A stretch of 64,000 nucleotides of DNA, from the NCBI RefSeq assembly GCF_001922305.1, contig NZ_CP018839.1:1240001-1304000 (forward strand), written 5' to 3'. The notes beneath the pieces were generated by a model. The model ran no database searches, was not told where the DNA came from, and saw nothing but the letters and a program-made list of their open reading frames with translations. Of this stretch, positions 1-64,000 are shown one piece after another. Position 1 is the first letter of the stretch. Every line of letters begins with the position of its first letter. The position numbers and the translations under genes were made by a program. The DNA comes from Thauera chlorobenzoica (lineage in GTDB: Bacteria; Pseudomonadota; Gammaproteobacteria; Burkholderiales; Rhodocyclaceae).

Positions 1-264
1 GTGCAGATTGCGTGCGCGGGCGTAGTAGCCGAGGCCGCTCCACAGCGCCATGACGTCTTCGACCGGCGCCGCTGCGAGACTGGCGAGGTCGGGGAGGCGC
101 GCGAGGAAACGCTGGTAGTAGGGAATCACGGTGTCGACCCGGGTCTGCTGCAGCATGATCTCCGACAGCCAGATGCGGTAGGGGTCATGCCCGCCCTGCC
201 AGGGCAGGTCGTGGCGGCCGTGTTTGCGCTGCCAGGCGAGGAGGCGGGGGGCGAATTCGCTCAT
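1..264 (-). CDS. mutY: A/G-specific adenine glycosylase MutY, N-terminal part (runs off the left edge)
   Basis: Base-excision repair glycosylase that removes adenine mispaired with 8-oxoguanine. Only the first 88 codons are in the window, from the ATG at 264 to base 1. The visible part has the family opening: FAPRLLAWQRKHGRHDLPWQ, then DPYRIWLSEIMLQQTRV, which holds the catalytic glutamate and helix 2 of the HhH-GPD fold, then WSGLGYYARARNLH. The iron-sulfur cluster and C-terminal Nudix-like domain lie outside the window. It is divergent from the flavin reductase gene, with about 180 bp between them. The family call is firm because MLQQTRV and GLGYYARARN are highly characteristic; only the completeness of the gene is unknown. 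Confidence 0.93.
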   Translation of the reverse strand, partial: MSEFAPRLLAWQRKHGRHDLPWQGGHDPYRIWLSEIMLQQTRVDTVIPYYQRFLARLPDLASLAAAPVEDVMALWSGLGYYARARNLH

Positions 265-363
265 GTTGCGGTTTTCCCAGTATTTTTCTGCGCGGCGGGA
301 GACGCCTCCGAGGCCGGCGGGTGATGCTCGAAGGATTCGACCCTGGGGGTGTGCCGGGTGACC

Positions 364-392
364 TCGACGTCCGGGGGACGGCCGGTGATAAT
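364..392 (+). promoter_or_regulatory. Candidate sigma-70 promoter for the flavin reductase gene
   Basis: TCGACG (364-369), a 17-bp spacer and GATAAT (387-392) give four of six and five of six matches to the -35 and -10 consensus. The element sits in the mutY / flavin-reductase divergent gap, about 55 bp before the plus-strand ATG. Sequence match only. Confidence 0.4.
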
Positions 393-446
393 CGACGCCT
401 CGATCGCACAACCCTGAAGCGCGGACCGACCGCGACCGTTTCTCAT

Positions 447-944
447 ATGACCCAGCAGACTTTTTCCGACGAAGATGCGGCGCGCCGCTTCCGCAACGCG
501 CTCGGCATGTTCGCCACCGGCATCACGGTGGTGACCGCGCGCACCCCCGCCGGTGAACCGATCGGCCTTACGGTGAACTCCTTCAACTCGGTGTCGCTCG
601 ATCCGCCGCTGATCGTCTGGAGCCTGTCCAACGATCTGCCCAGCCGGCCGCTGTTCGAAGCCTGCGAATATTACGCGATCAACGTCCTTGCCGAAGACCA
701 GGCCGAGCTTTCGCAGCGCTTCGCCAGCCGTACCGGCGACCGCTTCAGCGGCCTCGAGTACGAGCAGGGCGTCGGTGGCGTGCCGCTGTTCAAGGGCTGC
801 TGCGCGCGCTTCGAGTGCCGCAATACCGTGCGCCATGCCGGCGGTGATCACGTCGTGTTCATCAGTGAAGTGGTCGGCTTCGACCGCGAGGAGCGCTTGC
901 CGCTGCTGTATTTCAGCGGCGCCTACCGGCGCCTGGGGGGCTGA
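447..944 (+). CDS. Flavin reductase domain (FMN-binding split barrel) protein
   Basis: 165-residue protein of the flavin reductase-like / styrene monooxygenase small-component family. These enzymes bind FMN and use NAD(P)H to supply reduced flavin to a partner oxygenase, or act as free-standing flavin reductases. Visible features are FRNALGMFATGITVVTA near the N-terminus, LTVNSFNSVSLDPPLIVWSL (the flavin-binding strand-loop with the SFNSVSLDPP motif) and the C-terminal GGDHVVFISEV. The ATG at 447 is chosen because family homology begins directly after it, although the frame stays open upstream. No oxygenase partner gene is adjacent, so the physiological substrate cannot be named. The 3' end overlaps the convergent hupK gene by 32 bp. 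Confidence 0.85.
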   Translation: MTQQTFSDEDAARRFRNALGMFATGITVVTARTPAGEPIGLTVNSFNSVSLDPPLIVWSLSNDLPSRPLFEACEYYAINVLAEDQAELSQRFASRTGDRFSGLEYEQGVGGVPLFKGCCARFECRNTVRHAGGDHVVFISEVVGFDREERLPLLYFSGAYRRLGG

Positions 945-2115
945 GCGCGGCAGGCGCACCCGGTTCGCCGGAGGCATCCTCGACCACCTCGATCACGTGC
1001 GGCAGCGATGGGTCGAGCGCGAGCGCCAGCACCGACAGGCGCTGCTGCGCCGCGGCGTGGTCCTCCGGCCGGGCGCTGCGGCTCATCGCCTCGCGGTAGA
1101 AAACACCTCCCGGGTGCAGGTTCCAGGCGCCCGCGGGGATGATCGCGCAGTCGGCGATCACGCCTGCGGCCAGGCGCACCCAGCACAGCAGCACGCCGCG
1201 CGCGGTTTCCACCCGGGCCACGCCCGTGTGCGGCCCCGCCGCGGCGGTGTCGAGCAGCGGGGGCACGTCGTCGGTGAAGGGGTAGCGCATCCGGCTGGCG
1301 CAGTCGGCGACTTCGATCGCCTTGGCGAACAGCCGGGCGGAGACGCGGTGACCGCGGTCGAGCAGCAGGCGTACCAGGGGGGACGCTGCGTGGCGTGCCA
1401 GCGGCCCGGTTTCGGCGGGCTCGCCGGCATAGGTCGGGCGGGCGATGAACTGCGTCCCCGGCCAGCCGCCGACGGTCGTGGCCCAGGCTGCGGCGCTCAG
1501 GGTGCCAAGCAAGGGCGTGGCGCCGCCGCAGGGCGGTCCGCTGGCGCCGAGTGCGATCAGCTCCGCCATGATCGAACCGAGGCTGCCGCCGGCGTTCACC
1601 CGCTCGATGAATTCACCGATGCCGTGGGGCATGCGGATCTGGTTGAAGAAGCCGGCGAGCAACTCGCGCGCGACCAGGTCGAGGACTTCGCCGCCGAGCG
1701 TGAATGCGGATTCCGCGCTGTGGGCGCCGCTCAGGCGGCGGTGGAATTCGGCGAAACGGCTGTGGCGGGCGTCGAAACCGAACTGCTGCGGCCAGTCGAT
1801 CAGCAGGCGGCGCAGGTGGGTGTCGGCGGCTTCGGCCGCCAGTTCGCGCTCGATCGCGAACCGGATGTCGCGGGATGGTGCCGGTTCGCCTGCCGCAGCC
1901 TGGCAAGCGAAGCCGAGCGCGCGGGTATGTGCCCGTGGGCTGTGGCTGGCCTGTTCCCCGAGCTGGCGCAGCGCGGTGGCCGGCTCCAGGCCGATCACCG
2001 TGCCGCCCATCCAGCCGCGCGCAGGCAGCGACATTTCGATGCGGGTGATGTGTCCGCCGTCGCGATGGGCAATGATGTGGATCGGGGTTTGATCCGTCGT
2101 TGGGGTGTCGGGCAT
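913..2115 (-). CDS. hupK: Hydrogenase large-subunit-like maturation protein HupK/HoxV
   Basis: 400-residue protein related to [NiFe]-hydrogenase large subunits but without their CxxC nickel ligands. In the HupK/HoxV family it is thought to act as a scaffold during assembly of the Fe(CN)2CO cofactor. Large-subunit-like elements are visible: YAGEPAETGPLARH in the middle and, near the C-terminus, VARVETARGVLLCWVRL followed by WNLHPGGVFYREAM, which matches the 'EWNFHP' region of large subunits. The ATG at 2115 is preferred over a GTG 18 codons upstream. The gene stands alone, about 7.3 kb from the hyp operon on the same strand, and no hydrogenase structural gene is present in the window. HupK assignment is by recognition of motifs; the precise role is inferred. 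Confidence 0.72.
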   Translation of the reverse strand: MPDTPTTDQTPIHIIAHRDGGHITRIEMSLPARGWMGGTVIGLEPATALRQLGEQASHSPRAHTRALGFACQAAAGEPAPSRDIRFAIERELAAEAADTHLRRLLIDWPQQFGFDARHSRFAEFHRRLSGAHSAESAFTLGGEVLDLVARELLAGFFNQIRMPHGIGEFIERVNAGGSLGSIMAELIALGASGPPCGGATPLLGTLSAAAWATTVGGWPGTQFIARPTYAGEPAETGPLARHAASPLVRLLLDRGHRVSARLFAKAIEVADCASRMRYPFTDDVPPLLDTAAAGPHTGVARVETARGVLLCWVRLAAGVIADCAIIPAGAWNLHPGGVFYREAMSRSARPEDHAAAQQRLSVLALALDPSLPHVIEVVEDASGEPGAPAALSPPGAGRRR

Positions 2116-2293
2116 GCTCGAATTCGGCCGGTGTCCAGTGCGTGATGCAAGGATAGCGCGTGTCGCCACTCGGCGAGGTGTGGCGCGTAGTGCAAAAATG
2201 CGGTGCGATCGTGCATTCGCGCCTGACTTGCGTTAGGGTTGCCCCCTGCCATACTTTGCACAGCAGGAAGCGTCCCGGATTCGGCCACGGTGC

Positions 2294-2299
2294 TAGAAT
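2294..2299 (+). promoter_or_regulatory. Candidate -10 element (TAGAAT) upstream of the HU gene
   Basis: TAGAAT lies 60 bp before the HU start codon with no good -35 at 16-18 bp. An alternative pair, TTGCGT (2228-2233) and CATACT (2250-2255) with a 16-bp spacer, lies further upstream. Either could drive hupB. Confidence 0.3.
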
Positions 2300-2358
2300 C
2301 CGCGCACGCCGGACCATCCCGGAAAATCCGAACCCACTCACACCAATCGAGGAAAAGC

Positions 2359-2634
2359 ATGAATAAAGGTGAATTCGTCGAAGCCCTGGCCGACCGCCTG
2401 GATGTTTCCCGCGCTCAGGCCGACCGTGCGCTGTCGGCCGTGCTCGACATCATCGCCGAGCAGCTCGCCGAGGGCGGGAAGGTCGCCTTCACCGGCTTCG
2501 GCTCTTTCGAGGTTTCCGAACGCGCCGCCCGCACCGGCCGCAACCCGCAGACGGGTGCCACGATCGAAATCGCCGCTTCCAGCGTGCCCAAGTTCACCGC
2601 CGGCGCCACGCTGAAAGCCGCGGTCAACAAGTAA
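2359..2634 (+). CDS. hupB: Nucleoid protein HU (HupB-type)
   Basis: 91-residue histone-like DNA-binding protein. HU dimers bend DNA and help compact the nucleoid. The start ATG at 2359 has the ribosome-binding site GAGGA 6 nt upstream. The sequence opens MNKGEFVEALADRLDVSRAQ (helical dimerisation region) and carries VAFTGFGSFEV followed by RTGRNPQTGATIEI, the beta-arm with the conserved GRNPQTG motif that inserts in the DNA minor groove. It is full length for the family and followed by a good intrinsic terminator, so it is probably monocistronic. HU and IHF subunits are similar; the acidic N-terminal half and the tail AGATLKAAVNK favour HU. Confidence 0.95.
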   Translation: MNKGEFVEALADRLDVSRAQADRALSAVLDIIAEQLAEGGKVAFTGFGSFEVSERAARTGRNPQTGATIEIAASSVPKFTAGATLKAAVNK

Positions 2635-2658
2635 TTTCCGGGAAGGCCTCTTTCCGCT

Positions 2659-2692
2659 GCGGGCCGGCACTCGATGTGCTTGCCCGCTTTTT
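2659..2692 (+). terminator. Intrinsic terminator after the HU gene
   Basis: GCGGGC (2659-2664) pairs with GCCCGC (2682-2687), and inside it GCAC (2667-2670) pairs with GTGC (2676-2679) around a TCGAT loop. Five Ts follow directly (2688-2692). Confidence 0.85.
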
Positions 2693-2724
2693 GTTGTGTT
2701 CAGGCCCTTTGATGTGTTTTTTCG

Positions 2725-2753
2725 GCGACAGTGGCGTGGAAAGGGGTTATACT
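2725..2753 (+). promoter_or_regulatory. Candidate sigma-70 promoter for rhlE
   Basis: GCGACA (2725-2730), a 17-bp spacer and TATACT (2748-2753) make a good promoter match just after the HU terminator. If used, it gives a leader of about 375 nt before the rhlE start codon. Confidence 0.55.
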
Positions 2754-2759
2754 GCGCGC

Positions 2760-3135
2760 CGTTGTGCAATGCAGCAGAAGGGCCATCGCGGTTTTTGCCG
2801 CGGACCGGAGCGTCCGCCATCTCCGCATATCCGGCCCGAGGGACTGTAACCACAGCCCCATCGCCTCCGACCCCCCGTCGAATTCCCATTCGTTCTTCCG
2901 ATCGTCTGGCTCGTGACAACCGGTTGGTGCCGATGCGCGGTCTTTCCGGCCCGGTCTTTGCGACCGGTGCTGGCCAGACCGGCCACGCCCATCGCGCGTT
3001 CGTCGCCTTTGCGATTCCACGTAGCGCACCGGCCTTTGCCGGTTCGCCGCGGCGCGATGCCATTGCGGCCCGCATCCCGGATGCGCGCCGAACCCGGTCG
3101 CCGCTGCAGTGGCGGCCAGAATGACAGGAAGAACC
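2760..3135 (+). other. Long untranslated leader of rhlE
   Basis: Between the predicted promoter and the rhlE ATG there are about 375 bp with no convincing gene. A 142-codon open frame crosses it but has arginine/proline-rich, shadow-like composition and no recognisable family. Long 5' leaders are known for cold-induced DEAD-box helicase mRNAs, so this may be a structured, temperature-responsive or autoregulated leader. That role is inference. Confidence 0.4.
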
Positions 3136-4473
3136 ATGACGTTCCAGAACCTCGGCCTTGCCGCAGAACTCCTCAAGGCCATCGAGCAGAGCGGCTACAC
3201 CACGCCTACTCCGGTGCAGCAGCAGGCCATTCCCGCCGCCCTCGCCGGGCGCGACCTGCTCGTCTCCAGCCATACCGGCAGCGGCAAGACCGCCGCGTTC
3301 ACGCTGCCGGCGCTGAACAAGCTCGTCGACCGCCGTCCGGCGCCGGGCGCCGGGCCGCGCGTGCTGGTGCTGACCCCCACCCGCGAACTCGCCCAGCAGG
3401 TCGAAAAGGCGGTCCAGACCTACGGCAAGGGGTTGCGCTGGCTCAACACCGCCTGCCTCGTCGGCGGCGCGCCGATGTTCGCCCAGGTCAAGCAGCTGCA
3501 GCGCCAGTGCGACGTTGTCGTCGCCACGCCCGGCCGTCTGCTCGATCACCTCAACCGGCGCAAGCTCAGGCTGTCCGACGTCGAAGTGCTGATCCTCGAC
3601 GAAGCCGACCGCATGCTCGACATGGGCTTTGCCGAAGACATCGACGCCATCGTCGCCGCCACCCCGGGCAAGCGCCAGACCCTGCTGTTCTCCGCCACCC
3701 TCGACGGTGTGGTCGGCAGCATGGCAGCGCGCATGACCCGCGACGCCGAGCGCATCGAGATCGAGGTCGCCCAGCAGGACCGCGGCCAGATCGAGCAGCG
3801 CCTGATGTTCGCCGACGACCTCGGCCACAAGAACCGCCTGCTCGAGGCCCTGCTCGGTGAAAACGGCATGAACCAGGCGGTGGTGTTCACCGCCACCAAG
3901 CGCAGTGCCGACGAGCTGTCGCTATCGCTCCAGGAAAAGGGCATCGCCGCTGCCGCGCTGCATGGCGACATGCACCAGACCCAGCGCAACCGCACCCTCG
4001 ACCGCCTGCGCCAGGGCCGCATCGGCGTGCTCGTGGCGACCGACGTCGCCGCGCGCGGCATCGACGTTGCCGGCATCAGCCACGTCATCAACTTCGATCC
4101 GCCGCGCCAGGCCGAGGACTACGTGCACCGCATCGGCCGCACCGGTCGCGCCGGTCGCGACGGGATCGCGATCACCCTGTCCGGCCCGCGCGAGACCGGC
4201 CTGATCCGTGCCATCGAGCGCTTCACCGGCGACCGCCTCGCGGTGCATACCATTCCCGGCATGGAACCTTCGCCGCGCAAGCCGTCTGCGCCGCGCCCGG
4301 CCGGCAACGGCGGTCGGCGCTTCGGCAGCGGTGCCAAGCCGGGGGGCGGTTATGGTCGTCCTGGCGGCGGCGACGGCCGGCGCAGCGGTGGGGGCTTCGG
4401 CCGCGATGGCCAGCCTTCCGGCCGCGGCGATCGCGGCTTCGGCGACCGGCGCGAGCGCGGTTCGCGCGGCTGA
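3136..4473 (+). CDS. rhlE: DEAD-box ATP-dependent RNA helicase RhlE
   Basis: 445-residue RNA helicase expected to remodel structured RNA and ribosome precursors in the cytoplasm. The Q-motif region (FQNLGL, then TPTPVQQQAIP) starts a few residues after the ATG. Walker A SHTGSGKT is at residues 45-52, PTREL at 81-85, the DEAD box at 155-158, SAT at 186-188, and motif VI reads HRIGRTGRAGR in the second RecA lobe. The C-terminal 70 residues are glycine/arginine rich, as in RhlE proteins that bind RNA non-specifically. AGGAAG lies 6 nt before the ATG at 3136. The gene has its own promoter and long leader, and converges on the cbpB gene with a shared terminator. Confidence 0.93.
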   Translation: MTFQNLGLAAELLKAIEQSGYTTPTPVQQQAIPAALAGRDLLVSSHTGSGKTAAFTLPALNKLVDRRPAPGAGPRVLVLTPTRELAQQVEKAVQTYGKGLRWLNTACLVGGAPMFAQVKQLQRQCDVVVATPGRLLDHLNRRKLRLSDVEVLILDEADRMLDMGFAEDIDAIVAATPGKRQTLLFSATLDGVVGSMAARMTRDAERIEIEVAQQDRGQIEQRLMFADDLGHKNRLLEALLGENGMNQAVVFTATKRSADELSLSLQEKGIAAAALHGDMHQTQRNRTLDRLRQGRIGVLVATDVAARGIDVAGISHVINFDPPRQAEDYVHRIGRTGRAGRDGIAITLSGPRETGLIRAIERFTGDRLAVHTIPGMEPSPRKPSAPRPAGNGGRRFGSGAKPGGGYGRPGGGDGRRSGGGFGRDGQPSGRGDRGFGDRRERGSRG

Positions 4474-4493
4474 CACCCGCCCTGCGCCCACAG

Positions 4494-4524
4494 AAAAAAA
4501 TCCCGCGTAATGCTGGATTTTTTT
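4494..4524. terminator. Bidirectional terminator between rhlE and cbpB
   Basis: AAAAAAATCC (4494-4503) and GGATTTTTTT (4515-4524) are perfect complements around an 11-nt loop. The A and T tracts give a U-rich tail in both directions, serving the convergent rhlE and cbpB transcripts. Confidence 0.75.
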
Positions 4525-4544
4525 CGTCTTCTGCCCGCGCGACC

Positions 4545-5933
4545 CTACTGCAGCTGGAAAGTGGTCTGCGTGCCCTCGTCCCAGCCGTCCCACAGGAAAT
4601 CGTCGGCCTTGCCGTCGGCGATCAGGCGCAGGGCGTAACGGACCTGCTCCTTGTAGAACTCGCAGAATGCGCCGGTACGGCCCATGCCGCCATTCATCTC
4701 GTGCGCCTCGGCCGGACAGGGCGAACCGCAGAAATGGCGGATCGCGCACTCGGCGCAGGGGCTGAAGCGGTCCACGTCGCGCTCGATCACCGGGCGGAAC
4801 GCCGGCGAGACGAGGGCTGCTTCGACGCCGCCATCGAGCAGCTTGCCGCCGTTGAAGCGCGGCAGGCCGATGAACTCGCTGCACGGGTAGAGGCCGCCGT
4901 CGGCGGCAAGCGCGAAGAAGGCGCGCCCGCCGCCGCAGGGTGAGATGTCGCACATCAGGCGGCGTGCGCTCGGCGCCAGGATCGCGAGCACGATGTTGGC
5001 GAAGTTCGCCACCACCAGCTTGCGCCCGCTGTCCCGGTAGAGCGCGTGGCTGCGGTCGAGCGCGGCGAAGAAGGCGCGCCCCATGTCGGCATCGGCCGGC
5101 TTCACCCCGCGCGCGCCGGGCAGCGTGCAGCGCACGGTGTTGAGCATGCAGGTCGGCACTTCGTGGGCGTGGAAGAGCTCGATCATCTCGCTCAGCCACG
5201 GCAGGTTCTCCCCGGTGCAGGTGGTGATCACGCTCCACGAGCCGTAGCCGCGCAGTTTTTCCATCGCCGCCAGTACCTTGCCGTGCACGCTGTGGCCTCC
5301 CCAGGTGCGCCGGGTGGCATCGGTGATCGCGGCGGCCGGGCCGTCGAGCGACAGCCCGATGCTGACGTTGCGCGCGGTGAGGAAGGCGATCGCCGCGTCG
5401 TCGAGGAGGGTGCCGTTGGTCTGCACGCCGAAGGCGAAGTCGTCGCCGAAGGCGTCGATCGCGGCGAACACCGCGTCCTTGTTCATCAGCGGCTCGGCGC
5501 CGTGGAAGATCGCGCGCGGCTTGCGCCCGCTGTCGCCCATCGTCGACGCGAAGTAGTCCTTCAGCGCCTGCAGCGAGTCGAGCAGGGTCTGCGCCGGCAT
5601 GTGGCTGCCGCCGCTGCGCTGCTCGCCGGGCAGGTAGCAGTAGCGGCAGTCGAGGTTGCAGCGCTCGGTCGGGTTCAGATACACGCCGGAAGGCTTGAGG
5701 CCGAAGCGCAGCGCATGCAGTTCGCGGGCGAACTCGTCGAAATGGGCGCGGTAGCCGTCGAGCAGCGGGCCGCCGGCGAGCTCGGCATCGACCCGGGTCT
5801 TGTCCACCAGCGCCCAGAATGCGGTCGCCGGATCGGTGAGGGCGGCGTAGACCGGGTGGCCGATGTCGACCGGGATCAGCCGCGGGCCCGGCGGCGGGAG
5901 TGGGGCGCTCCCCGGGAGTGGGGCGGCCCTCAT
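4545..5933 (-). CDS. cbpB: Radical SAM/SPASM peptide-modifying enzyme, CbpB-like
   Basis: 462-residue radical SAM enzyme predicted to modify the peptide encoded just upstream. The SAM-binding 4Fe-4S motif CNLDCRYC is at residues 92-99 within NPTERCNLDCRYCYLPGE. GAEPL at 145-149 and SLDGP at 195-199 are typical of SPASM peptide maturases. The C-terminal half has eight cysteines suitable for auxiliary clusters (328, 333, 351, 393, 396, 402, 406, 424), with CAECAIRHFCGSPCPAE forming the SPASM signature. The ATG overlaps the stop codon of the precursor gene (ATGA), so translation is probably coupled. Its neighbours, a short peptide and a cobalamin riboswitch, match the arrangement I recall for the computationally defined CbpA/CbpB family, whose product is to my knowledge uncharacterised. 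The chemistry (thioether, C-C or other crosslink) cannot be read from the sequence. Confidence 0.85.
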   Translation of the reverse strand: MRAAPLPGSAPLPPPGPRLIPVDIGHPVYAALTDPATAFWALVDKTRVDAELAGGPLLDGYRAHFDEFARELHALRFGLKPSGVYLNPTERCNLDCRYCYLPGEQRSGGSHMPAQTLLDSLQALKDYFASTMGDSGRKPRAIFHGAEPLMNKDAVFAAIDAFGDDFAFGVQTNGTLLDDAAIAFLTARNVSIGLSLDGPAAAITDATRRTWGGHSVHGKVLAAMEKLRGYGSWSVITTCTGENLPWLSEMIELFHAHEVPTCMLNTVRCTLPGARGVKPADADMGRAFFAALDRSHALYRDSGRKLVVANFANIVLAILAPSARRLMCDISPCGGGRAFFALAADGGLYPCSEFIGLPRFNGGKLLDGGVEAALVSPAFRPVIERDVDRFSPCAECAIRHFCGSPCPAEAHEMNGGMGRTGAFCEFYKEQVRYALRLIADGKADDFLWDGWDEGTQTTFQLQ

Positions 5934-6094
5934 TTTGCCGCCTTCCGGTCCATCAGCACGTAGTGCGACAGGCCGATGCCGTCGGGGTTGCAGCTCTTGC
6001 GCACGGCGAGGGTGGGCGCGGGTGCGGCCACGCCGGTGGCGGCAGGGGCGGGCGAGCAGGGTGCTACGGCAGGGAGAGTGTGGGTCGGTTTCAT
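5930..6094 (-). CDS. cbpA: Short modified-peptide precursor, CbpA-like
   Basis: 54-residue peptide encoded directly downstream of a cobalamin riboswitch and overlapping the radical SAM gene by 4 bp. The N-terminal two thirds are alanine/proline rich and look like a leader; the C-terminal third reads RKSCNPDGIGLSHYVLMDRK (residues 32-51). Cys13 and Cys35 are the only cysteines, and Cys35 lies in the conserved-looking SCNPDGIGLSHY stretch, the probable core or recognition segment. The ATG at 6094 is 19 nt from the U-tract of the riboswitch terminator, and GAGGAT a few bases upstream can act as ribosome-binding site. The composition resembles a RiPP precursor rather than a spurious frame. Which residues are modified, and whether the peptide is cleaved or exported, cannot be told. 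Confidence 0.82.
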   Translation of the reverse strand: MKPTHTLPAVAPCSPAPAATGVAAPAPTLAVRKSCNPDGIGLSHYVLMDRKAAK

Positions 6095-6112
6095 GATCGG
6101 ATCCTCGAATCG

Positions 6113-6170
6113 GAAAAACAAAAAGGGCTCCGGCCGAGGGCACGCTTGCGCATGCGCTCGGCCGGAGCCC
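6113..6170 (-). terminator. Riboswitch-linked intrinsic terminator upstream of cbpA
   Basis: A perfect 14-bp stem, GGGCTCCGGCCGAG (6125-6138) with CTCGGCCGGAGCCC (6157-6170), closes an 18-nt loop. On the minus strand it is followed by TTTTTGTTTTT. It lies between the aptamer and the peptide ATG, so it is the likely expression platform. Confidence 0.88.
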
Positions 6171-6176
6171 TTGCCT

Positions 6177-6359
6177 GGACTCCTCCGCGGTTCGACACGT
6201 CTTCTGGCTCCCGGATCAGCCGTAGCGCTGCGCCTTCCCGGCGGGGTGGTCCCCGCCAGTGGCCGGTCTGTCGACCTTGCAGCGCCCGTCCCCGGATACA
6301 GCGGCGGGCCCGCCACGGATTTGCACCGTGTTCCGTTTCGTCGAACCGAAAGGAGGTCC
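6177..6359 (-). promoter_or_regulatory. Cobalamin (B12) riboswitch controlling cbpAB
   Basis: Read on the minus strand, this has the conserved cobalamin aptamer pieces in order: GAAACGGAACACGGTGCAAA, then GGGCCCGCCGCTGTA, GCCACTGG, GGGAAGGCG, and the B12-box-like GGGAGCCAGAAGACG. The P1 arms are long and clear: 6340-6359 pairs with 6177-6196, including CGGTTCGAC against GTCGAACCG and CCTCC against GGAGG. The strong terminator directly downstream suggests that bound adenosylcobalamin stops transcription, so cbpAB would be expressed when cobalamin is scarce. Confidence 0.9.
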
Positions 6360-6517
6360 GATTGTCCGTGAGGGCCGTGCTCGGGGTCAAGCGCCATCCA
6401 TCCCCATCCACCGCCGTCCGGCACCATCGCCGCGCGGGCCGGTCCGACGCTGCAGGAGCGTGCCGGCGCTGCAGCGCCGCGGTGCGCGCAGCCTGCACAT
6501 GCAGCGGAGGACACGAC

Positions 6518-8035
6518 ATGGATGCAAGGACTCTTTGTGCCCGTCTGGGCCTCGACCCCGGCATGCTCGCGAGGGGCGGGCAGACGGTGATCTCGCCGAT
6601 CGATGGCAGCGTGCTGGCGCGGATCGCATTCGCTTCCCCGGCCGGGGCCGAGGACCGCATTGCCCGGGCCGCCGCTGCCTTTGCCGCCTGGCGGCAGGTG
6701 CCGGCGCCGCGCCGCGGCGAGCTGGTGCGCCGCTTCGGCGCGCTGCTGCGCGAGCACAAGGCGAGCCTCGGCGCGCTCGTCACCCTCGAGTGCGGCAAGG
6801 TCCGCAGTGAAGGTGAAGGCGAGGTGCAGGAGATGATCGACATCTGCGACTTCGCCGTCGGCCTGTCGCGCCAGCTCCACGGTCTCACCATCGCCTCCGA
6901 ACGCCCGGGCCATGCGCTGCGCGAGAGCTGGCACCCGCTCGGGGTGATCGGCATCGTCACCGCGTTCAACTTTCCGGTCGCGGTGTGGGCGTGGAACGCG
7001 GCGCTGGCGCTGGTGTGCGGCGATGCGATCGTGTGGAAGCCGTCGGAGCGGACGCCGCTGTGCGCGCTGGCCTGCCAGCACCTGCTGGAGCAGGCCGCCG
7101 CCGGCATGGACGACGTGCCTGCGGGCCTGTCCGCGGTGCTGCCGGGCGGCCCCGAGCTCGCCCTGCTGCTGGCCGACGACCGCCGCCTGGCGCTGGTCAG
7201 CGCGACCGGCAGCTGCGCGATGGGGCGCGTGCTGGCACCGCGCATCGCGCAGCGCTTCGGGCGCAGCATCCTCGAACTGGGCGGCAACAATGCGGTGATC
7301 GTCACCCCCAGCGCCGATCTCGAACTGGTCTTGCGCGCGATCGTGTTCGGCGCCGTCGGCACCGCCGGCCAGCGCTGCACCAGCACGCGGCGGCTGTTCG
7401 TCCATGCGCGGGTGCGTGCGGCGCTGCTGTCGCGCCTGCGCGCGGCCTACGCACGGATCGTGGTCGGTGATCCGCGCGAAGCCGCCACCCTGGTCGGCCC
7501 GCTGATCGATCGCGGCGCTTTCGAGCGGATGCAGGCGGCGCTCGCCGCGGCGCGCGCGCAGGGGGCGTCGGTGTGGGGTGGGGAACGGGTGCTGGCCGAG
7601 CGCTTCCCCCGTGCCTGGTACGTGCGCCCGGCGCTGGTCGAGCACGGGCCGGCGGTGCGCAACAGCAGCGAGGAAGTGTTCGCCCCCGTGCTCCACTGCT
7701 TCGACTACGAAGATCTCGACGAGGCGATCGCGCGCCACAATGCCGTGCCCCAGGGCCTGTCGTCGGCGATCTTCACCAACGAGCTGCGCGAGGCCGAGCG
7801 CTTCCTGGCGGCGGCGGGGAGCGATTGCGGCATCGCCAACGTCAATGCCGGCACCAGCGGTGCCGAGATCGGTGGCGCCTTCGGCGGCGAGAAGGATACT
7901 GGCGGCGGGCGCGAGGCCGGTTCGGACGCCTGGCGCGCCTACATGCGGCGCTCGACGGCGACGATCAACTATTCCGCCGCGCTCCCCTTGGCGCAGGGGG
8001 TGAGCTTCGAAGTGGACGTCGCCGCTCCGCGCTGA
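6518..8035 (+). CDS. Aldehyde dehydrogenase, ALDH7 / aminoadipate-semialdehyde dehydrogenase type
   Basis: 505-residue NAD(P)-dependent aldehyde dehydrogenase. The best-known members of this subfamily oxidise alpha-aminoadipic semialdehyde (in equilibrium with piperideine-6-carboxylate) in lysine catabolism. The general-base Glu253 lies in LELGGNN and the catalytic Cys287 in GTAGQRCTSTRR. PLGVIGIVTAFNFPVAVWAW, WKPSERTP and the C-terminal GGEKDTGGGREAGSDAWRAYMRR are typical of the ALDH7 branch. GGAGGA lies 6 nt before the ATG at 6518. The gene is divergent from the riboswitch-controlled peptide pair and is not itself under the aptamer, which faces the other way. No other lysine-degradation genes are adjacent, so the substrate is inferred from the subfamily alone. 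Confidence 0.88.
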   Translation: MDARTLCARLGLDPGMLARGGQTVISPIDGSVLARIAFASPAGAEDRIARAAAAFAAWRQVPAPRRGELVRRFGALLREHKASLGALVTLECGKVRSEGEGEVQEMIDICDFAVGLSRQLHGLTIASERPGHALRESWHPLGVIGIVTAFNFPVAVWAWNAALALVCGDAIVWKPSERTPLCALACQHLLEQAAAGMDDVPAGLSAVLPGGPELALLLADDRRLALVSATGSCAMGRVLAPRIAQRFGRSILELGGNNAVIVTPSADLELVLRAIVFGAVGTAGQRCTSTRRLFVHARVRAALLSRLRAAYARIVVGDPREAATLVGPLIDRGAFERMQAALAAARAQGASVWGGERVLAERFPRAWYVRPALVEHGPAVRNSSEEVFAPVLHCFDYEDLDEAIARHNAVPQGLSSAIFTNELREAERFLAAAGSDCGIANVNAGTSGAEIGGAFGGEKDTGGGREAGSDAWRAYMRRSTATINYSAALPLAQGVSFEVDVAAPR

Positions 8036-8112
8036 TCGGCGCTGTGCGCCTTGCCGGCCGCCGCCTTTCGGCCTGGAAACAGCCGTTGCGCCGCTAACAA
8101 GCGGCTCATCCT

Positions 8113-8232
8113 TCGACGGGCCTGCCCTGAGCTTGCCGAAGGGCTCGGGGTGAACGGATTTTTACCGCCTCATCCATTGGCTGGCACCCCCGTTCGCCCT
8201 GAGCAGCCCGCGCAGCGGGCGTGTCAAAGGGC
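8113..8232. repeat. Intergenic inverted-repeat element (REP-like)
   Basis: GCCCTGAGCTTGCCGAAGGGC (8124-8144) can fold on itself. CTCGGGGTGAACGG (8144-8157) is an imperfect inverted copy of CCGTTCGCCCTGAG (8190-8203), and the right arm continues through a GC-rich palindrome to AAAGGGC (8232). This CCCTGAGC...CGAAGGGC layout resembles dispersed intergenic repeats of betaproteobacteria. It fills most of the 220-bp gap between the convergent ALDH and lipoprotein genes. Confidence 0.6.
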
Positions 8233-8255
8233 ATTTCGATGCGACAACTGCGGTT

Positions 8256-8942
8256 TCAAGGTTCAGTCGGTCGGCGGCGGGGGTGTTCCTGCCACTCGGG
8301 AGGGGGCGGTCGGTCAGCGTCCGCGGCATCGCGTCCGTCATTTTCGCCGGCCCGCCGCCGTGTCGGCGGCGGATCGTCCCGGGTGCGGTGTGCAGCGGAG
8401 TCGCCATGCGAGCCGGGGCGGCGACCGGTGCGCTCGGTGGGTCGCGGTGGCGTTCGCCGCTCTGCATCGCGTGCGCTGCGCGGTGGTTCGAGCGCCTGTC
8501 GATCGCGCCCGGGGGCGATGGCGCTGCGCCGATCGTGCGCCGGTTCCCGCAGCCGTTCGTGCCTGCGCTCCGGGTCGTCGAAACGGTCGCGTCGTTCGTC
8601 TCGTTCGTGGCGTTGATGCCCTTGTTCGGCCTGGTGGCGGGGCGGTGCGCGATGCGCTCGGGGGTGGACATGCCCGCCGGGCGCTGCCCAGTAGCCGGGA
8701 ACCCAATGCTGGCGGGTACCGATCCGGCTCCAGTAGCCGTCGATCCAGAGGTAGCCGGGGGCGTAGCCGCGGTATTCGACCCGTGGCGGGGGCGAGAGGA
8801 TGATCGTTTCTTCGGTGTAATAACCGTGGCCGCGGTAACTGCGGTAGCCGTAATCGTCGTCGTACACGGGCACGGCGACGCAGCCGCCGAGGGCGAAGGC
8901 GGCGGCGAGCAGGAGTGGCCAGTGCTGGCGTGCGGTGTTCAT
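8256..8942 (-). CDS. YXWXXGYW-repeat lipoprotein
   Basis: 228-residue predicted outer-envelope lipoprotein. A hydrophobic signal peptide ends in the lipobox LGGC (Cys21). After a tyrosine-rich segment come two copies of the YxWxxGYW-type repeat, YLWIDGYW and HWVPGYW, a motif found in many proteobacterial lipoproteins of unknown function. The C-terminal 130 residues are arginine/glutamate/proline rich, low complexity and probably disordered. The ATG at 8942 starts right before the signal peptide. It is transcribed away from the small exported-protein gene upstream (9003-9299), 60 bp apart on the same strand, so the two may be co-transcribed. Function unknown. Confidence 0.75.
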   Translation of the reverse strand: MNTARQHWPLLLAAAFALGGCVAVPVYDDDYGYRSYRGHGYYTEETIILSPPPRVEYRGYAPGYLWIDGYWSRIGTRQHWVPGYWAAPGGHVHPRAHRAPPRHQAEQGHQRHERDERRDRFDDPERRHERLREPAHDRRSAIAPGRDRQALEPPRSARDAERRTPPRPTERTGRRPGSHGDSAAHRTRDDPPPTRRRAGENDGRDAADADRPPPPEWQEHPRRRPTEP

Positions 8943-9002
8943 GATCCTGGGGCGGACCGGGTGGGGATGCCCGGACGGGGCCCGGGCATCTGCCGACTCA
9001 GC

Positions 9003-9299
9003 TTATTGGCGGCCCTTGGCCTTGCCCGGGTTGCCTTCCGGCCTGTGTTCGAGCTGCGCTTCGCCCGACTTCGAGTGCTCGAGGCCGCTTTCGCTCATCC
9101 GCTCCTGGGCGCGTTCGAGGCCGCTGCTGCGGGTAGCCGCATTCGGGCCGTTGGTGTTGCCCAGGCCTTTCTCGCTCATGTGGGTCGCGGCGCTGCCGCC
9201 TTTCACCGCCTTGCCCGCGCCCTCCTGCTTGGCGAGAACCGAGCCGCTGCCGGCGGCGAGGAGAAGGGCGGTGGCGAGGATGGAAATGCGCTTGTTCAT
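9003..9299 (-). CDS. Small secreted/periplasmic protein of unknown function
   Basis: 98-residue protein with an N-terminal signal peptide (MNKRISILATALLLAAG, cleavage likely after VLA). The mature part is small, polar and glycine/serine/glutamate rich, with two similar segments, HMSEKGLGNTNGP and RMSESGLEHSKSG, suggesting a short internal duplication. The ATG at 9299 follows AGGAG at 8-9 nt spacing. I do not recognise a named family. It may form a small transcription unit with the lipoprotein gene downstream. Confidence 0.65.
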   Translation of the reverse strand: MNKRISILATALLLAAGSGSVLAKQEGAGKAVKGGSAATHMSEKGLGNTNGPNAATRSSGLERAQERMSESGLEHSKSGEAQLEHRPEGNPGKAKGRQ

Positions 9300-9450
9300 T
9301 TGTCGAGCTCCTGGTGAGGGTGTCCGGCGTGGAGCCGTCGCGCACTGCGCTTGCCGTCTCCACGGTGGAAACACGATAGGAGAATTCGGCGCCGCCAGGT
9401 GTATCCGCCGGTAATCAGTTGTAATGGCGGATTACCGCTGTCGCAGGCGG

Positions 9451-10512
9451 TCAGCAGATCCGCGGCAGCTGCTCGCCGGCGAGCCAGTCCACCATGCGCC
9501 GTCCGCCGAAGCCGGTGCGGATCTGGACGAAGCGCTGCGGGTCGGCGGTGACGGCGCCGATGCAGGCCGCCTGTGCGCCCAGCGGGTGGGCGCGCAGCGC
9601 CGCGAGCAGGGCGTCGGCGGCCTCTGCGGTGCACACCGCGACCAGCTTGCCTTCGTTGGCGACGTAGAGCGGATCGAGGCCGAGCAGCTCGCATGCCGCG
9701 CGCACCGGCGCCGCCACCGGAATCGTCCCTTCCTCCAGCTCGATCCCCACCCCCGACTGGGCGGCGATCTCGTTGAGGGTGGTCGCCAGTCCGCCGCGGG
9801 TGGGGTCGCGCAGCACGCGGATCGCCGCCGCCGGCACCGCGCCATAGAGCGCCTCGACCAGGCCGTTGAGCGGTGCGCTGTCGGAGACGATCGTCGACTC
9901 GAAGGCGAGCGCCTCGCGCTGGGCCAGGATCGCCATGCCGTGCTCGCCGATGCCGCCCGACACCAGCACTGCGTCGCCGGGGCGGGCGCGGGCGCCGCCC
10001 GGGTCGCGCCCGGCGGGCAGGGCGCCGACGCCGGCGGTGGTGATGAACACGCCGTCGCCCTTGCCCCGTTCGACGACCTTGGTGTCGCCGGCCACCACCA
10101 GCACGCCGGCAGTACGCGCGGCCGCCGCCATCGAGTCGACGATGCGGGCGAGCTCGGCGAGGGGGAAGCCTTCCTCGAGGATGAAGCCCGCCGTCAGGTA
10201 CAGCGGACGGGCGCCCATCACTGCGAGGTCGTTGACCGTGCCGTGCACCGACAGGCTGCCGATGTCGCCGCCGGGGAAGAACAGCGGGCTGACGACGTGG
10301 CCGTCGGTGCTCACCACCAGGCGCTCGCCGGGAGCGGGCGCGGGCAGCACCGCGCCGTCGTCGCCGCGGGCGAGGTAGTCGTTGGCGAAGGCGCGTGCGA
10401 ACAGTTCGGCGACGAGTTGGGCCATCGCCCGTCCGCCGGCGCCGAAGCCCAGGTCGACGCGGCCGTGGTGCAGATCGAGCGCTCGGGTGAAGGTGGCGTG
10501 GAGGGTGTTCAT
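9451..10512 (-). CDS. hypE: Hydrogenase maturation protein HypE (carbamoyl dehydratase)
   Basis: 353-residue PurM-fold enzyme. It receives a carbamoyl group from HypF on its C-terminal cysteine and dehydrates it with ATP to a thiocyanate, the source of the cyanide ligands of [NiFe]-hydrogenase. The diagnostic C-terminus PRIC is intact. Inside are GFGAGGRAM near the N-terminus, VAGDTKVVERGKGDG and RDPTRGGLATTLNEIA, all family hallmarks. The ATG at 10512 fits the family start. It is the last hyp gene of the operon, 85 bp after hypD. Confidence 0.95.
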   Translation of the reverse strand: MNTLHATFTRALDLHHGRVDLGFGAGGRAMAQLVAELFARAFANDYLARGDDGAVLPAPAPGERLVVSTDGHVVSPLFFPGGDIGSLSVHGTVNDLAVMGARPLYLTAGFILEEGFPLAELARIVDSMAAAARTAGVLVVAGDTKVVERGKGDGVFITTAGVGALPAGRDPGGARARPGDAVLVSGGIGEHGMAILAQREALAFESTIVSDSAPLNGLVEALYGAVPAAAIRVLRDPTRGGLATTLNEIAAQSGVGIELEEGTIPVAAPVRAACELLGLDPLYVANEGKLVAVCTAEAADALLAALRAHPLGAQAACIGAVTADPQRFVQIRTGFGGRRMVDWLAGEQLPRIC

Positions 10513-10597
10513 CGTAAAGCGGGCTCCGGGTTCAAATTCGGGAGGGGACGCAAACCGTTCCTCATCCATTCGGTGCGACAGGCCCGAAGGCCGGGCA

Positions 10598-11740
10598 CTA
10601 ATCCGTGCGCTGCGCCGCAGCGCGGAAGCGCCCGTAGGTGTAGTGCGCGGCGCAGGCGCCTTCCGAGGACACCATGCACGCGCCCATCGGCGTTTCCGGC
10701 GTGCATGCTGTGGCGAACAGCTTGCAGTCGGTGGGGGTGCGCACGCCGCGCAGGATCGCGCCGCAGGCGCAGGCCTTGTGGTCGGGCACCGGGCGATCGT
10801 CGAGGGCGAACTTCCGCTCGGCGTCCCAGCGCGCGAAGGCCGGGCGGAGGCGCAGCGCCGAATCGGCCACGGCGCCGAGGCCGCGCCATTCGAAGCTGGG
10901 CCGCGACTCGAAGGTGTCGGCGACGAGCGCCTGGGCCTTGCGGTTGCCGTCGCGGGTGACGGCGCGGGTGAATTCGTTCTCGACTTCGGCGCGGCCGTCG
11001 TTGACCTGGCGGATCAGCATGCGGATCGCCTGGATCACGTCGAGCGGCTCGAACCCGGCGATCACCACCGGCTTGCGGTGCGCGGCGGCGAAGCGCTCGT
11101 AGGGGCGGCTGCCGATCACCGTCGACACGTGGGCGGGGCCGACGAAGCCGTCCAGCGCCACCGTGCCGAGCTCGCGCACTTCGGGCGATTCGAGGATCGC
11201 GGCGATCGCCGCCGGCGTCAGCACGTGGTTGCAGAGCACGCTGAAGTTGTCCAGCCGCTGGGCCGCGGCGGCGTGCAACACGAGCGCAGTGGGCGGCGTG
11301 GTGGTCTCGAAGCCGATGGCGAAGAACACCACTTCGCGCGCCGGTTCGCGCACCGCGAGGGCGAGCGCGTCGGCCGGCGAATACACCATGCGCACGTCGG
11401 CGCCGCGCGCCCTCGCCTTCAGCAGCGACAGGCCGCCGGAGGCGGGCACGCGCAGGCAGTCGCCGTAGGTGCAGACGATGACGTCGGGGCGCGCCAGGGC
11501 GAGCCGGATCGCCATGTCGATGCGCCCGATCGGCAGCACGCACACCGGGCAGCCGGGGCCGTGGATCATGCGCACCGTGGGCGGCAGCAGGTCGGTGACG
11601 GCGTAGCGCGCGATCGCATGGGTGTGGCCGCCGCAAAATTCCATGAAGGCGTAGTCGCGGCCGGGCGCGGCCTCGCGTGCGATCGCCCGCGCCAGCCCGG
11701 CGGCGAGGCGGCCGTCGCGGAATTCGTCGATGTACTTCAT
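10598..11740 (-). CDS. hypD: Hydrogenase maturation protein HypD
   Basis: 380-residue 4Fe-4S protein that with HypC forms the scaffold on which the Fe(CN)2CO centre of [NiFe]-hydrogenase is built. Conserved cysteine motifs are visible: [25 protein letters not shown], and the C-terminal cluster region [19 protein letters not shown] with [15 protein letters not shown]. The start codon overlaps the hypC stop (ATGA), implying translational coupling with its complex partner. Length and motifs are normal for the family. Confidence 0.97.
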
Positions 11741-12003
11741 GTACTGCTCCCACGCTGCGCATCAGGGTGATCGCGGGCGGCGGCGGGGTCGAGGCCGGCC
11801 TCGGCGAACAGCGCCAGGGTGCGCTCGGCTTCGGCCGGATCGAGCCGGGTCAGGGCGTAGCCGACGTGCACGATGACGTAATCGCCGAGCGCAGCGCCGT
11901 CGACGAGGGCGAGCGAGATTTCCTTGCGCACGCCGCCCAGTTCGACACGGCACAGCTCGCCGTCGAGCAGCTCGACGATGCGGGCGGGAAGGGCGAGGCA
12001 CAT
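11737..12003 (-). CDS. hypC: Hydrogenase maturation chaperone HypC
   Basis: 88-residue chaperone that binds HypD and the hydrogenase large-subunit precursor during cofactor insertion. It begins MCLALPARI, with the essential Cys2 exposed after Met removal, and has the typical [12 protein letters not shown] strand. It overlaps hypD by 4 bp and starts 2 bp after the hypF stop codon. Confidence 0.96.
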
Positions 12004-12005
12004 GC

Positions 12006-13307
12006 TCAGGACTCCTGTGCGGCGAGACGGTGGTGGGCGACCCAGGCCTGGCCGAGGGCGAGGCCGGCATCGCCGGGTGACAGCCGCTGGGCGCCGAGCA
12101 CGGTCAGGCCGTGCGCGCCGAGGGCGGATTCGAGCGCAGCCGAGAGCAGGCGGTTGTGCAGGCAGCCGCCGCAGAGCACGATGGTGTCGCAGCCGCTCGG
12201 CGTGCGTGCGTGCTCCACCCAGTCCACCAGCGCGGCCGCCACGGTGGCCTGGAAGCGCGCCGCACCGCGCGCGGCGTCGGTCTCGTCGGCGAGGCGCAGC
12301 AGCAGGGGGTGGAGGTCGAGCTCGAGCAGAGGGGCGGCAGGGGGCGATGAAGCGGCCGCGCCGGCACCGACCGCGGACCGACCGGTGCCGTCCGCGGTCG
12401 GTGCCGGCGTCGCCGGGTGGGCGAGGATGCGCCAGTCGCCGGGCGTTACCTCCGGCGCGGCGCTGTGCGCGGCGAGCGCTTCGAGGGCGAGCGCGGCCTC
12501 CGCTTCCGCTTCCATCACCTCGCAGATGCCCAGCAGACCGGCGGCGGCGTCGAAGTGGCGGCCGAGGCTGGTGGTTGGCGGGCACAGCGCTGGGCGGGCG
12601 AGCACCTGGGCGAGCTGCGCCGCCGCCGGCTGGCGGGCGAAGCGGCGGGCGATCTCGGCGCCGCGGCCGCTGGCGTGGAGCAGTGCGGCGGCCATGCGCC
12701 AGGGTTCGCGCGCGGCGCGGTCGCCACCGGGCAGACGCAGCGGGCGCAGGTGGCCGAGGCGGACGAACTGCGCTCCCGAAACCCACAGCAGCTCGCCGCC
12801 CCAGGCGCCGCCGTCGCTGCCCAGGCCGACACCGTCGAGGGCGAGGGCGAGCACCGGGCGGGTGTCGAAGCGGCCGTGCTCGGCGAGCACCGCGCCGGCG
12901 TGGGCGTGGTGGTGCTGCACCCCGAACGCCGGTAGCCCCAGGCGCGCGGCGGTGGCGAGGGCAACGCGGGTGGAGTGGAAATCGGGATGGAGGTCGTGGG
13001 CAACGGCGCGTGGCGGGCGCCCGGAGGCGGCAAGCAGGGCGGCGACCGCGGGCGCGACGCCGCGGCAGGCTTCGGCGTTGTCGAGATCGCCCAGGTTGGG
13101 GCCGAAGCGCGCGCGGCCGTCCTCGAGCAGACAGGCGGCGTGCTTGAACCAGGCGCCGAGGGCGAGGATAGGCTGCGCGTCGGTGCGCTCAGCTGCGCCG
13201 ATCGAGGGCAGCGCCAGCGCCTCGCCGTGCACCAAGCCAGCGGGCGTGGACGAGCCGTTTGCGCCCGTCCCCGCGGCCGTCGACGCAAGGTCGGCGGCGG
13301 CGTTCAT
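12006..13307 (-). CDS. hypF: Short HypF (Kae1-like carbamoyltransferase domain only)
   Basis: 433-residue protein corresponding to the C-terminal, Kae1/TsaD-like carbamoyltransferase half of HypF. Full-length HypF proteins (about 750 residues) begin with an acylphosphatase domain, two zinc-finger repeats and a YrdC-like domain; none of these is present. The kept domain shows the metal-binding motif [27 protein letters not shown], and [11 protein letters not shown] near the end. The ATG overlaps the hypB stop codon (ATGA), which fixes the start, so the short form is not an artefact of start choice. A short HypF1 occurs in the Ralstonia eutropha hypA1B1F1CDE cluster, which has the same order. 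How carbamoyl-adenylate is supplied here is not evident; a full HypF elsewhere in the genome would explain it. Confidence 0.85.
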
Positions 13308-14227
13308 GCGCTCGCGCCGCGCCCGGCGCGTGCCGCCGCCAGCCCGGCCTCGATCCAGTCGATCCATTCGCCCACGCCCGCGCCGGTGGTGGCCGAGGTC
13401 TGGATCACGCGCAGGCGCGGGTTGACCCGCAGCGCGTAGTCGATCGCACGCCGCGCATCGAAGACGAGGTAGGGCAGCAGGTCGACCTTGTTGAGCAGCA
13501 GCAGGTCGGCGGCGGCGAACATGTCGGGATACTTGAGCGGCTTGTCCTCGCCCTCGGTGACCGACAGGATCGCCACCTTGTGCGCTTCGCCGAGGTCGAA
13601 TGCGGCCGGGCAGACGAGATTGCCGACGTTCTCGATCAGCAGCAGGCTGCCCGCGGCGAGGTCCATCCGCGCCAGCGCGCGCGCGATCATGCCGGCATCG
13701 AGATGGCAGCCCTTGCCGGTGTTGATCTGCAGCGCCGGCACGCCGGTGGCACGGATGCGTTCGGCGTCGAATTCGGTCTGCTGGTCGCCTTCGATCACCG
13801 CCGCCGGGATGCGGCCGGCGAGCGCCTGGAGCATGCGCACGAGGAGCGAGGTCTTGCCCGAGCCGGGGCTGGAGACCAGGTTCAGGGCGAAGATGCCGCG
13901 CGCGGCGAAGGCGGCACGGTTGGCGGCGGCGAGGGCGTCGTTCCTGGCGAGGAGGTCGCGCTCGATCTCCAGCATTCGCGTGGGCGTCGGCGCGGCGACA
14001 TGCGCGGGGTCGGCGGCCGGTGGTCGATGAGCGGGCGGGTGGCCGTACGTGTCGGCGGTGGGGAGGGGGCGGGCGTTTCCGGGCGCAGGCGGGTCGGCGC
14101 TCAATGCGCGCCAGCGGTGGGGGCGCTCGGCCGGCGCTCGTTGATGCGCCGCGCGCGCCTCCTTGCGGCCGCCGAAGACGGCGCCGATCCTCGCTTCCCC
14201 CCCACCGCATCCGCATGTCGTGCACAT
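13304..14227 (-). CDS. hypB: Hydrogenase nickel incorporation GTPase HypB
   Basis: 307-residue GTPase that delivers nickel to the hydrogenase precursor together with HypA. The N-terminal MCTTCGCG carries the high-affinity CxxCGC nickel site. A proline/histidine-containing linker follows (about residues 15-85), then the G domain with P-loop [24 protein letters not shown], a CHLD segment that provides the second metal site, and NKVDLLPYL. It lies 24 bp downstream of hypA and overlaps hypF by 4 bp. Confidence 0.96.
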
Positions 14228-14251
14228 CCTGTCCTCCCGCGTCCGTCCTGC

Positions 14252-14593
14252 TCACACGACTTCGAGCGCCCGCACCCGCATTCCGGTGCCGGCGCAGGGG
14301 GCGATGCCGAAGCCGCCGCATTCCGGGCAGGGGGCGTAGCGTTCGCGGATCGCCACCGTCCGCCCGCAGCCGGGGCAGCGCCCGGCGCCGGCAAGCGTTT
14401 CCACCTGGATCGCCGCGCCTTCGGCGATCGTGCCGCGCAGCACGATCTCGAGGCAGAACTGCAGGGACTCGGCCTCGACCGCGGCCAGTTCGCCGATTTC
14501 GAGGACGATCGTGCGCACGTGGCGGAAGCGCTGCGCCGCCGCGGCCTCGTCGATGATTTCCCGGACCCCTTCGGCGAGGGACAGTTCATGCAT
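14252..14593 (-). CDS. hypA: Hydrogenase nickel insertion protein HypA
   Basis: 113-residue metallochaperone. The N-terminal MHELSLAEG carries His2, a nickel ligand in the family. The zinc-binding domain contains CPGCG and CPECGG, two CxxC pairs about 24 residues apart. It is the first gene of the hyp operon and starts 46 bp after nusB, so read-through from the rib-nusB genes is possible. Confidence 0.95.
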   Translation of the reverse strand: MHELSLAEGVREIIDEAAAAQRFRHVRTIVLEIGELAAVEAESLQFCLEIVLRGTIAEGAAIQVETLAGAGRCPGCGRTVAIRERYAPCPECGGFGIAPCAGTGMRVRALEVV

Positions 14594-14639
14594 GCGCCGC
14601 TCCGGCCGGTGGCGTCGTGGCCGCCGCCGTTGCTGGGCG

Positions 14640-15143
14640 TCAGCCCTTCGCCGCGCGCGCGGCGTCGACCTCTTGCGGGCGCAGGCGGGCGGCGAGTTTG
14701 TCGAGGACGCCGTTGACGAACTTGTGGCCGTCGGTGCCGCCGTAGCCCTTGGCGAGCTCGATCGCCTCGTTGATCACCACCCGGTAGGGGGTGTCGAGGT
14801 TGTGGCGCAGCTCGTGGGTGCCGAGCAGCAGGATGGCGTGTTCGATCGGCGACAGCTCGCTCACCGGGCGGCTCAGCAGAGGCGTGAACACCGCGCGCAA
14901 CTCGTCCGCGCTACCGATCGCGCCGCGCAGCAGGCTGACGAACAGCTCGCGGTCGATGCGGTCGAGGCGCTCGGTTTCCGATTCCAGGTGGCGCTGCACG
15001 GTGGCCATCGTGTTGCCCGACAGCAGCCATTGGTAGACGCCCTGCAGGGCCAGCTCACGGGCCCGGCGGCGGGCCATCTTGCTCGTCGGATTGGGGCTGG
15101 CGGCGCCTTCGGGGGCCGGGTTCGGCGGGGTCGGATCGGTCAT
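14640..15143 (-). CDS. nusB: Transcription antitermination factor NusB
   Basis: 167-residue all-helical RNA-binding protein that with NusE binds boxA of rRNA leaders in antitermination. [16 protein letters not shown] at the start of the domain, [17 protein letters not shown] and [28 protein letters not shown] are family hallmarks. A proline/alanine-rich N-terminal extension of about 22 residues precedes the domain. The ATG overlaps the ribH stop by 4 bp; the ribH-nusB arrangement is common in proteobacteria. Confidence 0.96.
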
Positions 15144-15643
15144 CGCAGCACCTTCAGCAGGCGGGCCATTTCGACCGCGGCACGGGCACAGTCGGCGCCC
15201 TTTTCGCTCATGCGGACCAGCGCCTGGTCCTCGTCTTCGGTGGTGAGCACACCGTTGGCGATCGGCAGGCCGGTGTCGAGGCCGACGCGGGTGACGCCGG
15301 CGCCCATCTCATTCGACACCAGTTCGAAGTGGTAGGTCTCGCCGCGGATCACCGCGCCGAGCGCGACCAGCGCATCGAAGCGGCCGCTGTTGGCCATCGT
15401 CTGCAGCACCAGGGGAATTTCCAGTGCGCCGGGCACGGTGGCGATGCGGATGTCGGCGCGCGCCACGCCCAGGCGCAACAGCTCGTCGGTGCAGGCCGAC
15501 AGCAGGCCTTCGCAGATGTCGAGGTTGAAGCGGGCCATGACCACGCCGACGCGCAGGCCGGTGCCGTCGAAGTCGGGGTCGATTTCGGCGATGCCGTCGT
15601 AGCGCGACTGCTTGCGGGGAGTTTCGGGTTGGGTGCGTTGCAT
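15140..15643 (-). CDS. ribH: 6,7-dimethyl-8-ribityllumazine synthase
   Basis: 167-residue enzyme that condenses 3,4-dihydroxybutanone 4-phosphate with a ribityl-aminopyrimidine to give the direct precursor of riboflavin. Conserved segments are [42 protein letters not shown] (with the catalytic histidine) and [11 protein letters not shown]. It lies between ribBA and nusB, 21 bp after ribBA. Confidence 0.96.
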
Positions 15644-15664
15644 GTTTTTATCTTCGCGAGGGGT

Positions 15665-16756
15665 TCAGTTCTTTTCGACGAAACCGGTGATCTCGAGGCC
15701 GAAGCCGGTCATGCTCGGAATCTTCAGCGGGTTGGCGAGCAGGCGCATCTTGCCGACGTTGAGCGCGCGCAGGATCTGGGCGCCGACGCCGAACAGGCGC
15801 GCGTCCCAGCGCGGGATCGGGCGTTCGCGGTTGTCGTCGAGGCCGGCGAGCAGCTCGCGGCCCGACATCGGGCGATAGAGGAGCACGATCACGCCGGTTT
15901 CCGCGGCGGCGAGGGCGGCGAGCGCCTGGTTGACGGGAAAGCTGTGCTTGCCGCTGCCGGAGTCGAGGAAGTCGAGCACCGAGATCGGCTCGTGGACCCG
16001 CACCAGGGTTTCGCGCTCGGGAGTGATGTCGCCGCGCGACAGGGCGAAATGCACGTCGCCCGAGGTTTTTTCCTCGAAGGCGGTGAGGCGGAAGTGGCCG
16101 TGGGCGGTGCCGACTTCCTTCTCCATCACCTTTTCCACCAGGTGCTCGGTGGCGGCGCGGTATTCGATCAGGTCGCGGATGGCGCCGATCTTGAGGCCGT
16201 GCTCCTTGCCGAACTCGACGAGGTCGGGCAGGCGGGCCATGGTGCCGTCGTCCTTGAGGATCTCGCAGATCACCGAGGCCGGTTCCAGCCCGGCGAGCTG
16301 GGCGAGGTCGCAGCCGGCTTCGGTGTGGCCGGCGCGGATCAGCACGCCGCCCTTCTGTGCGGTGAGCGGGAAGATGTGGCCGGGCATCACGATGTCGTCG
16401 GCCTTGGCGTGGCGGGCGACGGCGACCTGCACGGTGCGCGCGCGGTCGTGCGCCGAGATGCCGGTGGTGACGCCGGTGGCGGCCTCGATCGAGACCGTGA
16501 ACGCGGTGCCGTGCGGGGTGCGGTTGTCGCGCACCATCTGCTGCAGGCCGAGCTGGCGGCAGCGCTCGTCGGTGAGCGTCAGGCAGATCAGGCCGCGGCC
16601 GTATCTGGCCATGAAGTTGATCGCTTCCGGGGTGACGAATTCGGCCGCCATGACGAGGTCGCCCTCGTTCTCGCGGTCTTCCTCGTCGACCAGGATGACC
16701 ATTTTCCCGGCCTTGATGTCGGCGATGATGTCGGTGATCGGCGCGAGTGCGCTCAT
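15665..16756 (-). CDS. ribBA: 3,4-dihydroxy-2-butanone-4-phosphate synthase with a degenerate GTP cyclohydrolase II-like domain
   Basis: 363-residue riboflavin-pathway protein. The N-terminal RibB domain (about 1-205) is intact: [40 protein letters not shown] and [13 protein letters not shown]. It converts ribulose 5-phosphate to dihydroxybutanone phosphate. The C-terminal domain aligns with GTP cyclohydrolase II in layout (HVRVHEP-like [12 protein letters not shown], then [14 protein letters not shown] and [12 protein letters not shown]) but lacks the zinc-binding cysteine cluster and the SLRCDCG-like active-site segment. GTP cyclohydrolase II activity is therefore unlikely and a separate RibA is expected elsewhere. 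ATG at 16756 chosen by homology; neighbours are ribE upstream and ribH downstream. Confidence 0.9.
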
Positions 16757-16801
16757 GCTGTTTCCTTTGTGGGCGTTGCGGCGGCGCTTGGCGGGCGGCA
16801 T

Positions 16802-17416
16802 TCAGGCTGCGGAGCCGTTTTCCTCGCTGCGCCAGGCGAGCATGCGCTCGACGTAGCGGGCGATGAGGTCGATTTCGAGATTGACCCGGCTGCCGGTGGC
16901 CAGATGCTTGAGGTTGGTGACCGCGACCGTGTGCGGGATCAGGTTGATCGAGAAGTCGCGCCCTTCGACGCGATTGACGGTGAGACTGACGCCGTTGACG
17001 GTGATCGAGCCCTTCTTCGCGATGTAGCCGGCGATCGCCGCCGGGGCGCGGATCACGAGCTCGTGGCTCTCGCCCACCGGTTCGAACTTGAGCACTTCGC
17101 CGACCCCGTCGACGTGGCCGGTGACCAGGTGCCCGCCGAGGCGATCGGCCAGGCTCAGCGCCTTTTCCAGGTTGACTTCGGCGCCGGCGACATCGAGGCC
17201 GACGGTGCAGTCGAGGGTCTCGCGCGAGACGTCGAACTTCACCTTTGCGCCGTCGCGCGCGATCACGGTGAGGCACACGCCGCTGTTGGCAATGCTGTCG
17301 CCGACGATGACGTCGGCCAGATCGAGGCCGCAGGTGTCGACGGTCAGGCGCACGCCTTCGGCGAGCGGCTCGATGTGTTCGATGCGGCCGACCGCCGCGA
17401 TGATGCCGGAAAACAT
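16802..17416 (-). CDS. ribE: Riboflavin synthase (alpha chain)
   Basis: 204-residue enzyme that dismutates two 6,7-dimethyl-8-ribityllumazine molecules to riboflavin. It has the expected two tandem lumazine-binding repeats: the first begins [12 protein letters not shown] and contains [13 protein letters not shown]; the second contains [12 protein letters not shown] and [15 protein letters not shown]. It is first in the rib cluster (ribE-ribBA-ribH-nusB). The symbol ribE follows common database use; the same protein is ribC in E. coli. No FMN riboswitch is visible in the 55-bp gap before it. Confidence 0.96.
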
Positions 17417-17471
17417 GGGAAGGGACTGAACCGAAAGGGAGAAAGCGGGGATTGTAGGGGAAAACGGCGCG

Positions 17472-19330
17472 CTACAGGGCGCGCTCCAGCACGGTGGCGA
17501 AGGGCCCGGCCTTCATGAAGCCGACCACGCGCAGGCCCTGGCGCTCCTGGCCGCGGGCGTCGAAGAAGAGGATTCCGGGCGGGCCGAACAGGCCGAAGCG
17601 CTTGAGCAGGGCCTTGTGCTCGTCGTTGTTGGTGGTGACGTCGGCCTTCAGCAGCAGCATCCGGCTCATGTGCGCGGCAACCTGCGGATCGCTGAAGGTG
17701 AAGCGTTCCATCTCCTTGCACGACACGCACCAGTCGGCATAGAAATCGAGCATCACCGGGCGGTCGGTGGCGGCCAGGCGGGCGTCGAGCTCGGCGATCG
17801 AACCGATTTTTTCGAACTGCGGCAGGGGCGCCGCGACGGCGGCCTGGGTGCGCAGCACGGCGAGCGGCTGGAGCGGGTCGCGCGAGCCGGCGAGCGCCCC
17901 CACCAGCACCGCCGCGCCGGCGATTGCCAGCGCCACCCCTACCCCCTTGGCGAAGCGCATCCAGCCTTTGGCATGGGTAGGCAGGGGGTCGAGCGCATGC
18001 AGGAAGATGCCGGAAAACAGCAGCAGCGCGGCCCATCCCAGCATCACCGCGAGCGCCGGGATCACCGGGCTCAGCATCCACAGCGCCACCGCCAGCAGGA
18101 GCACGCCGAAGGTCTTCTTCACCCCTTCCATCCACGGCCCCACTTTGGGCAGCAGCGAGCGCGACGCCACGCCTACCGCGAGCAGCGGCGCGCCCATCCC
18201 CAGGCCCATCGCGAACAGCGCCCAGCCGCCGAGCACGGCGTCGCCGGTCCGGGCGATGTAGAGCAGGGCGCCGGCCAGCGGCGCGGCCACGCAGGGGCCG
18301 ACGATCAGCGCCGAGAGCACGCCCATCGCGGTCACCCCGCCCAGGCTGCCGCCCTTGCTGTGGCTGGCGCTGTCGGCGAGCCGGCTTTGCAGCGCGGAGG
18401 GCAGCTGCAGCTCGTAGAAGCCGAACATCGACAGCGACAGCAGCACGAACACCAGGGCGAAGGCGGTCAGCACCCATACGTTCTGCAGCGCCGCGGTCAG
18501 CATCGTGCCGGTGACGCCGGCGGCGACGCCGGCCAGGGCGTAGGTGGCCGCCATCCCCAGGACGTAGGCCAGCGACAGCGCGAAGGCGCGCATGTGCGAG
18601 ACCTTGTGTCCCTGGCCGACGATGATCCCGGACAGGATCGGAATCATCGGGAAGGTGCACGGCGTGAACGCCAGCAGCAGGCCGAAGCCGAAGAAGCTGG
18701 CGAGGATCAGCGGCACGCTGGCGCCGGCGAGGAGGCGGGCGACGTCGCCGCTTTCATCGCCGGAGACCGCGTCCGGCGGCGTCGCGCTGGCGTCGGGGAG
18801 GGCCGCCAGGGTGGCGGCCGGGGCTGTCGCGGCGGTGTCGCTGCCGAGCAGTTTGCCGAGGACGCCGCTTGCGGCCGGTTTCGGGGGGCGGCGAGGTCGA
18901 TTGCCGCGCTCTGCGTGGTGGGTGGGTAGCAGATGCCGCCGTCCCAGCAGCCCTGGCTGGTGGCGATCAGCTCGAAGCGGGTGAGGCCCGCTGGCGCCTG
19001 CACCGGCAGCAGGATGCGCAACTCGCCGCGGTGGGTTTCGACTTCGCCGAAGAACTCGTCCCGGTGGCGTTCGCCGGCGGGTTTCTCGGGCGTGCCGAAG
19101 ACGACCGTGGCGGGTTCGGCCTCGAAGCGGAACTTGTCGCCGTAAAGGTAGTAGTCCTTGGTCACCTCGAACACGACTTCCACCGTCTGCGCATCGAGCG
19201 CCTGCGCGCGCAGCGCGAAAGCCTTTTCGGGTGCGATCGGGTTGGCGTGCGCGGCGGAGGCGAACAGGCTCGCGAGCATGGCAAGCAGCCACAGGGTGCG
19301 ATGCAGGAGGAGGTGGGGCATGAACGTCAT
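17472..19330 (-). pseudogene. dsbD: Thiol:disulfide interchange protein DsbD, interrupted by a one-base frameshift
   Basis: DsbD carries electrons from cytoplasmic thioredoxin across the inner membrane to periplasmic isomerases and cytochrome c maturation. All three parts are recognisable. The signal peptide and N-terminal domain, with CWDGGICYPPTT, start at 19330 (ATGA overlap with cutA). The eight-helix membrane domain has TPCTFPMIPI and GPCVAAPLAG. The C-terminal thioredoxin domain has WCVSCKEM. All six functional cysteines are kept, but the N-terminal domain and the membrane domain lie in different frames. The switch maps to a run of six Gs on the plus strand (18883-18888, six Cs in the gene); one extra base there restores a 619-residue protein. 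This may be a sequencing error, a phase-variable tract or a real mutation; the intact codons on both sides argue against old decay. Confidence 0.85.
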
Positions 19331-19701
19331 TCGGCTGAAGGGTCGGATCGGGCTGGAGGCGGCAGGGGCGGTGCGGCGTTCGTGCGCACCCAGTCGAGGT
19401 AGGCGGGCAGGCCCCGCTCCACAGGGACCGCCACGATTTCGGGAAGTTCGTAGGGGTGGCGGGTGCGGATCTCCGCCTCGAGGGCGGCGTAGGCGGCGCG
19501 GGTGGTCTTGATCAGCAGCGGCACTTCGGCAGCGGTTTCCAGCCTGCCCTGCCAGCGGTACACCGAGGTGCAGGGGGCGAGCACATTCACGCACGCCGCC
19601 AGCCCGCCCTCGACCAGCGCCGCCGCCAGCGCCTGCGCCGAGGCCGGGTCGGGGAGGGTGGTGAGGACAATCAGGGGGGCGGTGGCGGTCGGTTCGGTCA
19701 T
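19327..19701 (-). CDS. cutA: Divalent-cation tolerance protein CutA
   Basis: 124-residue trimeric protein of the CutA1 family, linked genetically to copper tolerance and often next to dsbD. Core motifs are [38 protein letters not shown] and [27 protein letters not shown], split here as separate short segments of the ferredoxin-like fold. A short proline-rich C-terminal tail is extra. It overlaps dsbD by 4 bp. Confidence 0.93.
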
Positions 19702-19879
19702 TGTCGGGGCCGGTCGACGGCCTGGAGCGTTGCGGCGGCAGCCGCGATGGCCGTGTCGCTGGGGATGGAGGTGCGGGCAGGGTGCCCGGAATGCGCCTCA
19801 TGTTAACATCGCGCTTCAGCCGATGCCTTTTCCCGCATCAAGTCTTTCCCGGCCCGCGATCCGCACCACGAGTCCCGCC

Positions 19880-20932
19880 ATGACCTTCATCGCCCAGTAC
19901 ATCGACAAGCATCTTGCCGCCGTGGCCGCGCTGCGCGCCGTCGCGCCGGCGGTGGCCGCCGCCGCGCAGTGCATCAGCGCGGCGATCAACCGCGGCAACA
20001 AGCTTCTGCTGTGCGGTAACGGTGGCAGCGCGGCCGACGCGCAGCACATCGCCGCCGAGCTGGTCGGGCGCTTCGTCGCCGAGCGCCGCGGACTGCCGGG
20101 GATCGCGCTGAGCACCGACACCTCGATCCTCACCGCGGTCGGCAACGACTATGGCTTCGACAGCGTCTTCGCCCGCCAGGTCGAGGCCCTCGCCCAGCCC
20201 GGCGACGTGCTGGTGGGAATCTCCACCAGCGGCAACAGCGGCAACGTCATCGCCGCGGTCGGCGCCGCCCGCCAGCGCGGCTGCGCAGTGATCGGACTGC
20301 TCGGCCGCGACGGCGGCAAGCTGCGCGATCTGGTGGACGTGGCGGTGACCATCGGTGTCGCCGAAACCGCGCACATCCAGGAATGCCACATCATGGTCGG
20401 CCACATCTGGTGCGCGCAGATCGATGCGGACCTGGCCGAATCGATCCCGGCGCGCGGCGACAGCCGCAGCGGCGTGCTCGACGAAGCCGAGGCCATCGCC
20501 GCGGTGCGCGCCGCGCGCCAGGCCGGTGAGCGGGTGGTGATGACCAACGGCTGCTTCGACATCCTCCACCCCGGCCATATCGAATACCTGGAGCAGGCGC
20601 GCGCGCTCGGCGACCGCCTCGTCGTCGCGGTCAACGACGACGATTCGGTGCGCCGCCTGAAGGGCGCGCGCCGGCCGGTCAATGCACTGGACCACCGCCT
20701 GCGCATGCTTGCCGCGCTCGGCTGCGTGGACTGGGTCGTGCCCTTTGCCGAAGACACGCCCGAGCGCCTGATCTGCGCGGTGCTGCCCGACGTGCTGGTC
20801 AAGGGCGGCGACTACACCCCCGAGCAGATCGCCGGTGGCGACTGCGTGCGCCGGGCCGGCGGTGCAGTCAAAGTGCTCGGCTTCGTCGAAGGGCACTCGA
20901 CCAGCGGGCTGATCGAGAAGATCCGCCGCTGA
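19880..20932 (+). CDS. Fused sedoheptulose-7-phosphate isomerase (GmhA) and heptose-1-phosphate adenylyltransferase (HldE C-domain)
   Basis: 350-residue two-domain enzyme of ADP-heptose synthesis. Residues 1-192 form a SIS-domain isomerase with [31 protein letters not shown] and [14 protein letters not shown], as in GmhA. Residues 205-350 are a cytidylyltransferase-like domain with [16 protein letters not shown] (HxGH at 230-233), [11 protein letters not shown] and [13 protein letters not shown], as in the adenylyltransferase half of HldE. It would thus catalyse the first and a late step of the pathway; the kinase step is the separate gene at 53651-54619. The usual arrangement is a kinase-adenylyltransferase fusion (HldE) with GmhA alone. 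A continuous frame with no internal start between the domains supports a real fusion. The ATG at 19880 is chosen by GmhA homology; TAACAT at 19804-19809 could be a -10 element. Confidence 0.88.
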
Positions 20933-20938
20933 GTTGCA

Positions 20939-20958
20939 GGCGCGGTCGCGGCCGCGCC
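20939..20958. terminator. GC-rich hairpin between convergent genes
   Basis: GGCGCGG (20939-20945) pairs with CCGCGCC (20952-20958) around a 6-nt loop, between the ends of the gmhA-hldC fusion and the wbpM-like gene. No T tract follows, so it is at most a weak or Rho-assisted terminator. Confidence 0.35.
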
Positions 20959-22886
20959 TATGACACGCCGTCGGAGGGAAGCGGTGCCGTTGCGGCGAGC
21001 ACGGCGGGAGCGGTGGCCGGTAGCGCAATCGCCCTGTCGGCCGCCGCTGCCCGATGCGGCGCCGGGCGGTATTCTGGCACCCAGCGCTGCAGCCCGGTGC
21101 GCACCTCCTCGTCGCTCACCGGGCCCGGCTGCGACAGCCAGTCGCCCAGTTCCTCCAGGAACGCCCCATTCACGGCTCGCGAGCGCGCGATGCGCAGCTT
21201 GGGGTGGGGCGTTTCGCGGGTCTTCTCGGCGTCGGCGAGCAGCTCTTCGTACAGTTTCTCGCCCGGGCGCAGGCCGGTGAATTCGATGCGGATCTCGCTT
21301 TCGCTGTAGCCCGACAGCCGGATCATGTTGCGCGCGAGGTCGACGATCCTCACCGGCGCGCCCATGTCGAGGACGAAGATCTCGCCGCCCTGGCCCATCG
21401 CCGCGGCCTGCAGCACCAGCTGCGCGGCCTCGGGGATGGACATGAAGTAGCGGTTGATTTCCGGGTGGGTCACCGTCACCGGGCCGCCGCGGGCGATCTG
21501 CTCGGCGAACTTGGGAATCACGCTGCCGGTGCTGCCGAGCACGTTGCCGAAGCGCACCATCTCGAACTGGGTGGTGCTGCCGCTGGCCCGGCTCAGCGCT
21601 TCGCACACCATCTCGGCCAGGCGCTTGGTCGCGCCCATCACGTTGGTGGGGTTGACCGCCTTGTCGGTGGAAATCAGCACGAAGCGCTCGGCGCCGCGGC
21701 GCTGCGCCTGCATTGCCACCTGCAGGGTGCCGAGCACGTTGTTGCGCGCCGCCTGCCAGGCGTTGCCCACTTCCATCAGCGGCACGTGCTTGTAGGCGGC
21801 GGCGTGGAACACCAGTTGCGGCTTCCAGGCGGCGAAGATCTCGTCCACCCGGGCGGCGTCCTTGACGTCGCCGGCGAGCGCCACCACGTCCACGTCGGGG
21901 CGGTGTTCGCGGAACCACTGCTCGATGCCGTACAGCGCGAATTCGCTCGCTTCCATCAGCACCAGCCGCGCCGGGGCGAAGCGGGCGAGCTGGCGGCAGA
22001 GTTCGCTGCCGATCGAGCCGCCGGCGCCGGTGACCAGCGCGGTCTTGCCGGCGATCATCGCCTGCACGTGCGCGGAATCGATGTGCACCGGCTCGCGGCC
22101 GAGGAGGTCCTCGATGTCGACCGGGCGCATCGCGTTGATGGCGACGTGGCCGTTCATCAGGTCGTCCAGGCCGGGCACGGTGAACACGTGGGCGCCGGCG
22201 TGCACCGCGATGTCGGTCGCGCGTTTCAGTGCGGCTCCGGCCGCCGAGGGCATGGCCAGGATCACGTGGCCCACCTTGTAGTCCTGCAGGACCCGCGGCA
22301 ACTGTTCGATCGAGCCGACCACCGGCTGGCCGTAAAGCTCCCGTCCCCACTTCGAGCGGTCGTCGTCCACCAGGGCGACCACCCGCCAGTCCGGGCTGCG
22401 CGTCAGCTCGCGCACCAGCATCGCGCCTCCGGTGCCGGCGCCGACCACCACCACCGGCTTGCCGGCGCCGATCAGGCCACCGTACAGGCGATGCTCCTTC
22501 CACATCCGCCACGCCGCCCGGCCGCCGCCCATCACCATCAGCAGCAGCATCGGATAGAGCACGATCATCGTGCGCGGCAGGGCCGGGGGGCCGCGGTCGA
22601 CGGCGATCACGACCGCCATCGCCACGGCGGAGACGCCGACCGCCTTCAGGACCCGGCGCAGGTCGGGCAGGCTGGCGAACACCCACATCCCGCGATACAG
22701 CCCGGCCCAGCGGCAGGCGATGGCGTGGACGAGCAGCAGCACCGCTCCGGCGGCGAGCAGCTTGTCGGCGTAGTGTGCGGGGAGGTCGAAGTTGAAGCGC
22801 AGCGCCACGCCCCCCACCCACGCCACGAGCATGGCCAGGAGGTCAAAGAGAAAAACGATGGCAGAGCGCGTAGTGGTCTTGAACAT
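20958..22886 (-). CDS. WbpM/CapD-type nucleotide-sugar 4,6-dehydratase, membrane-anchored
   Basis: 642-residue polysaccharide-biosynthesis enzyme of the WbpM/FlaA1-long family, typically a UDP-GlcNAc 4,6-dehydratase that starts synthesis of deoxyamino sugars for O-antigen. Four hydrophobic segments fill the first 150 residues. A first Rossmann region follows (VVVGAGTGGAMLVREL), then the catalytic domain with VTGAGGSIGSELCRQL, HAAAYKHVPLME, STDKAVNPTNVMGATKR and the C-terminal GLRPGEKLYEELL. Start ATG 22886 matches the hydrophobic N-terminus. It is the most downstream gene of a minus-strand set with the WbpL-like transferase and the epimerase. Confidence 0.9.
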   Translation of the reverse strand: MFKTTTRSAIVFLFDLLAMLVAWVGGVALRFNFDLPAHYADKLLAAGAVLLLVHAIACRWAGLYRGMWVFASLPDLRRVLKAVGVSAVAMAVVIAVDRGPPALPRTMIVLYPMLLLMVMGGGRAAWRMWKEHRLYGGLIGAGKPVVVVGAGTGGAMLVRELTRSPDWRVVALVDDDRSKWGRELYGQPVVGSIEQLPRVLQDYKVGHVILAMPSAAGAALKRATDIAVHAGAHVFTVPGLDDLMNGHVAINAMRPVDIEDLLGREPVHIDSAHVQAMIAGKTALVTGAGGSIGSELCRQLARFAPARLVLMEASEFALYGIEQWFREHRPDVDVVALAGDVKDAARVDEIFAAWKPQLVFHAAAYKHVPLMEVGNAWQAARNNVLGTLQVAMQAQRRGAERFVLISTDKAVNPTNVMGATKRLAEMVCEALSRASGSTTQFEMVRFGNVLGSTGSVIPKFAEQIARGGPVTVTHPEINRYFMSIPEAAQLVLQAAAMGQGGEIFVLDMGAPVRIVDLARNMIRLSGYSESEIRIEFTGLRPGEKLYEELLADAEKTRETPHPKLRIARSRAVNGAFLEELGDWLSQPGPVSDEEVRTGLQRWVPEYRPAPHRAAAADRAIALPATAPAVLAATAPLPSDGVS

Positions 22887-22997
22887 GGGGTTGCGTTGAA
22901 CCGGCGGTTTCGGCCGGCTGACAGGCGGTCGCGATTCTAACCGCTTGTCCGGGCAGGGATGCTGCAGCGTATCGATTTGTGCCACTTCTTCACAAAT

Positions 22998-24023
22998 TCA
23001 TCCCGCTTCGGCGGCGCCGGCCCGAAAGCGAAAAGCCAGCAGCAACAGCGGAGCATAGGCGATCGGTACGCCCGCGATGGCCGCCATCTTCCCCGTCCCC
23101 ACCCACAGCGCGAGCGGCAGCAGCCACAGCAGGTTGATCGCCGCCACCGCCAGCGTCACCGGCCGATGGCCGCCGAAGTGCCGGGCCGCGTGCTGATAGG
23201 CATGGCTGCGGTGAGCCTGGTAGAGTTTTTCGCCCCGCAGCAGGCGGCGCAGCAGGGTCATGGTCGCGTCGGTCACGAATACCCCGAGCAGGATCACCCA
23301 GGCCCAGAACAGCTGCGGCGACACCCAGCCGGCCTGCAGCGACAGCACTCCCAGGGTGATGCCGAGGAAGCCGCTGCCCGCATCGCCCATGAAAATCTTC
23401 GCCGGCGGGAAATTCCAGCACAGGAAGCCCGCGACTGCGGCGGCCAGCACCAGCGGCAGGAGCGACAGCGCCGGATGTCCGGACAGCAGGTAGAGTGCGG
23501 CGCCGCCGAGACAGGCGCAGACCGCTTCGACGCCGGCGATGCCGTCGATGCCGTCCATGAAGTTGTACAGGTTGAGCATCCAGACCAGGTACAGCGCGCC
23601 GAAAACGGCACCGACCCAGCCCGGCATCTGCAGGGCGGTGAAGAACGGCACGGGGGGCAGGCCGCCGAGCCAGGCCAGCGCCCAGACGGCGGCGCTGAAA
23701 TGGGCCAGCAGCCGCCAGCGTGCCGCGATGTGCCCGTGGTCGTCGGCGAATCCGACCACCGCCACCGCCCCCCCCGCACCGAGCAGGGCCCACAGCTGCG
23801 CCGGCGCGATCACTTCCGCGGCCCACAGCGCGGGCAGCGCGAGCGCGGTGCCGAGCACGATCGCGACGCCGCCGCCGCGCGGCGTCGGCAGGGCGTGCGA
23901 ACTGCGCGCGTTGGGCACGTCGATGATGCCGCGCGCCAGCGCATAGCGGCGCAGCAGGCCGGTCAGGGCGGCGGAAAGGGTGCCGACGGCGAAGATCAGG
24001 CCGAGTTGCGCAAGCACGCCCAT
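22998..24023 (-). CDS. WecA/WbpL-type undecaprenyl-phosphate sugar-1-phosphate transferase
   Basis: 341-residue polytopic membrane enzyme of the MraY/WecA superfamily. It moves a sugar-1-phosphate from a UDP-sugar onto undecaprenyl phosphate, the first membrane step of O-antigen synthesis. Family motifs are PTPRGGGVAIV, VGFADDHGHI (aspartates), NLYNFMDGIDGIAG, FMGDAGSGFLG and HRSHAYQHAA. About ten membrane segments are evident. It directly abuts the epimerase gene and lies 111 bp before the wbpM-like gene, the same neighbourhood as wbpL-wbpM in Pseudomonas. Confidence 0.9.
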   Translation of the reverse strand: MGVLAQLGLIFAVGTLSAALTGLLRRYALARGIIDVPNARSSHALPTPRGGGVAIVLGTALALPALWAAEVIAPAQLWALLGAGGAVAVVGFADDHGHIAARWRLLAHFSAAVWALAWLGGLPPVPFFTALQMPGWVGAVFGALYLVWMLNLYNFMDGIDGIAGVEAVCACLGGAALYLLSGHPALSLLPLVLAAAVAGFLCWNFPPAKIFMGDAGSGFLGITLGVLSLQAGWVSPQLFWAWVILLGVFVTDATMTLLRRLLRGEKLYQAHRSHAYQHAARHFGGHRPVTLAVAAINLLWLLPLALWVGTGKMAAIAGVPIAYAPLLLLAFRFRAGAAEAG

Positions 24024-24971
24024 TCATCCTCCTCCGGCGCCGGCGGCCATACGCCGCAGGCCTTCATCGACGCCGATGGGTGGCGTCCAGCCGAGCGCTG
24101 CGCAGGTCGGCGCGATGTCCACCTGCAGGTTGCCGCACAGGCGCCGGACCATCGCCTGCCGTCCGCTCAGCGCCCCGCCCAGCGTCAGCAGCCACGGCGG
24201 TACCGGCAGCAGCCGGGCCGGCACGGCCATCGCCGCGGCCAGGCGCAGCAGCAGCGCGGTCGTGGACAGGTCCTCGCCGTCGGAAACCATGAAGGTCCGG
24301 TTTGCTGCGGCGGGGTGGTCGATGCAGGTCGTGATCAGGTCCACCAGGTTGTCCACCCCCACCAGCGAGCGCCGGTTGTGCCGGATGGCGCCGAGCGGCA
24401 GGGGCAGGCCGCGCGCGAGCCAGTGCATCAGGGTCTGCAGGTTGGCCCTGACGCCGGGGCCGTGGACCAGCGGCGGACGGATGACGGTGACGTCCATGCC
24501 GGTGCGGGCGGACAGGGCGAGCAGGCCCTGTTCGGCCTCGTGCTTGGAGAGAGCGTAGGGGTCGCCGGGCGCGGGGCGGTCGTGCGCGCAAAAGGGGCGG
24601 CCCGGCGGCGAGCATTCGCCATTGACCTTGACCGAGCTGATGAAGATGAAGCGCCGCACGCCCGCGCGGGCCGCCTGCCGGGCCAGTTGCAGGGTGCCGT
24701 CGACGTTGACGCGGCGGAATTCGGCGAGCGGATCGGCGGCGCCGTCGTTCATGACGTGGACGCGGGCCGCGGCATGGACGACCACCTCGCGCCCGCCAAG
24801 CAGTTCGCGCCAGTCGGCGTCGGGACCGAGGGCGGGGCCGGGCTGCAGCCCGCTGCCCGGCGGCGGCCGGCGGGCGGTGCCCACCGCGTGCCGGCCCTCC
24901 GCCTGCAGCCGGCGCAGGAGGGGGCGCCCGATGAAGCCGCTCGCGCCGGTGACCAGAAGTGAGGTGCTCAT
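24024..24971 (-). CDS. NAD-dependent epimerase/dehydratase (UDP-sugar 4-epimerase or reductase)
   Basis: 315-residue extended SDR protein. It has GASGFIGRPLL as nucleotide-binding motif, VVHAAARVHVM, ISSVKVNGE and the catalytic YALSKHEAE (YxxxK). Such proteins next to WbpL-like transferases usually make the nucleotide sugar used by the transferase, for example UDP-4-keto sugar reduction to a QuiNAc/FucNAc type product. The exact substrate is not readable. It abuts the transferase gene and lies 13 bp from the acyltransferase gene. Confidence 0.82.
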   Translation of the reverse strand: MSTSLLVTGASGFIGRPLLRRLQAEGRHAVGTARRPPPGSGLQPGPALGPDADWRELLGGREVVVHAAARVHVMNDGAADPLAEFRRVNVDGTLQLARQAARAGVRRFIFISSVKVNGECSPPGRPFCAHDRPAPGDPYALSKHEAEQGLLALSARTGMDVTVIRPPLVHGPGVRANLQTLMHWLARGLPLPLGAIRHNRRSLVGVDNLVDLITTCIDHPAAANRTFMVSDGEDLSTTALLLRLAAAMAVPARLLPVPPWLLTLGGALSGRQAMVRRLCGNLQVDIAPTCAALGWTPPIGVDEGLRRMAAGAGGG

Positions 24972-24984
24972 CGATCTGCGGGCT

Positions 24985-26925
24985 TCATGTGCCGCCTTTG
25001 TCCGAGGCGAGGGAGTGTTGAAACAGCGGGATCAGCAGGGAAGCACCTTCTTGCGAGAGATGGTGCGCATCGCGATACAGCGGCTTGCCGGCGCGGAGGG
25101 CGCGGCAGCGGTCATCGTCGCAAAATGCGCGGCCCGGGTCGAGCAGCTCGAAACCGGAGGGCTCCACGGTGGCCTCGGCGATGCCGAGAATCGCCCGCAG
25201 CGCACCTTGCTGGCGGCGGTACTCGGCGGCGGGAAGGTCGTCCGCCGGAGGCCAGCCGAACCACGCCGCGCGCGCGGCCAGGGAGGGAATGTCGCCCGAC
25301 ATTTCGGGGACCTGCTCGACCACCACGACGCGGATGCCGCGTGCGCGAAGCCGCTCCACCAGCGCTTCGAGGGCATCGGCAAAGCGCCGCCGGTCCTCGT
25401 CGGATTGCGCAATCGACAGGTAGTACGACCAGCGGGCGACGAGGAACACCGTGCGCAGCGACGGCTCGCGGTCGATGTATTCGAGCACCGCGTGATTGAA
25501 TCCGGTGCAGCTCGTTTTCGAGCGCTTGAACTCGAGCGTGCCGAGCAGTGGCGGGCAGGCGGATTTTCCCGCAAAGCGCCCGCCGAGCCCTTCCTGCGCG
25601 GCCGCGCGGTCGACGGCGGGGGCCAGCGACAGCGCATGGGAGTCTCCCCAGAGGAGGAATCCGGCTGCACCGTTTTTGCCCAAAGTGCATAACCCGCCAT
25701 CGCGGACGGCGTCGAGCCCGAGGCCCGAACAGGCTTCGCGAAAAGGGATCGGCTCTTCGCCGACGGCTGCGGTCGCAGCTACGGCTGCGGGGAGACGCCC
25801 GGGCAAGCCGCCGCTCAGGCGCACGCCGACTCCCGCCAGGGTGGCGAGGCCGACGGTCAGTGCGGTGGCGCGGAACAGGGTGCGGCGCGTCAGTCGGCGG
25901 CTTTTCCCTCTCAGCGGGCGCTCGACGTAACGCCACGAAAGCACCGCCAGCACCAGGGTGAGGGCGACCAGCCACAGCAGTTCGAGTCCCGCCGGGGCGC
26001 GTCCGAGGCGATAGTGGGCGAAAACGAAGAGCGGCCAGTGCCAGAGATAGAGCGAATACGACAGCAGGCCGGTGAGAACGAGCGGCCTTGCGCCGAGGAC
26101 GTGGTTGCACCGCGCTCCGCCGGCGCTGCCGGCGGTGATGACCATCGCCGTGCCGAGGACCGGAATCAGCGCACTGAGTCCGGGGAACAGGGTGGCCGCG
26201 TCGAAGGTGAACACGGCAAGGCCGATCAGCGCCAGGCCGGCGATCGCCAGCGCATCGCGCAGGGCGGCGGTCTGCGGCGGGGGGATCACCCGAAGCGCGA
26301 GCAGGGCACCGGCGAGCAGCTCCCATGCGCGCAGATGCGGCAGATAGAAGGCGGCCTCCGGCGCATGTCCGACGACCGCTGCCGCCGCCAGCAGGGAGAG
26401 CAGTGCGCAGCCGGCGATGATTGTTCGGACATGGCCGGGAAACCAGCGCAGCGCCGCCAGCAGCAGGCAGGGAAAGACGATGTAGAACTGTTCCTCTACG
26501 GCCAGCGACCAGGTATGAAGAAGGGGTTTGTCGATCGCTTCGGCATCGAAATAGTCGGTTTTCTTCCAGAAATACAGGTTGGCAGCGAAGAACCATGCTG
26601 CGACCAGGCTGGATGAGAGCGCTTCCAGATCGGCCGGCAGGAACCCGATGCAGCCGGCGAGGAAGCTCGCCCCGGTGACCACCGCGAACGCCGGCAGCAG
26701 GCGCCGGATCCGGCGCTCGTAGAAGGCGGCGAAGGAAAATTCGCCCATCCTCATCTCGCGGTGGAGGATCGACGTGATCAGATACCCGGAAATGACGAAG
26801 AACACATCGACGCCGACGTAACCGCCTTCGAATCCGGAAAGCCCATAATGGAACAGGATGACGGGAACGATCGCGACCGCCCGCAGGCCGTCGATATCAG
26901 GTCGGTAGGTGGGGTGAAGGCTCAA
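24985..26925 (-). CDS. Acyltransferase-3 / SGNH fusion (OafA-like surface-glycan O-acetyltransferase)
   Basis: 646-residue protein with a membrane acyltransferase-3 domain (about 1-350; YRPDIDGLRAVAIVPVILFH, VDVFFVISGYLI, HTWSLAVEEQFYIVFP, LWHWPLFVF) joined to a periplasmic SGNH domain (about 400-640). The SGNH domain has the serine block LLWGDSHALSLAPA and the C-terminal DAHHLSQEG holding the catalytic Asp-His pair. OafA-type proteins O-acetylate O-antigen or other envelope sugars: the membrane part passes acetyl groups across and the SGNH part transfers them. Upstream of the start is a 225-bp gap shared divergently with the carbamoyltransferase gene. Confidence 0.9.
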   Translation of the reverse strand: MSLHPTYRPDIDGLRAVAIVPVILFHYGLSGFEGGYVGVDVFFVISGYLITSILHREMRMGEFSFAAFYERRIRRLLPAFAVVTGASFLAGCIGFLPADLEALSSSLVAAWFFAANLYFWKKTDYFDAEAIDKPLLHTWSLAVEEQFYIVFPCLLLAALRWFPGHVRTIIAGCALLSLLAAAAVVGHAPEAAFYLPHLRAWELLAGALLALRVIPPPQTAALRDALAIAGLALIGLAVFTFDAATLFPGLSALIPVLGTAMVITAGSAGGARCNHVLGARPLVLTGLLSYSLYLWHWPLFVFAHYRLGRAPAGLELLWLVALTLVLAVLSWRYVERPLRGKSRRLTRRTLFRATALTVGLATLAGVGVRLSGGLPGRLPAAVAATAAVGEEPIPFREACSGLGLDAVRDGGLCTLGKNGAAGFLLWGDSHALSLAPAVDRAAAQEGLGGRFAGKSACPPLLGTLEFKRSKTSCTGFNHAVLEYIDREPSLRTVFLVARWSYYLSIAQSDEDRRRFADALEALVERLRARGIRVVVVEQVPEMSGDIPSLAARAAWFGWPPADDLPAAEYRRQQGALRAILGIAEATVEPSGFELLDPGRAFCDDDRCRALRAGKPLYRDAHHLSQEGASLLIPLFQHSLASDKGGT

Positions 26926-27050
26926 GGGGGGCGCTCAAGGCTGTTCGCGGCAAACGTGCACGAGGGCGGCAATCATGCAGTGCACGGGGGCTCGGTGCAA
27001 GGCTGTGCTGAATGCGCGAAACCGCCTGCAAGATGCTGTAACTTGTGCCC

Positions 27051-27088
27051 CCCGGCATGCCGGGCGTCGTTCCCGGGCAGCGTATAAT
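27051..27088 (+). promoter_or_regulatory. Perfect palindrome and TATAAT upstream of the carbamoyltransferase gene
   Basis: CCCGGCATGCCGGG (27051-27064) is a perfect 14-bp palindrome. TATAAT (27083-27088) is a consensus -10 whose expected -35 position falls at the palindrome end and lacks a consensus match, which would fit an activator- or repressor-bound promoter. Regulation is inference. Confidence 0.4.
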
Positions 27089-27150
27089 TCGCCCCCTCGA
27101 AGCCGGCATCCGCGATGCCGTCCGCTCCCTGTTCACCCGGAGGCTCGCCC

Positions 27151-28902
27151 TTGTCCCTCACCATCCTCGGCCTTTCCGGCGCGCTCACCCACGATCCTTC
27201 CGCCGCCCTCTACATCGACGGCCGACTCGTCGCCGCGGCGGAAGAAGAGCGCTTTGTCCGCGACAAGCACGCCAAGAACCGCATGCCTTACGAGGCGGCG
27301 AAGTTCTGCCTCGCGTTCGCCGGCATCCGGCCCAGGGACGTCGATGTCGTCGCCATCCCCTTCGCCCCGATCGCCATCACCGAAAAGGCGCGCTGGCACT
27401 ATGCGAAGCGCTACTGGTACGCCCCCGACCGCGGCCTCGACGCGATCGTGCTGGGCAACCGCCGCTTCCACCGCTACAAGAAGCGCATCGAATGGTGCCT
27501 GGCGCAGCTCGGCTTCGACCTCAGGAAGGTGCGCATCGAAGCGGTCGAGCACCACCTCGCCCATGCTTCCAGCGCCTACCACTGCTCGGGCTTCACCGAG
27601 AAGACGGCGATCATGGGCATCGACGGCAAGGGCGAGTACGCCACCACCTTCTTCGGCTACGGCGAGAACGGCCGCATCCACAAGATCAAGGAGTTCTACG
27701 ACCCGGATTCGCTCGGCGGGCTGTACGGTGCGATCACCGAATACCTCGGCTTCGAGATGCTCGACGGCGAATACAAGGTGATGGGCATGGCGCCCTATGG
27801 CGACCCGAGCCGCTACGATTTCTCGCGCCTGGCGAAGTTCGAGCACGGCGAGCTCGTCATCAACACCGACTACGCCAACGTGATCGGCTTGCGGCGCTAC
27901 AAGGAACAGGGCAAGGGCTACTACTTCTCGCCCAAGCTGATCGACTGGCTGGGGCCGATGCGCCACGGCGACATCGCCGACGACCCCTATATCCACTACG
28001 CGGCGAGCATGCAGAAGCTGTTCGAGGACCTCGCCCTGCAGATGATGGACTACTACCTCGGCGACATCCTGCGCGAGACCGGGCGGCTCGCCTTCGCCGG
28101 CGGCGGCGCGCTCAACGTCAAGCTCAACCAGAAGATCATCGCCCGCCCGGAAGTGAAGGAGCTGTTCGTGCAGCCGGCCTCGGGCGATTCCGGCACCGCG
28201 GTGGGGGCGGCGTCCTACGTCTCGGTGCAGCGCGGGGTGGCGGTGGAGAAGATGGAACACGTCTATCTCGGCCCGCGCTACACCAATGAGGACGTCATCG
28301 CCGCCTGCACCAGGCACCCGGCGCGGCCGCAGTGGCAGCGCCTCGAGGACGGCGATGCCGCGGTGCCGCGGCGCATCGCCAAAATCCTCGCCGACGGCCA
28401 CCCGGTGGCCTGGTTCCAGGGCCGCATGGAGTTCGGCCCGCGTGCGCTCGGCGGCCGCTCCATCCTCGGCTGCCCGAGCGCGCCCGGGGTGGCCGACCGG
28501 ATCAACGAGCAGATCAAGTTCCGCGAGCGCTGGCGCCCCTTCTGCCCCAGCATGCTCGACACCGTCGGCCCGCAGATGCTGCAGACCGACCATCCGGCGC
28601 CGTTCATGACCTTCACCTTCGAGGTCGCGGAAGAGTGGAAGACGCGCGTGCCCGAAGTGGTGCACGAGGACGGCACTTCGCGCGCCCAGGTGCTGCGGCG
28701 CGAATTCAACCCGCGCTATTACGACCTGATGAAGGAGCTGGAAACGCTCACCGGCAACGGCGTGGTCCTCAATACTTCGCTCAACCGCCGCGGCGAGCCG
28801 ATGATCTGCTCGCCGACCGACGCGCTCGACATGTTCTTCGGCTCGGATCTGCAGTACCTGGTGATGGAAGATGTGCTGGTGACAAAAGATGACGTTGGCT
28901 GA
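27151..28902 (+). CDS. Carbamoyltransferase (NodU/TobZ family)
   Basis: 583-residue enzyme of the NodU/CmcH/TobZ family that transfers a carbamoyl group from carbamoyl phosphate, via carbamoyl-adenylate, to a hydroxyl of a sugar or natural product. The Kae1-like N-terminal domain shows GLSGALTHDPSAALYIDG, VEHHLAHASSAYH (metal site), GIDGKGEYATTF and FAGGGALNVKLNQKI. The C-terminal YrdC-like part has WFQGRMEFGPRALGGRSIL and LNTSLNRRGEPM. A TTG start at 27151 is preferred: it has GGAGG 7 nt upstream and homology begins directly after it. An in-frame ATG 12 codons earlier is the alternative. In this region it probably decorates a cell-surface glycan. Confidence 0.85.
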   Translation: MSLTILGLSGALTHDPSAALYIDGRLVAAAEEERFVRDKHAKNRMPYEAAKFCLAFAGIRPRDVDVVAIPFAPIAITEKARWHYAKRYWYAPDRGLDAIVLGNRRFHRYKKRIEWCLAQLGFDLRKVRIEAVEHHLAHASSAYHCSGFTEKTAIMGIDGKGEYATTFFGYGENGRIHKIKEFYDPDSLGGLYGAITEYLGFEMLDGEYKVMGMAPYGDPSRYDFSRLAKFEHGELVINTDYANVIGLRRYKEQGKGYYFSPKLIDWLGPMRHGDIADDPYIHYAASMQKLFEDLALQMMDYYLGDILRETGRLAFAGGGALNVKLNQKIIARPEVKELFVQPASGDSGTAVGAASYVSVQRGVAVEKMEHVYLGPRYTNEDVIAACTRHPARPQWQRLEDGDAAVPRRIAKILADGHPVAWFQGRMEFGPRALGGRSILGCPSAPGVADRINEQIKFRERWRPFCPSMLDTVGPQMLQTDHPAPFMTFTFEVAEEWKTRVPEVVHEDGTSRAQVLRREFNPRYYDLMKELETLTGNGVVLNTSLNRRGEPMICSPTDALDMFFGSDLQYLVMEDVLVTKDDVG

Positions 28903-30397
28903 AGCGGCGCGGCGCACGCGGCTGGCCACCGGGCCGGCGCGGCAGTGGCTGACCGGCCTCGGCCCGGCGTGGCTGGCGTTCATCGGCAGCCTGTTGCTGT
29001 CGACGGTCGCGATCTACGGCAGCGCGGGGCCGAATCGGGATGGCATGCTTTACCTCGATACCGCCCGGCTGTTTCTCGACCATGGCTTCGCCGCGGCGAA
29101 GGCCAACTTCGACTGGCCCTACCTGGCGATCGGGATCGGGCTGCTTTCCAGGCTGACCGGATTCGGCGTTGAAACTACCGGCTACGCCCTGTGTGCGCTG
29201 CTGCTGGCGGGCGTGTGTGCCGTGCTGGTGCTGATCACTCGCCGGCAGTTTCCCGATGCCGCCTGGGCGGCCTGTCTGGTGGTACTGGCGCTACCAGCTT
29301 TCAATGCCTATCGCGATCATCTGATCCGTGAGTTCGGCTTCTGGCTGTTTTCCCTCCTGGCATTGCTGCTCGCCCTGCGCTGGTCTGAGCGCTTGCGATG
29401 GGCGTCGGCTCTCGCTGTGCTCGGAGCGATTGCCATGGCGTGCCTGTTCCGTCTCGAGGCCGCGATGCTGCTGCCGGCGCTGCTGCTGTGGCAGGCCTTC
29501 GCTGCCGGCGGCAGTGAGCGCTGGCGCCGTCTCGTCATGCTGGGCGGCGTGCCGGCAGCGGCGCTGGCGACTGCGGCGGTGCTGGTCGCCAGTGGCACCA
29601 TCGGCGTTGACGGGCGGATCGAATACTACCTGTCGGCGTCCGATCCGCTGGCCATGCTCGAGCGGTTCGGGGCTGCCGCCGAGCGCATGGCCGGCGCCGT
29701 TCTCAACAAGTATTCCGCCGACGAGGCTGGATCGATCCTGTTCTTCGGCCTGTTGTCCACCGTTCCGGCGAAATTTATGGACATGAGCGGGGTGCTGCTG
29801 GTGCCGCTGCTGTTCGCCGGACGCTGCCTGCCGCCGGGAACGTTGCTGGGGCGATGGCAGCCGCTGGGGTGGAGTTTCGCCGTCTATGCGGGTGTGCTGG
29901 TCGTGTTCCTCATGCACCAGTTCTTTCTTACCAGCCGCTACGTCGGTTTTCTCGCCATCCTGGCGGTGCCGCTGATCGCGTGCGGGCTGGCTTGTCTGCT
30001 GCGCCGCCATCGACGGTGGCGGGTGCCGGTGGTGGCGGTCATCGTCTTCTCCGCGCTGGTTGGGGTGATGCCTCCTACATCGGCAAACAACCAGTATCGG
30101 CAAGCCGGCGCCTGGCTTGCCGCCAACGTTGCTGATCGCTCGCGGGTCTACAGCGGCAGTCCGCGCACGGCTTACCATGCCGGCTGGCCGTACAGAGAGA
30201 GCGTCGACGGCATGATGAGCATGGACGACCTGGCTGCCGCCGTTGCCGCCGGGCGCTATGATCTCGCCGTGCTGGAAAGCGGTCGCGGCGGTGCCGTATC
30301 GGAGGAATGGCTACGGTCGGTCGGTGTCGTCGAGATCAAGCGCTTTACCAATGCCAAGGGTACTGCTGCCGTTGTCGTCCTTGCGCGACGCCGGTAG
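28889..30397 (+). CDS. Multi-pass membrane protein, GT-C (PMT/ArnT-like) glycosyltransferase candidate
   Basis: 502-residue protein with about ten hydrophobic segments and a soluble C-terminal tail. The first periplasmic loop contains GPNRDGMLYLDTARLFLDHG, whose acidic residues sit where GT-C glycosyltransferases carry the catalytic aspartate. The C-terminal part (NNQYRQAGAWLAAN and onward) resembles the periplasmic domain of the same group. It overlaps the carbamoyltransferase gene by 14 bp and is probably co-translated. Donor would be a polyprenyl-phosphate sugar; acceptor unknown. Family assignment is moderate because no unique motif is visible. Confidence 0.6.
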   Translation: MTLAEAARRTRLATGPARQWLTGLGPAWLAFIGSLLLSTVAIYGSAGPNRDGMLYLDTARLFLDHGFAAAKANFDWPYLAIGIGLLSRLTGFGVETTGYALCALLLAGVCAVLVLITRRQFPDAAWAACLVVLALPAFNAYRDHLIREFGFWLFSLLALLLALRWSERLRWASALAVLGAIAMACLFRLEAAMLLPALLLWQAFAAGGSERWRRLVMLGGVPAAALATAAVLVASGTIGVDGRIEYYLSASDPLAMLERFGAAAERMAGAVLNKYSADEAGSILFFGLLSTVPAKFMDMSGVLLVPLLFAGRCLPPGTLLGRWQPLGWSFAVYAGVLVVFLMHQFFLTSRYVGFLAILAVPLIACGLACLLRRHRRWRVPVVAVIVFSALVGVMPPTSANNQYRQAGAWLAANVADRSRVYSGSPRTAYHAGWPYRESVDGMMSMDDLAAAVAAGRYDLAVLESGRGGAVSEEWLRSVGVVEIKRFTNAKGTAAVVVLARRR

Positions 30398-30439
30398 CCG
30401 CGACGGTACGTCTCGCACTGGACGTTGCCGTAGTCTCCG

Positions 30440-31414
30440 TCACAGGCTGGCGAGGGCGGCGGCGATGCGGTTGAAAACCGCGTCGATCGAGTATCGTTCG
30501 GCGACCAGCCGTTGTCCGGCCATGCCCAGGCGCTGGCGCAGGCCAGGGTCCGCCGCCAGCCGGGCAATCGCCTGCGCCCATTCTTCGGCGCTGTCGACGA
30601 GGAAACCGTTGTTGCCGGGGTGGACGACTTCGGCATTGACGCCGGCATTCGACGACACCACCGGCAGACCCGCGCCCATGTATTGCAATACTTTCAGCGC
30701 GCATTTGCCGCGGCTCCAGTCATCGTTGCGCATTGGCGCGATGCCGATGTGGGCGGAGGCCAGTTCGGCGGCTTCGGTGGCCGCCTGCCAGCGCACCGGG
30801 AGAATGGCGATGCCAGCCGTCGGCAGATCGAAGTCAGCGATGATCTTGAGCCGCAGCGCGGCGACCCGGCTGGCGGCAAGGCGCAGGGCGGGGAGCGCTT
30901 CCTCAAGGTAATTGCGCGTCGAACTGCTGCCGATCCACACCAGGTCCACCGTTGCGGTCGGCTTGTCCACCCTTGTCAGGTACTTGCCGGCGTCGATGCA
31001 GGTCGGGATCAGGCTCACCGCCGGGTTGAAGCGTGCGGCGGTGGCAGCGAGGAAGGCGTTGCCGGCGAGGATGTGGTCGCAGGTGCGTGCCATCGCGGCG
31101 AAGCGCTTCATCCGTGTTGGTGACGGTGTGCCGTCGCTGTTGCAGAAAATGGCGTCGTCGAAGTCGAATACCAGGCGGCGGGCGCTGCGGCGCAACAGCC
31201 ACAGCAGCGCGGTAGGGAAGACTTTGCGCTGGACGACGACGATGTCGGCGTGCCGTGCCGCATGCAGCGCCTGCAGGTATGCGGCGGCGCTGCCGGCGAT
31301 GACGAGGTGGTGGGGGCTGAACCCGGCCTGCTCGAAACGGCTGAAGAACTGGAGTGCCCGGTAGCGGGTGGAAGATGCGTCCTCGCCCTTCGACAGGAAA
31401 AGAATTTCTTTCAT
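30440..31414 (-). CDS. GT4-family glycosyltransferase
   Basis: 324-residue cytoplasmic glycosyltransferase of the GT-B fold. The C-terminal domain has KCALKVLQYMGAGLPVVSS, then EVVHPGNNGFLV, the nucleotide-sugar-binding stretch of GT4 enzymes; DFDDAIF and STRNYLEEALPAL are in the middle. ATG at 31414 chosen by homology (MKEILFLSKG). It overlaps the acetyltransferase gene by 4 bp, so the two are coupled. Acceptor and donor are unknown; context suggests surface-polysaccharide assembly. Confidence 0.83.
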   Translation of the reverse strand: MKEILFLSKGEDASSTRYRALQFFSRFEQAGFSPHHLVIAGSAAAYLQALHAARHADIVVVQRKVFPTALLWLLRRSARRLVFDFDDAIFCNSDGTPSPTRMKRFAAMARTCDHILAGNAFLAATAARFNPAVSLIPTCIDAGKYLTRVDKPTATVDLVWIGSSSTRNYLEEALPALRLAASRVAALRLKIIADFDLPTAGIAILPVRWQAATEAAELASAHIGIAPMRNDDWSRGKCALKVLQYMGAGLPVVSSNAGVNAEVVHPGNNGFLVDSAEEWAQAIARLAADPGLRQRLGMAGQRLVAERYSIDAVFNRIAAALASL

Positions 31415-32043
31415 GCGCGCTCGCCTCCGGGAGTGTCCGCCTCGGCCGCGTCGAGGAAGCGCGTGGGATCGTCCGACAGCAGCAGCGGCAGGTAGGTGCG
31501 GATGCGGTCGTCGCTCCAGTGCCACCAGCGCGCCCGGAGCAGGCGCGCGATGATGACCGGATCGAAGCGGTAGCGCACGATGCGTGCCGGGTTGCCGGCG
31601 ACGATCGCGTAGGGAGGCACATCACGGGTGACGACCGCGCGCGCGCCGACGACCGCGCCGTCGCCGATGGTGACGCCCGACATGATCATGGCCTCGGTGC
31701 CCAGCCAGACATCGTTGCCGATGACGACGTCGCCGCGGCTGCGTGGATGGCCGGTGATGTGACCAGCATCGGCGGGCCAGATTGCCGGGAAGGGGAAGGT
31801 GGTGACCCAGTCTGCGCGGTGCTCGCCGCCGAGGAAAACCTTTACGCCGGCAGCGATCGAACAATAGGCGCCGATCGTCAGCGTCGTGCCTTCCTTCCAA
31901 CTGCGCACGGTGAGATCGCCGTAGGAGCCGCGGCCGATCGCGTACTGGGGAAAGCGCTCCTGCAGGGAGCGCTTTTGGCGCCGCCATCTGCGGCGGAATC
32001 GATCGAGCAGCCGGACCATGCGCATGCGGTGTCCAGTCAACAT
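31411..32043 (-). CDS. CatB-like hexapeptide O-acetyltransferase
   Basis: 210-residue left-handed beta-helix acetyltransferase. Hexapeptide repeats run through IGAYCSIAAGVKVFLGG and VVIGNDVWLGTEAMIMSGV, then IGDGAVVGARAVVTRDVPPY and AIVAGNPARIVRYRF, typical of xenobiotic/CatB-like enzymes. It likely acetylates a sugar in the surface-glycan pathway. Starts at 32043 or a few codons later; it overlaps the methyltransferase by 7 bp and the glycosyltransferase by 4 bp, so a translationally coupled operon is likely. Confidence 0.85.
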   Translation of the reverse strand: MLTGHRMRMVRLLDRFRRRWRRQKRSLQERFPQYAIGRGSYGDLTVRSWKEGTTLTIGAYCSIAAGVKVFLGGEHRADWVTTFPFPAIWPADAGHITGHPRSRGDVVIGNDVWLGTEAMIMSGVTIGDGAVVGARAVVTRDVPPYAIVAGNPARIVRYRFDPVIIARLLRARWWHWSDDRIRTYLPLLLSDDPTRFLDAAEADTPGGERA

Positions 32044-33050
32044 CCCGCCGCGCAGTTCAGGGCGGCGGCCGGCGTCGGTTTGCGGCATTCGGCGTGAATG
32101 ACGTCACCACGCCCGCTGCGCTGTGCGAGCCAGACGTAGGCGCGGGCCAGGGTGCGCCGCCAGCGGATTTTCTTCGACGGCTTGCTGCGGTTGCGCAGGA
32201 TGTAGTCGAGGCTGTTGAGGAAAATCTTCGGAGTCGTGCCGAGGCGGAGGCGGTCGGGGACGAGGCCGTGGCATGCCAGCAGCAATTCGAGGTTGCGCGG
32301 ATTGTAGAGGAACAGGTGGCGAGGGATTTCGTTGGCGAACCAGTTCGCGCTCAGCCAGGCGCGGCCGAGGGCGTCGCTGTTCGGCGTTTCCATGATCAGC
32401 CGGCCGCCTGGCTTGAGGATGCGGGTGATCTCGGCGACGAAGGCTTGCGGCTCCGGGATGTGCTCGATCACGTGCCGCACGGTAATGACGTCGAAACGGT
32501 CGTCGGCGAAGCGCGCCGAGGGGAGATCGCCGTGATGGACCGGCAGTGCGGCCTTGTGGCACGCGCGCACGCCGTCGGGGCTGAACTCGACGCCCTGCAC
32601 CGTCCACCCGAGTGCGCGCATGGCAGCAAGAAAGCGGCCGTTGCCGCAGCCGACGTCGAGCAGCTGTCCGCCGGGAATGAAGGGCGGCGGATCGAGATCG
32701 ACGAATGGCGCCGCCAGCCGTGCCAGCAGCGCATCGACCGGCCCGCCTGCCAGGTGGCGGTAGCCGAAGCGATGACTGAGCACCGCCTTCTTCACCCGGC
32801 TGGGCGGGCGGGACGCCTTTTCTTCCTCGTAGATGTCGTAGTGGGGCGGATAGAAGCCCGCGATCGTGGCCGCATCCGGCATCGGCTGCTGGAAGATGCA
32901 GTCACAGGCGACACAGCGGCAGTAATCGTGACGGCGATGGAGGTCGAACATCAGGTCGCGGCCGCTGAAGTCGTAGCGTGCGGCACCGCTGCAGATCGGG
33001 CAGGTAGCGGCCGGTGCGGGATCGGCGAGGTCGTCGTGTGTTGGGTTCAT
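32037..33050 (-). CDS. Class I SAM-dependent methyltransferase with N-terminal zinc-ribbon
   Basis: 337-residue protein. CPICSG and CRCVACDC (residues about 17-50) form a likely zinc-binding motif, as in putative sugar methyltransferases of the Methyltransf_23 type. The SAM-binding motif is LLDVGCGNGRFLAAM, and VRHVIEHIPEPQAFVAEI and LKPGGRLIMETPN follow. A C-terminal basic segment may contact membrane or glycan. It heads a four-gene minus-strand set with the acetyltransferase and the GT4 enzyme. Confidence 0.85.
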   Translation of the reverse strand: MNPTHDDLADPAPAATCPICSGAARYDFSGRDLMFDLHRRHDYCRCVACDCIFQQPMPDAATIAGFYPPHYDIYEEEKASRPPSRVKKAVLSHRFGYRHLAGGPVDALLARLAAPFVDLDPPPFIPGGQLLDVGCGNGRFLAAMRALGWTVQGVEFSPDGVRACHKAALPVHHGDLPSARFADDRFDVITVRHVIEHIPEPQAFVAEITRILKPGGRLIMETPNSDALGRAWLSANWFANEIPRHLFLYNPRNLELLLACHGLVPDRLRLGTTPKIFLNSLDYILRNRSKPSKKIRWRRTLARAYVWLAQRSGRGDVIHAECRKPTPAAALNCAAGC

Positions 33051-33071
33051 GCAGGCGTGGAGCGGTCGTGG

Positions 33072-33707
33072 TCAGGTCGGGACAACGGCGTCGGCGATGC
33101 GGGTGTCGCCTGCGCCCTCGGCGTAGCCGGCACGGAAGGCGGCGGTGCCGTCGGCAGTGAGCCAGGCGCGGTCGGCTTCGATGCGGAGCAGGTGCTTCAT
33201 ATTGCGCCGCCGGCGGTGGTGGTGCAGGGGCCGGCGGGTGATCCGCAGGTCAGCGACATCGATGAGGCCCAGCTCACCCGCCGGGGTGAGGACGATGTTG
33301 CCCAGGTGCAGCGAGCGGAAGTACACGCCGAGTTGGTGCAAGCGGGCGACGAAGCGGCCCAGGCGGTATCGCAGGTCGGCCGGTCCGGCACCGGCGGCAA
33401 CCAGTTGGCGCAGCGTACTGCCCGCCAGCGGCCGGTAACGTACCGCGTCCCGGGCGATCGACCGGATACGGTACACCGCGACCGGCTCCGGCGAGCGGAT
33501 ACCCAGCGCTGCCAGCCCGCGGGCATTGTCGGCGAAGCGGTTGGCGTAGGGATGCCAGGCCGCCGACGACAACAGCCGCTTGCGGCGGAACAGTTTGAGG
33601 AAGCTGCCGTCGCCCAGCGCCAATACCTTGTCGCCGAAGAGATCGGCTTCGATTACCTGGGCATGGGCGCGGATCGCGAGATAGTCGGAGTGGCTGAGCC
33701 GGATCAC
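33072..33707 (-). CDS. LPS-kinase-like (Kdo/WaaP superfamily, 'toluene tolerance') protein
   Basis: 211-residue small kinase-fold protein. SFLKLFRRKRLLSS could provide the ATP-binding lysine; RLHQLGVYFRSLHLGNIVL is the catalytic-loop region where the usual D is replaced by S/L positions (HLGN instead of HxDxxxxN), and GLIDVADLRI supplies the metal-binding aspartate. It belongs to the family annotated as LPS core kinase or toluene tolerance protein. It is divergent from msbA (105-bp gap) and upstream of the methyltransferase operon. Because the catalytic loop is altered, activity is uncertain. Confidence 0.68.
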   Translation of the reverse strand: MIRLSHSDYLAIRAHAQVIEADLFGDKVLALGDGSFLKLFRRKRLLSSAAWHPYANRFADNARGLAALGIRSPEPVAVYRIRSIARDAVRYRPLAGSTLRQLVAAGAGPADLRYRLGRFVARLHQLGVYFRSLHLGNIVLTPAGELGLIDVADLRITRRPLHHHRRRRNMKHLLRIEADRAWLTADGTAAFRAGYAEGAGDTRIADAVVPT

Positions 33708-33812
33708 CGTCGGGCCTGTGTATCGAAAGGGCGGATTCTACCGGCCAGGATAGTGGGGGTGTGGCTGGCAGCGCATGGTAACATCGCCCGTTCCTCCAGC
33801 GCAGCACCCGCC

Positions 33813-35606
33813 ATGTCCACAACCGGCGCGGAAACCAAAACCGCATCCAGCCTCAAGATCTACCTCCGCCTGCTGGGCTATGTGCGGCCCTATATCGGCA
33901 CCTTCGCCGTCAGCATTCTGGGCTTCATCATTTTCGCCTCGTCGCAGCCGATGCTGGCCGCGGTGATGAAGTATTTCGTCGACGGCCTCACCGACCCGGC
34001 GGCGGCGCTGGACGTGGGCGTGGCGCTGGTCGATGGGGTGGCGTTGATGAAGGCGGTGCCGCTGATGATCGTGCTGATCGCGCTGTGGCAGGGGCTGGGG
34101 TCCTATCTCGGCAACTACTTTCTGGCCAAGGTGTCGCTGGGCCTGGTGCACGATCTGCGTGTCCGCCTGTTCGACAGCCTGCTCCGGCTGCCCAACCGCT
34201 ACTACGACGCGCACAACACCGGCCACCTGATCTCGCGCATCACCTTCAACGTGACCATGGTGACGGGGGCGGCGACCGATGCGATCAAGATCGTGTTCCG
34301 CGAGGGGCTGACGGCGATCTTTCTCGTCATCTACCTGCTGTGGATGAACGCGAAGCTTACGCTGGTGATGGTGGCGGTGCTGCCGGTGATCGGCGTGCTG
34401 GTGAACATCGCCAGCCGCAAGTTCCGCAAGCAGGCGAAGAAGATCCAGGTGGCGATGGGCGACGTCACCCATGTGGCCTCGGAAACCATCCAGGGCTATC
34501 GGGTGGTGCGCAGCTTCGGCGGTGAAGCCTACGAGTCGGGACGCTTCGCCGCGGCGAGCGCAAACAACACCCGCAAACAGCTGCGGATGGTGAGGACCAA
34601 CGCGATCTTCACCCCGAGCCTGCAGCTGGTGACCTACGCGGCGATGGCGGTGGTGCTGTTCCTGGTGCTGCTGCTGCGCGGCGATTCGAGTGCCGGCGAT
34701 CTCGTCGCCTACATTACCGCGGCCGGCCTGCTGCCCAAGCCGATCCGCCAGCTCTCCGAAGTAAGCTCGACGATCCAGCGCGGAGTGGCGGGAGCGGAGA
34801 GCATTTTCGAGCAACTCGATGAGGTGCCGGAAGTCGACGACGGCACCGTCGAACGCGAGCGGGTGGAGGGGCGGATCAAGGTCCGCGGGCTGGCCTTCCG
34901 CTACCCGGGTGCGGAGCGTCCCGTGCTGCACGACATCGCCTTCGACGTCGCGCCCGGGCAGATGGTGGCGCTGGTGGGGCGCTCGGGCAGCGGAAAAACC
35001 ACGCTGGCGAACCTGATCCCGCGTTTCTACCACTACGAGGACGGCCAGATCCTGATCGACGGGGTCGAGGCGCGCGCCTACCGCCTGCGCAACCTGCGCC
35101 GCCACATCGCGCTCGTGACCCAGCAGGTCACCCTGTTCAACGACACCGTGGCGAACAACATCGCCTATGGCGATCTGGCCGGGGCGCCACGCGCGGCGAT
35201 CGAGGCTGCGGCCGAAGCGGCCTATGCGAAGGAGTTCATCGATCGCCTGCCGCAGGGCTTCGACACCGAAATCGGCGAGAACGGCGTGACCCTCTCCGGC
35301 GGCCAGCGTCAGCGCCTGGCGATCGCCCGCGCGCTGCTCAAGGACGCACCGATCCTGATCCTCGACGAGGCCACCTCGGCACTCGACACCGAATCCGAGC
35401 GCCATATCCAGGGCGCGCTCGACCATGCCACCGCGGGGCGTACCACGCTGGTCATCGCCCACCGCCTGTCGACGATCGAGAAGGCCGACCTGATCCTGGT
35501 AATGGATCAGGGCAGGATCGTCGAACGCGGCACCCACGCCGGGCTGCTGGCGGCGGGCGGAGCGTATGCCCGCCTGCACGCAATGCAGTTCCGCGACGAA
35601 GGCTGA
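33813..35606 (+). CDS. msbA: Lipid A / LPS flippase ABC transporter MsbA
   Basis: 597-residue half-transporter that flips lipid A-core across the inner membrane as a homodimer. Six membrane helices occupy residues 15-320. The nucleotide-binding domain has Walker A VGRSGSGKTTLANL, the Q-loop LVTQQVTLFNDTV, signature LSGGQRQRLAIARA, Walker B ILILDEATSALD and the switch histidine IAHRLS. ATG at 33813 begins right before the typical N-terminus; the frame is open far upstream but that part is the antisense of neighbouring genes. TAACAT at 33779-33784 may be the -10 element. Confidence 0.95.
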   Translation: MSTTGAETKTASSLKIYLRLLGYVRPYIGTFAVSILGFIIFASSQPMLAAVMKYFVDGLTDPAAALDVGVALVDGVALMKAVPLMIVLIALWQGLGSYLGNYFLAKVSLGLVHDLRVRLFDSLLRLPNRYYDAHNTGHLISRITFNVTMVTGAATDAIKIVFREGLTAIFLVIYLLWMNAKLTLVMVAVLPVIGVLVNIASRKFRKQAKKIQVAMGDVTHVASETIQGYRVVRSFGGEAYESGRFAAASANNTRKQLRMVRTNAIFTPSLQLVTYAAMAVVLFLVLLLRGDSSAGDLVAYITAAGLLPKPIRQLSEVSSTIQRGVAGAESIFEQLDEVPEVDDGTVERERVEGRIKVRGLAFRYPGAERPVLHDIAFDVAPGQMVALVGRSGSGKTTLANLIPRFYHYEDGQILIDGVEARAYRLRNLRRHIALVTQQVTLFNDTVANNIAYGDLAGAPRAAIEAAAEAAYAKEFIDRLPQGFDTEIGENGVTLSGGQRQRLAIARALLKDAPILILDEATSALDTESERHIQGALDHATAGRTTLVIAHRLSTIEKADLILVMDQGRIVERGTHAGLLAAGGAYARLHAMQFRDEG

Positions 35607-35633
35607 GCGCGCTTCAGACCGCCGCCAGGGTGG

Positions 35634-36314
35634 TCATGGCGGGGACGGCGCAGCCAGGGCGCGCTGGTAATGACAGAGGAGATCCCGCCAGTCGGTGTCG
35701 GGCATCGGGCTGCGGTGGCGGTCGAGCTGAGCGAGGTCGCGGCGCGATGCCAGCCGCGGCAGGAGCCGGCGGCGGGCCTTTTCCAGATCGAGCAGGGCGA
35801 CATCCACCGCGGCGCTGTTTTCGGTGCTGCGCACGAAAATGTGCTTGGGATAGAGGCAGCCGTGCTGCCAGTGGCCGCGATGCATCCGGGCGAGCGTCCG
35901 CGCGAGTTCGCGTAACATCGCCGCCCGGGTGGCGGGGTCGTGAGGCTGGTGGTACCAGGCGTCCAGGTTCAGGTAGCCCTCGAGCGCCTCGGTGACGAGG
36001 ATCGCCTGCCACTGGCCGTCCTGGCTGCGGGCGCCGCAGTAGGTCAGCGTCGGTACATGCACTTCGAGGGCGGCGAGGGCGCGCAGGGCTTCCGCCTCGC
36101 GCAGCACCGTGGGGCGGCCGAAAGGATGCCGCAGGGAACGGTGAACATGGCCCGTTTGCCGCTTCACGTACAGCATCGATCCTGTTTCGCCGCGCAGCAA
36201 CTGCACTCCGCTGTTGCCTCCGCGGCGAACATTCGGCGCCTCGACCCACTCGCCCCGCGTGTTCCACCAGTGGATGAAAGGTTGGGCAGGGTCGGTGCCG
36301 GCGCTTAGCGGCAT
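35634..36314 (-). CDS. InaA/Kdo-kinase-like lipopolysaccharide kinase
   Basis: 226-residue protein of the LPS kinase (Kdo/WaaP) superfamily. It has a GGNSGVQLL loop, YVKRQTGHVHRSLRHPFGRP (ATP-site lysine region), a REAEALRAL helix and the catalytic-loop segment WQHGCLYPKHIFV followed by ALLDLEKARR with the metal-binding aspartate. HGCLYPKHIFV is characteristic of InaA-type proteins. The ATG at 36314 overlaps the methyltransferase gene by 10 bp. It probably phosphorylates an LPS core or related envelope sugar. Confidence 0.8.
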   Translation of the reverse strand: MPLSAGTDPAQPFIHWWNTRGEWVEAPNVRRGGNSGVQLLRGETGSMLYVKRQTGHVHRSLRHPFGRPTVLREAEALRALAALEVHVPTLTYCGARSQDGQWQAILVTEALEGYLNLDAWYHQPHDPATRAAMLRELARTLARMHRGHWQHGCLYPKHIFVRSTENSAAVDVALLDLEKARRRLLPRLASRRDLAQLDRHRSPMPDTDWRDLLCHYQRALAAPSPP

Positions 36315-37009
36315 GACGGGGCCGCCCTGCGCAAGACATAGACCCGCCACATCGCATAGCCGGGGAGGAAATCGTGGCGACCGACGATGCCGAAACCGGC
36401 ACGGACGAATTCATCCTCGATCACGCTGCGGGAGACGACGAAGCGGTTGGCATTGCTGCCGGTTTTGCCCGCCGCGGCGCGGCGCCGTTCGAGGCGGGCA
36501 CGCTTCCAGGCCTTGTAGTTGCCATCGACCCAGAGCGAGAGGATCACGGTGTCGCGGGTGACCCGGTGGAACTCCTTCAGCATGGTCAGGCGGTGTGCGC
36601 TGTCGCTGATGTGATGCAGCAGGCGCATGCAGAAGATGCAGTCGACGGCGCCGTCGGGGAGGTCGATGGCGAAGGCCGAGGTGCGAAAGGCTTGCACGCG
36701 GCGGACGATGTCGGCCGGCTGGTTGGCGAGCGCCGTTTCCAGCATCGATTCGGAGTTGTCGGCGGCAAGGATTTCGCGATCCGGACGCTCGGCCAGTAGC
36801 GGCCAGAAGCGGCCGGCGCCGCAGGGCAGATCGAGCACCCGCTGCGGATGGCCGGCCTGGGCGAGCGCGCGGCGCGCGAGCTGGACGTCGCGCAGGTGGG
36901 AGATACGCCGGGTGAGGCCGTCCTGGTGCTTGGCAAGATACTGAGCCGCGTGGGCGCGGTCGTATTTATGCGAGAACGCCAGGTCGACCGGTGCGTGCTT
37001 CATCGGCAT
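36305..37009 (-). CDS. Class I SAM-dependent methyltransferase
   Basis: 234-residue methyltransferase with VLDLPCGAGRFWPLLAER as SAM-binding motif I, ILAADNSESMLETA, and CIFCMRLLHHISDSAHR as motif II. AGGAA lies close upstream of the ATG at 37009. The C-terminal part (VIEDEFVRAGFGIVGRHDFL) matches small-molecule or lipid methyltransferases. It overlaps the InaA-like kinase gene and may be the end of the lipid-A/envelope modification unit upstream. Substrate unknown. Confidence 0.8.
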   Translation of the reverse strand: MPMKHAPVDLAFSHKYDRAHAAQYLAKHQDGLTRRISHLRDVQLARRALAQAGHPQRVLDLPCGAGRFWPLLAERPDREILAADNSESMLETALANQPADIVRRVQAFRTSAFAIDLPDGAVDCIFCMRLLHHISDSAHRLTMLKEFHRVTRDTVILSLWVDGNYKAWKRARLERRRAAAGKTGSNANRFVVSRSVIEDEFVRAGFGIVGRHDFLPGYAMWRVYVLRRAAPSCR

Positions 37010-37157
37010 TCGTTGTTCCTCTCCATGTCGGGGTGGGGGTGGGCGTGATCGGATTCGGTCCGGACCAGCATGCACGTCCGAGTTTAGGAAAAGCTTAACA
37101 AACCGGGTGTCCGCGCGCCATGGACTCTTTGGCCGGGCCCGAGTGCGCACGGTGTCG

Positions 37158-39248
37158 TCATTGGTCGCCAGCAGCTGGCCGGCGAGGTGCGTTGGCCGCG
37201 GCCGTCGTGTGCGTCGTGGTTACTCCGGCCGTGTTTTCGAGCAGGCTGCGGGTTGCCGCGTGGAGGAAGGCTTCCAGCCGGTGCGCCATCGTTTGCTCCC
37301 GTGCGGCATCCTCGAACGCGTCCGCTGCGGCAGTCGCGCCGACGCGGTAGCGATAAAGCCTGCCCCGGCGGTTTTCGGACAGCACCAGAGCGGTGTCGCC
37401 TTCGAGGATGGCGACGTTCTGGCTGCTGCCGGAGGGCTTGATGACGCCGAAGCCGGGGTCGCCCGCAGGCAGTGCGAGCAGGTCGCGGCCCCAGCATTGG
37501 TGGGTGGTCGCGCCGCCGAGCCGGCCCATGATCGTCGGCACGACGTCGACCTGGGTGCCGACGACGTCGCGCGTGGCGCCGAACTTCTCCTGGATGCCGG
37601 GGGCGATCAGCAGCAGCGGCACGTGGAAGCGCAGCAGGTCGATGTCGGTGAGCTGTTCCACGCCGCCGAAGCCATGGTCGCCGACGATCACGAACAGCGT
37701 GTCCTTGAACGAGGGCAGTTGCCGCGCCTGCTCGAAAAAGCGGCCCAGCGCCCAGTCCGAATAGCGCATCGCGGTCAGGTGCTGGTCGTAGGCACCGTGG
37801 CCCGTCACCGGTTCGACCGGCAGCGGATCGGGCAGCGCATAGGGGCTGTGGTTGGATAGCGACTGCAGCAAGGCGTAGAAGGGCTTGTCGCCGCGCGCGC
37901 GCAGTTCGGCGATGGCGCGGTCGAACATGTCCTGGTCGGAAACGCCCCAGGTCGGGTCCGAGAACACCGGGTTCACGAAGTCCCTGCGGCCGATGAAGGT
38001 CGTCATGCCCTGGTTGCTGAAGAAGCCGGCCTGGTTGTCCCAGGCGAAATCGCCGTTGTAGACGTAGAGGTCGTCGAAGCCGCGGGCGCCGAGCAGCTGC
38101 GGCAGGCCGGAAAATTTCTGCGCGCCCTCGGGCGTCTGCATCAGGTACTCGAAGCCGGGCAGGTTGGGAAAGCAGGCCATGGTGGCGAACATGCCTTGGT
38201 GAGTGTGCGTGCCGTTCGAGAACATCCGGGTAAACAGCAGGCCTTCGCGTGCCAGGCGGTCGAACTGCGGCGTGATGCGGCTGTTGTCGCCGAGGGCGCC
38301 GACGTAACGTCCCGCGAAGCTCTCCAGCAGGATCACGACGACGTTGCGCACCGGCAGGGCAGTGGCCGCGGGTGGCACGTAAGTGCGGCGCACGGCGGCC
38401 TGCCCGGCGTCGACCAGCGTGTCGTTCGCTGTCAGCAGCTGTTCGCGGATGACGTGGGCCGCTTCGCCGTCGGCCATTGCGTCCTGCCAGGCGAGCTTGC
38501 GCTGGTCCGACCGCGCGTGCTTGGCGGCGTCGTACAGCGTCAGGGCCCCATTGAGACCGAGATGGTTGGCGAACATCGAGTCGGTCGTGAACGCATCGCC
38601 CCAGCGTAGCGGCGGCCCCTGGCGAAGTGTGCCGCGTGCGGCTGCCACCGATACCACTACGCACAGCAGCAGTGCCAGCCAGCGCCAGCCCGGGTGTCCC
38701 GCGGCCTTTATCGCGTGCGCGGGAGCGGGGTGCGTGGAGCGGTCGAGGCGGTGGAACAGCCAGGCCAGCAGGGCGCTTGCCGCCAGCCAGGCGAGCATGT
38801 AGCGGGCTACCGGGAAGCCATGCCAGACCATGCTCAGGACGGTACCTGGATCTTCCTTGAAATATTGGAAGAACAACTTGTTCAGGCGCTGGTGGAATTC
38901 GCGGTAGAAGTCGAGCTCGATGACGCCGAGCAGCAGGGCGAGGCTGGCGCAGGCGGTCAGCCACAACCGGTGGGCGCCGCGTGCGGCCATCGCGCGCGTG
39001 CTCGCGAGCGACAGCACCAGGGGCAGGCAGATGAACGACACCAGCCGCAGATCGAAGCGCAGGCCATTGAAAAAGGCTTCGGCCAGGATGGCAGGCGCGA
39101 TGCCGTCGATCAGTTCCCGGTTGTGCACCAGCAGCGCCAGGCGCAGCAGGAAGAACATCGACAGCAGCAGGGCGGCACTGCCGAGGAGGAAGCCGAAGTG
39201 GGCGCGCAGGCTGATCGGCGCTGCCGCGTGCGGGGTGGGGCGGTTCAT
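37158..39248 (-). CDS. LtaS/MdoB-like sulfatase-fold phosphotransferase
   Basis: 696-residue protein with five N-terminal membrane segments and a large periplasmic sulfatase-type domain. The nucleophile threonine lies in FSNGTHTHQGMFATM; VVVILLESFAGRYVG gives the first metal site and FVIVGDHGFGG the DHG metal ligands. Such enzymes transfer phosphoglycerol (LtaS, MdoB) or phosphoethanolamine to envelope glycans. Its start overlaps the PAP2 gene stop by 4 bp, and eptA lies next upstream, so it is part of a phospho-head-group transfer and recycling set. Exact head group is inferred from family only. Confidence 0.85.
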   Translation of the reverse strand: MNRPTPHAAAPISLRAHFGFLLGSAALLLSMFFLLRLALLVHNRELIDGIAPAILAEAFFNGLRFDLRLVSFICLPLVLSLASTRAMAARGAHRLWLTACASLALLLGVIELDFYREFHQRLNKLFFQYFKEDPGTVLSMVWHGFPVARYMLAWLAASALLAWLFHRLDRSTHPAPAHAIKAAGHPGWRWLALLLCVVVSVAAARGTLRQGPPLRWGDAFTTDSMFANHLGLNGALTLYDAAKHARSDQRKLAWQDAMADGEAAHVIREQLLTANDTLVDAGQAAVRRTYVPPAATALPVRNVVVILLESFAGRYVGALGDNSRITPQFDRLAREGLLFTRMFSNGTHTHQGMFATMACFPNLPGFEYLMQTPEGAQKFSGLPQLLGARGFDDLYVYNGDFAWDNQAGFFSNQGMTTFIGRRDFVNPVFSDPTWGVSDQDMFDRAIAELRARGDKPFYALLQSLSNHSPYALPDPLPVEPVTGHGAYDQHLTAMRYSDWALGRFFEQARQLPSFKDTLFVIVGDHGFGGVEQLTDIDLLRFHVPLLLIAPGIQEKFGATRDVVGTQVDVVPTIMGRLGGATTHQCWGRDLLALPAGDPGFGVIKPSGSSQNVAILEGDTALVLSENRRGRLYRYRVGATAAADAFEDAAREQTMAHRLEAFLHAATRSLLENTAGVTTTHTTAAANAPRRPAAGDQ

Positions 39249-39973
39249 GGGTAGGCCGTAGTCGGGGGCGTGTTAAGACGGATGTCGGCGCGGACAACGA
39301 TGGCGAGGGTGGTGCTCAGCATCCACGCCAGCCACAGCGTCCACAGCGTGTGAGACAGGAAGTGCGCCCCCTGCAGCATGCGTGCCGTGCCAAGGGTCCC
39401 TCCCGCGAGCAGCGCGGCCAGGAGCGCACGGCGTACTGCATGCCGTCCGGTAGGTCTGAGCGCCACGGCCCATACGATCCACAGGAAACCCGTGGATGCA
39501 TGGCCAGCCGGGAAGCACTGACCGGCCTTGATGCCCTGGGGGGCGGCCTCGAACAGGCGGAGATAGGGCGCATAGCCGCCGAAATCGATGATGTCCCACG
39601 GGCAGTAACGCGCCGTCATCAGCTTGATGGTCGCGGTCGCGGCCGGAATCGCCACCATGCCAATCGCCGCGAGCAGGGCATTGCGCGGCGGCAGCCAGCT
39701 CAGCCGGCCCTTCCAGCCCTGCCAGCACAGCCAGAGGCTTGCCGCCACCAGGACGTAGGTGGCCTGCTTGGCTGCCCTGTGCATCACGGCCTCGAGAAAC
39801 CATGCCCGCCGCAACGGGAAGACGCCGAGCTCGGGGTCGAAGAAGGTCCGCGCAAGCCGGCGGTCGAGGTCGGTGCCTTCGAATGCCCAGAACAGCAGCA
39901 GTGCGCTCAACGCGAGGAGCGCGTACTGCGACAGCAGCCATCTGCGTGCTGAATCGAATCCTGGCGCGGACAT
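39245..39973 (-). CDS. PAP2-family membrane phosphatase
   Basis: 242-residue membrane protein with about six helices. PAP2 motifs are MTARYCPWDIIDFGG, FPAGHASTGF (PxGH) and ARMLQGAHFLSHTLW, where the catalytic histidine sits. FLSHTLW in place of a SDV/SDL ending is typical of the subgroup found next to eptA genes. It may dephosphorylate lipid A, undecaprenyl pyrophosphate or the diacylglycerol-type by-products of the neighbouring transferases. It lies 31 bp after eptA. Confidence 0.85.
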   Translation of the reverse strand: MSAPGFDSARRWLLSQYALLALSALLLFWAFEGTDLDRRLARTFFDPELGVFPLRRAWFLEAVMHRAAKQATYVLVAASLWLCWQGWKGRLSWLPPRNALLAAIGMVAIPAATATIKLMTARYCPWDIIDFGGYAPYLRLFEAAPQGIKAGQCFPAGHASTGFLWIVWAVALRPTGRHAVRRALLAALLAGGTLGTARMLQGAHFLSHTLWTLWLAWMLSTTLAIVVRADIRLNTPPTTAYP

Positions 39974-40004
39974 GGTGGCAGCAAGCCCTTTCGTCGGCAC
40001 GTCG

Positions 40005-41753
40005 TCAGCTCCGGCAGGGTGCGGTGAGATCCAGCGTCTGGTCATGCACCGAGGTGTTCACATCGAGCAGGCCGAGGACGGTGTGGAAGAGGTTGTCGTG
40101 TGAGGTGGGCCTGGTGGCCTGCGCGCGCAGGCAGACCGGGGCGACCCGGTTGCGGGCGGCGAAGCCGGACGACAGCCACATCACCATCGGCACGCGGGTC
40201 TGTTCCGCGGGGGCGATCGAGTACGGCAGGCCGTGCAGGTAGAGGCCTTTTTCGCCGAGCGACTCGCCGTGGTCCGAGACGTAGAGCAGCGCGGTGTCGT
40301 AGCGCGGGGTCAGCTCCTGCAACAGGTCGATGGTGCGCGCGAGCACATGATCGGTGTACAGCAGGGCGTTGTCGTAGCTGTTGGCGATCTGTTCGCGGCT
40401 GCATTGCGACAGGTCCTCGTCGTCGCAGGTGGGCATGAAGCGGCGGAAGGCGTCCGGGTAGCGGCGAAAGTAGGCGGGACCGTGGTTGCCGAGCTGATGC
40501 AGGACCAGCACGAGGTTGCCGTCGGCATCGCGCAGCAGGCTGCGACTGCTTTCAAGCAGGGCTGCATCGAGGCAGCGCTCGCCCTGGCACAGCTCCGGCA
40601 GGCTGGCCGGCTCCGGACGCATGCTCTCCACGCCTGCGCACACGCCCTTGCAGCCAGACTGGTTGTCGATCCATACCACCCGCAGGCCGGCGTGCCGCAG
40701 GGTGTCGAGCAGGGATTCGCTGCTGTGGATGGCGTCCTCGTCGTAGTGTCGCCGTCCCTGCACCGAGAACATGCAGGGGACCGACACCTCGGTGTTGGTG
40801 CCGCAACTGGTCACGTCCGGAAAATTGACGACCTGGCGCTCGGCAAGCTCGGGCGTAGTGTCGTGGGCCGGAGACTGCCCGGCCCCGCGGTTCAGCCCCC
40901 AGTTGGCCGCGCGCGCGGTCTCGCCGACCACGATCACGAACAGGACCGGCTTTTTTGCCGCGGCCCAACTCGCCCCCAGGCGGGCATCCGCGCCGACCGG
41001 CCGGCGCGGCACGCTGGCCGCGTGCGCGTCCCGGGTCAGCACGCGTGCCAGCGACCAGAGCGGAGCGGCCGGCGTGATCAGGTAGCGCAGTTCCTTGTGG
41101 TTGCGCATTTCCCCCGAGAAATCCTTGAATACGCTGCCGAGCGCTCCTGCGGTCACGCTCAGTGCGAGCACGACGGATGCGCTGCGGATCGCCAGCGCTC
41201 GCCGCAGTGGACGCTGGCGCAGGCGGGCGCGCTGCAGGATGAAGAGCGCTGGCAGGGCCAGCGCGGCGACCTGCAGGAAGAAACCGGCTGTGAGCAGTTC
41301 GCGCGCTTCGGCGACATCGGTGCGCAGCGCGTTGCGCAGCATGCTCGGGTCGAAATACACCCCGAAGTGGTCGGCGTAGTAGTGCGTGACGGCGGCCACG
41401 AAGATCAGTGCGCCCAGCAGCGGCTTCGCCGTCCAGCGGTTGAGCAGGGGCGCGAGGAGCAGGAAGTTCAGCGCCGTCAGGGCCACCCCGACCGCGAGTG
41501 CGTAGGCAGGGGCTTCGCCGCCGCTGCCGTGGCTCGCCAGCAAGGCGTGCCAGAAAGGCCTGTTGCAGGCGAGCGAGAAGTACAGGCTGATGCCGAGCAG
41601 CAGGCCTTCGATGGAGACTTCGGGACGCCAGCGCGTTGCGGCCGTCCAGACGGATGAGAATGCGGAAACACCGTACGCGCGAGTCTTCGCGCCGGTCGGA
41701 GTGCCGCTGGGTGCGGTGAGGGAGGAAACGAGGGGCTGATGCCGTTCGGGCAT
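40005..41753 (-). CDS. eptA: Lipid A phosphoethanolamine transferase EptA
   Basis: 582-residue inner-membrane enzyme that adds phosphoethanolamine to lipid A phosphates, lowering negative charge and giving polymyxin tolerance. Five membrane helices fill the N-terminal 210 residues. The periplasmic domain has VIVVGETARAANWGLN (metal site and glutamate), VTSCGTNTEVSVPCMFS with the phospho-acceptor threonine, LHQLGNHGPAYF and YVSDHGESLGE. Cysteines that form the structural disulfides (SGCKGVC, CQGERC, CDDEDLSQC) are present. It follows the sensor kinase gene on the same strand, as pmrC (eptA) lies with pmrAB elsewhere. Confidence 0.93.
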   Translation of the reverse strand: MPERHQPLVSSLTAPSGTPTGAKTRAYGVSAFSSVWTAATRWRPEVSIEGLLLGISLYFSLACNRPFWHALLASHGSGGEAPAYALAVGVALTALNFLLLAPLLNRWTAKPLLGALIFVAAVTHYYADHFGVYFDPSMLRNALRTDVAEARELLTAGFFLQVAALALPALFILQRARLRQRPLRRALAIRSASVVLALSVTAGALGSVFKDFSGEMRNHKELRYLITPAAPLWSLARVLTRDAHAASVPRRPVGADARLGASWAAAKKPVLFVIVVGETARAANWGLNRGAGQSPAHDTTPELAERQVVNFPDVTSCGTNTEVSVPCMFSVQGRRHYDEDAIHSSESLLDTLRHAGLRVVWIDNQSGCKGVCAGVESMRPEPASLPELCQGERCLDAALLESSRSLLRDADGNLVLVLHQLGNHGPAYFRRYPDAFRRFMPTCDDEDLSQCSREQIANSYDNALLYTDHVLARTIDLLQELTPRYDTALLYVSDHGESLGEKGLYLHGLPYSIAPAEQTRVPMVMWLSSGFAARNRVAPVCLRAQATRPTSHDNLFHTVLGLLDVNTSVHDQTLDLTAPCRS

Positions 41754-41865
41754 GGTCGCGCGGAGCCGGAGAGGATCCGCGCAATCTACGGAAGCGCCCG
41801 TGAGGAAAGCGTGATGCGGGTGTGAGGAAAGTGTGAGCGCTGCCCGCCTGCGCCTGCGCCTGCAC

Positions 41866-43191
41866 CTACGCCGACGTCGGGCCTGCGCCGAAGTCGATCG
41901 TCAGGCAGGCGCCGCCGTCGGGCCGGTTCGCGGCGTGGACGCTCCAGCCGCAGGCCGTGCAGATGTGCCGGACCAGCGCCAGGCCGAGGCCGTGTCCCGG
42001 TTTGCTCCCGCCGCGCCGGAAGCGCTCGAAGCAGCGCATCGGATCTTCCGTCCCGAAGCCCGCGCCGCGGTCGCGCACCTCGAGCCGGCGCCCTTCCAGC
42101 ACCACCTCGATCGCGTGCCCTTCGCCGTGGCGGAGTGCGTTCTCCAGCAGGTTGTGCAGCACCAGCGCCAGCAGGTTGGGGTCGGTCGCGACTTCGGCCT
42201 GGGGGTCGATGCGGATCGTCAGCGCCTCGGCCCCGGCGGGGTGCAGGCGGCTCCATGCGCTGTGTACCGCGGCGCCCAGGTTGACCGGCTCGACGACTTG
42301 CGGCCGGGCCTCGCGGGCGAGCAGCAGCAGGCTGTGGGCGAGTGTGGTCGTGCGGTCGGTGGTGGCGATGATGCGCTCGGCACGGCGACGGGCCTTGTCG
42401 GACAGGGTGCGGTCGGTGAGCAGCATTTCGGCGTCGCTGCGGATGCCGGCCAGGGGGGTGCGCAGCTCATGCGACAGGTTGGCGCTGAAGTCGCGCTCGC
42501 GCGCGAGCACGGCCGCCTGCCGGGCCTCGGCCCGGTCCAGGGCGCGGGCCACGGCAAGGAGTTCGGCGTCGAGACTTTCCTCGGCGAAAGGGGTGCCGTC
42601 GCGCTCGCCCTCGACGCGTTCGGCGAGCGTCTCCAGGCCGCGCGTCATCCGGCCCGCGATCGCGTAGGCGAGCACGAAGGACAAGGCGACCAGCATCAGG
42701 CCGCCGATCACGACCGCGGTGGTCACCGCGGACTCGCGCGCGCGATGCTCGGATTCGTCATAGACGAGGACGTAGCGCTGGCTGTCGGCCTCGCGGACGG
42801 CGACGTGCAGTTCGCGCCCGGAGGACCAGTCCTCGTGGTTGCCGAGCGGAAGCCCGGCCAGTTCCGGGCTCAGCCCTTGCGGCAGTTCCGCCCCCGGGGT
42901 GAAACGGTACAGAGCCATGTGCGGCGTCTGCGGCCCGATCAGGATGCCGAGCTGGCGGCTGTGCTCGATGCTGTACTGCAGTTGCTCGTCGAGCGTGCCG
43001 TCGATGAACTCTTCTTCCATCTCCTCGTAGAGTCCCACCAGGGCGAGCGACTGCGCGACGATGAGGACGAGCAGCATGGCCGTGACCGACACCGCGATCC
43101 GGATGCGCATGCCGCCCGACAGCCAGCGCCGTCCGCCGTGGTGTGCGGCGCTCTCAGCGGTTGACGAGTTTGTAGCCGAGGCCATGGACAT
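41866..43191 (-). CDS. Two-component sensor histidine kinase
   Basis: 441-residue inner-membrane histidine kinase. One helix is at about 30-52, a periplasmic sensor domain of about 100 residues follows, a second helix is at about 157-178, then a HAMP segment, the phospho-acceptor His241 in SANLSHELRTPLAG, and the ATPase with LVLHNLLENALRHGEG (N box), RDRGAGFG and GHGLGLALVRHI. It overlaps the response regulator gene by 38 bp if the ATG at 43191 is used; an ATG at 43110 is a possible shorter start. The periplasmic loop has no long acidic run like PmrB. Position before eptA suggests control of lipid A modification; divergent cytochrome genes are also nearby. Confidence 0.9.
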   Translation of the reverse strand: MSMASATNSSTAESAAHHGGRRWLSGGMRIRIAVSVTAMLLVLIVAQSLALVGLYEEMEEEFIDGTLDEQLQYSIEHSRQLGILIGPQTPHMALYRFTPGAELPQGLSPELAGLPLGNHEDWSSGRELHVAVREADSQRYVLVYDESEHRARESAVTTAVVIGGLMLVALSFVLAYAIAGRMTRGLETLAERVEGERDGTPFAEESLDAELLAVARALDRAEARQAAVLARERDFSANLSHELRTPLAGIRSDAEMLLTDRTLSDKARRRAERIIATTDRTTTLAHSLLLLAREARPQVVEPVNLGAAVHSAWSRLHPAGAEALTIRIDPQAEVATDPNLLALVLHNLLENALRHGEGHAIEVVLEGRRLEVRDRGAGFGTEDPMRCFERFRRGGSKPGHGLGLALVRHICTACGWSVHAANRPDGGACLTIDFGAGPTSA

Positions 43192-43822
43192 TCACCACCT
43201 GGGTGGGGGCGTCGTCGCCGAAGGCTCGACGCAGGGTGTGCAGCACGCTGCGCAGATTGTCACTGTTGTCCTGCTCGTGGCCCCAGACCGCGATCTCCAG
43301 CTCGCGCCGGGAGAACACGCGCTCGGGCTGCGAGAGCAGTTCGGCGACCAGACGCAGGGCCTTCGGGGGCAGCGCGAGGAGACGGCCCTGCAGCCGTACT
43401 TCCTGTGTTGCGGCCTTGAACTCCAGTTCGCCGTGGCGCAGCACCGGATCGGCCGGGCGGGCGGTGCTGCGCCGCGCCAGCGCCAGCAGGCGCACCTCGA
43501 GCTCCTGCAGGGCGAAGGGCTTTACCAGGTAATCGTCGCTGCCGGCCTCGAAGCCGAGGAGCTTGTCTTCCAGCGCGTCGCGCGCGGTCAGCACCAGGAT
43601 CGGGGTCGCGCGGCCCTCGGCCCGCAGCCGGCGGGCGAGCGCGAGGCCGTCGCCGTCGGGGAGGTTGCGGTCGAGGACCAGCGCATCGAACGGGGAGCGT
43701 GCGAGCAAGGCCGATGCCGTCGCGATCGAGTCGGCGTAATCGCACTGGTGGCCGCGTGCCTCCAGGTACTCGTAGATGTTCTCGGCGATCGTGCGGTCGT
43801 CTTCGATGATGAGCAGGTGCAT
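43154..43822 (-). CDS. OmpR-family response regulator
   Basis: 222-residue transcription factor. The receiver domain has acidic residues at 8-9, the phospho-acceptor Asp51 in LVLDRNLPDGDG, LVLTARD and SDDYLVKPF with the conserved lysine. The C-terminal winged helix ends in VNVHGLGYKLVN. It is the first gene of the pair with the histidine kinase and likely regulates eptA and its neighbours. Confidence 0.92.
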   Translation of the reverse strand: MHLLIIEDDRTIAENIYEYLEARGHQCDYADSIATASALLARSPFDALVLDRNLPDGDGLALARRLRAEGRATPILVLTARDALEDKLLGFEAGSDDYLVKPFALQELEVRLLALARRSTARPADPVLRHGELEFKAATQEVRLQGRLLALPPKALRLVAELLSQPERVFSRRELEIAVWGHEQDNSDNLRSVLHTLRRAFGDDAPTQVVNVHGLGYKLVNR

Positions 43823-43978
43823 CGGGGCTCGATGGAATCGGGTGGATGGGGGCGATGCGCGGACCGGGTCCGCTTCGGTGCTTCGGGCGCCGGGTCGAGC
43901 GCCGCATCCATTCTCCGCCCCCGCGCAGGATGTTGCGAGAACCGCAGTGCCTGGCGCGGGGTGAGGGCTTTCATCGAT

Positions 43979-44431
43979 TCAGAGGTCTGTCGGTCGGGGG
44001 GCGGCGCATCCCAGGGTCTTCAGCAGCACATTGTAAAGACGATGATCCTCTTCCAACCGCCGGACGGCGAGTCGGCGGGCATCGACGTGGGTGGCGTTGC
44101 GCATCAGCGACAAGGCATCGCGCATGTCGCTCAGCAGCAGGCTGGCTTGCGCCCGTTGCGTCCGCTGCGCGGGCAGATTCGCCCGCAAGGCGTCGAGGTG
44201 CGCGCCGAGTTCGAGGGCCAGCTGCGCTTCGTCAGCGGATGCTACCGCTTGTCCGGCCGGATCGGCCTGCGCCGCCCGCAGATGAGCGCTCACGGCATCG
44301 GTCTCGTGGCGAACCGATGTGCAGGTTTCCTGCGGAAGAGATGACGGTTCGTCCGGTGCGGCGTGCGCTTGAAGGACGCTGCCGGCAATCAGCACGGACA
44401 GCAGCGAGGAGCGTAAAAAGGCGGTCTTCAT
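43979..44431 (-). CDS. Small periplasmic helical protein of unknown function
   Basis: 150-residue protein with a signal peptide (MKTAFLRSSLLSVLIAGSV, cleavage after AHA). The mature part is alpha-helical and alanine/leucine/arginine rich with two cysteines (ETCTSV and LGCAAP) that could form a disulfide. It lies 156 bp upstream of the response regulator on the same strand and divergent from the cytochrome genes, so it may be part of the two-component unit, for example as an auxiliary sensor. No family recognised. Confidence 0.6.
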   Translation of the reverse strand: MKTAFLRSSLLSVLIAGSVLQAHAAPDEPSSLPQETCTSVRHETDAVSAHLRAAQADPAGQAVASADEAQLALELGAHLDALRANLPAQRTQRAQASLLLSDMRDALSLMRNATHVDARRLAVRRLEEDHRLYNVLLKTLGCAAPRPTDL

Positions 44432-44654
44432 GGGAAAGGCTCCGTGGTCAGGAAAGGCGGGAGCGTGGCCCATTCATCCTGAACTGGAGCTGAACCGCGG
44501 CTTCCGCCCCTCGCCGCCGCGCGCCCGTCGTGCGTTCAGCTTCGATTCATTCGCGCCCTTGCACACTGGGCACCCGATTCCGGACGAATGGCGGACGAAT
44601 GGCATCCAGCCTGCCCGTCCGGTCGAGTTTCCGACCCGGATCAAGGAGCGAACC

Positions 44655-45071
44655 ATGAACTGCAAATTCCGCACGATCGCATTGTCGTGCTGCATCGGCG
44701 CGAGTGCCGGGGTGCTGGCGGCCCCGCCCGCCGATCTGATCGCCCGCTATGCGGCCGAGGCGCGTGTCGCCGACCCCGCTTTTGCGGGCTTCTCGGCCGC
44801 TCGTGGCGAAACCCTGCATCGCACCCCCCACGCCGGTGGCAAGCCCGATACCCCGGCATGTACGTCATGTCACGGCGATGATGCGCGCGCACCCGGCCGG
44901 ACCCGCACCGGCAAGGCCATCGAGCCGATGGCGGCGTCGGTGGCGGCAACGCGCTACACCGATCCGGCGAAAGTCGAGAAATGGTTCAAGCGCAACTGCA
45001 CCGAGGTCCTGGGCCGCGAGTGCAGCGCTCGCGAGAAGGGCGACTGGCTCGCCTGGGTGGCAACGCAGTAA
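44655..45071 (+). CDS. SHP-type monoheme cytochrome c (DUF1924)
   Basis: 138-residue exported cytochrome. A signal peptide (cleavage after VLA) precedes one heme site, CTSCH at residues 69-73. The C-terminal WFKRNCTEVLGRECSAREKGD reproduces the sphaeroides heme protein (SHP) pattern in pieces: Asn114, the likely sixth ligand of a high-spin heme, directly before Cys115, which can form a disulfide with Cys123 eight residues later. SHP binds O2 and NO and accepts electrons from DHC. AAGGAG lies about 8 nt before the ATG at 44655. The next two genes encode the expected partners. Confidence 0.82.
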   Translation: MNCKFRTIALSCCIGASAGVLAAPPADLIARYAAEARVADPAFAGFSAARGETLHRTPHAGGKPDTPACTSCHGDDARAPGRTRTGKAIEPMAASVAATRYTDPAKVEKWFKRNCTEVLGRECSAREKGDWLAWVATQ

Positions 45072-45094
45072 GCACCGATCACGGAGATTCCCCC

Positions 45095-45586
45095 ATGAAA
45101 ACCGTTCCCTTCCGTCCGCTCGCCCTCGGTGTCGCCGTGCTCGCCGTGACCGTACTGCTTTTCGGCCGCGCCCGCGCCGGAGACCAGGATTACTACCCGC
45201 CGGTGACCGACAAGATCACGCTGCAGGAGTGTGGCAGCTGTCATATCGCCTTTCCCCCATCGATGCTGCCGGCAGCATCGTGGAAACGCATGATGGGTGA
45301 GCTGGCGAACCATTTCGGCGACGACGCCAGCGTCGATGCCGACACCGCCGCCGCGATCACCCGCTACCTGACCGGTCAGGCGGGCGATGCCTCGGGCCGG
45401 CCCGGCAAGCTGCTGCGCGGTCTGCGCCCGGGCGAAGCGCCGCTTCGCATCACCGAGTTGCCGAAGTGGGTGCACGAGCACGACGAGGTGCCGAAAGCCG
45501 ACTGGACGCGCAAGGATGTGGGGAGCAAGGCCAACTGCGGCGCGTGCCACCTCGACGCCCAGCAAGGCTATTTCGAGGACGATTGA
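45095..45586 (+). CDS. Diheme cytochrome c, DHC type
   Basis: 163-residue exported diheme cytochrome. A signal peptide is followed by DQDYYPPVTDKITLQECGSCH, with the first heme at C46-C49-H50, and a second heme near the C-terminus at CGACH (148-152). FPPSMLPAASWKRMM after heme 1 is typical of DHC. In known clusters DHC passes electrons from a membrane b-type protein to SHP. It sits 23 bp after the SHP gene and 11 bp before the membrane flavoprotein gene. Confidence 0.87.
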   Translation: MKTVPFRPLALGVAVLAVTVLLFGRARAGDQDYYPPVTDKITLQECGSCHIAFPPSMLPAASWKRMMGELANHFGDDASVDADTAAAITRYLTGQAGDASGRPGKLLRGLRPGEAPLRITELPKWVHEHDEVPKADWTRKDVGSKANCGACHLDAQQGYFEDD

Positions 45587-45597
45587 GGGGCGGGGCC

Positions 45598-46941
45598 GTG
45601 AAACGCTGGTTGTCTGCCTTCCTCGCCCTGGTGACGCTGGCATGGGGCTGGACGCTGCTGTCGGCGCCGGGGTCCGCCGGCGCGGGTCCGGGCAATCCGT
45701 GGGCGGTGCGCGAACATGCGCTGACGCTCACCGGGCTGTGGTCCTTTGCCCTGATGTCCCTGGTGATGGTGCTCGCCACTCGGCCGGTCTGGCTGGAGCG
45801 CCCTTTTGGCGGCATGGACCGTATCTACCGTGTCCACAAATGGGCGGGCATCCTGGCGATCGGCTTTGCCGCGCTGCACTGGCTGGTCGAGCTGTCGGCC
45901 GGCGTGATCAAGGCGGTCTTCGGCCGTGAAGGCCGCCTGCCCAAGGATCGCGGCGGCGACTTCCTGGAAGCGATGCGCGACGTTGCCGAGGAACTCGGCG
46001 AGTTCGCGGTCTATGCGCTGCTGGCGATGCTGGTGCTGACGCTATGGAAGCGCTTCCCGTTCAGGGCCTGGCGTTACCTGCATAAAGCGATGCCGGCGCT
46101 GTACCTGGTGCTGGCCTTTCATGCCGCCTTCCTGGCGCCGCTCGATTACTGGGGGCAGCCGGCCGGCGTCCTGCTTGCGCTGCTGATCGCCGCCGGATCG
46201 GTTGCCAGCGTGCTGGCCCTGGCGGGCTGGATCGGCCGCCGCCGTCGCGTCGGCGGGGTGGTGGAGTCGGTGCGCGAATCCGGCCCCGGCCTCACCCAGG
46301 TCACCTGTCTCCTGGACGAGGGCTGGCGCGGGCATCGCCCTGGGCAATTCGCCTTTGCCACCTTCGACCGCTTCGAGGGCGCCCATCCGTTCACGATCGC
46401 CGGCGCCGATCGTGGCGACCGCCGCGTCACCTTCGAGATCAAGGCGCTGGGCGACTACACCCGGGGCTTGGCCCGGCGGCTCGAGGCGGGCCGGGCGGTG
46501 GAGGTCGAGGGGCCTTATGGCTGCTTCGAGCTGCCGCGCGGACGAGGCCGGCGGGGCCAGGCGTGGGTCGCCGGCGGGATCGGCGTGACCCCGTTCCTCG
46601 CCTGGCTGGAAGCGTTGCAGGCGACGCCGGAGCAGGCCCCCGACGTGGACTTCTATTATTGCGTGCGCGACCGTGCCGCGGACCCATTCGTCGCCCGGCT
46701 CGAAATCTTGTGCGCGGCGCTTCCGGCGGTGCGGCTGCACGTCATCAGCAGCATCCACAACGAAAGCTTGAGTGCGGAAGTTCTGGGCACGGAAGTCCTG
46801 GGCGATCGCATGGGGAAAAAGGAGGTGCTCGAAGTCTGGTTCTGCGGCCCGCAAGGCCTCGCCGAGCGGCTGCGCCAGGGGTTCCGTGACATGGGCGCGG
46901 CCGGCATCCGCTTCCATCAGGAGGTGTTCGAAATGCGCTGA
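45598..46941 (+). CDS. Ferric-reductase-like transmembrane flavoprotein
   Basis: 447-residue membrane oxidoreductase. The first 250 residues hold six to seven membrane helices with paired histidines (HKWAGI, ALHWLVE, YLHKAMPAL, AFHAAF) for two b hemes. Then comes an FAD-binding barrel with GAHPFTIAG and a NAD(P)H domain with VAGGIGVTPFLAWL and the C-terminal WFCGPQGLAERL. It belongs to the ferric reductase/NADPH oxidase group and would carry electrons from cytoplasmic NAD(P)H to the periplasmic cytochromes. A GTG start at 45598 is used, with a GAGG upstream. Confidence 0.88.
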   Translation: MKRWLSAFLALVTLAWGWTLLSAPGSAGAGPGNPWAVREHALTLTGLWSFALMSLVMVLATRPVWLERPFGGMDRIYRVHKWAGILAIGFAALHWLVELSAGVIKAVFGREGRLPKDRGGDFLEAMRDVAEELGEFAVYALLAMLVLTLWKRFPFRAWRYLHKAMPALYLVLAFHAAFLAPLDYWGQPAGVLLALLIAAGSVASVLALAGWIGRRRRVGGVVESVRESGPGLTQVTCLLDEGWRGHRPGQFAFATFDRFEGAHPFTIAGADRGDRRVTFEIKALGDYTRGLARRLEAGRAVEVEGPYGCFELPRGRGRRGQAWVAGGIGVTPFLAWLEALQATPEQAPDVDFYYCVRDRAADPFVARLEILCAALPAVRLHVISSIHNESLSAEVLGTEVLGDRMGKKEVLEVWFCGPQGLAERLRQGFRDMGAAGIRFHQEVFEMR

Positions 46942-46951
46942 ACGCCCGGCG

Positions 46952-46969
46952 GCGGGCGCGCGCGCCCGC
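46952..46969. terminator. Perfect GC palindrome between convergent genes
   Basis: GCGGGCGCG (46952-46960) and CGCGCCCGC (46961-46969) form an 18-bp perfect palindrome between the ends of the ferric-reductase-like gene and the double-kinase gene. No T tract. Confidence 0.35.
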
Positions 46970-46992
46970 GGCTGAGCGGCGCGGCCCCGGCG

Positions 46993-48441
46993 TCAGGCGG
47001 CGGGCAGTTCGGTGTCCAGCCAGCGGTGCAGGGCGCTGCCCGCCGGCCAGTTGCGCAGCAGACGGGCGCGGTCGCGCCGCCAGGCGCGGGCATGGGCCGC
47101 GGCGCTGCGGTGCTGGCGCAGGGCGTCGAGGTCGATGACGACGATGCGGCCTTCGTGCCACAGCAGGTTGGTGGCCTTGAGGTCGCCGTGGGAGATGCGC
47201 TCGCGGTGCAGGGTGGCGAACAGCTGGCGCAGGGCCTCGGCTTCGGCCGCGGGTGGACCGCGGTCGACATGCGGGGCGAGATGTTCGAGCAGGTTCCGCC
47301 CCGGACACCAGGCATTGACCAGCCAGGCGCGCCGGCGCAGTGGGCCGAAGCGCTCTTCGACCAGGGCCAGCGGTGCCGGCGTGGCGATGCCGAGAAAGGC
47401 GAGGCGGTGGCCGGCGACCCAGGAATGGGCGGCGCGGCTCGCACGCCAGGCGCGCGACAGCGCGTGGCCGGCGTTCTTGATGTTGTAGCGCTTGATCACC
47501 AGCGCCTGGCCGGCGATTTCGGTGCGCGCCACCGTGCATGTGCCGCCGTCCTTGAGCAGCTGGCCGGCGGCGAGGGCGCGGTCGGGGTCGGCGAGCAGGG
47601 GGGCGAGCGCTTCGGCCTGGTCGCGCACTACGGCGCTGAAGCGGTCGAGGCGCTGTTCCACCCGGAACAGGGTGCAGTCGCGCAGGACCTTGCCGAGAAA
47701 GGCCTGCAGGCGGGCGCTGCGGGTGGCAGCGATGCGGGCGCGCAGGGCGGGAACGTCGAGTGCGGGCAGGGCATCGTCGGCGCTGCGCCAGGCCTCGATC
47801 AGGAGCGGGAGCCGGGCATCCCACCCTGCCGGCAGCTGCGCGGCGAGGATGGCGAAGTTGGCCGCGGCCTGGGCGGCATCGAGCGGCCGTTCGGGGCGGA
47901 GGGCGCGCACCGCATCGCCGTCGATCACCAGCAAGCGGTCGCCGTGGACCAGGAAATTGCCCAGATGAAGGTCGTCCTGCACCAGGCCGCAGGCGTGGAG
48001 CCGGCCGAGCAGGGTGAACGCGGGGGCGAGCACGGCGAGGGCGCGCGCGCTGCCGGCCGCTTCGGCGGCCTCCGCCTCCCAGCGTGCGGCGAGGCTGTCG
48101 GCGCCGTCGAGAAAGGCGGTGAGCAGGGCGTGGCCGCCGTTTTGCAGGGGAGCCGCGGCGAGCAGCGCCGGAGTGGGGATGGCGGCGGCGGCGAGGGCCT
48201 CGATGCCGCTGCGTTCGCGCTGCCAGTGGCGGGCGCTGGCGGGGGCGATGAAGAGCTTGGCGAGCACGCGGCGGCCTTCGAACTCGGCCTCGCCGACCAG
48301 GCGCTTGCCCGGCAGCACACGCAGCAGGCGGTGCAGCGTGAGGCTGCGGCCGTCGGCCAGCTGCGCGCGCAGCGGCAGGGCCGGGTGGCGGCCTGCCGCA
48401 CGCAGCGCCGCGGCCGTCTGCAGCGGGGCCGGCGTGCTCAC
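46993..48441 (-). CDS. Tandem LPS-kinase-like protein (two kinase-fold domains)
   Basis: 482-residue protein made of two kinase-like halves. In the first, VLAKLFIAP gives a candidate ATP-site lysine (Lys62), LHACGLVQDDLHLGNFLV is the catalytic loop (155-162, DDLHLGN) and LVIDGDAV the metal site. In the second, LVIKRYNIKN holds Lys317, LHRERISHGDLKATNLLW is the loop (419-425) and VVIDLDALRQH the metal site. Both halves thus keep HxD/DD-xxxxN and IDxD patterns of the Kdo/WaaP kinase superfamily. A GTG start at 48441 overlaps the rfaP stop codon. It follows rfaP in the core-assembly operon and probably adds phosphates to inner-core sugars, like kinase genes downstream of waaP in Pseudomonas. Confidence 0.8.
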   Translation of the reverse strand: MSTPAPLQTAAALRAAGRHPALPLRAQLADGRSLTLHRLLRVLPGKRLVGEAEFEGRRVLAKLFIAPASARHWQRERSGIEALAAAAIPTPALLAAAPLQNGGHALLTAFLDGADSLAARWEAEAAEAAGSARALAVLAPAFTLLGRLHACGLVQDDLHLGNFLVHGDRLLVIDGDAVRALRPERPLDAAQAAANFAILAAQLPAGWDARLPLLIEAWRSADDALPALDVPALRARIAATRSARLQAFLGKVLRDCTLFRVEQRLDRFSAVVRDQAEALAPLLADPDRALAAGQLLKDGGTCTVARTEIAGQALVIKRYNIKNAGHALSRAWRASRAAHSWVAGHRLAFLGIATPAPLALVEERFGPLRRRAWLVNAWCPGRNLLEHLAPHVDRGPPAAEAEALRQLFATLHRERISHGDLKATNLLWHEGRIVVIDLDALRQHRSAAAHARAWRRDRARLLRNWPAGSALHRWLDTELPAA

Positions 48442-49292
48442 TCGCGTGCCTCCGGCGCGTACTTGCGCAGGTAACGTGCGTGCAGCTTGTCCGCGCGCCG
48501 TGCCAGGCTGCGCAGCAGCGCCGCCTCGCGGCGCAGGGTGGCGCGCAGCGGCCCCGGGAAGTAGGCGCGCAGAAAGCGCAGCAGGTCGCGCCGGGTGAGG
48601 CCGATCTCGAGCGCGGAGAAGTACAGCCCGGCCAGATCCTTGTCGCGCCAGCGCCGCGGCGTGCGGCGGCGGACCTGGCTGCGGTGGAGGTCGATCAGCG
48701 ACAGGCGTAAGGCATCGGGAGCGGGCGGCGGCGCGGTGTGGAGGAGAAAATGGCAGAGGTAGAAGTCGCGGTGGTTCATGCCGCCTTCGTGCATGCGCCG
48801 GGCCATCTCGGCGACGCGCCCGATCAGGGCGCGCTTGAGCGCGGGCGGCGGTGGGTGGGCGGGCCAGTCGCGGCAGTAGTCTTCCAGGCTCACCGTCGGT
48901 GCGAGCGCCTCGGTGATGATGAACGAGTGCTGGCGGGCGGGGTTGCGGCCGCGCTCGCCGAAGGCCACGGCGCGCATCGTGGCGACGCCGACTTCGCCCA
49001 GGCGGGCGATGGCGCGCCATTCGTTGCGCGCGCCGAGCACCGGCAGGCGCAGCGAGAACAGGTTCTTGAAGATCTCGCCCCAGCCCACGCCGCGGTGGAT
49101 CTTGACGAAGTAGGCGCGGTCGCCGACTTCGGTGCGCAGCGTGCGCCGGCCTTCGAGTTCGCGGAACACCTCGCCCTGCAGCGCCTCGACCGCGGCGAAC
49201 GGGTCGCGCCCCTGCCACAGGCTGCGGAAGGGCTCGTCGACGAAGAGGGTGGTGGTCGCGGCGCGGGCCGTGGCGGAGGCGGGCGGTGTCAT
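48438..49292 (-). CDS. rfaP: LPS core heptose(I) kinase RfaP/WaaP
   Basis: 284-residue kinase that phosphorylates heptose I of the LPS inner core, important for outer-membrane integrity. It matches E. coli RfaP throughout: EVFRELEGRRTLR, YFVKIHRGVGWGEIFKNL (ATP-site lysine), SFIITEALAPTVSLEDY, MNHRDFYLCHFLLH (catalytic loop), SLIDLHRSQVR (metal site) and RRWRDKDLAGLYFS. The ATG overlaps the waaG stop by 4 bp. The only difference from the E. coli form is a slightly longer N-terminus. Confidence 0.94.
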   Translation of the reverse strand: MTPPASATARAATTTLFVDEPFRSLWQGRDPFAAVEALQGEVFRELEGRRTLRTEVGDRAYFVKIHRGVGWGEIFKNLFSLRLPVLGARNEWRAIARLGEVGVATMRAVAFGERGRNPARQHSFIITEALAPTVSLEDYCRDWPAHPPPPALKRALIGRVAEMARRMHEGGMNHRDFYLCHFLLHTAPPPAPDALRLSLIDLHRSQVRRRTPRRWRDKDLAGLYFSALEIGLTRRDLLRFLRAYFPGPLRATLRREAALLRSLARRADKLHARYLRKYAPEARE

Positions 49293-50428
49293 CGTTGGGC
49301 GGTGGCGTCGGCCGCAGGCTGCAGGATCCGGTCGGCGGCGCGCTCGGGCAGGCTGTAGAGGTCGGCGCGGGCGGCGAAGGCGAGGCCGTTGGCCTGCCAG
49401 CGGCGGCGGTCGTCGTCGGCAGAGAGCATTTCGGCGAGGCGGATGTCGAGTGCCCCCTGCTCGAACGGGCTGGGAACGACGCGGCCGGCATCGGCGTCGG
49501 TGATGTAGTGGGCGTAGCCGCAGACCGCGGTGGTGAGTACCGGCAGACCGGCGACGATGGCTTCGAGCAGCACGGTGCCGGTGTTCTCGTTGTAGGCGGG
49601 GTGGATCAACAGATCGGCGCCGAGCAAAAAGCGCGGCACGTCGCTGCGGCCCTTCAGGAACTGCACATGCTCGGCCAGGCCCAGGGCGATGGCCTGCAGC
49701 TTGAACGGCTTGGGATCGTCCTGGCCGATCACCATCAGCCGGGTGCGCCGGCGCAGGGCCTCGGGCAGCGCGGCGAGCGCCTTCAGGCTGCGATCCAGCC
49801 CCTTGGTCTTGAACCCGGAGCCGATCTGCACCAGCAGCAGGTCGTCGGTGCCAAGGCCGAACTCCTGGCGGAAGGCGGCGCGGATCTCGCCCGCGTTCGC
49901 CGGCGCGCGTCGATCCGGCGCAATGCCGGGCGGCAGCAGATGGAAGCGCCGCTCCGGCGTGCCGTAGTGGTGCACGAACAGCGGCTGCTGCACGGCGGAG
50001 ATCATCAGGATCTCCGTTCGGCTGTCGGCGCCGAACACCGCGCGCTCGTAGGCGGCGAAGTGGCGGTAGCGCCCGCCGAGGCGGTAGAGCGGGTTGCGCA
50101 GGGTCTGCGCCTTGTCCTCGAAGCAGGGGTCGGCGGCGTAATAGACGTCCAGCCCCGGCATCTTGTTGAAGCCGATCACGCGCCCGGCGGGGCGGCGGGC
50201 GAGGTCGGCGCGCACCCAGTCGGTGTACTTGCGGTAGCGGAGGTGATTGAACAGTGCGCGCACCGGCACGTGCACGACCTCGAAGGCGGGCGGCACTTCG
50301 CCCTGCCATTCGAGCACATAGACCCGGATCGCGTGGCCGCGCGCCTGGCAGGCCTGGGCGATGCGCAGGAAGTCGCGCTGCATGCCGCCGAAGGGGAAGT
50401 ACTTGTACAGGCAGAAGGCGAGCTGCAT
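49289..50428 (-). CDS. waaG: LPS core glucosyltransferase WaaG-like
   Basis: 379-residue GT4 glycosyltransferase that adds the first hexose to heptose II of the LPS core. It begins MQLAFCLYKYFPFGGMQRDF, typical of WaaG. Further hallmarks are GFNKMPGLDVYYAADPC, HLLPPGIAPDRR, IGSGFKTKGLDRSL, and the C-terminal HPAYNENTGTVLLEAIVAGLP, written here in parts. It lies between waaC and rfaP with overlapping codons. Confidence 0.93.
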   Translation of the reverse strand: MQLAFCLYKYFPFGGMQRDFLRIAQACQARGHAIRVYVLEWQGEVPPAFEVVHVPVRALFNHLRYRKYTDWVRADLARRPAGRVIGFNKMPGLDVYYAADPCFEDKAQTLRNPLYRLGGRYRHFAAYERAVFGADSRTEILMISAVQQPLFVHHYGTPERRFHLLPPGIAPDRRAPANAGEIRAAFRQEFGLGTDDLLLVQIGSGFKTKGLDRSLKALAALPEALRRRTRLMVIGQDDPKPFKLQAIALGLAEHVQFLKGRSDVPRFLLGADLLIHPAYNENTGTVLLEAIVAGLPVLTTAVCGYAHYITDADAGRVVPSPFEQGALDIRLAEMLSADDDRRRWQANGLAFAARADLYSLPERAADRILQPAADATAQR

Positions 50429-51516
50429 CAGGGGGCCTCGCTGCGGTCAAGTACGGCGGCGAGTTCGGCCCACACGCGTTCCGGCGCGACGCGGGTGAAG
50501 CACAGCGGCTGTTCTCGGGCGAAATCGGGGCGGGCGCGGTCGACCGCGCTCGGCGTGTAGCGGCAGCGTTTCTGCAGGCAGGGCGCGCAGGGGAAGTCGG
50601 ACGCCAGGTGGCGCTGGCCGGCACCCCAGGTGCCGGTGAAGCCGGGGTTGGTCGGGCCGTAGACCGAGACCGTGGGCACCGCGAGCGCCGCCGCGAGGTG
50701 GCCCAGCCCGGTGTCCACCGCGACGCAGGCGCGCGCGCCGGCGAGCTCGGCGGCGACGCCGGCGAGCGTCAGCCGCGGCAGCACGCAGGCGCCAGCAAGC
50801 CCTTCGGCCAGGCGCTCGGCGCGGGCGCGCTCGGTGTCGTTGCCCCAGGGCAGGCGCACCTGCCAGCCTGCGGCGCAGGCGCGCTCGGCGAGGCGGCGCC
50901 AGTACAGTTCGGGCCAGTGCTTGGTCGCCCAGGTGGTGCCGTGGAGGAAGAGGAGATAGGGCGCGCTGGCGCCGGCCGCCTGCGCGGCGCCAGCGAGCAC
51001 ACGGGCGCGGTCGAGGCCGTAAGGGTCGGCCGCTGCGGCGGGCCCGTCGGGCAGGGCGTAGCCGAGCGCGGCGGCGAACAGCTCGCGCACGCGCAGCACC
51101 GCGTGCCGGCCCCAGGCGACGGCGTGGCGATGGCGGTAGAACAGGCTGGCGAGCGGCTCGCGCGCCGAGCGGCGGTCGAGGCCGTGCACCGGGCCGTGGG
51201 CGTGGCGGGCGAGCCAGGCGCTCTTGAGCAGGCCCTGGGCGTCGATCACCGCGTCGTAGCGCCGGGCGCCGATCGCCGCCGTGAACGCGCGCCACTCGCC
51301 GCTGCGCCAGGCCCGCAGCGGATGCTTGCGCCAGCGCCGCAGCGCGACCGGGATGACCCGGTCGACCGCCGGGTGCCAGCGCGGGATCTCGGCGAAGCCT
51401 TCCTCCACCACCCAGTCGAAGCGGATGTCGGGCAGCACGCGCGCGGCGTCGGTGAGCGCCGGCAGGGTGTGGATGACGTCGCCGAGCGAGGACGTCTTGA
51501 CGATCAGCACATGCAT
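50428..51516 (-). CDS. waaC: LPS heptosyltransferase I
   Basis: 362-residue GT9 enzyme that transfers the first heptose from ADP-heptose to Kdo. MHVLIVKTSSLGDVIHTLPAL at the N-terminus is the WaaC start (shown in two parts: MHVLIVKTSSLGD and VIHTLPAL). FLHGTTWATKHWPELYWRRL and VDTGLGHLAAALAVPTVSVY are donor-site motifs. The stop codon overlaps the waaG start; waaF follows upstream 7 bp away. Confidence 0.95.
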   Translation of the reverse strand: MHVLIVKTSSLGDVIHTLPALTDAARVLPDIRFDWVVEEGFAEIPRWHPAVDRVIPVALRRWRKHPLRAWRSGEWRAFTAAIGARRYDAVIDAQGLLKSAWLARHAHGPVHGLDRRSAREPLASLFYRHRHAVAWGRHAVLRVRELFAAALGYALPDGPAAAADPYGLDRARVLAGAAQAAGASAPYLLFLHGTTWATKHWPELYWRRLAERACAAGWQVRLPWGNDTERARAERLAEGLAGACVLPRLTLAGVAAELAGARACVAVDTGLGHLAAALAVPTVSVYGPTNPGFTGTWGAGQRHLASDFPCAPCLQKRCRYTPSAVDRARPDFAREQPLCFTRVAPERVWAELAAVLDRSEAP

Positions 51517-51523
51517 CGCCGCG

Positions 51524-52633
51524 TCAGGCCCGCCCGGTGAAATGGACGGTTTCCGCCCCGCTCCGGCCGCCGGCGTGCTCGAGCCCGGCGAGGCCGAGGC
51601 CGCCGAGCGCGGCGAGGATGCGCTCGGGGGCGATGTCGGTGAGGCAGCGGGTGTGGCCGAGCGGGCAGGTGCGCTGGAAGCAGGGCGAACATTCCAGGCG
51701 CAGGGTCTGGATGGCGATGCGCTCCGACAGCGGCGGCGTGTGCTCCGGGCTGGACGAGCCGTAGATCGCCACCAGCGGCAGTTCGAGCGCGGCGGCGACG
51801 TGCATCAGGCCGGAGTCGTTGCTCACCGCGGCGGCGCACATCGCCAGCAGGTCGACGGCGTCGCCGAGGGCGGTGAGGCCGGCGAGGTTGGTCACCGCCG
51901 GGTTGCCCGCGGCGATTGCTTCGCCGGCGGCGCGGTCCTTGTTCGAGCCCAGCACCCAGACCTGGTAGCCGCGCGCGCCCAGCGCACGCGCGAGCGTGGC
52001 GAAGTGCGGGATCGGCCACTGCTTGGCGGGGCCGTATTCGGCGCCGGGCATGAAGGCCACCGCAGGCCGTTCGGCGGGCAGCTCGAACCGTGCGCGCAGC
52101 ACCGGCTGGTTGGCGGCCTGGGCCACCAGACGCGGCAGCGGCAGGGGGTCGGGCAGCGGCGTGGCGGCCGGTGCGGCCAGCGCGACGAAGCGCTGCACCG
52201 TCATCGGCAGCGCGGCCTTGTCGAGGCGGCGCAGGTCGTTGAGCAGCAGGTAGCGCATCTCGCCGCGAAAGCCGGTGCGCTGCGGAATGCGGGCGAAAAA
52301 GGGCACCAGCGCGGACTTCAGCGAGCCGGGGAGCACGATCGCCTGGTCGTAGCCTTCGCCGGCGAGCGAGCGGCCCAGCGCACGGCGCGTGCCGAGACCG
52401 AACTCGCCGTGGCCGAGCGGCATCACGATGCCGCGGCGCACTTCGGGCATGCGTTCGAGGATCGGCAGCGACCAGCCCGGCGCGAGCACGTCGATGGCGC
52501 ATGCGCCGCGCTGTTTGAGCGCCTTGAACAGGCTCTGCGCCATCACCATGTCGCCGACCCAGGACGGGCCGACGACGAGGATGCGGCGGGCGCGGGCCTG
52601 GCCGGGGTGGGCCGGCGTGGTGGGCGAGGTCAT
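51524..52633 (-). CDS. waaF: LPS heptosyltransferase II
   Basis: 369-residue GT9 enzyme that adds the second heptose of the inner core. Features include ILVVGPSWVGDMVMAQSLF at the start, FMPGAEYGPAKQWP, SNDSGLMHVAAALELPLVAI and the C-terminal cysteine-containing LECSPCFQRTCPLGHTRC, in which the CxxC-like pattern is common for WaaF. An N-terminal extension of about 12 residues precedes the domain. Sits between hldD and waaC. Confidence 0.95.
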   Translation of the reverse strand: MTSPTTPAHPGQARARRILVVGPSWVGDMVMAQSLFKALKQRGACAIDVLAPGWSLPILERMPEVRRGIVMPLGHGEFGLGTRRALGRSLAGEGYDQAIVLPGSLKSALVPFFARIPQRTGFRGEMRYLLLNDLRRLDKAALPMTVQRFVALAAPAATPLPDPLPLPRLVAQAANQPVLRARFELPAERPAVAFMPGAEYGPAKQWPIPHFATLARALGARGYQVWVLGSNKDRAAGEAIAAGNPAVTNLAGLTALGDAVDLLAMCAAAVSNDSGLMHVAAALELPLVAIYGSSSPEHTPPLSERIAIQTLRLECSPCFQRTCPLGHTRCLTDIAPERILAALGGLGLAGLEHAGGRSGAETVHFTGRA

Positions 52634-52669
52634 CGGTTTCGGTTCAGGGCGTCGGTCCGCGGCGGCGCC

Positions 52670-53632
52670 TCAGCCGTGCGCCGCCAGCCAGTCGAGGTAA
52701 GCGGGCACGCCGCTCTCCACGTCCATGAACGGGCGCGCGTAGCCGGCGGCGCGCAGGGCGCCGATGTCGGCCTCGGTGAAGCTCTGGTAGCGGCCCTTGA
52801 GGTGCTCGGGGAAGGGGATGTAGTCGATGCCGCCGCCTTCCTCGCCGCGGGCGCGCATCCAGCGCAGCGCGGCGTGGGCGACGTCGTTGAAGCTTTGCGC
52901 GCGCCCGGTGCCGAGGTTGAAGATGCCCGACACCTGCGGGTTGTCGAGCAGCCACAGGTTCACCGCGACGATGTCGTCGACGTGGATGAAGTCGCGCCGC
53001 TGCTCGCCCGGGCCGTAGCCATCCGAGCCCTCGAACAGGCGCACCCGGCCGGATTCCTTCAGCTGGTTGTGGAAGTGGAAGGCGACGCTCGCCATCCCGC
53101 CCTTGTGCTGCTCGCGCGGGCCGTAGACGTTGAAGTAGCGCAGGCCCACGACCTGGCTGTCGAGGCCGGCGAGTTGCGGGCGCAGGTGGCAGTCGAACAG
53201 GAACTTGGAGTAGGCGTACATGTTCAGCGGATGCTCGAACTCGCGCCCCTCGCGGAACACCGGCCCCATGCCGTACACCGAGGCCGACGAGGCATAGATC
53301 AGCGGCGTCCGGCGCGCGACGCACCAGGCGAGCAAGGCCTTGGTGTATTCGTAATTCACCTTCATGACGAAGCGGCCGTCCCACTCGGTGGTCGAGGAGC
53401 AGGCGCCTTCGTGGAACACCGCGTCCACCTGGCCGAAGCCTTCGTCGGCCCGGATGCGGGCGAGGAAGTCATCCTTGTCCACATAGTCGAGGATGTCGGC
53501 GTCGGCGAGGTTGAGGCACTTGCGCCCGTCGCTGAGATCGTCGACGACGAGGATGTCGCGGATGTCGCGGGCGTTGAGGCCGTGGACGATGTTGCTGCCG
53601 ATGAAGCCGGCGCCGCCGGTGACGATGATCAT
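52670..53632 (-). CDS. hldD: ADP-L-glycero-D-manno-heptose 6-epimerase
   Basis: 320-residue extended SDR enzyme that epimerises ADP-D,D-heptose to the L,D form used by WaaC and Waa[21 protein letters not shown] starts the protein; [32 protein letters not shown] (YxxxK) and [18 protein letters not shown] are hallmarks of HldD. Follows the heptose kinase gene by 18 bp and precedes waaF by 36 bp. Confidence 0.96.
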
Positions 53633-53650
53633 GGTGCGTTCCTCATGGTT

Positions 53651-54619
53651 TCAGGCGGCGGCGCCGGGCTCTACCGCGCGCTGGAGCGCCTCGGCGAGCT
53701 CGTCCGCGCCGACGGTGGCGGTGCCGAGCTTGCCGACGACGATGCCGGCGGCGACGTTGGCCACCGCGGTGGCCTCGGCCAGCGCCAGCCCGCAGGCCAG
53801 CCCGGCGCCGAGTACGGCGACCACGGTGTCGCCCGCGCCGGTGACGTCGAACACGTCGCGCGCGCGGGTGGGCAGGTCGAGCGGAGCCCGGCCCTTTTGC
53901 AGCAGGGTCATGCCGCGCTCGGAGCGGGTGATCAGCACCGCTTCGAGTTCGAGCGCCTCGCGCAGGGCCTCGCCGCGGCTGCGCAGGGTCGGCTCGTCGG
54001 CGCAGTGGCCGACCACGGCCTCGAATTCGCTCAGGTTGGGAGTGATCACGGTGGCGCCGCAGTAGCGGCCGAAGTCCGTGCCCTTCGGGTCGACCACCAC
54101 CGGCACGCCGGCCTCGCGGGCGACGCGGATCAGGCTGCCGACCTGGGCCAGGGTGCCCTTGCCGTAGTCGGACAGCACCACCGCGCCGGCGCCGGGCAGG
54201 GCGTCTTCGAAGGCGCGCTCGATGCCGGCCGACTCGAGCACGGCGAAGTTGTCCTCGAAGTCGAGCCGGATCAGCTGCTGGTGGCGGCTGATGATGCGCA
54301 GCTTGGTGATCGTCGGGTGCTGCGGCGCTTCGAGCAGGCGGCACACCACCCGGCCGGCCTCCAGGCGCTGGCGCAGGCGCGCGGCGGCCTCGTCGCGGCC
54401 GACGAGCGCCACCAGTTCGGTGCGCGCGCCCAGCTCGGCGGCATTGAGGGCGACGTTGCCGGCGCCGCCGGCGCGGACCTCGTCGGCCTCCACCTTCACC
54501 ACCGGCACCGGCGCCTCGGGCGAGATGCGGGTGGTCGAGCCGTGCCAATAGCGGTCGAGCATCACGTCGCCGACGATGACGAGGCGGCCGCGGGAGAATT
54601 CGGGCAGGGAAAGCGACAT
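53651..54619 (-). CDS. hldA: D-glycero-beta-D-manno-heptose-7-phosphate kinase (HldA/RfaE domain I)
   Basis: 322-residue ribokinase-family enzyme giving heptose 1,7-bisphosphate. VIVGDVMLDRYWHGS near the N-terminus, RAGGAGNVALNAAELGA, LSDYGKGTL, VVDPKGTDFGRY and DVTGAGDTVVAVLGAGLA (anion hole and catalytic Asp) match the kinase half of HldE. The protein ends after this domain; the adenylyltransferase half is found fused to GmhA at 19880-20932 instead. ATG at 54619 (MSLSLPEF) is chosen by alignment with HldE; a GTG five codons earlier is possible. Confidence 0.94.
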   Translation of the reverse strand: MSLSLPEFSRGRLVIVGDVMLDRYWHGSTTRISPEAPVPVVKVEADEVRAGGAGNVALNAAELGARTELVALVGRDEAAARLRQRLEAGRVVCRLLEAPQHPTITKLRIISRHQQLIRLDFEDNFAVLESAGIERAFEDALPGAGAVVLSDYGKGTLAQVGSLIRVAREAGVPVVVDPKGTDFGRYCGATVITPNLSEFEAVVGHCADEPTLRSRGEALREALELEAVLITRSERGMTLLQKGRAPLDLPTRARDVFDVTGAGDTVVAVLGAGLACGLALAEATAVANVAAGIVVGKLGTATVGADELAEALQRAVEPGAAA

Positions 54620-54740
54620 GATGTGGGTGGGCACGGACGGTCAGTCGCGGATTATCCCATGAAGCCGGGCGCGGCTGGGAGCGGTGGCGCACCGCGCGCG
54701 GGATGCGCCCGGGCGGTGCGCGCCGGCGCGGCGACGGCGC

Positions 54741-55292
54741 TCAGCGATTGAACCAGCGCAGGGTCGTGCCCCAGCTTTCGAGGTCGAGCCGGGTGGCCTG
54801 GCCGCACTGGAAGTCCAGCCCCAGCCAGCGCTCGGCGGGCAGGCCGAGGAGATGGCCGGCGAGCACGCGCAGCGGGCCGCCGTGGGCGACGACCACGACC
54901 GGCTGCGCCGGCGCGGCCTGCTGCAGCGCCGCGAGCCAGTCGAGCACGCGCGCCGCCATCTCGCGCGCCGACTCGCCGCCGGGGGCGCGAAAGCCGAGCG
55001 GGTCGGTCGCCCAGGCGTCGATCGCGGGGCCGATGGAAGCGAAGCTGCGCCCTTCCCAGTCGCCGAAATGCATTTCCTTCAGGCGGGCGTCGAGCGTCGG
55101 CGCGCCGAGCTCCTCGGCGAGCAGGCGGGCGCGGGCGAGCGGGCTGGCGTACAGCGCGTAATCCGGCGGCAGCAGCGGACGCAGGCGGGTGGCGACCGCG
55201 GCGGCGGATTCGGCGAGGCCGACATCGTGCTGGCCGTAGCAAATGCCGGGCTCGACCGCGGGGCGCGGGTGGCGGATCAGGTGGAGTTCCAT
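54741..55292 (-). CDS. cobC: Alpha-ribazole phosphatase (histidine phosphatase) CobC
   Basis: 183-residue histidine phosphatase. LIRHPRPAVEPGICYGQHDVGL (shown as LIRHPRPAV and GICYGQHDVGL) carries the nucleophilic histidine, ASPLARARLLAEEL the second arginine, MHFGDWEGRSF and VVVAHGGPLRVLAGHLLG the acid/base and second histidine. GICYGQ is typical of CobC, which removes the 5' phosphate of alpha-ribazole phosphate in cobalamin nucleotide-loop assembly. The generic histidine-phosphatase alternative is less likely given cobS, cobT and cobU on the same strand further right. Confidence 0.85.
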   Translation of the reverse strand: MELHLIRHPRPAVEPGICYGQHDVGLAESAAAVATRLRPLLPPDYALYASPLARARLLAEELGAPTLDARLKEMHFGDWEGRSFASIGPAIDAWATDPLGFRAPGGESAREMAARVLDWLAALQQAAPAQPVVVVAHGGPLRVLAGHLLGLPAERWLGLDFQCGQATRLDLESWGTTLRWFNR

Positions 55293-55484
55293 GGGCTTCG
55301 GCGGGTGGGGGGTGATGCCTGGGGTGGGTTGATGGTTCGTGGTGCCGGCGGTTCGTGCCGCTCGATCTGTGTCTGTGGTACGGATCTTAGATAAAACGTT
55401 CGATCTGCAAAATCACGCCGAGGACGGCGCTTTCTGCGCGCTGCCGGCTTCCGGCATGGCAAGCCTCATTTCGCCGCATCTTTG

Positions 55485-55542
55485 TGGCGCGATTCGGCGT
55501 TGCGCGCCAAATAAAATGGCGTGATACTGAGTTATCGCGCCA
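55485..55542 (+). promoter_or_regulatory. Promoter overlapped by a tandem inverted-repeat operator upstream of the Fic gene
   Basis: TGGCGCG (55485-55491) mirrors CGCGCCA (55503-55509). TGGCGTGATA (55517-55526) mirrors TATCGCGCCA (55533-55542) with one mismatch. The second arms extend into two exact copies of CGCGCCAAATAAA (55503-55515, 55536-55548), 33 bp apart. A promoter-like TTGCGC (55500-55505), 17-bp spacer and GATACT (55523-55528) is interleaved with the repeats, so a bound repressor would block it. Confidence 0.6.
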
Positions 55543-55556
55543 AATAAAGTCGATTC

Positions 55557-56960
55557 ATGCCAAAAAAAATCCGCACCGAGGCATTTCAACCCATCCTCGA
55601 CGTGATCGCCCGACATCCGGGAGGCATCGGCGTCGACGGCCTGCTGCAGCAAATCGGCCCCGGCCTGTCCCGCCGCACCCTGCAGCGCCGCCTGTCCGCA
55701 CTGATTGCGCAGCAACGGGTCCGCGCCGAAGGCGAAGGCCGCGCGCTCAAATACCGGCTGTCGCCGGTCACCGCCACGTCGAATGTCCTGCTGCCGGGCG
55801 TCGATGCCACCGGCAGCGGCGAAACCTACGTTCCCCTGTCGGCCGAAGGCGCTGCTGTCAGAGCCTACGTCCGCCAGCCGTACCAGCAGCGCCGACCGGT
55901 CGGCTACAACATCGAATTTCTCGAGCGCTACTATCCGAACCAGACCGCCTACCTGCCCGCCGACTTGCGCGCGCAGCTGCACAGCATCGGCCGCTCGCCA
56001 GCCGAACAGGCCGCCGCCGGAACCTTCGCGCGCGACATCCTGAACCGCCTGCTGATCGATCTCTCCTGGGCCTCGTCGCGCCTCGAAGGCAACACCTACA
56101 GCCGCCTCGACACCGAACGTCTGATCGAGTTCGGCCAGGCCGCCGAAGGCAAGGATGCGCTCGAAACCCAGATGATCCTGAACCACAAGGCGGCGATCGA
56201 ATACCTGGTCCGCGAGGCCGGGCAGGACAAATCCGCGCCCTTGCCGGAAACGATCATCGCGCTGCACGCCTTCCTCTCCGACGGCCTGCTGCCCGACCCC
56301 CTCGGCTGTGGCCGCCTGCGCGCGTATCCGGTCGAGATCGGCGGCAGTGTCTATCTTCCGGTCGCGCTGCCACAGCGCCTCGCAGAGCTGTTCGGCATCG
56401 TGCTCGAGATCGCCGGTGAAATCGACGACCCCTTCGAGCAGGCCTTCTTCCTGATGGTGCACCTGCCTTACCTGCAACCCTTCGAAGACGTGAATAAACG
56501 TGTTTCGCGCCTCGCCGCCAACATTCCGCTGGTCCGCCACAATCTCTGCCCGCTGTCCTTCATCGACGCGCCGGCACAGGCTTACGTCGATGCGATGCTG
56601 GGGGTGTATGAACTCAATGACGTCGCCCTGCTGCGCGACGTATTCGTCTGGGCCTACGAGCGTTCGTGCCAGCAATACGTCGCCGTGCAGCAGCAGCTCG
56701 TGCCGCCCGATACGTTCCGCCTGCGCTACCGCAACGAACTCGCCGAAGCCGTCGCTGCCATCGTGCGCGGCGGACAAGCCGCCGACGAAGCAGCGATCCG
56801 CGCCGTGTTGCCGGTAACGGTGGCCGAGGAGGACCGGGTACGTTTCGTGACCTTGACGCTGGCCGAATTCAAGACGCTTCACCCCGGCAATGCGATCCGC
56901 TTCGGGCTCAGGCCGCTGGAGTTTTCGGCGTGGTTGGAGCGGGAGGCTGGGCGTGATTGA
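55557..56960 (+). CDS. Fic-family protein with N-terminal winged-helix and altered catalytic motif
   Basis: 467-residue Fic/DOC-fold protein. Residues 1-70 look like a DNA-binding winged helix (GGIGVDGLLQQIG, SRRTLQRRLSALI). The inhibitory helix motif SRLEGN (174-179, SxxxEG type) and the Fic domain follow. The canonical loop HPFxxGNGRxxR reads QPFEDVNKRVSR (307-318): the catalytic histidine is glutamine and the first glycine is valine, while Phe, Asn313, Arg315 and Arg318 stay. AMP-transfer by the usual mechanism is therefore doubtful; the same Q-PF-ED-N-KR form occurs, as I recall, in other Fic-annotated proteins. The operator array upstream suggests autorepression through the winged helix. 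It lies between cobC and transposon remnants in an accessory insert. Confidence 0.82.
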   Translation: MPKKIRTEAFQPILDVIARHPGGIGVDGLLQQIGPGLSRRTLQRRLSALIAQQRVRAEGEGRALKYRLSPVTATSNVLLPGVDATGSGETYVPLSAEGAAVRAYVRQPYQQRRPVGYNIEFLERYYPNQTAYLPADLRAQLHSIGRSPAEQAAAGTFARDILNRLLIDLSWASSRLEGNTYSRLDTERLIEFGQAAEGKDALETQMILNHKAAIEYLVREAGQDKSAPLPETIIALHAFLSDGLLPDPLGCGRLRAYPVEIGGSVYLPVALPQRLAELFGIVLEIAGEIDDPFEQAFFLMVHLPYLQPFEDVNKRVSRLAANIPLVRHNLCPLSFIDAPAQAYVDAMLGVYELNDVALLRDVFVWAYERSCQQYVAVQQQLVPPDTFRLRYRNELAEAVAAIVRGGQAADEAAIRAVLPVTVAEEDRVRFVTLTLAEFKTLHPGNAIRFGLRPLEFSAWLEREAGRD

Positions 56961-56963
56961 GGC

Positions 56964-57125
56964 TGGAAAAATGCCAATGCGAAGGCATGGATCCAGGAGA
57001 GCGGGGAGGACCCGCGATGCTGCCCGCACTGCGGGGTCGGGCGTTGGCTCACGGTCGAGATCGTCATGGCTCGCCGGTACGATCCGCCCGCGCCTGCGCC
57101 GCGCTGTCGGGATGGGCCGGCATGA
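56964..57125 (+). pseudogene. C-terminal remnant of an IS91-like transposase
   Basis: Starting 3 bp after the Fic stop, one frame reads WKNANAKAWIQESGEDPR, then CCPHCGVGRWLTVEIV and ends in a stop at 57123-57125. There is no start codon. The CPHCG zinc-type motif close to the end resembles the C-terminal tail of IS91-family transposases. The family is inferred from this motif only. Confidence 0.5.
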
Positions 57126-57707
57126 ACACTCACGCGATCCGGCCTCGCTTGTCGGTGGCCGCGAATGTGCTGGATCGCCGCTTCGCGCCCGACGCCCCGA
57201 ATCGCGTGTGGACGGGCGACATCACCTACATCGCCACCGCCGGGCTGGCTGTATCTGGCAGTCGTGATCGATCTGTTCAACCGTGAGGTGATCGGCTGGT
57301 CGATCAAGCCGAGGATGACGACTGACCTGGTCCTCGATGCGCTGTTGATGGCGTGGTTCCGCCGTCGGCCGGAACCCGGGATGCTGTTTCATTCTGACCG
57401 GGGAAGCCAATACGCCAGTCATGCTTACCAGGCCCGCCTGGCCAAATACGACATGCGCGGATCGATGTCGCGCAAGGGCAACTGTTGGGACAACGCCCCG
57501 ACCGAGAGCTTCTTCAACAGCCTCAAGAACGAGCGGGTTCATGGCGTGCGCTACGCGACCCGCAACGAGGCGACGAGCGATCTGTTCCAATACATCGCCG
57601 TGTTCTACAACCGGAGCCGCCGCCACTCCACCTTGGGATATCTGTCCCCGACCACGTTCCTGCAGAACTGGATTGAACGACAGGATCAGCAAGAAATGGC
57701 AGCATGA
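57122..57707 (+). pseudogene. IS3-family transposase orfB remnant, 5'-truncated and frameshifted
   Basis: Two frames together encode the C-terminal two thirds of an IS3-type DDE transposase. The first reads VLDRRFAPDAPNRVWTGDIT (first catalytic Asp), then at about 57240 the frame shifts to GWLYLAVVIDLFNREVIGWS. The second frame holds FHSDRGSQYAS (second Asp), RKGNCWDNAPTESFFNSLKN (catalytic Glu) and FYNRSRRHSTLGYLSPTTF, then a stop at 57707. Related proteins have an extra residue (EGW) at the shift point, so about two bases are lost. orfA, the N-terminus of orfB and clear terminal repeats are missing; the left end abuts the IS91-like remnant. Confidence 0.85.
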
Positions 57708-57796
57708 GGACGACCGGCTGGAAGGCGGAAAACGTAGGGCACCTCAGCTCCCTCTGCGCTACGAGCTACGCGTTCCGGTACCGCTGATTTCCAACG

Positions 57797-58198
57797 TCAG
57801 GTTTCGGTGAGCGCGGATCGGAGGCCAAGGTGCTCTACAAACGGATCAAAATCCCTGTCGCTGTATAGCAGAGCCAGTCCGCTTTCTATGCATCGAGTCG
57901 CAATCACGGTATCGATGGTCTTTCGCACGGTCACGCCCAACGCCCGCAGCGAACGAAAATTCCTGGCAGCCTGAATGGCTATCTCTTGTCCGCCCAGATC
58001 AATCATGACCAACGAGGTCATCAGTTTCTTGGCTTGGTTGAAGTCGCGCTCACTCGAAAAGCCCTGCAGCACCTCGGCCAAAATCAGATCGCCCGTTGCA
58101 ACGGGTTCTACTCCAAGCAGGGAGTCCAGCTTTTCAGCCTGTGGCGTTACGGTTCCTCGGAAATAGTCGATCCAAACGCTGGAATCGACCAAAATCAT
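57797..58198 (-). CDS. vapC: VapC-type PIN-domain toxin
   Basis: 133-residue PIN-domain ribonuclease, toxin of a type II toxin-antitoxin pair. MILVDSSVWIDYFRG has the first acidic residue, DLILAEVLQGF the second (Glu), and KTIDTVIATRC with LLYSDRDFDPF the C-terminal acidic residues that bind metal. Its start overlaps the antitoxin stop by 4 bp. Such toxins cleave tRNA or rRNA; the target here is unknown. Confidence 0.92.
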   Translation of the reverse strand: MILVDSSVWIDYFRGTVTPQAEKLDSLLGVEPVATGDLILAEVLQGFSSERDFNQAKKLMTSLVMIDLGGQEIAIQAARNFRSLRALGVTVRKTIDTVIATRCIESGLALLYSDRDFDPFVEHLGLRSALTET

Positions 58199-58389
58199 TT
58201 GTCAGTCCTCATCTCCTCGAGGTCGCCCTGCCAGTCGAGCTTGCCGCGAAACTGACGAATTTCTTCCTGCTGCCGAAGGCGAAGTAGTGTCTTAAGACCG
58301 AGTTCTACCGCCTCACGCTTGGTCTTCAATCCGGTCGCCCGGAGCGCTTCGTTCATGAGGTTGTCGTCAATCACAATGTTGGTGCGCAC
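58195..58389 (-). CDS. vapB: VapB-type antitoxin
   Basis: 64-residue antitoxin. MRTNIVIDDNLMNEALRATG is the ribbon-helix-helix-like DNA-binding start, KTKREAVELGLKTLL the second helix, and the C-terminal FRGKLDWQGDLEEMR the toxin-binding tail with the common GKLxW motif. It lies directly upstream of vapC with 4-bp overlap and likely represses its own promoter. Confidence 0.92.
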   Translation of the reverse strand: MRTNIVIDDNLMNEALRATGLKTKREAVELGLKTLLRLRQQEEIRQFRGKLDWQGDLEEMRTDK

Positions 58390-58461
58390 GATGTGTATCC
58401 TTTGTTTTCATCATACACATCATAGTCTTTGGCGACCAGGCGCGCAACCTTGCGGTCAACC

Positions 58462-58582
58462 GGCACTGCGCCAAAAAGCGGCGCAGTGCCTGTTACCTTG
58501 AACGTTGAACGACAGCTATTCCTAATAGCTCAACAGCGGCAATGGGTCGGCAGAAGACGGTGAGCCGCTCAATGACCGACCC
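58462..58582. repeat. Cluster of three inverted repeats in the vapB-cobS gap
   Basis: GGCACTGCGCC (58462-58472) with GGCGCAGTGCC (58480-58490) is a perfect 11-bp stem. AGCTATT (58514-58520) with AATAGCT (58524-58530) is a perfect 7-bp stem. GGGTCGG (58544-58550) with CCGACCC (58576-58582) is a third. No gene covers this stretch (58390-58664). It may be the end of a lost mobile element or a structured non-coding element; no family is recognised. Confidence 0.55.
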
Positions 58583-58664
58583 CTCGCGCTCGCGCGCAGC
58601 CGTCTTGGTCACGACGCGATCGCGATGCGCGCAGCGTGGATGAGGACCTTGCCGGTGCGTGCTG

Positions 58665-59444
58665 CTACAGGGCGGTCATCCGCGCGCCTGCGAGCAGGCC
58701 GACATAGCAGGCGAGTTCCGCCGCCTGCTGCAGCGCGCCGAGCAGGTCGCCGGTGTAGCCGCCGAGGCGGCGCACGAACATGCGCGCGGCCCAGGCGGTG
58801 ACGCCGGCCACCGCGGCCAGCACGGCGAGGGCCTGGGCCGGCGCCAGCCAGGCCAGCGGGAGCAGGCCGAAGACGGCGGCGATGGCGAGCTCGGCCGGAG
58901 TCAGGCGCTTGGCGAGCGGCTTCGACTTGGCGGTTTCGTCCTCGCGTACGTAGGGCAGCAGGTGGATCAGGCTGGTCGAGGCGAGGCGCGACAGCGGGTG
59001 GGCGACGAAGAGCGCGAGCGCCACCGCGGGCCCGCCGCCGGCCGCCGCCAGTTCGAGCAGGGCCGCGGCCTTGGCGAGCAGCATCAGCACGATGCCGACG
59101 GTGCCGTAGCTGCCGATGCGCGAGTCCTTCATGATCGTCAGCACCTGCGCCTTGTCCCAGCCCCCGCCCAGCCCGTCGCAGGCGTCGGCGAAGCCGTCCT
59201 CGTGGAAGGCGCCGGTGGCGCGGATGGTCACCGCCATCGACAGGATCACGGCGAGCGCGGGCGGCAGCGCGAGGGCGAAGACGAGGTAGCTGACCGCGCC
59301 GAGCGCGCCCACCACCCAGCCCACGAGCGGGAAGTAGCGCGCGGCGTGGTTCAGGCGCTCGGTCGACCACGGCACCCAGGCCGGCACCGGCAGGCGGGTG
59401 AAGAAGCCGAGCGCGGTGAAGAAGAGTTCGAGCTGGTAGCGCAT
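58665..59444 (-). CDS. cobS: Adenosylcobinamide-GDP ribazoletransferase (cobalamin synthase) CobS
   Basis: 259-residue membrane enzyme that joins adenosylcobinamide-GDP with alpha-ribazole (phosphate) in the last assembly step of cobalamin. [15 protein letters not shown] at the start, [20 protein letters not shown] and [17 protein letters not shown] are the family signature; about six helices are present. ATG at 59444 chosen by homology. It is separated from cobT by the AlbA-type gene and from cobC by the Fic/IS/TA segment. Confidence 0.95.
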
Positions 59445-59579
59445 CAGGGTGTGTATCGGCGGGCCACCCATGGGCGGCGTATGCTGCGCATTGCAGGTGC
59501 GCATGGTTTATGGGGGAGTGTCATGTTGAATCAGGGTCTGTCGCCGGGCTTGAGCGTCATGCAGCGGCCTCTTTCTCTT

Positions 59580-59616
59580 TGATCCTCTTTGATGCTTTCA
59601 GCTTCAAAGAGGATCA
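59580..59616. repeat. Perfect 13-bp inverted repeat between cobS and the AlbA-type gene
   Basis: TGATCCTCTTTGA (59580-59592) and TCAAAGAGGATCA (59604-59616) flank an 11-nt loop, about 50 bp after the end of the AlbA-type gene (minus strand). The surrounding DNA is clearly more AT-rich than its neighbours. It could be a terminator hairpin (no clear T tract) or a scar of the insertion. Confidence 0.55.
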
Positions 59617-59664
59617 TATTGTTGATTTCAAACAGATATGCTTGACAGCCTCTTTGCTGGCTCT

Positions 59665-61326
59665 CTATTTCTCTGCCAGCTTCCAGCAAGATGCGGTGTC
59701 GGAGCCGACGTTCACAATGGTCCCCTTGCGCCGGAGCTTGGTAAGCAACGAGCTTATCTTGATGGCCTTCTGCTTTTCACTAAGCGCTTCGCTGAGTTTA
59801 TCCAGTAGCAACTTGTTGAGATCGGCCCGGGATGCCCCGTCCTTCATCGCCAGATAGTCGGTAATCAGCTTGAGATAGAAGGCGTCATCCTGCCCGCGAG
59901 TTCGGAGGTAATCCTCCAGGCTTGCCGTGGCCTTGGCGATCGAGGCTGAGACGAAAAGGTTCGGCTTCCGCCCCTCGATCAGACCGGCCTTGCGCAATCG
60001 GGCGGCTGCCGTGTCCGGCACCGGCAGCTTCTTCTGCACGCGATCCAGAGCCAGCACATCGACCAGCGGCAGCTCGGTCTTCTGGATCAGCAAGCGGCTG
60101 TAGGCAGGGTCCACCACGCTGCCATAGATGGTCAGCCTGACTACCCCGGCCTCGCTCAGGTCATAGTCGGGCATGGGGAAATAGCGCCGCGCCTGGCGTG
60201 CGTGCATGTCGTGAATGCCGTAGCCCATGGTGTCGATCATGTTCAGCTCGGCCATGGCCTGCGCCAGGAACGGGTTGCGGTAGCGCCGGGGTACCTTGTT
60301 GCCTTCCAGGTAATCCTCGGGCTGGCCTTCGAAAAAGCTCCCTTCGCTTTCGAAGATCAGCTTGTCCGGCTGCTCGATCACTACCACCCGGCCGTTTCGG
60401 GTGTAATCCTGGTGCGCGATGCAGTTGTGCAGTGCCTCCAGCACGATCTTCTGGTCGTACTTCGACACCTCCACCGGCAACAACTCGTCCTGCGGCAACA
60501 GACGGAGCTGGATGTTGCGGATGCGTCGGTAGAGCTGGGTCGTACTCAACAGGAACGGTGGCCCGAAGTGCTCATAGGCCCGCTCCGGACCGTCCAGTTT
60601 CCAGGTCAGCTGCGCGGGGTGCGGCGATAAGCGCCAGGCGGACTCAGGCTTGCCGAGCAGCAACAAGGTGGTGCGCGTGATCGCACCATTCTGGGTCGCA
60701 TGGGCGCGGTCCAGAAACGTGGCCAGCGGCCAGTTCATCACCTCTGTGGCATCGAAACGGTTGGCGTACTTCTTGGCAAATGACTCCCGCGCCTTGCCCA
60801 GTGCCGTTTCATCTAGATCGGCAAGGCTGGCGTCGGCAATGATCTGCGCGCTCCAATCCGCCTGCAGCGTTTGCTGGCGGATCTCATCGAGCTTGTCCAG
60901 CCCTAGTGGAGCGCGGCTTTCTCCCGCACGCGCGTAGTAATGCCCCTTCCAGGCGATCGGAATGCCGCGCGGTGCAGGCGGGACCTCGAACAAGATCACC
61001 CGTCCGGCCGGATGCTTCAGGACATGGATCTCGCGAAAGGTGATGCTCGGTTCGGTGCTCTGGGCAATCTGGCCCTTCAGGCCTTGTAGGCGTTCAGGCT
61101 CCGGACGGTAGTCCGAACCCGCCACGGTGCGGGACTTGTTGTGCACGCCGAACACCAGCCAGGCTCGGTCCGCCCCGCGCAGGTTGGCTTCGTTGCTCAG
61201 TGCCGAGAAATACTCCCCGATCTTGTCGGTGTCGTAGTCGTTGCCTGCCTGCTTGAACTCCACCACCTCGTTTTCCCAGGTGACCATCAGTCCATCGAGC
61301 AAGGTAGAAAGCGCCGCCTGATTCAT
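59665..61326 (-). CDS. AlbA_2/Schlafen-type ATP-binding protein
   Basis: 553-residue protein. The N-terminal AlbA_2 (Schlafen-like) domain reads ENEVVEFKQAGNDY, GEYFSALSNEANLRGADRAW and LVFGVHN. A divergent GHKL-type ATPase segment follows with ALHNCIAHQDYTRNGRVVVI, then DKLIFESEGSFFEG. The C-terminal 150 residues contain a likely winged helix (RLRKAGLIEGRKPNLFVSAS). Proteins of this type are annotated as transcriptional regulators or helicase-related and are frequent in accessory islands; some take part in anti-phage defence. ATG at 61326 has AAGGGGG upstream. The frame stays open 20 codons further, up to a GTG at 61389, close to the cobT stop. Inserted between cobT and cobS. Confidence 0.75.
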   Translation of the reverse strand: MNQAALSTLLDGLMVTWENEVVEFKQAGNDYDTDKIGEYFSALSNEANLRGADRAWLVFGVHNKSRTVAGSDYRPEPERLQGLKGQIAQSTEPSITFREIHVLKHPAGRVILFEVPPAPRGIPIAWKGHYYARAGESRAPLGLDKLDEIRQQTLQADWSAQIIADASLADLDETALGKARESFAKKYANRFDATEVMNWPLATFLDRAHATQNGAITRTTLLLLGKPESAWRLSPHPAQLTWKLDGPERAYEHFGPPFLLSTTQLYRRIRNIQLRLLPQDELLPVEVSKYDQKIVLEALHNCIAHQDYTRNGRVVVIEQPDKLIFESEGSFFEGQPEDYLEGNKVPRRYRNPFLAQAMAELNMIDTMGYGIHDMHARQARRYFPMPDYDLSEAGVVRLTIYGSVVDPAYSRLLIQKTELPLVDVLALDRVQKKLPVPDTAAARLRKAGLIEGRKPNLFVSASIAKATASLEDYLRTRGQDDAFYLKLITDYLAMKDGASRADLNKLLLDKLSEALSEKQKAIKISSLLTKLRRKGTIVNVGSDTASCWKLAEK

Positions 61327-61428
61327 GCCCACCCCCTTGATGCACTTCACTTCAGTGGACGACGAGAGCGGTTTGAAGATCTGCTCCACGTTGATCTTGA
61401 CCGCGCTGTTCTTGAATCCGGTTCCGCC

Positions 61429-62475
61429 TCAGCCCTTCTCGCTGACCCCGGCCGACTCGAAGCTCGCCATCTCGTTGAGGAAGTTCACCGCCGCCTGGAC
61501 GAGGGGGTAGGCGAGTGCGGCGCCGGTGCCTTCGCCCAGGCGCAGGTCGAGCTCCATCAGCGGTTCGGCGCCGAGGAAGGCGAGCTGCACGCGGTGGCCG
61601 GGCTCCTGCGAGCGGTGGGCGAACACGCAGTAGGGCAGGATGGCGGGGGCGAGGGCGTGGGCGACGAGCAGGGCCGAGGTGACGATGAAGCCGTCGATCA
61701 GTAGCACCATGCGCTTTTCCGCGGCGCCGAGCATGGCGCCGGCCATCATCGCGATCTCCAGCCCGCCGTATTCGGCGAGCGCTTCGAGGGCGTCGGTCGG
61801 GTAGCCGCCGCGCGCCAGCGCCTGGCGCAGCAGGGCGCGCTTGCGCGCCAGGCCGGCGTCGTCCAGGCCGGTGCCGCGGCCGGTGACGGTGTCGAGGTCG
61901 GCGTCGCGCTCGGCGCCGATCAGGCAGTGGGTCAGCAGCGAGGCGGCGGCGGTGTTGCCGATGCCCATCTCGCCGAAGCCGATGCAGTTGCAGCCGTTGT
62001 CCGCCAGCGCGTGGGCGAGGCGGCGCCCGCGCGCGAGCGCGGCGTCGCGCTGTTCGGCGCTCATCGCCGGGCGTTCGAGGTAGTTGGCCGTGCCCGCGGC
62101 GATCTTGGCGTCGATCAGCGCGGGGCGGGGGGCGAACGCGTGATTGACGCCGGCATCGACGACGCTGAGGTTGAGGCCGAGCTGACGGCTGAAGACGTTG
62201 ATCGCGGCGCCGCCGGCGAGGAAGTTCTCCACCATCTGCCAGGTCACGTCCTGGGGAAAGGCCGACACGCCGGCGCGCGCCGCGCCGTGGTCGGCGGCGA
62301 AGACGGCGAGGTGGGGCTGGCGCAGTGCGGGGGTCAGCGTCTGCTGGATCAGGCCGATCTGCAGCGCGAGCGCTTCCAGCCGGCCGAGCGCGCCGGGGGG
62401 CTTGGTCTTCTGGTCGATCTTGTGCTGGAGGGCAGGGGCGAGAGCGGAGTCGGGCGCGGCGATGTCGAAGTTCAT
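61429..62475 (-). CDS. cobT: Nicotinate-nucleotide-dimethylbenzimidazole phosphoribosyltransferase CobT
   Basis: 348-residue enzyme that makes alpha-ribazole 5'-phosphate for the lower ligand of cobalamin. [51 protein letters not shown] and [15 protein letters not shown] are family motifs; the catalytic glutamate lies near the C-terminus in [16 protein letters not shown]. The start overlaps the Uma2 gene stop by 4 bp. Confidence 0.96.
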
Positions 62476-63065
62476 GAGGGGGTGTCGGTGGTGGCGGAGT
62501 CGTCGGGAAGGTCGCGGTAGAGTTCGGCCAGCGCCAGCTCGAAGCCGAGCGCCGGAAGGTTGAGGGCAGCGCGGCCGCCGCTGGCTTCGCTCAGCAGCCA
62601 GCCGCCGTCGTCGCGGCGCGTGTAGCACTCGACGTGGGCGTGGTCCTGCGACAGGAAGAGCACCGTGCGCAGGCCGGGAAAACGGCGGTAGGCCTCGAAC
62701 TTGCGGCCGCGGTCGTAGGCTTCGGTGGACGGCGACAGCACTTCGGCGATCAGCGCCGGGTCTTCCTTGACCTGGCGGCGGGCGCGGTCGGCATCCGCGC
62801 AGCTGACGAAGACGTCGGGGTAGAACAGGCTGTCGTCCGCGGCCAGGCGTAGGCGCACGTCGGTCATGAACACGCTGCAGCGGGTGCCGGCCAATGCGTT
62901 GCGCAGAGCGAAGGCCGTGTTCAGGCAGATCGTGTTGTGCACGTCGGTGCCGCCGGCCATGGCGAAGGCCTCGCCGTCGACGAATTCCCAGCGCTCGGGC
63001 TGTTGCCCCTCCCAGGCGAGGAATTCGTCCAGGTTCATGGCGCGCTTTGCGGCGGGCAGGCTCAA
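62472..63065 (-). CDS. Uma2-family (DUF820) putative restriction-endonuclease-fold protein
   Basis: 197-residue PD-(D/E)XK-fold protein. [50 protein letters not shown] (Asp-ExxS pattern with the K of the motif) and [16 protein letters not shown] match the Uma2 family, common in cyanobacteria and some proteobacteria and of unknown function. It lies between cobU and cobT with a 4-bp overlap to cobT. It is probably a passenger rather than a cobalamin gene. Confidence 0.85.
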
Positions 63066-63098
63066 GTCGTGCTCCTCGGTTGGCGTCCAGGGCGCAGT

Positions 63099-63647
63099 TT
63101 AGCCCTGCTTGAGCACCAGCGGCAGGCCGGCGGCGACGAACACCACCTGGGCGCAGCACGCCGCCACCGCCTGGTTGAGCCGCCCGGCCTCGTCGCGGAA
63201 CAGGCGCCCGAGCGGGGTTTCCGGCACCAGGCCGAGGCCGACCTCGTTCGCCACCAGGATCACCCGCCCGGGCAGGGTGGGGAGGACGGCAAGGAGCGCG
63301 CCGCGCTCGTCGCGAAAGCGCGGCAGGGCCTCGGCTTCGGCGCCGGGGGGCAGGGCCTCGGCACCGGCGAGGAGGTTGGCGAGCCACAGCGTCAGGCAGT
63401 CGACGACCAGGCAGCGTCCGGGTGCGGCCTCGCGGCGCAGCGTGGCGGCGAGCGCCAGCGGCGCTTCGACGGTGCGCCAGGCGGCGGGACGGTCGGCGCG
63501 GTGGCGGCGGATGCGCGCCGCCATCTCGTCGTCGAGCGCCTCGGCGGTGGCGATGACGGTGACGGCGAGGCCGGAGGCGGCGGCGCGGCGCTCGGCCTCG
63601 CCGCTCTTGCCCGAGCGCGCGCCGCCCAGGATCAGTTCGGCGCTCAT
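63099..63647 (-). CDS. cobU: Adenosylcobinamide kinase / adenosylcobinamide-phosphate guanylyltransferase CobU
   Basis: 182-residue bifunctional enzyme that phosphorylates adenosylcobinamide and attaches GMP. P-loop [15 protein letters not shown] is at the N-terminus, [13 protein letters not shown] includes the guanylylated-histidine segment, [13 protein letters not shown] is Walker-B-like, and [19 protein letters not shown] is the CobU signature. First of the minus-strand cob genes and divergent from the cobalamin riboswitch to the right. Confidence 0.95.
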
Positions 63648-63793
63648 CGGATCAAGGGCTTGGGTTGTGCTTGAGGTGTGGCCGTACGGCCTCGTTCGGT
63701 GGCATGTGCGGGTGGGCAGGTTCGATGGCTCTGCAGGATTGCGTCCGGGACGGTATCATCCATTCCCATTGCCCCGGAAGGGGCAACGCGTTA

Positions 63794-64000
63794 TCGGTGC
63801 CCGCGGGCGGTTCTCGCCCCGGGTTAAACGGGAAACAGGTGCGCGGCCCATCGCTGGAACGATGGCCGCAATGCCTGTGCTGCCCCCGCAACGGTAAGTG
63901 CGCGCAAGGCGGATCACGCAGCCACTGGGACACCCTCCCGGGAAGGCGATCCGCTGCGACCGGCCCATCGGCCGGTACAGCGCCCGAGCCCGGAGACCGG
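63794..64000 (+). promoter_or_regulatory. Second cobalamin riboswitch, truncated by the right edge
   Basis: Plus-strand aptamer elements in order: TCGGTGCCCGCGGGC, GGGTTAAACGGGAAACAGGT, CCTGTGCTGCCCCCGCAAC with GGTAAGTG, GCCACTGG, GGGAAGGCG and the B12 box GAGCCCGGAGACCGG at the end. It matches the cobalamin consensus more closely than the aptamer near 6.3 kb. The controlled gene lies beyond the window and would be a cobalamin uptake or synthesis gene. GCCCC/GGGGC near 63770-63785 may extend the basal helix. Confidence 0.93.

Follow-up and report, generated by a model that had tools for sequence, protein, structure and literature searches.

A cobalamin-riboswitch-headed CbpA/CbpB peptide system in Thauera chlorobenzoica as a possible helper of vitamin B12 synthesis

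On the reverse strand of the window, the 64,000-nucleotide stretch of Thauera chlorobenzoica DNA analyzed here, a short peptide gene and a radical SAM enzyme gene follow a cobalamin riboswitch. By position in the window, the features are:

4545..5933, minus strand: cbpB, radical SAM/SPASM peptide-modifying enzyme of 462 aa (TIGR04163, 686.7 bits, cut-off 375)
5930..6094, minus strand: cbpA, 54-residue precursor peptide (TIGR04164, 52.8 bits, cut-off 35)
5960..5992, minus strand: conserved core of CbpA, Cys35 to Tyr45 (CNPDGIGLSHY), motif in 58/59 loci
About 6114..6170, minus strand: intrinsic terminator, a candidate expression platform, with a 21-position stem, a 4-nt loop and a T-run TTTTTGTTTTT
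6177..6365, minus strand: cobalamin riboswitch aptamer (RF00174, 82.6 bits, gathering score 31.5, full model 1-189)

Since both proteins score above their NCBIfam cut-offs, the pair is a member of the named, functionally orphan family CbpA/CbpB, as the original prediction had proposed. It differs in no basic way from the NCBIfam families, and homologues in T. aromatica that are 97% (CbpB) and 83% (CbpA) identical already bear these names; the literature searched yielded no published paper or function for them. New here, relative to the named family, are the conservation of the core, the riboswitch counts, the linkage to B12 genes and the likeness to thioether maturases. The description of an enzyme with three plus eight cluster cysteines, encoded by a gene overlapping that of the peptide, holds: the cbpA stop and the cbpB start share ATGA (5933-5930), and the cysteines of the CxxxCxxC motif (92, 96 and 99) and the eight of the auxiliary clusters (328, 333, 351, 393, 396, 402, 406 and 424) are invariant in all 22 aligned CbpB sequences. 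So is Cys 269, absent from that description. The NCBIfam SPASM domain model TIGR04085 scores 44.4 bits on CbpB (cut-off 27), and the Pfam SPASM model scores 15, under its cut-off of 21.5.

The aptamer matches its family by sequence and structure, and the accompanying claim of a full aptamer followed by a terminator agrees with the fold. The terminator stretch has a folding energy of -52 kcal/mol, where its shuffled versions average -28.7 (z -6.6; 0/200 shuffles equally stable), and a script search recovered the identical 21-position stem; a consensus scanner did not list it. The script found comparable hairpins in 48/58 loci. With a cobalamin riboswitch and a terminator 5' of cbpA, B12 should halt transcription, and regulation of cbpA by the vitamin is thus expected from the sequence. 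A promoter-like match at 6390-6361 runs into the aptamer, whose 5' end is at 6365, and is therefore probably no promoter. The genome's other three riboswitches precede BtuB-like/CobO/CobB genes, CbiM-CbiF-CbiX-CbiC-CbiD genes and a BluB gene.

CbpA carries the two cysteines noted previously, Cys13 and Cys35, of which Cys35 alone lies within the C-terminal segment, whose suspected conservation was confirmed by alignment. Of 59 loci, 58 carry the core C-x2-[D/E/T]-G-x-G-L-S-H-Y, which reaches the Desulfobacteraceae; the 59th is truncated by a contig end. Although the motif pattern contains GLSHY, this count is not circular, since the loci were located through CbpB; conservation among the 120 database peptides listed is biased by the search that retrieved them. 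Across the 58 CbpA sequences the C, G, G, L, S, H and Y of the core are invariant while their codons vary, and the residue three positions after the core cysteine is Asp in 50, Glu in 6 and Thr in 2. These sequences hold 15 distinct cores versus 56 distinct 15-residue stretches preceding the core.

The closest solved structure to CbpB by sequence is 5wgg, and 5why/5wgg, both titled for thioether bond formation, top the Foldseek list for the CbpB model. We take these entries to be CteB. Under VIA-align, anaerobic sulfatase maturases are level with 5why/5wgg. As regards a possible N-terminal leader-binding (RRE) domain, the model from residue 15/16 onward aligns to 5why/5wgg from their residue 1, as judged by end points only, with an rmsd of 3.5-3.7 across 377-389 residues; residues 20-77 of the model form strands and helices. 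Among the other NCBIfam families, PapB is narrowly the best (104.8 bits), followed by DynA (99.7), a nif11-type family (94.2), the cyclophane-forming YhhB (91.3) and SCIFF (85.8). CbpB falls far short of the cut-offs for PapB (NF047865, 340) and the SCIFF maturase (TIGR03974, 425) and belongs to neither family.

The variable core position is nevertheless suggestive of thioether chemistry. PapB is reported to use Asp and Glu as acceptors and to take Cys-Xn-Asp with n 0-6 (PMC9413430), so the CxxD spacing of CbpA lies within PapB's reach; for CteB the reported acceptor is Thr (PMC8326336). The core +3 residues match the acceptors of these two enzymes. A ranthipeptide-type bond in CbpA, joining Cys to a non-alpha carbon, would fit the distribution Asp 50, Glu 6, Thr 2. 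Cys35, if engaged in a thioether, would be a poorer metal ligand; sequence does not separate the thioether reading of the motif from a plain metal site formed by Cys and His. Likeness to CteB/SCIFF extends to the best Foldseek hits, the best sequence match and the Thr acceptor found among the CbpA +3 residues, whereas the SCIFF core has six conserved cysteines against one in CbpA, and cbpAB is placed under predicted B12 control. PapB/PapA, which makes freyrasin, offers the Cys to Asp or Glu thioether as a parallel and allows CxxD (PMC9413430); PapA, however, has six motifs and CbpA one, and CbpB scores below the PapB cut-off.

Across relatives, the genes sit consistently behind a B12 riboswitch and partly among B12 genes. 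The named loci were gathered by two CbpB patterns, and divergent enzymes are therefore under-represented among them. ORF calling was crude, and missed genes or wrong starts are possible. Gene labels in relatives come from tblastn with proteins of L069, L057, L059 and L033 as references. The references for CobO, CobB, CobM, CbiD, CbiE/T, CobJ, CobI, BluB, CbiB, CobQ, CobU, CobS and CbiO score above an NCBIfam cut-off for their names, as does that for CobC, here the threonine-phosphate decarboxylase; those for CbiX and CbiM pass Pfam cut-offs. For CobT, the proteins scanned were others than the L057 reference, and the references for CbiC, CbiG (one half scanned) and CbiQ match under cut-off. The BtuB and CobZ-like labels are tentative.

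A riboswitch lies directly 5' of cbpA in 41 of the 46 testable named loci, and in 10/10 loci outside the named set. In four further testable loci (L053, L054, L057 and L069) cbpAB belongs to an early-cobalt B12 operon that begins with a riboswitch; there the pair separates cbiF from cbiX, which encodes the cobaltochelatase, in the order CbiM-like, CbiF, cbpAB, CbiX, CbiC, CbiD and onward; L036, with no riboswitch upstream, is the sole exception. In Thauera the order CbiM-CbiF-CbiX-CbiC-CbiD recurs with no cbpAB in it, the genes for CbiF and CbiX sharing ATGA there, and the CbiX and CbiM identities are above Pfam cut-offs in both L069 and Thauera. The cbiX-adjacent position requires two changes on the CbpB tree, and the four loci are therefore not four independent cases. 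At least two B12-synthesis genes are found in the fetched flanks of 14/48 named loci, and placement in B12-synthesis operons holds for part of the loci. In the window cbpAB is unlinked to B12 genes, the nearest found being CobS, which starts about 52 kb away. Late-pathway neighbours also occur: L059 has threonine-phosphate decarboxylase, cbpAB and CobT in a row, L063 has cbpB followed by CobT, and L025 has CobC and CobD/CbiB. In the Desulfobacterota, L063 shows CobT and CobJ matches next to cbpB, while L062 and L064 have a riboswitch and cbpAB, with fetched flanks free of B12 genes; further CbpB members exist in this branch, at least 120 among the matches listed.

The original prediction had suggested corrinoid or cobalt acquisition or signalling. 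Its cobalt and corrinoid theme gains from the 14/48 loci with B12 genes, and a secreted cobalt or corrinoid scavenger would suit control by a B12 riboswitch, BtuB-like genes near cbpAB in L033, L057 and L069, and a pair of genes for an ABC-2-type ATPase and permease that precedes the riboswitch in L023, L043, L047 and L061. That pair, however, occurs in only 4/48 loci and is separated from cbpA by the riboswitch, and scavengers and signals tend to diversify in sequence, whereas this core is near-constant beside a variable leader. Signalling in particular found no positive support: exporter and processing genes are no general neighbour of cbpAB in the 48 named loci, and even an acetyltransferase directly downstream of cbpB recurs in only six. 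As the B12 genes found nearby mostly belong to synthesis, and given the cbiF-cbiX junction, a role in aiding synthesis or supplying cobalt is favoured over uptake or signalling, and we regard a scavenger or signal as improbable. An ordinary antibiotic-type RiPP with incidental B12 control shares the common layout of precursor plus SPASM maturase, but the near-constant core, the B12 riboswitch at every testable locus but one and the partial linkage to B12 genes make it very improbable indeed.

How closely a helper would be bound to corrin ring synthesis can be judged from co-occurrence. CbiD was found in 41/58 cbpAB genomes (27/35 and 14/23), and of the 17 carriers where it was not, 16 are MAGs or less than 80% complete; all seven carriers of known good quality have both CbiD and CbiC. 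In a phylum sample of 398 genomes CbiD occurs in 9/11 carriers against 85/387 others (Fisher p 6e-5, which ignores kinship, six of the 11 carriers being one genus). That genus also includes G018 (99% complete) and G149 (74%), which have CbiD and lack CbpB. The isolate Dechloromonas hankyongensis keeps cbpAB and its riboswitch, has no CbiD or CbiC in its assembly, and retains matches to CobO, CobC, CobD/CbiB, BluB, CobQ, CobU, CobT and CobS as well as CobN. L042, with the same core variant, likewise yielded no CbiD. We therefore reject the view that cbpAB is bound strictly to ring synthesis. An equally strict bond to cobalt insertion of the CbiX type is rejected as well, CobN, the late chelatase, being present in 8/35 carriers.

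These genomes bear on a role in corrinoid handling, by which the modified peptide would aid corrinoid uptake, reduction or adenosylation and would therefore be useful to salvagers and makers alike. D. hankyongensis, L042 and the late-pathway neighbours at L059, L063 and L025 would fit; the junction common to four loci, CbiF-CbiX, is instead an early step, and CbiD with CbiC is present in all seven carriers of known good quality, so that we consider this role unlikely. Another reading makes the peptide a redox or catalytic cofactor that replaces the missing cobalt-precorrin-6A reductase CbiJ (PF02571). The idea arose from an operon holding nearly the whole anaerobic pathway but CbiJ. CbiJ is found in 0/35 cbpAB genomes, 27 of which have CbiD, and in the phylum sample it is absent from 9/9 CbiD-positive carriers against 37/85 CbiD-positive non-carriers (p 0.001, kinship ignored). 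Those 37 genomes lack CbiJ and CbpB alike, two of them in the genus of six carriers, so CbiJ absence does not require CbpB. They demoted the replacement from lead idea to a weaker rival, and we hold it no more probable than a scavenger.

We propose, at even confidence, that cbpAB is a B12-repressed accessory to early-cobalt (anaerobic) B12 synthesis, with a cyclised peptide as helper. Counted against such a role were the CbiD gaps, the close kin without cbpAB, L036 without a riboswitch, the CobN carriers and the window's lack of linkage to B12 genes. B12 would stop transcription through the riboswitch and terminator. CbpB, acting like CteB, could then link Asp38 of CbpA to the Cys35 sulfur with a loss of 2 Da, an event we rate about as probable as its failure, leaving a small ring ahead of the invariant G-x-G-L-S-H-Y. 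Because relatives carry cbpAB in riboswitch-led B12 operons, the product probably serves B12 synthesis or its provision with cobalt, and most likely does so within the cell. More tentatively, it might be a ligand of Co(II), or of the chelatase, and aid cobalt loading of CbiX, the gene for which adjoins cbpAB in four loci. That cyclised CbpA is a ribosomally made cobalt carrier loading CbiX at low B12, a modified-peptide metallochaperone, is a still more doubtful extension.

Carrier CbiX proteins have a CxxC and a His-rich tail in all nine sequences inspected, from eight genomes. A tail of this kind is reported to have been proposed for metal storage and delivery, and cobalt insertion to be unaffected by removal of the CbiX tail (PMC7689651). 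CobW, the cobalt metallochaperone of late insertion, would likewise be a helper bringing Co(II) to a B12 chelatase (PMC10206600), but it is a GTPase serving CobNST, whereas CbpA is a predicted modified peptide beside CbiX; the early pathway, studied with CbiK, is reported in the same paper to require no metallochaperone.

A different parallel comes from housekeeping systems. PQQ and mycofactocin, too, are made by a radical SAM maturase from a short precursor whose C-terminal core is highly constant. The likeness to cbpAB ends with tailoring: no further tailoring gene was seen that most cbpAB loci have in common, and no enzyme dependent on the CbpA product as a cofactor was identified.

The place between cbiF and cbiX, the B12 riboswitch and the near-constant core yield two predictions that can be tested for the orphan family CbpA/CbpB. 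One is a thioether of -2 Da between Cys35 and Asp38, the other impaired B12 synthesis at low cobalt upon removal. If the proposal is true, a modified ribosomal peptide takes part in bacterial cobalt insertion into vitamin B12. Should the cobalt-carrier reading prove true, CbpA would be a new kind of metallochaperone, for a pathway reported, in work with CbiK, to need none.

The cobalamin aptamer, terminator, peptide gene and overlapping radical SAM/SPASM enzyme gene of the original prediction were confirmed in the window, where they follow one another in this order on the minus strand:

6177-6365, minus strand: full cobalamin aptamer (82.6 bits)
about 6170-6114, minus strand: terminator hairpin and T-run (-52 kcal/mol, z -6.6)
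5930-6094, minus strand: cbpA, 54 aa (TIGR04164, 52.8 bits, cut-off 35)
4545-5933, minus strand: cbpB, 462 aa (TIGR04163, 686.7 bits, cut-off 375)

The two genes share an ATGA overlap, and the hairpin was not picked up by a consensus terminator scan of the window. Both proteins score above their family cut-offs, which bears out the proposed CbpA/CbpB-like identity, and Thauera aromatica proteins already named CbpB and CbpA are 97% and 83% identical to them. The window's cbpAB belongs to this named family. The adjoining genes have no evident link to cbpAB: a divergent L-piperidine-6-carboxylate dehydrogenase gene (6518-8035, plus strand) next to the riboswitch, and the hydrogenase maturation genes hypE, hypD and hypB (9451-14227, minus strand).

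Homologous loci were gathered via CbpB (48 loci in 47 assemblies, 10 further genomes and the window's own). The predicted conserved C-terminal segment of the peptide held up, since the core motif C-x2-x-G-x-G-L-S-H-Y is found in 58 of these 59 loci and is absent only from L063, a locus that runs into a contig end. The core's Cys, its two Gly and its Leu, Ser, His and Tyr are the same in all 58 sequences even though the codons vary, which indicates that selection acts on the CbpA peptide. There are 15 different versions of the core; the 15 residues preceding it occur in 56. Both predicted cysteines are present in the window's peptide, of which Cys13 falls in the variable leader. Cores of this form (CRRTGAGLSHY and CRPTGVGLSHY) are also encoded at two Desulfobacteraceae loci with enzymes that share about 50% identity with the window's CbpB. 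In CbpB, Cys269 is invariant in 22/22 sequences, Desulfobacteraceae included, in addition to the SAM-cluster and eight C-terminal cysteines.

A cobalamin riboswitch lies immediately 5' of cbpA in 41 of the 46 testable loci of the 48-locus set (L058 and L063 begin too near cbpB to be counted) and in all 10 loci of the further genomes. In four others (L053, L054, L057 and L069) the riboswitch heads a B12 operon that has cbpAB inside it, and at L036 none was found upstream of cbpA in a search widened to E values up to 1. By script search, a terminator-like stem with a T-run precedes cbpA in 48/58 loci, the stem being kept across lineages while its sequence differs between them; none was found in the four embedded loci or in L036, L058 (truncated), L033, L047 (partly masked), L055 and L059. 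At L050, a fluoride riboswitch (3276-3337, minus strand) occurs within the same fetched locus as cbpAB.

B12 genes were called by tblastn with proteins of relatives, whose identities were checked with some exceptions. At least two B12-synthesis genes lie in the fetched flanks of 14/48 loci, and BluB matches occur in two additional loci, L030 and L035, the latter exceeding the cut-off. The B12 genes located in this Thauera genome occupy about 21 kb plus one more gene; by a rough estimate, a 20-kb stretch picked at random would hit them about 2% of the time. The four embedded loci read CbiM-like, CbiF, cbpA, cbpB, CbiX, CbiC, CbiD, CbiE/T, CbiL, CbiG, CbiH; in Thauera the operon shows this order but lacks cbpAB, its CbiF and CbiX genes overlap by ATGA, and it has a riboswitch of its own. 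The embedded state requires two changes on the CbpB tree. Elsewhere, cbpAB stands between threonine-phosphate decarboxylase and CobT (L059), cbpB precedes CobT (L063), CobT precedes the riboswitch and cbpAB (L055), and riboswitches lie back to back with CobC and CobD/CbiB (L025). CbiD and cbpB are apparently each present twice in an Azoarcus MAG (L054, G408), where one cbpB copy is embedded and the other has a separate riboswitch; a group II intron match adjoins the riboswitch of the embedded operon.

The nearest B12 gene found in the window is CobS, about 52 kb from the riboswitch. The other three riboswitches of the Thauera genome precede BtuB-like/CobO/CobB, the CbiM-CbiF-CbiX operon and BluB. 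One of them (63778-64000, plus strand) runs past the window end, before the BtuB-like, CobO and CobB matches in the genome stretch L078; CobS, CobT and CobU (58665-63647) lie on the opposite strand.

A sample of 398 genomes from the phylum contains 11 with CbpB and 94 with CbiD; CbiD is present in 9/11 CbpB carriers versus 85/387 others (Fisher p 6e-5, uncorrected for kinship, with 6/11 from one genus). Overall, CbiD was found in 41/58 carriers (27/35 and 14/23), including 7/7 of known good quality, and 16 of the 17 without it are MAGs by title or less than 80% complete, as with the MAG L042. The exception that matters is the isolate Dechloromonas hankyongensis (L066), in which neither CbiD nor CbiC was found and only late B12 genes were detected, alongside CobN, cbpAB and the riboswitch; it has the core variant CNPEGMGLSHY in common with L042. 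CobN, the late chelatase, occurs in 8/35 carriers and CbiJ in 0/35. The absence of CbiJ is not peculiar to carriers: CbiJ/CobK (PF02571) is missing from 46/94 CbiD genomes of the sample, 37 of them also lacking CbpB, and many genomes may have a cobalt-precorrin-6A reductase that is diverged or not yet recognised. Two genomes that share a genus with six carriers, G018 (99% complete) and G149 (74%), have CbiD and neither CbiJ nor CbpB. cbpAB therefore seems dispensable for the pathway, and a helper role fits better than a catalytic step.

We consider it fairly probable that cbpAB is repressed by B12 and assists B12 synthesis by the early-cobalt route. Early cobalt insertion is attributed to CbiK or CbiX in PMC7242693. 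Less firmly, and at present doubtfully, the CbpA product might carry cobalt to CbiX. A CxxC and a His-rich tail occur in 9/9 CbiX sequences from carriers (8 genomes), as in the CbiX-L form; according to PMC7689651, metal storage and delivery was proposed for that form, although tail removal left insertion unaffected. PMC10206600, which examined the early pathway with CbiK, reports that it can do without a metallochaperone, unlike the late pathway. Given the near-constant core and the lack of a generally shared exporter, we regard the originally suggested acquisition or signalling role, as a secreted scavenger or a signal, as less probable, and likewise a function as an antibiotic. Genes for an ABC-2-type ATPase and a permease form a pair 5' of the riboswitch at L023, L043, L047 and L061. 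In six loci belonging to the Dechloromonas group (L040, L048, L049, L060, L066 and L067), the gene immediately downstream of cbpB on its strand encodes a GNAT acetyltransferase, which could act on the peptide or be incidental. Both families were identified from one scanned member each, and neither is general among the 48 loci.

A 2011 radical SAM survey is a likely source of the CbpA/CbpB family. The family's short name, rSAM_cobopep, suggests that curators had already seen a cobalamin link; we found no paper on it by name, TIGR number or topic in a search of mostly open-access literature. The family itself is already known, and what is new here is the operon position of cbpAB together with the putative acceptor pattern at the third residue after the core Cys (Asp in 50, Glu in 6 and Thr in 2 of 58).
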